A DNA stretch of 11,147 nucleotides from Irineochytrium annulatum (Eukaryota; Chytridiomycota; Chytridiomycetes; Chytridiales; Chytridiaceae): contig JADGJL010001001.1 of NCBI GenBank assembly GCA_027600665.1, forward strand, positions 1 through 11,147, written 5' to 3'. Both the position numbers and the translations under genes were made by a program. Shown here piece by piece: positions 1 to 11,147 of the stretch; position 1 is the stretch's first letter, and every line of letters begins with the position of its first letter. The notes under the pieces were generated by a model. The model saw only the letters and a program-made list of their open reading frames with translations. It did no database searches and was not told the origin of the DNA.

Positions 1-28
1 GGCCTACACTGACGAGGCTGGAAACCAG

Positions 29-698
29 TGATCTCAACCCACTCGGTCTTGCAAGTCTCGTCGTGTACGACTTCGCCTTGTTCGGCATTTCCCTCGCGAC
101 GGCTACTTACACGACGCTCTCGATCGTGACTTTTTGCCGGCGTCGGTCCGACTTCCTCCGCGTTGTCGGCCTGGCCCATCATAAGTCCACCGCGAGTGGC
201 AGCGTGCCCGGGAAGAGCGTCAACGTCCTTCCGGCGTCGGTCGACAACGAGACGCGATCCCTCGCGTCCACGCCGCACTCCGGTAAAGCATTGGAGCTGG
301 AACAAATGTTCCGACGCGTGATATGCTTCTGCCTGGTAGAGGTAGTGTGCACGGTGCCCTTCGCGGCGTTCAATTTCTACATGGATGCAACGAGCAGGCC
401 CGTAAATGGCTACACGTTGACCGCAGCCGAGCTGGACGACGAGTTATCGGACGTGATTGCATACGAGACAGTGGCCACAGCCGTCCTCATTTTCGCCTGC
501 TTCGGTTGTGTGAGTTGACGAGGCTTTTCTTTTTAATTTACTTCCACGCTTGCTGATGTGATAAAATAGGGAGCGAATGCGATTGCGCGGTATAGGGACC
601 TGTGGAAAAATTGCTTTGGCCGGAATCAGCGGAGCACAAGGCGACATAATGATGGGCCTGAGATGAGCTCCCTGACAGGTGTTACTGTGCCGGCATAA
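29..698 (+). CDS. Ste3-like 7TM receptor, copy 1 (3' part only; exons 3-4)
   Basis: This is the 3' half of a receptor gene cut by the left window edge. Exon 3 is 29-509, after an AG acceptor at 27-28. Intron 3 is 510-569 (GTGAGT...TAG) and exon 4 is 570-698, ending in TAA. The visible protein starts just before TM5 (T|DLNPLGLASLVVYD) and continues through TM5, a CRRRSDFLR cytoplasmic edge and a variable Ser-rich third cytoplasmic loop. TM6 follows with FRRVICF and TVPFAAFNFYMD, then TM7 ending FACFGC, then exon 4 GANAIARYRDLW. In Ste3-type pheromone receptors, TM5 is followed by an RRxxF edge, TM6 carries R-x-M...P, and TM7 runs into FG...A..Y(K/R). The same order occurs here. Exon phases match the three complete copies. 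The tail is only about 42 residues and ends VPA. Exons 1-2 should lie to the left. A pheromone-type GPCR role at the plasma membrane is inferred from family resemblance, not shown. Confidence 0.72.
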
Positions 699-1478
699 AA
701 TATCGCTTCGAAAAGTGCGAGCTTTTCGCGCAACCGCTGAAGAATTGCCCGGCCGATCGAGGTCATTCGGCGAGGTTACATGGACATGTTGGGAAGATTA
801 TGGGACCCAACCACTGCTGGGTTTTCTTTGCAAGTCCTGTCCATAGAATACCACTGATGTCACAAAACAGTAACAACTGGAGCTTCAGGTCCTTAATACA
901 AATCGAACTGAACTTGTACAAAAAAAACTCTGTTTGTGTTCGGCCGGACGTGCCGAGTTCGTTGTCGTAAACCACAGATGCCTACACCACTCCCTGAAAT
1001 TCCTGGGGACGAACGCGACGGTGTGGCTACACGGCGCCGGCGTTAAATATCGGGCTAGCTAGAACGTTGGAATATTTGCCAGTCGTGATTACGACACAAT
1101 TTGTTTGCTAAAATGCTTTTTAGATAATGAAAATGAACTGTTCTCGAACTAACACTTCCTTTCGAATGATAGCGAGACGAAGGCCAGCATACAGGCTGAT
1201 ATTCTATCGTAAATTGACCTAGGCAGGAGCCCATCTGGACCAGGGAGGCTGTGGCCTGGATTCTGCGGATGGGGTAGTGCCGACGACCGCCGGCGGCTCA
1301 CTTAGCCCATTTTCTTGCAGAGAATAAAATCCCTTCGGCCTTCTATCCACACGAAGACACGATCAACGCGATACGCCTAACCGTGTGTATGGGAAATCCT
1401 CACCGGCGGTCAGCATGTAAATCACCACCGACACATAGCTATTCGCAAGCTCGCGGTTACCCCGGGGCCAACGCCTCC
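699..1478. other. Intergenic region between receptor copies 1 and 2, with a 3'-end relic
   Basis: These 780 bases hold no convincing gene. The left edge is the 3' end of copy 1. Around 1005-1055 there is a sequence resembling the 3' end of receptor copy 2, including GCCGGCGTTAAATATCG at 1036-1052, probably a relic of another copy (see findings). Short ATG frames, such as a 25-codon one at 779 and a 22-codon one at 979, do not end in CaaX and match no family I know. An A/T-rich GAATAAAAT stretch near 1322-1330 lies about 150 bp before the copy 2 start and could be a promoter element. No branch-point/acceptor pair suggests an extra 5' exon. Confidence 0.5.
1036..1052 (+). pseudogene. Relic of a receptor gene 3' end
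   Basis: The 17-base stretch GCCGGCGTTAAATATCG is nearly the same as the stop-codon region of copy 1 (689-705, GCCGGCATAAAATATCG) and copy 2 (2702-2718, GCCGGCGTGACATATCG). Resemblance to copy 2 seems to extend roughly 30 bases upstream (GGGGAC...GACGG...TAC.C.GCGCCGGCG). Here the stop codon of the copy 2 frame (TGA) reads TTA, and no open receptor exon lies upstream. I read it as the worn 3' end of a lost or converted receptor copy. A short match could be chance or a shared 3'UTR signal. Confidence 0.35.
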
Positions 1479-2711
1479 ATGTACTCCCTCCTGGCCTTCA
1501 TAGCCGCGACATCGACGCTCCTCTCCCTGGCGGTCGTTTACGCCAACCTATCGTCCCGCTGCCTCAGTCTCCTGATTCTAGCTTCCACGTTGATCTTGCT
1601 TGCCGTCTCGTCAGTGGCGGTCAACGGGGCGTTGAATGTGGCGTGCCCGATGGGGTACGACGGCGTGTATTTCTACCTCTTGGTGGCGGCAGGGAACAGG
1701 ACGACGGAGGGGGACGCGACCGGCCTGGACTTGTCGGAAGACACGGTTGGGCTCGTGGCGCGCTTGCGGCTCGCGAGGGTGAGGCTGTTGATTAAGCTAT
1801 AGCTTCGCGGCCTTACCAACTCCTGCCCTGTGTGTTCGATGTCTAGTCAGCACTCCTGGGCACACTTGGTACCTCGGCGTACACTGCTGCTTTGAGCCTG
1901 GCAATGGACCTGTATCGTCGCGTGAGCAAGCTCGAGGGTCAGGCCGACGGCTACGCTGTGATCCGGGACGTGGGCATTTCCATAATCCTTCCCTTGGTGA
2001 TGGCGGCTCCAATGTTGGTTTGGGATTTTCGAGCAACGTGAGTTAACCCCCCTTGTTTTTACTATCGTGGCGCCGGTATGCTAAGTTGTGGATGGAGAAG
2101 GGGACACAACTTGCTCGGCTACGCGGCCCTCCTCGCGTTCGATGTCGCCCTGTCGGCCGTCTCACTCGCAATAGCGGTCTACACAATGCTGTCCATCGTG
2201 ATTTTCTGCCGGCGCCGGTCTGATTTCCTCCGCCTCGTTGGTCCTCCGGCTTTCATATCTGCAAAAAATATGGTCAGCCACACCGACAACGAGGTTCAGC
2301 CCTTCTCGCCCGCACCACCGCCTCCTACCGGGGCAGCAGCCGAGCTCGATCATCTCTTTCGGCGCGTAATGTGCTTCTGCGCGATCGTGACGACTTGCAC
2401 GGTGCCATACGCGACGTTCAATCTTTACGTGGACGTCTCGAGCACGTCGACAGGCGAGCCCGCAGCCGTTGCTCATCTGAACGATGCTTACTCGGACGTG
2501 ATCATGTACGTCAATGGGATCTCTTCCATTCTGGGTTTTGCCTGCTTTGGTACTGTAAGTACAGATTTGTTCGCGTTCTTTGCTGACAAATGATTAGGGG
2601 GCGAACGCGGTCGCGATGTACAGAGGCCTGTGGAAGACTTGCTGCAACCGGGTTAGGTGGACCCGTGATCGAGGGGGGACAGACAGGACGGGTTATACCG
2701 CGCCGGCGTGA
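1479..2711 (+). CDS. Ste3-like 7TM receptor, copy 2 (four exons, 352 aa)
   Basis: Exons: 1479-1778, 1847-2037, 2101-2554, 2598-2711 (TGA). Introns are 68, 63 and 43 bp at phases 0, 2 and 0. The ATG at 1479 was chosen because the first membrane span begins there, as in copies 3 and 4; an in-frame ATG at 1389 would add 30 hydrophilic residues. The exon 3 start at 2101, not the AG at 2085, gives an ungapped 14-residue match to the other copies and leaves TGCTAAG as branch site. Approximate segments: TM1 2-22; TM2 29-53; extracellular loop with ACPMGYDGVY and NRT sequon (73); TM3 101-123 ending MDLYRRV; TM4 139-160; TM5 168-198 ending CRRRSDF; loop 3; TM6 with TVPYATFNLY; TM7 ending FACFGT; then GANAVAMYRGLW and a short basic tail ending APA. 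The segment order and the TM5, TM6 and post-TM7 motifs fit Ste3 pheromone receptors (class D GPCR). Ligand and G protein are unknown. A different divergent fungal 7TM family is the alternative. Confidence 0.75.
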
Positions 2712-3075
2712 CATATCGCGCCGTTGACTTCAACCTGGCGGCGTGTGTAAATCGAAAAACATAACTGTAAATATGTAGACTCGCTTCTTGGCGGCTAGCT
2801 TAGTAAGCCAGCGCGCGTTTTTGCCTGCTATGAATACAACGCGAAAAACTTCGGACAAAGAAGAGTTAGTAAAGGTTCAAAGGTCCTTAAAAAAAAAGAA
2901 GAGTTCAAAAGCGACGTTGTTGCAGCCATAATCGCGTAAATCTGGAAACCACGTCCCATGCAGATCACTGCTCCTTTGTTGATGGCCGTTGTTGATCCTC
3001 TCTCCCGACCAAGGGCGAATCAGGCAGGAACTGCCCGCTATCTTCCCGCACCGATCCATCGCAGTGCGCAAGATA
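2712..3075. other. Intergenic region between receptor copies 2 and 3
   Basis: These 364 bases hold the 3' end of copy 2 and the presumed promoter and leader of copy 3. The part from about 2740 to 2950 is AT-richer than the genes and has an A9 run near 2888. A 33-codon frame from 2830 (MNTTRKTS...) is Lys-rich, has no CaaX end and looks like chance. I see no clear TATA box, RNA gene or repeat. Confidence 0.5.
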
Positions 3076-4447
3076 ATGCCGCTCTCCGTCACAGCCCCTT
3101 TGGCCGCCGGGACGACTGTCCTTTGCGTCTCGGTAATCTATGGCAACCTCACCTCCCAGTGCCTGGGCCTCCTCGTCCTCGCGGCGGACCTGATGCTGGT
3201 GCCGGTCGTGTCGCTGGTGTTCAACCTGGTGCTGAACGTCGCGTGCCCCACGGGGTACGACGGTGTGTATGTGTACCTCCTGACGGCCGCCAACGCGACG
3301 ACGACGGAGGCGGCGCAGGCGGCCGGCGTGGACATGTCGGAACGGACGGTCGCGCGCGTCGCGGCGATTAACGTATCAAGGGTGAGTTGATGGCTCTGTT
3401 CGCGAGGCCCACTCATCAAGTCCCGATCGGGCCTGCCGGCAGAGCTTTATAACGGACGTGTTCGGGGCCTCCGCGTACACGTCCGTCCTCGCCATGGCCA
3501 TGGACCTCCACCGGCGCGTCGCCCGGCTCGAGGAACAGGCGGCAGGCCATGCGTTCCTTTACGATGTCGGCATCACCATTGCCCTCCCCATAGCCGTGGC
3601 AGTCCTCATGCTCAACTGGGCACTCAACGTTACGTAAGGGAAAGTGCTTGCTTTTGGAAGCCACAGGCTTTAACAAATGTGCATCCCAACCTTCTAGGAA
3701 CCTCAACCCGCTCGCGTTCGCGGGCCTGATCGCGTACGACGCGACCGTGGCGTCTCTTGCGCTCGCCACGGCCGTCTACACGTCGCTGTCGATCGCTTGC
3801 TTTTGCAAACGTCGGTCCGGTTTCCTACACCTCGTTGGCGTCCGATATGGTGCGCTTAAATCCCCGCGGACGTCGATAGGCGGCGGTGCGACCGACAACA
3901 CGGCCGTGCCGCTGACGGACAACGGCGAGGGCTCCCTCCATGCTAAGCCGCCGCTATCACCCGGAGGGCCAGATGGCGCGTCGGATGGGATGGACCACCT
4001 GTTCCGCCGCATGACGTGGTTCTGCATCGTGGCGGTGCTCATCACGGTGCCGTTTGCGATATTCAACATGCACTCGGACATCACGGGCGTTCCCATTTCG
4101 GGTTCGTCGTTCGCCTCGGCCGAGCAGCAGGATGAGGAGTCGGACGTGTTGGTGTACACCTGCGCGACCACGTCCGTCCTCGTTTTCGCATGCTTCGCGA
4201 GCGTGAGTGAATGATCCCTTTCTGTCCTTCTTTTTTTTTTTTTTTGTTCCAACCAATTTTTCTATTCATTTCTGTCGCGGTAGCGTCCGCTGATGAAATT
4301 GAACAGGGGGCGAACGCAATTGCGAGGTACAAGGCTTTGTGGCGGAGATGGTTCGGGGACACCTTGTGCACGCGAGGTGAGGAAAAGCTCGAGAGCAGCG
4401 CGAGGCGGGAGGGGGGGCCGAAGCGGCGGGCGAGCGAGCCGGCGTGA
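3076..4447 (+). CDS. Ste3-like 7TM receptor, copy 3 (four exons, 380 aa)
   Basis: Exons: 3076-3381, 3443-3633, 3698-4202, 4307-4447 (TGA). Introns are 61, 64 and 104 bp at phases 0, 2 and 0; the last carries a T15 run at 4231-4245. The ATG at 3076 starts directly at TM1 (MPLSVTAPLAAG). Approximate segments: TM1 4-22; TM2 30-55; ACPTGYDGVYVYLL with sequon NAT (73-75); TM3 103-125 followed by MDLHRRVARLEEQ; TM4 141-162 with DVGITIALPI; short loop NVTNLNPL; TM5 172-200 with D180 and edge CKRRSGF; a 60-residue cytoplasmic loop rich in Gly, Pro and Ser; TM6 266-290 with FRRM and TVPFAIFNM; TM7 313-334 ending FACFAS; then GANAIARYKALWRRW. TM3, TM4 (D..I...P), TM5 (AVY...RR..F) and TM6 (R.M...P) line up with Ste3 receptors as I know them. 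The usual FG after TM7 is FA here. The tail of ~45 residues is highly basic and ends EPA. Likely a plasma-membrane peptide-pheromone-type GPCR; function inferred. Confidence 0.75.
4231..4245 (+). repeat. T15 homopolymer in intron 3 of copy 3
   Basis: An uninterrupted run of 15 T lies in the last intron of receptor copy 3, which at 104 bp is the longest intron in the array. It may act as a long pyrimidine tract and is prone to length change. The run does not affect the coding frame. Confidence 0.9.
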
Positions 4448-4973
4448 CGTTGGCCTTGTCTGGGATGGTCTCATATATTAGGGGAGCACCTCTGGCAGCT
4501 GATACGCTTCCACTGCTCGACCCTCAGCCTCTCAAGAGAATGAATATACATATACGATTTTCGACCACTAGTGAGCCTTACGCGGCGCCACAACAACAAC
4601 AAAACATGCATGTGTTACGGGTAAGAGCGATCACATTTGTGTTGTATTCGATAAATCGTGTCATCGTTTTCCACGCACCTAGAGCCAGTGCCGGAAGACG
4701 TCAAAGGCGATGCTTTCTTCCCAACTGCTGAGCGCATCGCGAAGTCCATGCCTGCTCGAGTTGCGAAGGTGCAGAACGCCGACTCACGGCTTTTTCATGA
4801 CCATCGCATTTCCAGAAAATAGCGGCCTTCGATTCCGCACAAGAAGGTATCGCTTCGCAGTGCTGTCGAATGCCGTAGGCCGGACGCGGCGCTGGAGTCG
4901 GGGCATAGCGACGTCTGATATGCCTGAGAACCAAGCATTGAATATCTCTTTCCGAGCTCTACGCAGCGATTGC
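4448..4973. other. Convergent 3' region between receptor copies 3 (+) and 4 (-)
   Basis: These 526 bases separate the stop codons of two genes that face each other, so they should hold both terminators and 3'UTRs. A frame of about 88 codons from the ATG at 4465 to 4731 has mixed composition and no recognisable domain; it ends FLPNC, not a CaaX box. Overlapping frames on both strands at 4700-5010 look like chance in GC-rich DNA. ATATACATATAC near 4543-4555 is a plausible 3'-processing A/T element. Nothing firmer is seen. Confidence 0.5.
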
Positions 4974-6524
4974 TCACGAAAGCGAATCCACCATGCTGTC
5001 AATGCTACTTGACCCGGAAGACGTCGCCACCTTCATCGGCATGTGCGGTTGACTCCTGCCTTGACTTGAAGGGTACCTCCATCCTGCTTCGCCCATGTCG
5101 CCCCTGCTCCCCCACCCGTCCTCGCGCTCGAGCTCAATCCCCAGCTCCTTCGCGCGTCGCTCCACGCCCCGCCGCCCGCTTACGTGCCGCCAGATCTCCT
5201 TGTACCGCGCGAGCGCGTTTTCTCCCTGTTGGCATAACTCGTCAAAAACACATAAAGAAAGGTCTACACTTACAGTCCCAAAACAGAGAAATGTGAGTAT
5301 AGAATTCAACCCCGCAATGTACACGATCACTTCATCCGCCACGTCTCCTCCCCCCACGCCATTCTCTATCGTACCCGGTTGCGTAGCCGTGATGTCCGTG
5401 TACAGGTTATAGGTGGTGAAAGGCACCGTTGCCGCGATCTCGATCGCGCAGAAGATGATCATCCTCCGCAGGAGACGATCGAGCGAGGCGTCAGGCGCCT
5501 TGAAGGAAAGACCAGCGCTCACGAGGTGTTCCGGTCGCGGGGCCGACGACGGGCCAGGGCTCGCGAGCTGGGCCGCGGAGGTGTTCGGGCTCGCGACGGA
5601 GGCGCCTGGGCTCGCGATGGGGATGCAGTGGCCGCCGGGGGTGAGACTGCGGCTGCCGACGTCACGGTCGTTGTGGAAGGCCGTGACGCCGGGGGAGAGG
5701 ACGGAGCGGTGTGGGACCGCGGCGGCGGGCGGGGGTCGGTTGCAGAGGTCGAGACCCCCCGCTACGGATCGGGCGAGTAGCGAGCGGCGGTATCGGAAAG
5801 TGATTATGGCGATAAGGGTATAGATGGCCGACGTTATTGAGATGAGCGCGAGCGAACAGTCGATCGTGAGGACGGACCCGTACGCGATGGCGCCCCAGCC
5901 ACTGTTGCCCACAAGCAAACATTATGTAGGTGAAAGAAGACAAAGAGAAAGCGGCTTACGGGATGTGGATCAGATAGAACAGCGAGACGATGCCGAGGAG
6001 TAACGGTATGCCCATCAAGATCGCGATCTGCTGCCCCAGCGCGAGCGACCTATTCTCCAGGATCGTTCGCGATTCCACACGTCTGTACAGATCCATAGCG
6101 ATGCCCAGAGCTGCCGTGTAGGCCGAGATCCCAAACGTGTTCCCGAAAAATCCCTGTCCAGGCAGACAGCACACTTTAGCATAATGCGTCGCAATAATAG
6201 AGAGCGAGACGAGCACCAGCTTACCCGCACGTTCAGCAACACAGAAACCTCCGTGACGGTCCTCGCCCCAAAATCGGTCCCGTTGTTCCCGGCCGCGTCC
6301 ACAGTCCCATTGTACACCTGGTCCAGGTACGAAAACACGCCGTCAGAGCCCCAGGGGTTGAGAAATTCCAGGGCCACGTTCGAGACGAGGTAGGTGGCCT
6401 GCAGGAGCGCGATGTCGGCCGACAGGACTGTCAGCGCCAGGTTGCGCTGCGGCAGGTTGACGTACAAGACCAGCAGAGCGATGAGCGCCGAGGTAACGCT
6501 CGTAAGCAGCGAGAGCGCCAGCAT
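4974..6524 (-). CDS. Ste3-like 7TM receptor, copy 4 (four exons, 457 aa)
   Basis: On the minus strand the exons in order are 6524-6225, 6153-5960, 5901-5274 and 5225-4974 (TGA). Introns are 71, 58 and 48 bp at the same positions and phases (0, 2, 0) as copies 2 and 3. The ATG at 6524-6522 starts at TM1 (MLALSLLTSV). Approximate segments: TM1 2-22; TM2 29-53; loop with GSDGVFSYL and sequons NGT (72, 81); TM3 101-123 then MDLYRRV; TM4 140-163; TM5 167-198 with D179 and edge RYRRS; a cytoplasmic loop of about 100 residues (205-305) rich in Ser, Pro and Ala; TM6 306-332 with LLRRM, CAIEI and TVPFTTYNLY; TM7 354-374 ending FLCFGT; then GENALARYKEIWRHV and an 83-residue Ser-rich tail. Of the four copies its TM6 looks closest to classical Ste3 receptors. 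It has the longest loop 3 and tail, the parts expected to meet G proteins and kinases. Intron 3 is stop-free and a multiple of three, so retention would stay in frame. Confidence 0.75.
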
Positions 6525-7024
6525 CGTGTTTCCGGCCAGGGTGGGACGGGTTGACGTAGGTAAGGCGGGCGGCCGCGGGGGCGCCTTTAAGTGGGATCGG
6601 CACCAACAATGGAAATCCGGGTCGGAGCGCTGTGAGAGGGATTGCTGGCTCGCTCCGGAGCGTCGGCTAACCGTCCGTCCGGTGACAAGGAACGCGGTGA
6701 GATGGATTCTGCATGACGGGTTGGTCCAATTCACAGCTCTCCTCAAACGGCTTTTATTTCCAGTATTCGAGGCAATTCTATCGTTCGTTTAAACGTCGAG
6801 GCAATTGGGTTGCATTACGTGATAAGGTAGGTAGAAATAAACTGCGAGATAACTAACGTGCGGAGAATAAAGACAACGGAAAGAAGGCCGGAGGGCGCCT
6901 TGTTGCGAAGAGGCTCGGATAATGAAACGCTGCCCATCAAAAAGTCTAAGAAAATAAAGTGGAGGGTCATCATGAGGCTAATTAACCGATCACGTCACCA
7001 CCGACAAACACCTTTCGGAATCTT
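6525..7024. other. Region between receptor copy 4 and the LEA2-like gene
   Basis: These 500 bases lie upstream of copy 4 and downstream of the LEA2-like gene, both on the minus strand. The part next to copy 4 (about 6525-6610) is very GC-rich and should hold its leader and promoter; a weak minus-strand TTAAA element lies near 6585. Towards 6780-6960 the DNA is AT-richer. A minus-strand AATAAA (TTTATT on +, near 6754) lies about 270 bases past the LEA2-like stop and could serve its 3' end. Open frames reading across 6394-6792 on + are the antisense of copy 4. No RNA gene or repeat is seen. Confidence 0.45.
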
Positions 7025-8810
7025 TCAACCCCCAAACGCCTCCTGCAGAATCTGCACAGCGGTCATGGTCCCATTCCCATTCTCCGCCAAAACCACCACC
7101 CTTTGGATCTGCTCCCCGCTCGCGGGACACCTAATCAAAATGCTATTGCTGACGCTCGGCGCGTACCCGAACACCGCCAGCCTGCTCACGTGGCTCGTGG
7201 CCGAGTAATCGACCTGCGCCGGCCTCTGCTTGCTCGTGACGCCACACACCTCCAAGAACTCGGCGAACGCCGGGTCCTTGATCAACCCGACTTCGGGGTC
7301 CGGGCTGTAGCGGAAGGTGAAGGGCATGGCGAAAGTGACGTTGACGTTGGAGGGGAAGACGAGCGCGGAGGAATTGGAGGCCGTGCCTTGCGCGCCTGTG
7401 CCGATCAGTGGCGTAAACGAGGGGATGTAGTTTGGGTCCGGGTTTGTGGGCGGTGCGCCGATAAACTTGTCGATGCCCAGGGAGGACGGGCTGCGTCCCA
7501 TCATGATCTGGGACTGGTTCACTTTGAGGTAGGCGTTCAGGTTCAACGTGTCGACGGTGAGGTCGTAAGGATTCGGATTGACGACAGAGATATTGAGAAC
7601 AAACTTGATTTCAAGCGTCAAGGTGTTGAGATTTGTAGTGCCGGGTGCGGTGGAGAAGATGAAGGAGGAAGTGTGGTTACCCTGCGCGTTGTGGTCGGAG
7701 AGCAAGGTGAGGGAGAGGACCTGGATTTTGGGGAAGCGGGGCCAATAGATGTATCCGAGGACGGCGAGGGCAATGAGGAGGGGGAGAAGGATGAGGAGCG
7801 TGATGGCGAGCTTGCGTAGGCGACGGTTACGCCGTATGTCACGCTCGGCTTGAGATTCAGGGTCGATTTTAAGCTTGGCGCCCGCCCGGGGTCGGTCGAT
7901 CACTCTGCTATGTGAACAAATGTTCAGTAAAAAACCGCAATCGATCTACTTAAATTTATACAACCCACCTAGAATCTTTTGCGCTCGTGCTAGTGCCAGC
8001 CTTCGTGGCCTTATCCGCCTTCGTCTTGTCCACCTTGGCCTTATCCCCTTTCGCGACAACATCTGAGCTCTCCGTATCGGCAGCCAGCCCCGTTGAAACC
8101 AGTGCAGTCTTGCCCTTCGTGCCTTTACGGCTAGGTGAGGCAGTAATTGCAGCGGCCGGAGAGTCCGGAGCAACCGAGGCCGCCGCCACACCAACAAAAG
8201 CCGCAGTTGCGGCCGCACCAACGCCCTTCTCTGGCACAACAACCGGAGAATTCACCGGCGGCGCCGGCTCCCCGCCGGCCCAAAGCTGATCCCCCTGCTG
8301 CCCCTGCACCGCCTGGCCATGATTCGCAAACGCTTGATTCTGCAAGTATCCGCCCTCCGTCCCCGCCCCGGCGCTCGCCGCGTAGCCATAGCCTCGATAC
8401 CCATACGCCGCCGCGGCCGCTTGCTGCTGATAATACTGGTGATAATACGGATCATACGGCTGCCCAGCATACGGATGCTGTCCGGTGTAGGGATCCTGAC
8501 CCGCATACTGACCATAGGGAGCGTAGGGAGCCTGCTGGCCGTACTGAGCGTAGGCCCCAGCGTACGGGTCTGGGTAGGAGACTTCGCCTTCCGCCGCCGG
8601 GGCCGCATGCGCATCGACACCAGCGGCGGTGGGATCGGGTGCCGTGGGTCCCGAGGGGGTGTAATTGGAAATGACGGGGCTCAGGGCGGCGCTGTCGTCA
8701 TCCGAGGCATGATCGGGGCGAGTGACTGCGGCATCGCAGTCCTGGGGTGTTGGGGAGGATGGAGGGGCGGCGACCTGTGTGCCAGCGGGATCGTGGGCGG
8801 GGGAGGCCAT
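7025..8810 (-). CDS. LEA2-like single-pass membrane protein with Tyr/Gln-rich N-terminus (two exons, 573 aa)
   Basis: Exon 1 is 8810-7969 and exon 2 is 7904-7025 (TGA). The 64-bp intron has a GTGGGT donor and TAGCAG acceptor and splits an Arg codon (AG|A). The start at 8810 is chosen for its GCCGCCATGG context; the open frame upstream has no ATG. Residues 1-280 are predicted disordered: an acidic Ala/Pro/Asp start, a Tyr/Pro/Gln/Gly tract at about 79-147 (repeated PYAGQ, QYG and YGY units), an Ala-rich part and a Lys/Asp-rich stretch at 254-270. Basic RRNRRLRK (305-312) is followed by one membrane span (313-334), so the C-terminus should be luminal or extracellular. The domain at 335-573 has FVLNISVVNPNPYDL (382-396), the NPN-type signature of LEA2 domains, and several N-glycosylation sequons. 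LEA2 domains are proposed lipid-handling folds; yeast vacuolar Vac7 and Tag1 carry them. The exact function here is unknown. Confidence 0.78.
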
Positions 8811-9570
8811 GGCGGCGATCCTGGGGCGATCGATGACGGCGGTGGTTAGGGCCGTTGGGTGGTAATGGGCACCGGTGGCTTGCACCTTTTCTGCATGAAA
8901 CTCCAACCAACAACAGCTTCACGCTTCACGCACATTGCAGTGCAAAGAGTGGAAGGATCTACAGCAACGTGAGACCATATCATCGAAGATCAGGAGCATA
9001 TGGAGGTAAAGGAAAAAAAAAGAGACGGTTGCGTCTGAATAAATGAGCTGTTATGTATTTATTCTCAGATTGAAAAGGATGCGAAACGAAGAGGAATGTG
9101 GAAGCCAGGAAGAAATTCAAAGGGCGGTCTAATCGCCTTTTCATCGTCGCGAGTTGGTATTGCCGCGATGCATAAGCATAGCCCCGAATCCCTGCGAGAC
9201 ACACGCAGTCAGCTGTCGGGCCCAGGTGCCCTTCCGCGACACAGTTGGGAAAAGTTACGCAACCACCGTCGTGATTGTATTTAAGGACGTCCTTGCTGAA
9301 GAAATAAAAAGGCAGGCTTCAAAGTCCGGCACGACAGTGGAAAGCGTTCCCGTTCAGGTGGCAGCTCGATATCAAAGGGTTAATGTAAGTTCGTTGAAGT
9401 GCTGAAGAAATGAGCGAAGCAAGGCCCTCTTTCGTCGCATTTCCGGCCCTAAGAAAAGAGCTGTGAAGTAATGTGACGTGGTTGACTCTCACCTTACAGG
9501 CCTGTCGTCTCCAATTCTCAAACCACCGACAAACAGAGTACCCTCCTCGCTTCACCTCTGCCAACAAGCC
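8811..9570. promoter_or_regulatory. Divergent promoter region of the LEA2-like gene (-) and the 246-aa gene (+)
   Basis: The two flanking genes point away from each other, so these 760 bases should hold both promoters and 5'UTRs. For the + gene, TATTTAAG at 9278-9285 resembles a TATA box. A probable 5'UTR intron follows (9385-9499, GTAAGT donor, TTACAG acceptor), then a leader to the ATG at 9571. For the - gene I see no clear TATA box; the stretch 8811-8900 stays open in the reading frame but lacks ATG. Short frames within 9096-9405 on + are not supported. Confidence 0.5.
9385..9499 (+). other. Probable 5'UTR intron of the 246-aa gene
   Basis: GTAAGT at 9385 and TTACAG ending at 9499 make a good splice pair enclosing 115 bases, with TTGAC near 9482 as a possible branch site. 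It lies 71 bases before the chosen ATG and downstream of the TATA-like TATTTAAG at 9278. Joining the exons does not create a longer in-frame start for the 246-aa protein, so I place the intron in the untranslated leader. Confidence 0.5.
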
Positions 9571-10311
9571 ATGGTCAACCTTTACAAGGCGCTCATGCCG
9601 TCCCTCATAAAGGATCAGAAGCGGCGGGATCGACGGCGGGCGAGGCGGGCGAGGGAGGATCGGGGTGACGTGGACGAGACCAGGATGGAGGATTACCATG
9701 ATGAGGAGGACGGGGACGATCTCCACGAGCATGCGGTTGACGCTGCAGCGGCTGCTGAGCCGCCGGCGTATGATCATGCTGCGGCTTGTGCCGTGAGAGA
9801 ACGACCGATCGACACAAGGCCGATCGATCAGCGGGGGATTGTACACCAGCAAGGAACGGGAATCGAACACCACATCGTCATGGAACAGCAGCATGCAGTC
9901 GAACAGCAGCTTGTGACGGATCTGCCGGGCGCAAACCCGTTCGCGGACCCAGTGGCGGAACAGCCAACAGCACATCATACCGCTGCCACTGCCCAGGCCG
10001 CTCAGCCAGCAGCAGAACAGCCCGTCGCCGTCTCCCCACCCGTCATGGACCATGCGCGGGCCGAGCAGATCGCGGAAATCATCACCTTTGACGTCGAAGG
10101 GGAGGAGCTGGAGCCGACGATCGAACCCAAGGTAGAGGAGGGACGAGCGGTGATGGAGGGGGCGGTGTTAGTGATCGATGGGGCCCTATTACCTGCACCG
10201 GTGGCGCCGACGAGAAAGGCGTCGGTGGCACCCGCCGTCGCGGCGGAGCTAAAGGAGGTCGTGGAGGTGACCCAGATGCTCGTTACGGAAGAGGGAGAGC
10301 GGAAGGATTAG
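9571..10311 (+). CDS. Unrecognised 246-aa hydrophilic protein with PPxY and NPF motifs
   Basis: The start at 9571 has the context AAGCCATGG and is the first ATG after a probable 5'UTR intron (9385-9499). I do not recognise the family. Visible parts: a short amphipathic start (MVNLYKALMPSL), a strongly basic stretch at 17-32 (KRRDRRRARRARED), an acidic Asp/Glu/His patch at 34-54 and an Ala/Gln/His-rich middle at 55-160. A more regular acidic C-terminal part (161-246) contains ITFDVEGEELEP and Val-rich segments. PPAY at 64-67 fits the PPxY motif bound by WW domains of Rsp5/Nedd4-type ubiquitin ligases. NPF at 122-124 fits the motif bound by EH-domain endocytic proteins. There is no signal peptide or membrane span. 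A trafficking adaptor is one guess; single short motifs in a low-complexity protein are weak evidence. It may also be a shortened subtelomeric gene. It is the last gene before the telomere. Confidence 0.6.
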   Translation: MVNLYKALMPSLIKDQKRRDRRRARRAREDRGDVDETRMEDYHDEEDGDDLHEHAVDAAAAAEPPAYDHAAACAVRERPIDTRPIDQRGIVHQQGTGIEHHIVMEQQHAVEQQLVTDLPGANPFADPVAEQPTAHHTAATAQAAQPAAEQPVAVSPPVMDHARAEQIAEIITFDVEGEELEPTIEPKVEEGRAVMEGAVLVIDGALLPAPVAPTRKASVAPAVAAELKEVVEVTQMLVTEEGERKD

Positions 10312-10805
10312 GCTCGCAAGAGCGAAAAGAATGTAGGACGTCGGGGTCGGCGACGGTGTATAGACGAATATTTTCTGCAACAGGATAGGGAGAAAAGAGT
10401 GTTATGTTATTTCTGGATATTCTGCAGCTTTATATCCATTTCGATCTCTTTTCGTTCTATCTGTTGTATTTCTACATTAGTGAGGATGCATGGCGGTGTG
10501 TTGGAAGTAACTTGGCCTCCGCACATTTCTTGTTTACAATCTTCCTTTCGTGTTCTTTTGTTGCCCTCCATCAACCTCTCGTCTTCTCCATTCTCCATTT
10601 CCGAAGTTTGCACATCTTGCTTCAATGTCAAATAAAAGCATCAACTTGTCTTTAACTCGTCATTTTTTATTATTATGATCCAATTTTTGACCTCCTTACC
10701 CTCGCACCATCACTTACTATATCCCGTCCACACTATCTTCACAACCAGCTACCCCAGTTCTCAGATAGGTGTCAACAAAACGGAGAATGGAACGCAACAG
10801 ACAGA
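10312..10805. other. AT-rich subtelomeric spacer
   Basis: Between the last gene and the telomeric tract the base composition falls from GC-rich to AT-rich at about 10380. AATAAA at 10631-10636 could be a polyadenylation signal, giving the 246-aa gene a 3'UTR of some 320 bases. Two overlapping frames (78 and 83 codons, near 10399-10655) are rich in Phe, Leu, Ser and Ile, as expected from T-rich DNA, and are not supported as genes. No helicase gene or tandem subtelomeric repeat is present. Confidence 0.55.
10631..10636 (+). terminator. Possible polyadenylation signal
   Basis: AATAAA on the + strand, about 320 bases after the stop codon of the 246-aa gene and inside T-rich DNA. It is the best candidate 3'-processing signal in this spacer, but fungal signals are loose and nothing else fixes the transcript end. 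Confidence 0.3.
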
Positions 10806-11147
10806 CTTAGGGTTAGGGTTACAAGGCTCGTAACCCACACAGGGTTTAGGGTTAGGGTTAAGGTTACTTAAGGTAGGGTTAGGGTTAGGATTAGGGTTAA
10901 GGTTAAGGCTAGGGTTAAGGTTAAGGTTAGGGTTAGGGTTAGGGTTAAGGTTAAGGTTAAGGTTAAGTAAGGGTTAAGGTTAAGGGTAAGGGTTAGGGTT
11001 ACGGTTAAGGTTAGAGTTAGGGTTAAGGTTAGGGTTAAGGTTAGGGTTAGGGTTAGGGTTAAGCTTAGGGTTAGGGTTAGGGTTAAGGTTAAGGTTAGGG
11101 TTAGGGTCAGGGTTAGGGTTAGGGTTAGGGTTAGGGTTAGGGTTAGG
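10806..11147 (+). repeat. Telomeric repeat tract (TTAGGG with TTAAGG variants)
   Basis: The tract is tandem TTAGGG with the G-rich strand running 5' to 3' out of the window, the correct orientation for a right chromosome end. The inner part is degenerate: TTAAGG units are mixed with TTAGGG, with rarer forms (TTAGGA, TTAGAG, GTTACGG, GTCAGGG) and a non-telomeric break at about 10820-10845. The last ~40 bases are clean TTAGGG and the window ends mid-repeat. This matches a proximal degenerate zone followed by telomerase-maintained repeats. An internal telomeric block at a contig break cannot be excluded. Confidence 0.93.

What the first reader, a model, noticed from the sequence alone, without database searches (positions are those of the whole stretch)
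29..6524. Subtelomeric array of four divergent Ste3-like receptor genes
Four paralogous seven-TM genes sit within 6.5 kb near a chromosome end. All have the TM order and key motifs of Ste3 pheromone receptors (TM3 MDLYRRV, TM4 D..I...P, TM5 AVY..L...F..RR, TM6 RRM...TVP, post-TM7 GANAIARYK). Basidiomycetes carry Ste3 receptors at mating loci plus non-mating Ste3-like genes. A subtelomeric expansion with fast-diverging loops suggests peptide sensing outside mating, or a receptor reservoir. The motif comparison is from memory.
Basis: partly seen in the sequence, partly recalled or inferred. Interest (0 to 1): 0.8.

Follow-up and report, generated by a model that had tools for sequence, protein, structure and literature searches.

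The report
Ste3-like receptor gene array in chytrid
Near one chromosome end of a chytrid (a fungus of a swimming-spore group) lies a row of four related genes for membrane receptors that share ancestry with the yeast mating-pheromone receptor Ste3, part of a larger scattered set in the same genome; this matters because chytrids have been reported to lack such receptors.

Summary
In detail: four paralogous 7TM genes lie at 29-6524, with conserved intron sites; one (g1) is cut by the contig start, three are complete (352/353, 380 and 457 aa). Telomere-type repeats (10809-11147) end the contig. The host is not a basidiomycete: two window proteins are deposited as Irineochytrium annulatum, a chytrid. 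All 7 array copies scanned match Pfam STE3 (best E 1e-9), but of the window genes only g1 passes the cut-off; 0 of 7 reversed sequences match STE3. Profile comparison with three dikaryan Ste3 proteins gives E 2e-10 (12 relatives: 6e-13), against 1.5e-4 for the best control. At least 15 such loci lie on 7 contigs, some broken. Two close pairs show dN/dS near 0.4. Array members share a long ECL1 with a conserved N-glycosylation site and lack, at the aligned positions, the Cys pair of canonical Ste3; three dispersed relatives keep it. Best reading: a divergent, expanded Ste3-related receptor family, probably chemosensory; ligand unknown, no convincing pheromone gene. Folding failed (pLDDT 34 and 37); low-sensitivity searches found no relative outside this species. 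Papers disagree on Ste3 in chytrids, so the novelty is the expansion, the anatomy and detection below Pfam's threshold.

The parts
29..509 (+). g1, third coding exon equivalent (TM5, ICL3, TM6, ECL3, TM7); 5' part of the gene lies beyond the contig start
   Evidence: g1 STE3 38.6 bits, E 9.8e-10, over the cut-off of 29.2
570..698 (+). g1, last exon (post-TM7 segment and tail, ends ..SSLTGVTVPA)
1479..1778 (+). g2 exon 1 (TM1, TM2, ECL1 with sequon NRT)
1847..2037 (+). g2 exon 2 (TM3, ICL2, TM4)
2101..2554 (+). g2 exon 3 (TM5 to TM7); my runs used an acceptor 3 nt earlier (2098), the deposited protein starts here
   Evidence: g2 STE3 21.2 bits, E 1.9e-4
2598..2711 (+). g2 exon 4 (post-TM7 segment, tail ..DRTGYTAPA, stop)
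   Evidence: absent from the deposited fused protein P0001
3076..3381 (+). g3 exon 1 (TM1, TM2, ECL1 with sequon NAT)
3443..3633 (+). g3 exon 2 (TM3, ICL2, TM4)
3698..4202 (+). g3 exon 3 (TM5 to TM7)
   Evidence: g3 STE3 20.9 bits, E 2.3e-4
4307..4447 (+). g3 exon 4 (post-TM7 segment GANAIARYK, tail ..RRASEPA, stop)
6225..6524 (-). g4 exon 1 (TM1, TM2, ECL1 with two NGT sequons)
5960..6153 (-). g4 exon 2 (TM3, ICL2, TM4)
5274..5901 (-). g4 exon 3 (TM5, long ICL3, TM6, TM7)
   Evidence: g4 STE3 18.0 bits, E 0.0018
4974..5225 (-). g4 exon 4 (post-TM7 segment GENALARYK, long tail, stop)
10809..11147 (+). telomere-type repeat array, TTAGGG mixed with TTAAGG, at the end of the contig

Best explanation
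The four genes are a tandem array of Ste3-related (class D-like) seven-transmembrane receptors in the chytrid Irineochytrium annulatum, one part of a dispersed family of at least 15 loci with intact, broken and partial copies, as birth and death would leave (shown by sequence). They most likely act as G-protein-coupled chemoreceptors: N terminus and the glycosylated ECL1 outside, basic start of ICL3 and post-TM7 segment inside, passing a signal to one of the several heterotrimeric G proteins of the cell (inferred from homology and topology). Their ligands are probably several different peptide, lipopeptide or other hydrophobic cues met by zoospores or thalli, not a single mating pheromone (inferred from copy number, divergence and the absence of a convincing linked pheromone gene).
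For: Homology to Ste3: 7 of 7 array members match Pfam STE3 at E<=1, best 9.8e-10; a hand-made family consensus 3.8e-9; 0 of 7 reversed sequences match STE3. hhalign of 7 array members against three dikaryan Ste3 sequences: E 2.1e-10 for this single comparison, over 274 columns; with 12 relatives 6.4e-13, reversed 0.78; reversed array profile, Ste2, rhodopsin, cAR1 and 20 block shuffles reach at best 1.5e-4. Five dispersed relatives against the array 2.6e-25, against Ste3 3.6e-7. Topology: seven hydrophobic regions, and an ECL1 sequon in 6 of the 6 array members that cover it. Constraint: dN/dS 0.45 (g3/R7) and 0.38 (R8/R9), with TM7 and post-TM7 dN 0.07 against dS 0.58 in g3/R7. Expansion and decay: 15 loci; R7 has an inverted exon-1 piece, R5 a broken frame and R6 is a fragment. 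Four G-alpha loci over Pfam's cut-off in the genome.
Against: Only g1 and the consensus pass Pfam's curated cut-off; g2, g3 and g4 are at 18-21 bits against 29.2. Of three dispersed relatives scanned two have no STE3 match and one E 0.041. Against single references the array profile is uneven: yeast Ste3 2e-7, Pra1 1.4e-4, Map3 0.074, the last two no better than some controls; C377 alone against the Ste3 profile gives 0.0053. The array members lack, at the aligned positions, the two cysteines invariant in the three reference sequences. The structure models are unusable. R7, used in one dN/dS pair, is itself broken. No expression, ligand or coupling data. Three protein-database searches found no relative outside this species.
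Confidence: 0.7

Rival explanations
1. They are true mating-pheromone receptors: a chytrid equivalent of the multi-receptor B mating loci of mushrooms, each copy recognising a lipidated peptide pheromone.
For: Homology to Ste3; clustered, divergent copies are also a feature of multi-receptor mating loci of Agaricomycetes (recalled). Kiss et al. 2019 state that, of the GPCR families found in fungi, only mating pheromone receptors are conserved across the kingdom (PMC6733946, passages).
Against: No convincing CaaX pheromone precursor among 264 small unspliced ORFs of the window and contig C600; 3 fitted the loose pattern. No ICMT (Ste14-type methyltransferase) domain match in the genome at E<=0.01, though introns may hide it. 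Many divergent loci on several contigs fit a repertoire better than one locus.
Confidence: 0.2
2. A lineage-specific 7TM family that is only superficially Ste3-like and works in another way (transporter or channel).
For: Low individual Pfam scores; uneven matches to single references; loss of the canonical cysteines in the array; no confident model.
Against: All 7 array members pick Pfam STE3 and no other 7TM family at E<=1; the profile match spans the protein from TM1 to the post-TM7 segment and strengthens when more distant relatives are added; three dispersed relatives keep the Cys pair by my reading of the sequences.
Confidence: 0.08
3. The array is mostly decaying duplicates kept near a telomere, with little function.
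For: Three of five C600 copies are broken or partial; contig C346 carries a second copy with stops; near-telomere location.
Against: g2, g3, g4, R8 and R9 have intact frames and GT-AG introns at conserved sites, and the two closest pairs have dN/dS near 0.4.
Confidence: 0.1
4. The contig is a contaminant from another eukaryote.
For: The assembly is contaminated: contig C1 looks bacterial.
Against: C5, C600 and the five contigs of the dispersed loci have tetranucleotide correlations of 0.73-0.89 to a reference mean, against 0.78-0.90 for eight other contigs and 0.43 for C1, which was itself part of that mean; three contig ends share the same TTAGGG/TTAAGG mixture. The samples are short (4-18 kb), so this is weak.
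Confidence: 0.04

Closest known systems
Ste3 / pheromone A receptor family (Pfam PF02076; S. cerevisiae Ste3, S. pombe Map3, U. maydis Pra1)
   Same: Seven TMs; basic ICL3 start after TM5; TM6 proline after a hydrophobic residue; FGxGxxA-type post-TM7 motif (clear in yeast Ste3, weaker in Pra1, not in Map3); profile match along the whole receptor part.
   Different: Chytrid host; long ECL1 with a conserved sequon; the TM3-start and ECL2 cysteines invariant in the three reference sequences are absent from the array at those positions; most members fall below Pfam's cut-off; no convincing linked pheromone gene.
Non-mating Ste3-like receptors and multi-receptor B mating loci of Agaricomycetes (recalled; [quoted passage not shown]
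   Same: Several divergent Ste3-type receptors in one genome, clustered.
   Different: Different phylum; the family is one side of a branch in the tree made here, which held only three dikaryan sequences, all on long branches, none from Agaricomycetes.
Ste3 orthologue of Rhizophagus irregularis (PMC3834313, passages)
   Same: Ste3-type receptor outside Dikarya, no pheromone gene found.
   Different: One copy there; at least 15 loci here. Not compared by sequence.

Membership tests
STE3 (PF02076) | Profile score over the curated cut-off (29.2 bits) | tested here: inconclusive
   g1 38.6 and a hand-made family consensus 36.6 pass; g2 21.2, g3 20.9, g4 18.0 do not. The database's own precomputed PF02076.23 mark is on P0001, the g2+g3 fusion, which scores 26.0 with version 21 here.
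STE3 (PF02076) | Full-length profile similarity to known Ste3 receptors, beyond controls | tested here: met
   E 2.1e-10, 6.4e-13 with 12 relatives; controls at best 1.5e-4. References typed from recall; Pfam STE3 matches 3 of 3. Against single references only yeast Ste3 is clear (2e-7; Pra1 1.4e-4, Map3 0.074).
STE3 (PF02076) | Seven transmembrane helices, N terminus outside | tested here: met
   Twelve overlapping hydrophobic stretches grouped into seven regions; ECL1 sequon in 6 of 6 array members that cover it. Orientation is inferred.
STE3 (PF02076) | TM6 proline and post-TM7 FGxGxxA-type motif | tested here: met
   TM6 Pro in 7 of 7 array members; post-TM7 motif conserved in the array and aligned with yeast Ste3.
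Canonical dikaryan Ste3 | Cysteine at the start of TM3 and cysteine in ECL2 (invariant in the three references; not a stated criterion of the Pfam family) | tested here: not met
   Absent at those positions in the array members that cover them (5 of 6 have an own 'ACP' cysteine in ECL1, and R9 one near the TM3 start); present in dispersed relatives C390, C235 and C444 by my reading (the ECL2 column is not shown).
Class D GPCR fold | Predicted fold like Ste2/Ste3 | tested here: inconclusive
   Two AlphaFold2 models, mean pLDDT 34.4 and 36.5; no fold search was run on them.
Mating-type (B-type) receptor locus | Linked lipopeptide pheromone precursor gene (CaaX) | tested here: not met
   3 of 264 small unspliced ORFs in the window and C600 fit a loose CaaX pattern, none convincing.
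Pheromone receptor | Binds a lipid-modified peptide and drives mating | not testable with these tools
   Needs experiment.

The most novel reading that the evidence does not exclude
Chytrids carry a Ste3-derived chemoreceptor repertoire, largely invisible to the standard Pfam screen, that serves general sensing of zoospores. Four of the seven array members end in TG-x-T-x-P-(A/V) and a fifth in SEPA; g4 and the broken R7 do not. This recalls the C-terminal VxPx/QVAPA signal that sends rhodopsin to the outer segment, a modified cilium (PMC2880002, passages), although the V is not conserved here. If the tail is a flagellar targeting signal, Ste3-type receptors began as ciliary chemosensors and were taken over for mating after the flagellum was lost.
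Probability: 0.13. Interest if true: 0.85.

Novelty: new variant of a known kind. Interest (0 to 1): 0.55.

Why it matters
[quoted passage not shown] A 2019 study calls mating pheromone receptors conserved across the kingdom (PMC6733946, passages), a 2023 study lists Ste3 among early fungal novelties (PMC10406608, passages), and a 2025 survey finds STE3-like receptors predominantly in Ascomycota and Basidiomycota (PMC12842992, passages). The sequences here suggest one possible reason for the conflict: genuine relatives that lie below the profile's cut-off. They give concrete genes with which to ask what Ste3-type receptors sense in flagellated fungi. A comparative study of chytrids leaves their sexual cycle unresolved (PMC6572847, passages).

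Tried and rejected
Basidiomycete origin: rejected; the deposited proteins are from Irineochytrium annulatum.

Structure route: two AlphaFold2 jobs on the deposited proteins with small alignments gave mean pLDDT 34.4 and 36.5; fold searches were not run because such models give meaningless matches.

Solved structures by sequence: nothing for g3; the array profile matched only four aliphatic amidase sequences, at E 0.055 or worse, judged chance; nothing for the Ste3 reference profile.

Relatives in other organisms: three protein-database searches returned the two window proteins, one of them and nothing. Sensitivity was poor: only the 7,999 candidates sharing most words were scored, and none of the three searches returned the C600 copies of the same genome, perhaps because they are not annotated as such. 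This is not evidence of absence.

Weak own-genome matches dropped from the census: C880:892-1044 (E 0.25; fetched, not examined) and C332:13582-13800 (E 0.35; its ORFs, did not look like a receptor).

STE2 in the genome: no match, but the control genomes were silent too. ICMT: no match at E<=0.01, introns may hide it. Rfam and tRNA scans of the window: nothing. Other papers seen in passages that did not help: PMC5705715 (Mucoromycotina lack the dikaryan pheromone recognition genes), PMC8778642, PMC12941744.

A statement that such an array in a chytrid was not found in print rests on searches in a library of open-licence papers only, read as listings and passages; supplementary tables were not read.
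Full report
What is there. The window is the stretch 1-11147 of contig C5 of a 26.9-Mb assembly with 1,082 contigs. Splicing by GT-AG rules gives four paralogous genes: g1 (29-698, cut by the contig start), g2 (1479-2711) and g3 (3076-4447) on the + strand and g4 (6524-4974) on the - strand. The three introns sit at the same places in g2, g3, g4 and in R8 and R9 on a second contig. For g2 the deposited protein uses an acceptor 3 nt later than mine (2101, not 2098), which fits the paralogues better. The contig ends in TTAGGG repeats mixed with TTAAGG.

Whose genome. The protein search returned two deposited proteins of Irineochytrium annulatum whose longest contig is 11,147 bases, the size of this window; the species is a chytrid of the order Chytridiales. 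The deposited models are faulty by my splicing: HK101_000171 fuses g2, without its last exon, to g3, and HK101_000172 lacks 17 residues of TM7 of g4 (one search compared).

Are they Ste3 relatives? Pfam STE3 is the only receptor family matched at E<=1. All 7 array members scanned (four in the window, R7, R8 and R9 on contig C600) match, the best at 9.8e-10. Of the reversed sequences 0 of 7 match STE3 at E<=10; reversed g1 matched another 7TM family, 7tm_6, at E 0.045. In the window only g1 passes the curated cut-off. A profile of the seven against three dikaryan Ste3 receptors (typed from recall; 3 of 3 match Pfam STE3) gives hhalign E 2.1e-10, an E-value for this one comparison, over 274 columns from TM1 to the post-TM7 segment. 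Controls (reversed profile, Ste2, rhodopsin, cAR1, 20 block shuffles) reach at best 1.5e-4; the three best shuffles all matched the TM7/post-TM7 stretch of Ste3. Against single Ste3 sequences the result is uneven: yeast Ste3 2e-7, Pra1 1.4e-4, Map3 0.074. Adding five more distant relatives from the same genome raises the match to 6.4e-13; the five alone give 3.6e-7 against Ste3 and 2.6e-25 against the array; C377 alone against Ste3 gives only 0.0053.

The family in the genome. Searches with g3, g4, C377, C390, R9 and C346 find 15 loci on 7 contigs: 4 on C5, 5 on C600, 2 on C346, and one each on C377, C390, C235 and C444; these are lower bounds, and two weaker matches (C880, C332) were left out. 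On C600, R8 and R9 are intact, R7 has about 155 bp of exon 1 inverted, R5 has a frame break and an additional 43-nt GT-AG intron, and R6 is a fragment. In the tree the seven array copies used group together (86/93) and the five dispersed ones group together (90/90), both below the tool's mark for firm support; canonical Ste3 lies on the far side of a 100/99 branch. The tool warns that the canonical branches are long and that their joins may be false; the root is unknown. g3 pairs firmly with R7 of the other array (100/100), so duplications predate the present arrangement or copies moved between the arrays.

Anatomy. The family-average hydropathy plot shows 12 overlapping stretches that I group into seven regions. 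Between TM2 and TM3 lies a long ECL1 of about 45 residues with an N-glycosylation sequon in 6 of the 6 array members that cover it. The cysteines at the TM3 start and in ECL2 that are invariant in the three reference Ste3 sequences are missing from the array at those positions but present in C390, C235 and C444 by my reading. In this respect the dispersed branch is closer to the canonical form, although it scores less with Pfam: C377 and C390 no match, C235 E 0.041; C346 and C444 were not scanned. Four of 7 array members end in TG-x-T-x-P-(A/V), a fifth in SEPA, two otherwise.

Selection. Nei-Gojobori counts give dN 0.23 / dS 0.51 for g3/R7 and 0.29 / 0.77 for R8/R9; the other 19 pairs have dS from 0.84 to 1.82 and are less reliable. 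R7 is a broken copy, so that pair includes some time without constraint. TM7 with the post-TM7 segment is the most constrained stretch in g3/R7 (0.07 / 0.58). The tail and ICL3 change fastest in g3/R7, ECL3 in R8/R9; the stretch with ECL1 is slow in both. 'Fast-diverging loops' is only partly right.

How it probably works. By homology and topology these are GPCRs; the genome has four G-alpha loci over Pfam's cut-off and some weaker matches. The ligand is unknown. The number, spread and turnover of copies, and the lack of a convincing CaaX precursor among 264 small ORFs, favour a chemosensory repertoire over a single mating receptor, but do not exclude mating. That step is inference.

Location. 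C5 is one of three contigs in which an exact (TTAGGG)4 was found, each time at a contig end; 10 kb next to each of the other two ends gave no match to the family. C600 has no telomere repeat. 'Subtelomeric' thus applies to this array alone.

Contamination. Contig C1 looks bacterial. C5, C600 and the other family contigs have a composition in the range of, or slightly below, other contigs (0.73-0.89 against 0.78-0.90), and C5 shares its telomere type with C165 and C206.

Literature. All papers were seen as search listings or passages only. Krishnan et al. 2012 could not find reliable Ste2, Ste3 or Git3 in Chytridiomycota (PMC3251606). Kiss et al. 2019 call mating pheromone receptors conserved across the kingdom (PMC6733946); a 2023 study lists Ste3 among core fungal novelties (PMC10406608); a 2025 survey puts STE3-like receptors predominantly in Ascomycota and Basidiomycota (PMC12842992). 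First-author names are recalled. The presence of a Ste3-type receptor in a chytrid may therefore already be implicit in orthogroup tables that I could not read; the arrays, the anatomy and the sub-threshold detection were not found in print by searches.

Limits. No usable structure, no relatives found outside the species (low sensitivity), no expression data, gene models without transcripts.

Noticed in passing
window 1479-4447 and 4974-6524: The deposited proteins look mis-modelled: HK101_000171 fuses g2 and g3, and HK101_000172 lacks 17 residues of TM7 of g4.
   Followed up: yes
contig C600, 8000-8175 (L022): Copy R7 has about 155 bp of its first exon inverted in place; real rearrangement or assembly error not settled.
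   Followed up: partly
contig C600, 5069-5111 and about 6200 (L022): Copy R5 has an extra 43-nt GT-AG intron in exon 1, at a place where the paralogues align without a gap, and a broken frame in TM6.
   Followed up: partly
contigs C390, C235, C444 (L041, L040, L044): Dispersed relatives keep the Ste3-type cysteine pair that the arrays lack, yet C390 and C235 score nothing or little with Pfam STE3; C444 was not scanned.
   Followed up: partly
contig C346, 20058-20728 (L043): A second, degenerate copy beside the receptor gene of C346.
   Followed up: no
contig C1 (L051, first 10 kb): A 487,796-bp contig whose first 10 kb look bacterial: GC 0.46, tetranucleotide correlation 0.43, nearly full of long ORFs; a likely contaminant.
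   Followed up: partly
window 10809-11147; C165 right end; C206 left end: Telomere arrays mix TTAGGG with TTAAGG units at all three contig ends found.
   Followed up: partly
window 7025-8860 (-) and 9571-10308 (+): Two further genes near the telomere without a Pfam family over cut-off: one with a Tyr/Pro/Gln-rich N part and one hydrophobic stretch, one acidic and Gln-containing.
   Followed up: no
whole genome: No ICMT (PF04140) match at E<=0.01, although lipopeptide pheromones of Dikarya need this enzyme (recalled); introns may hide it.
   Followed up: no
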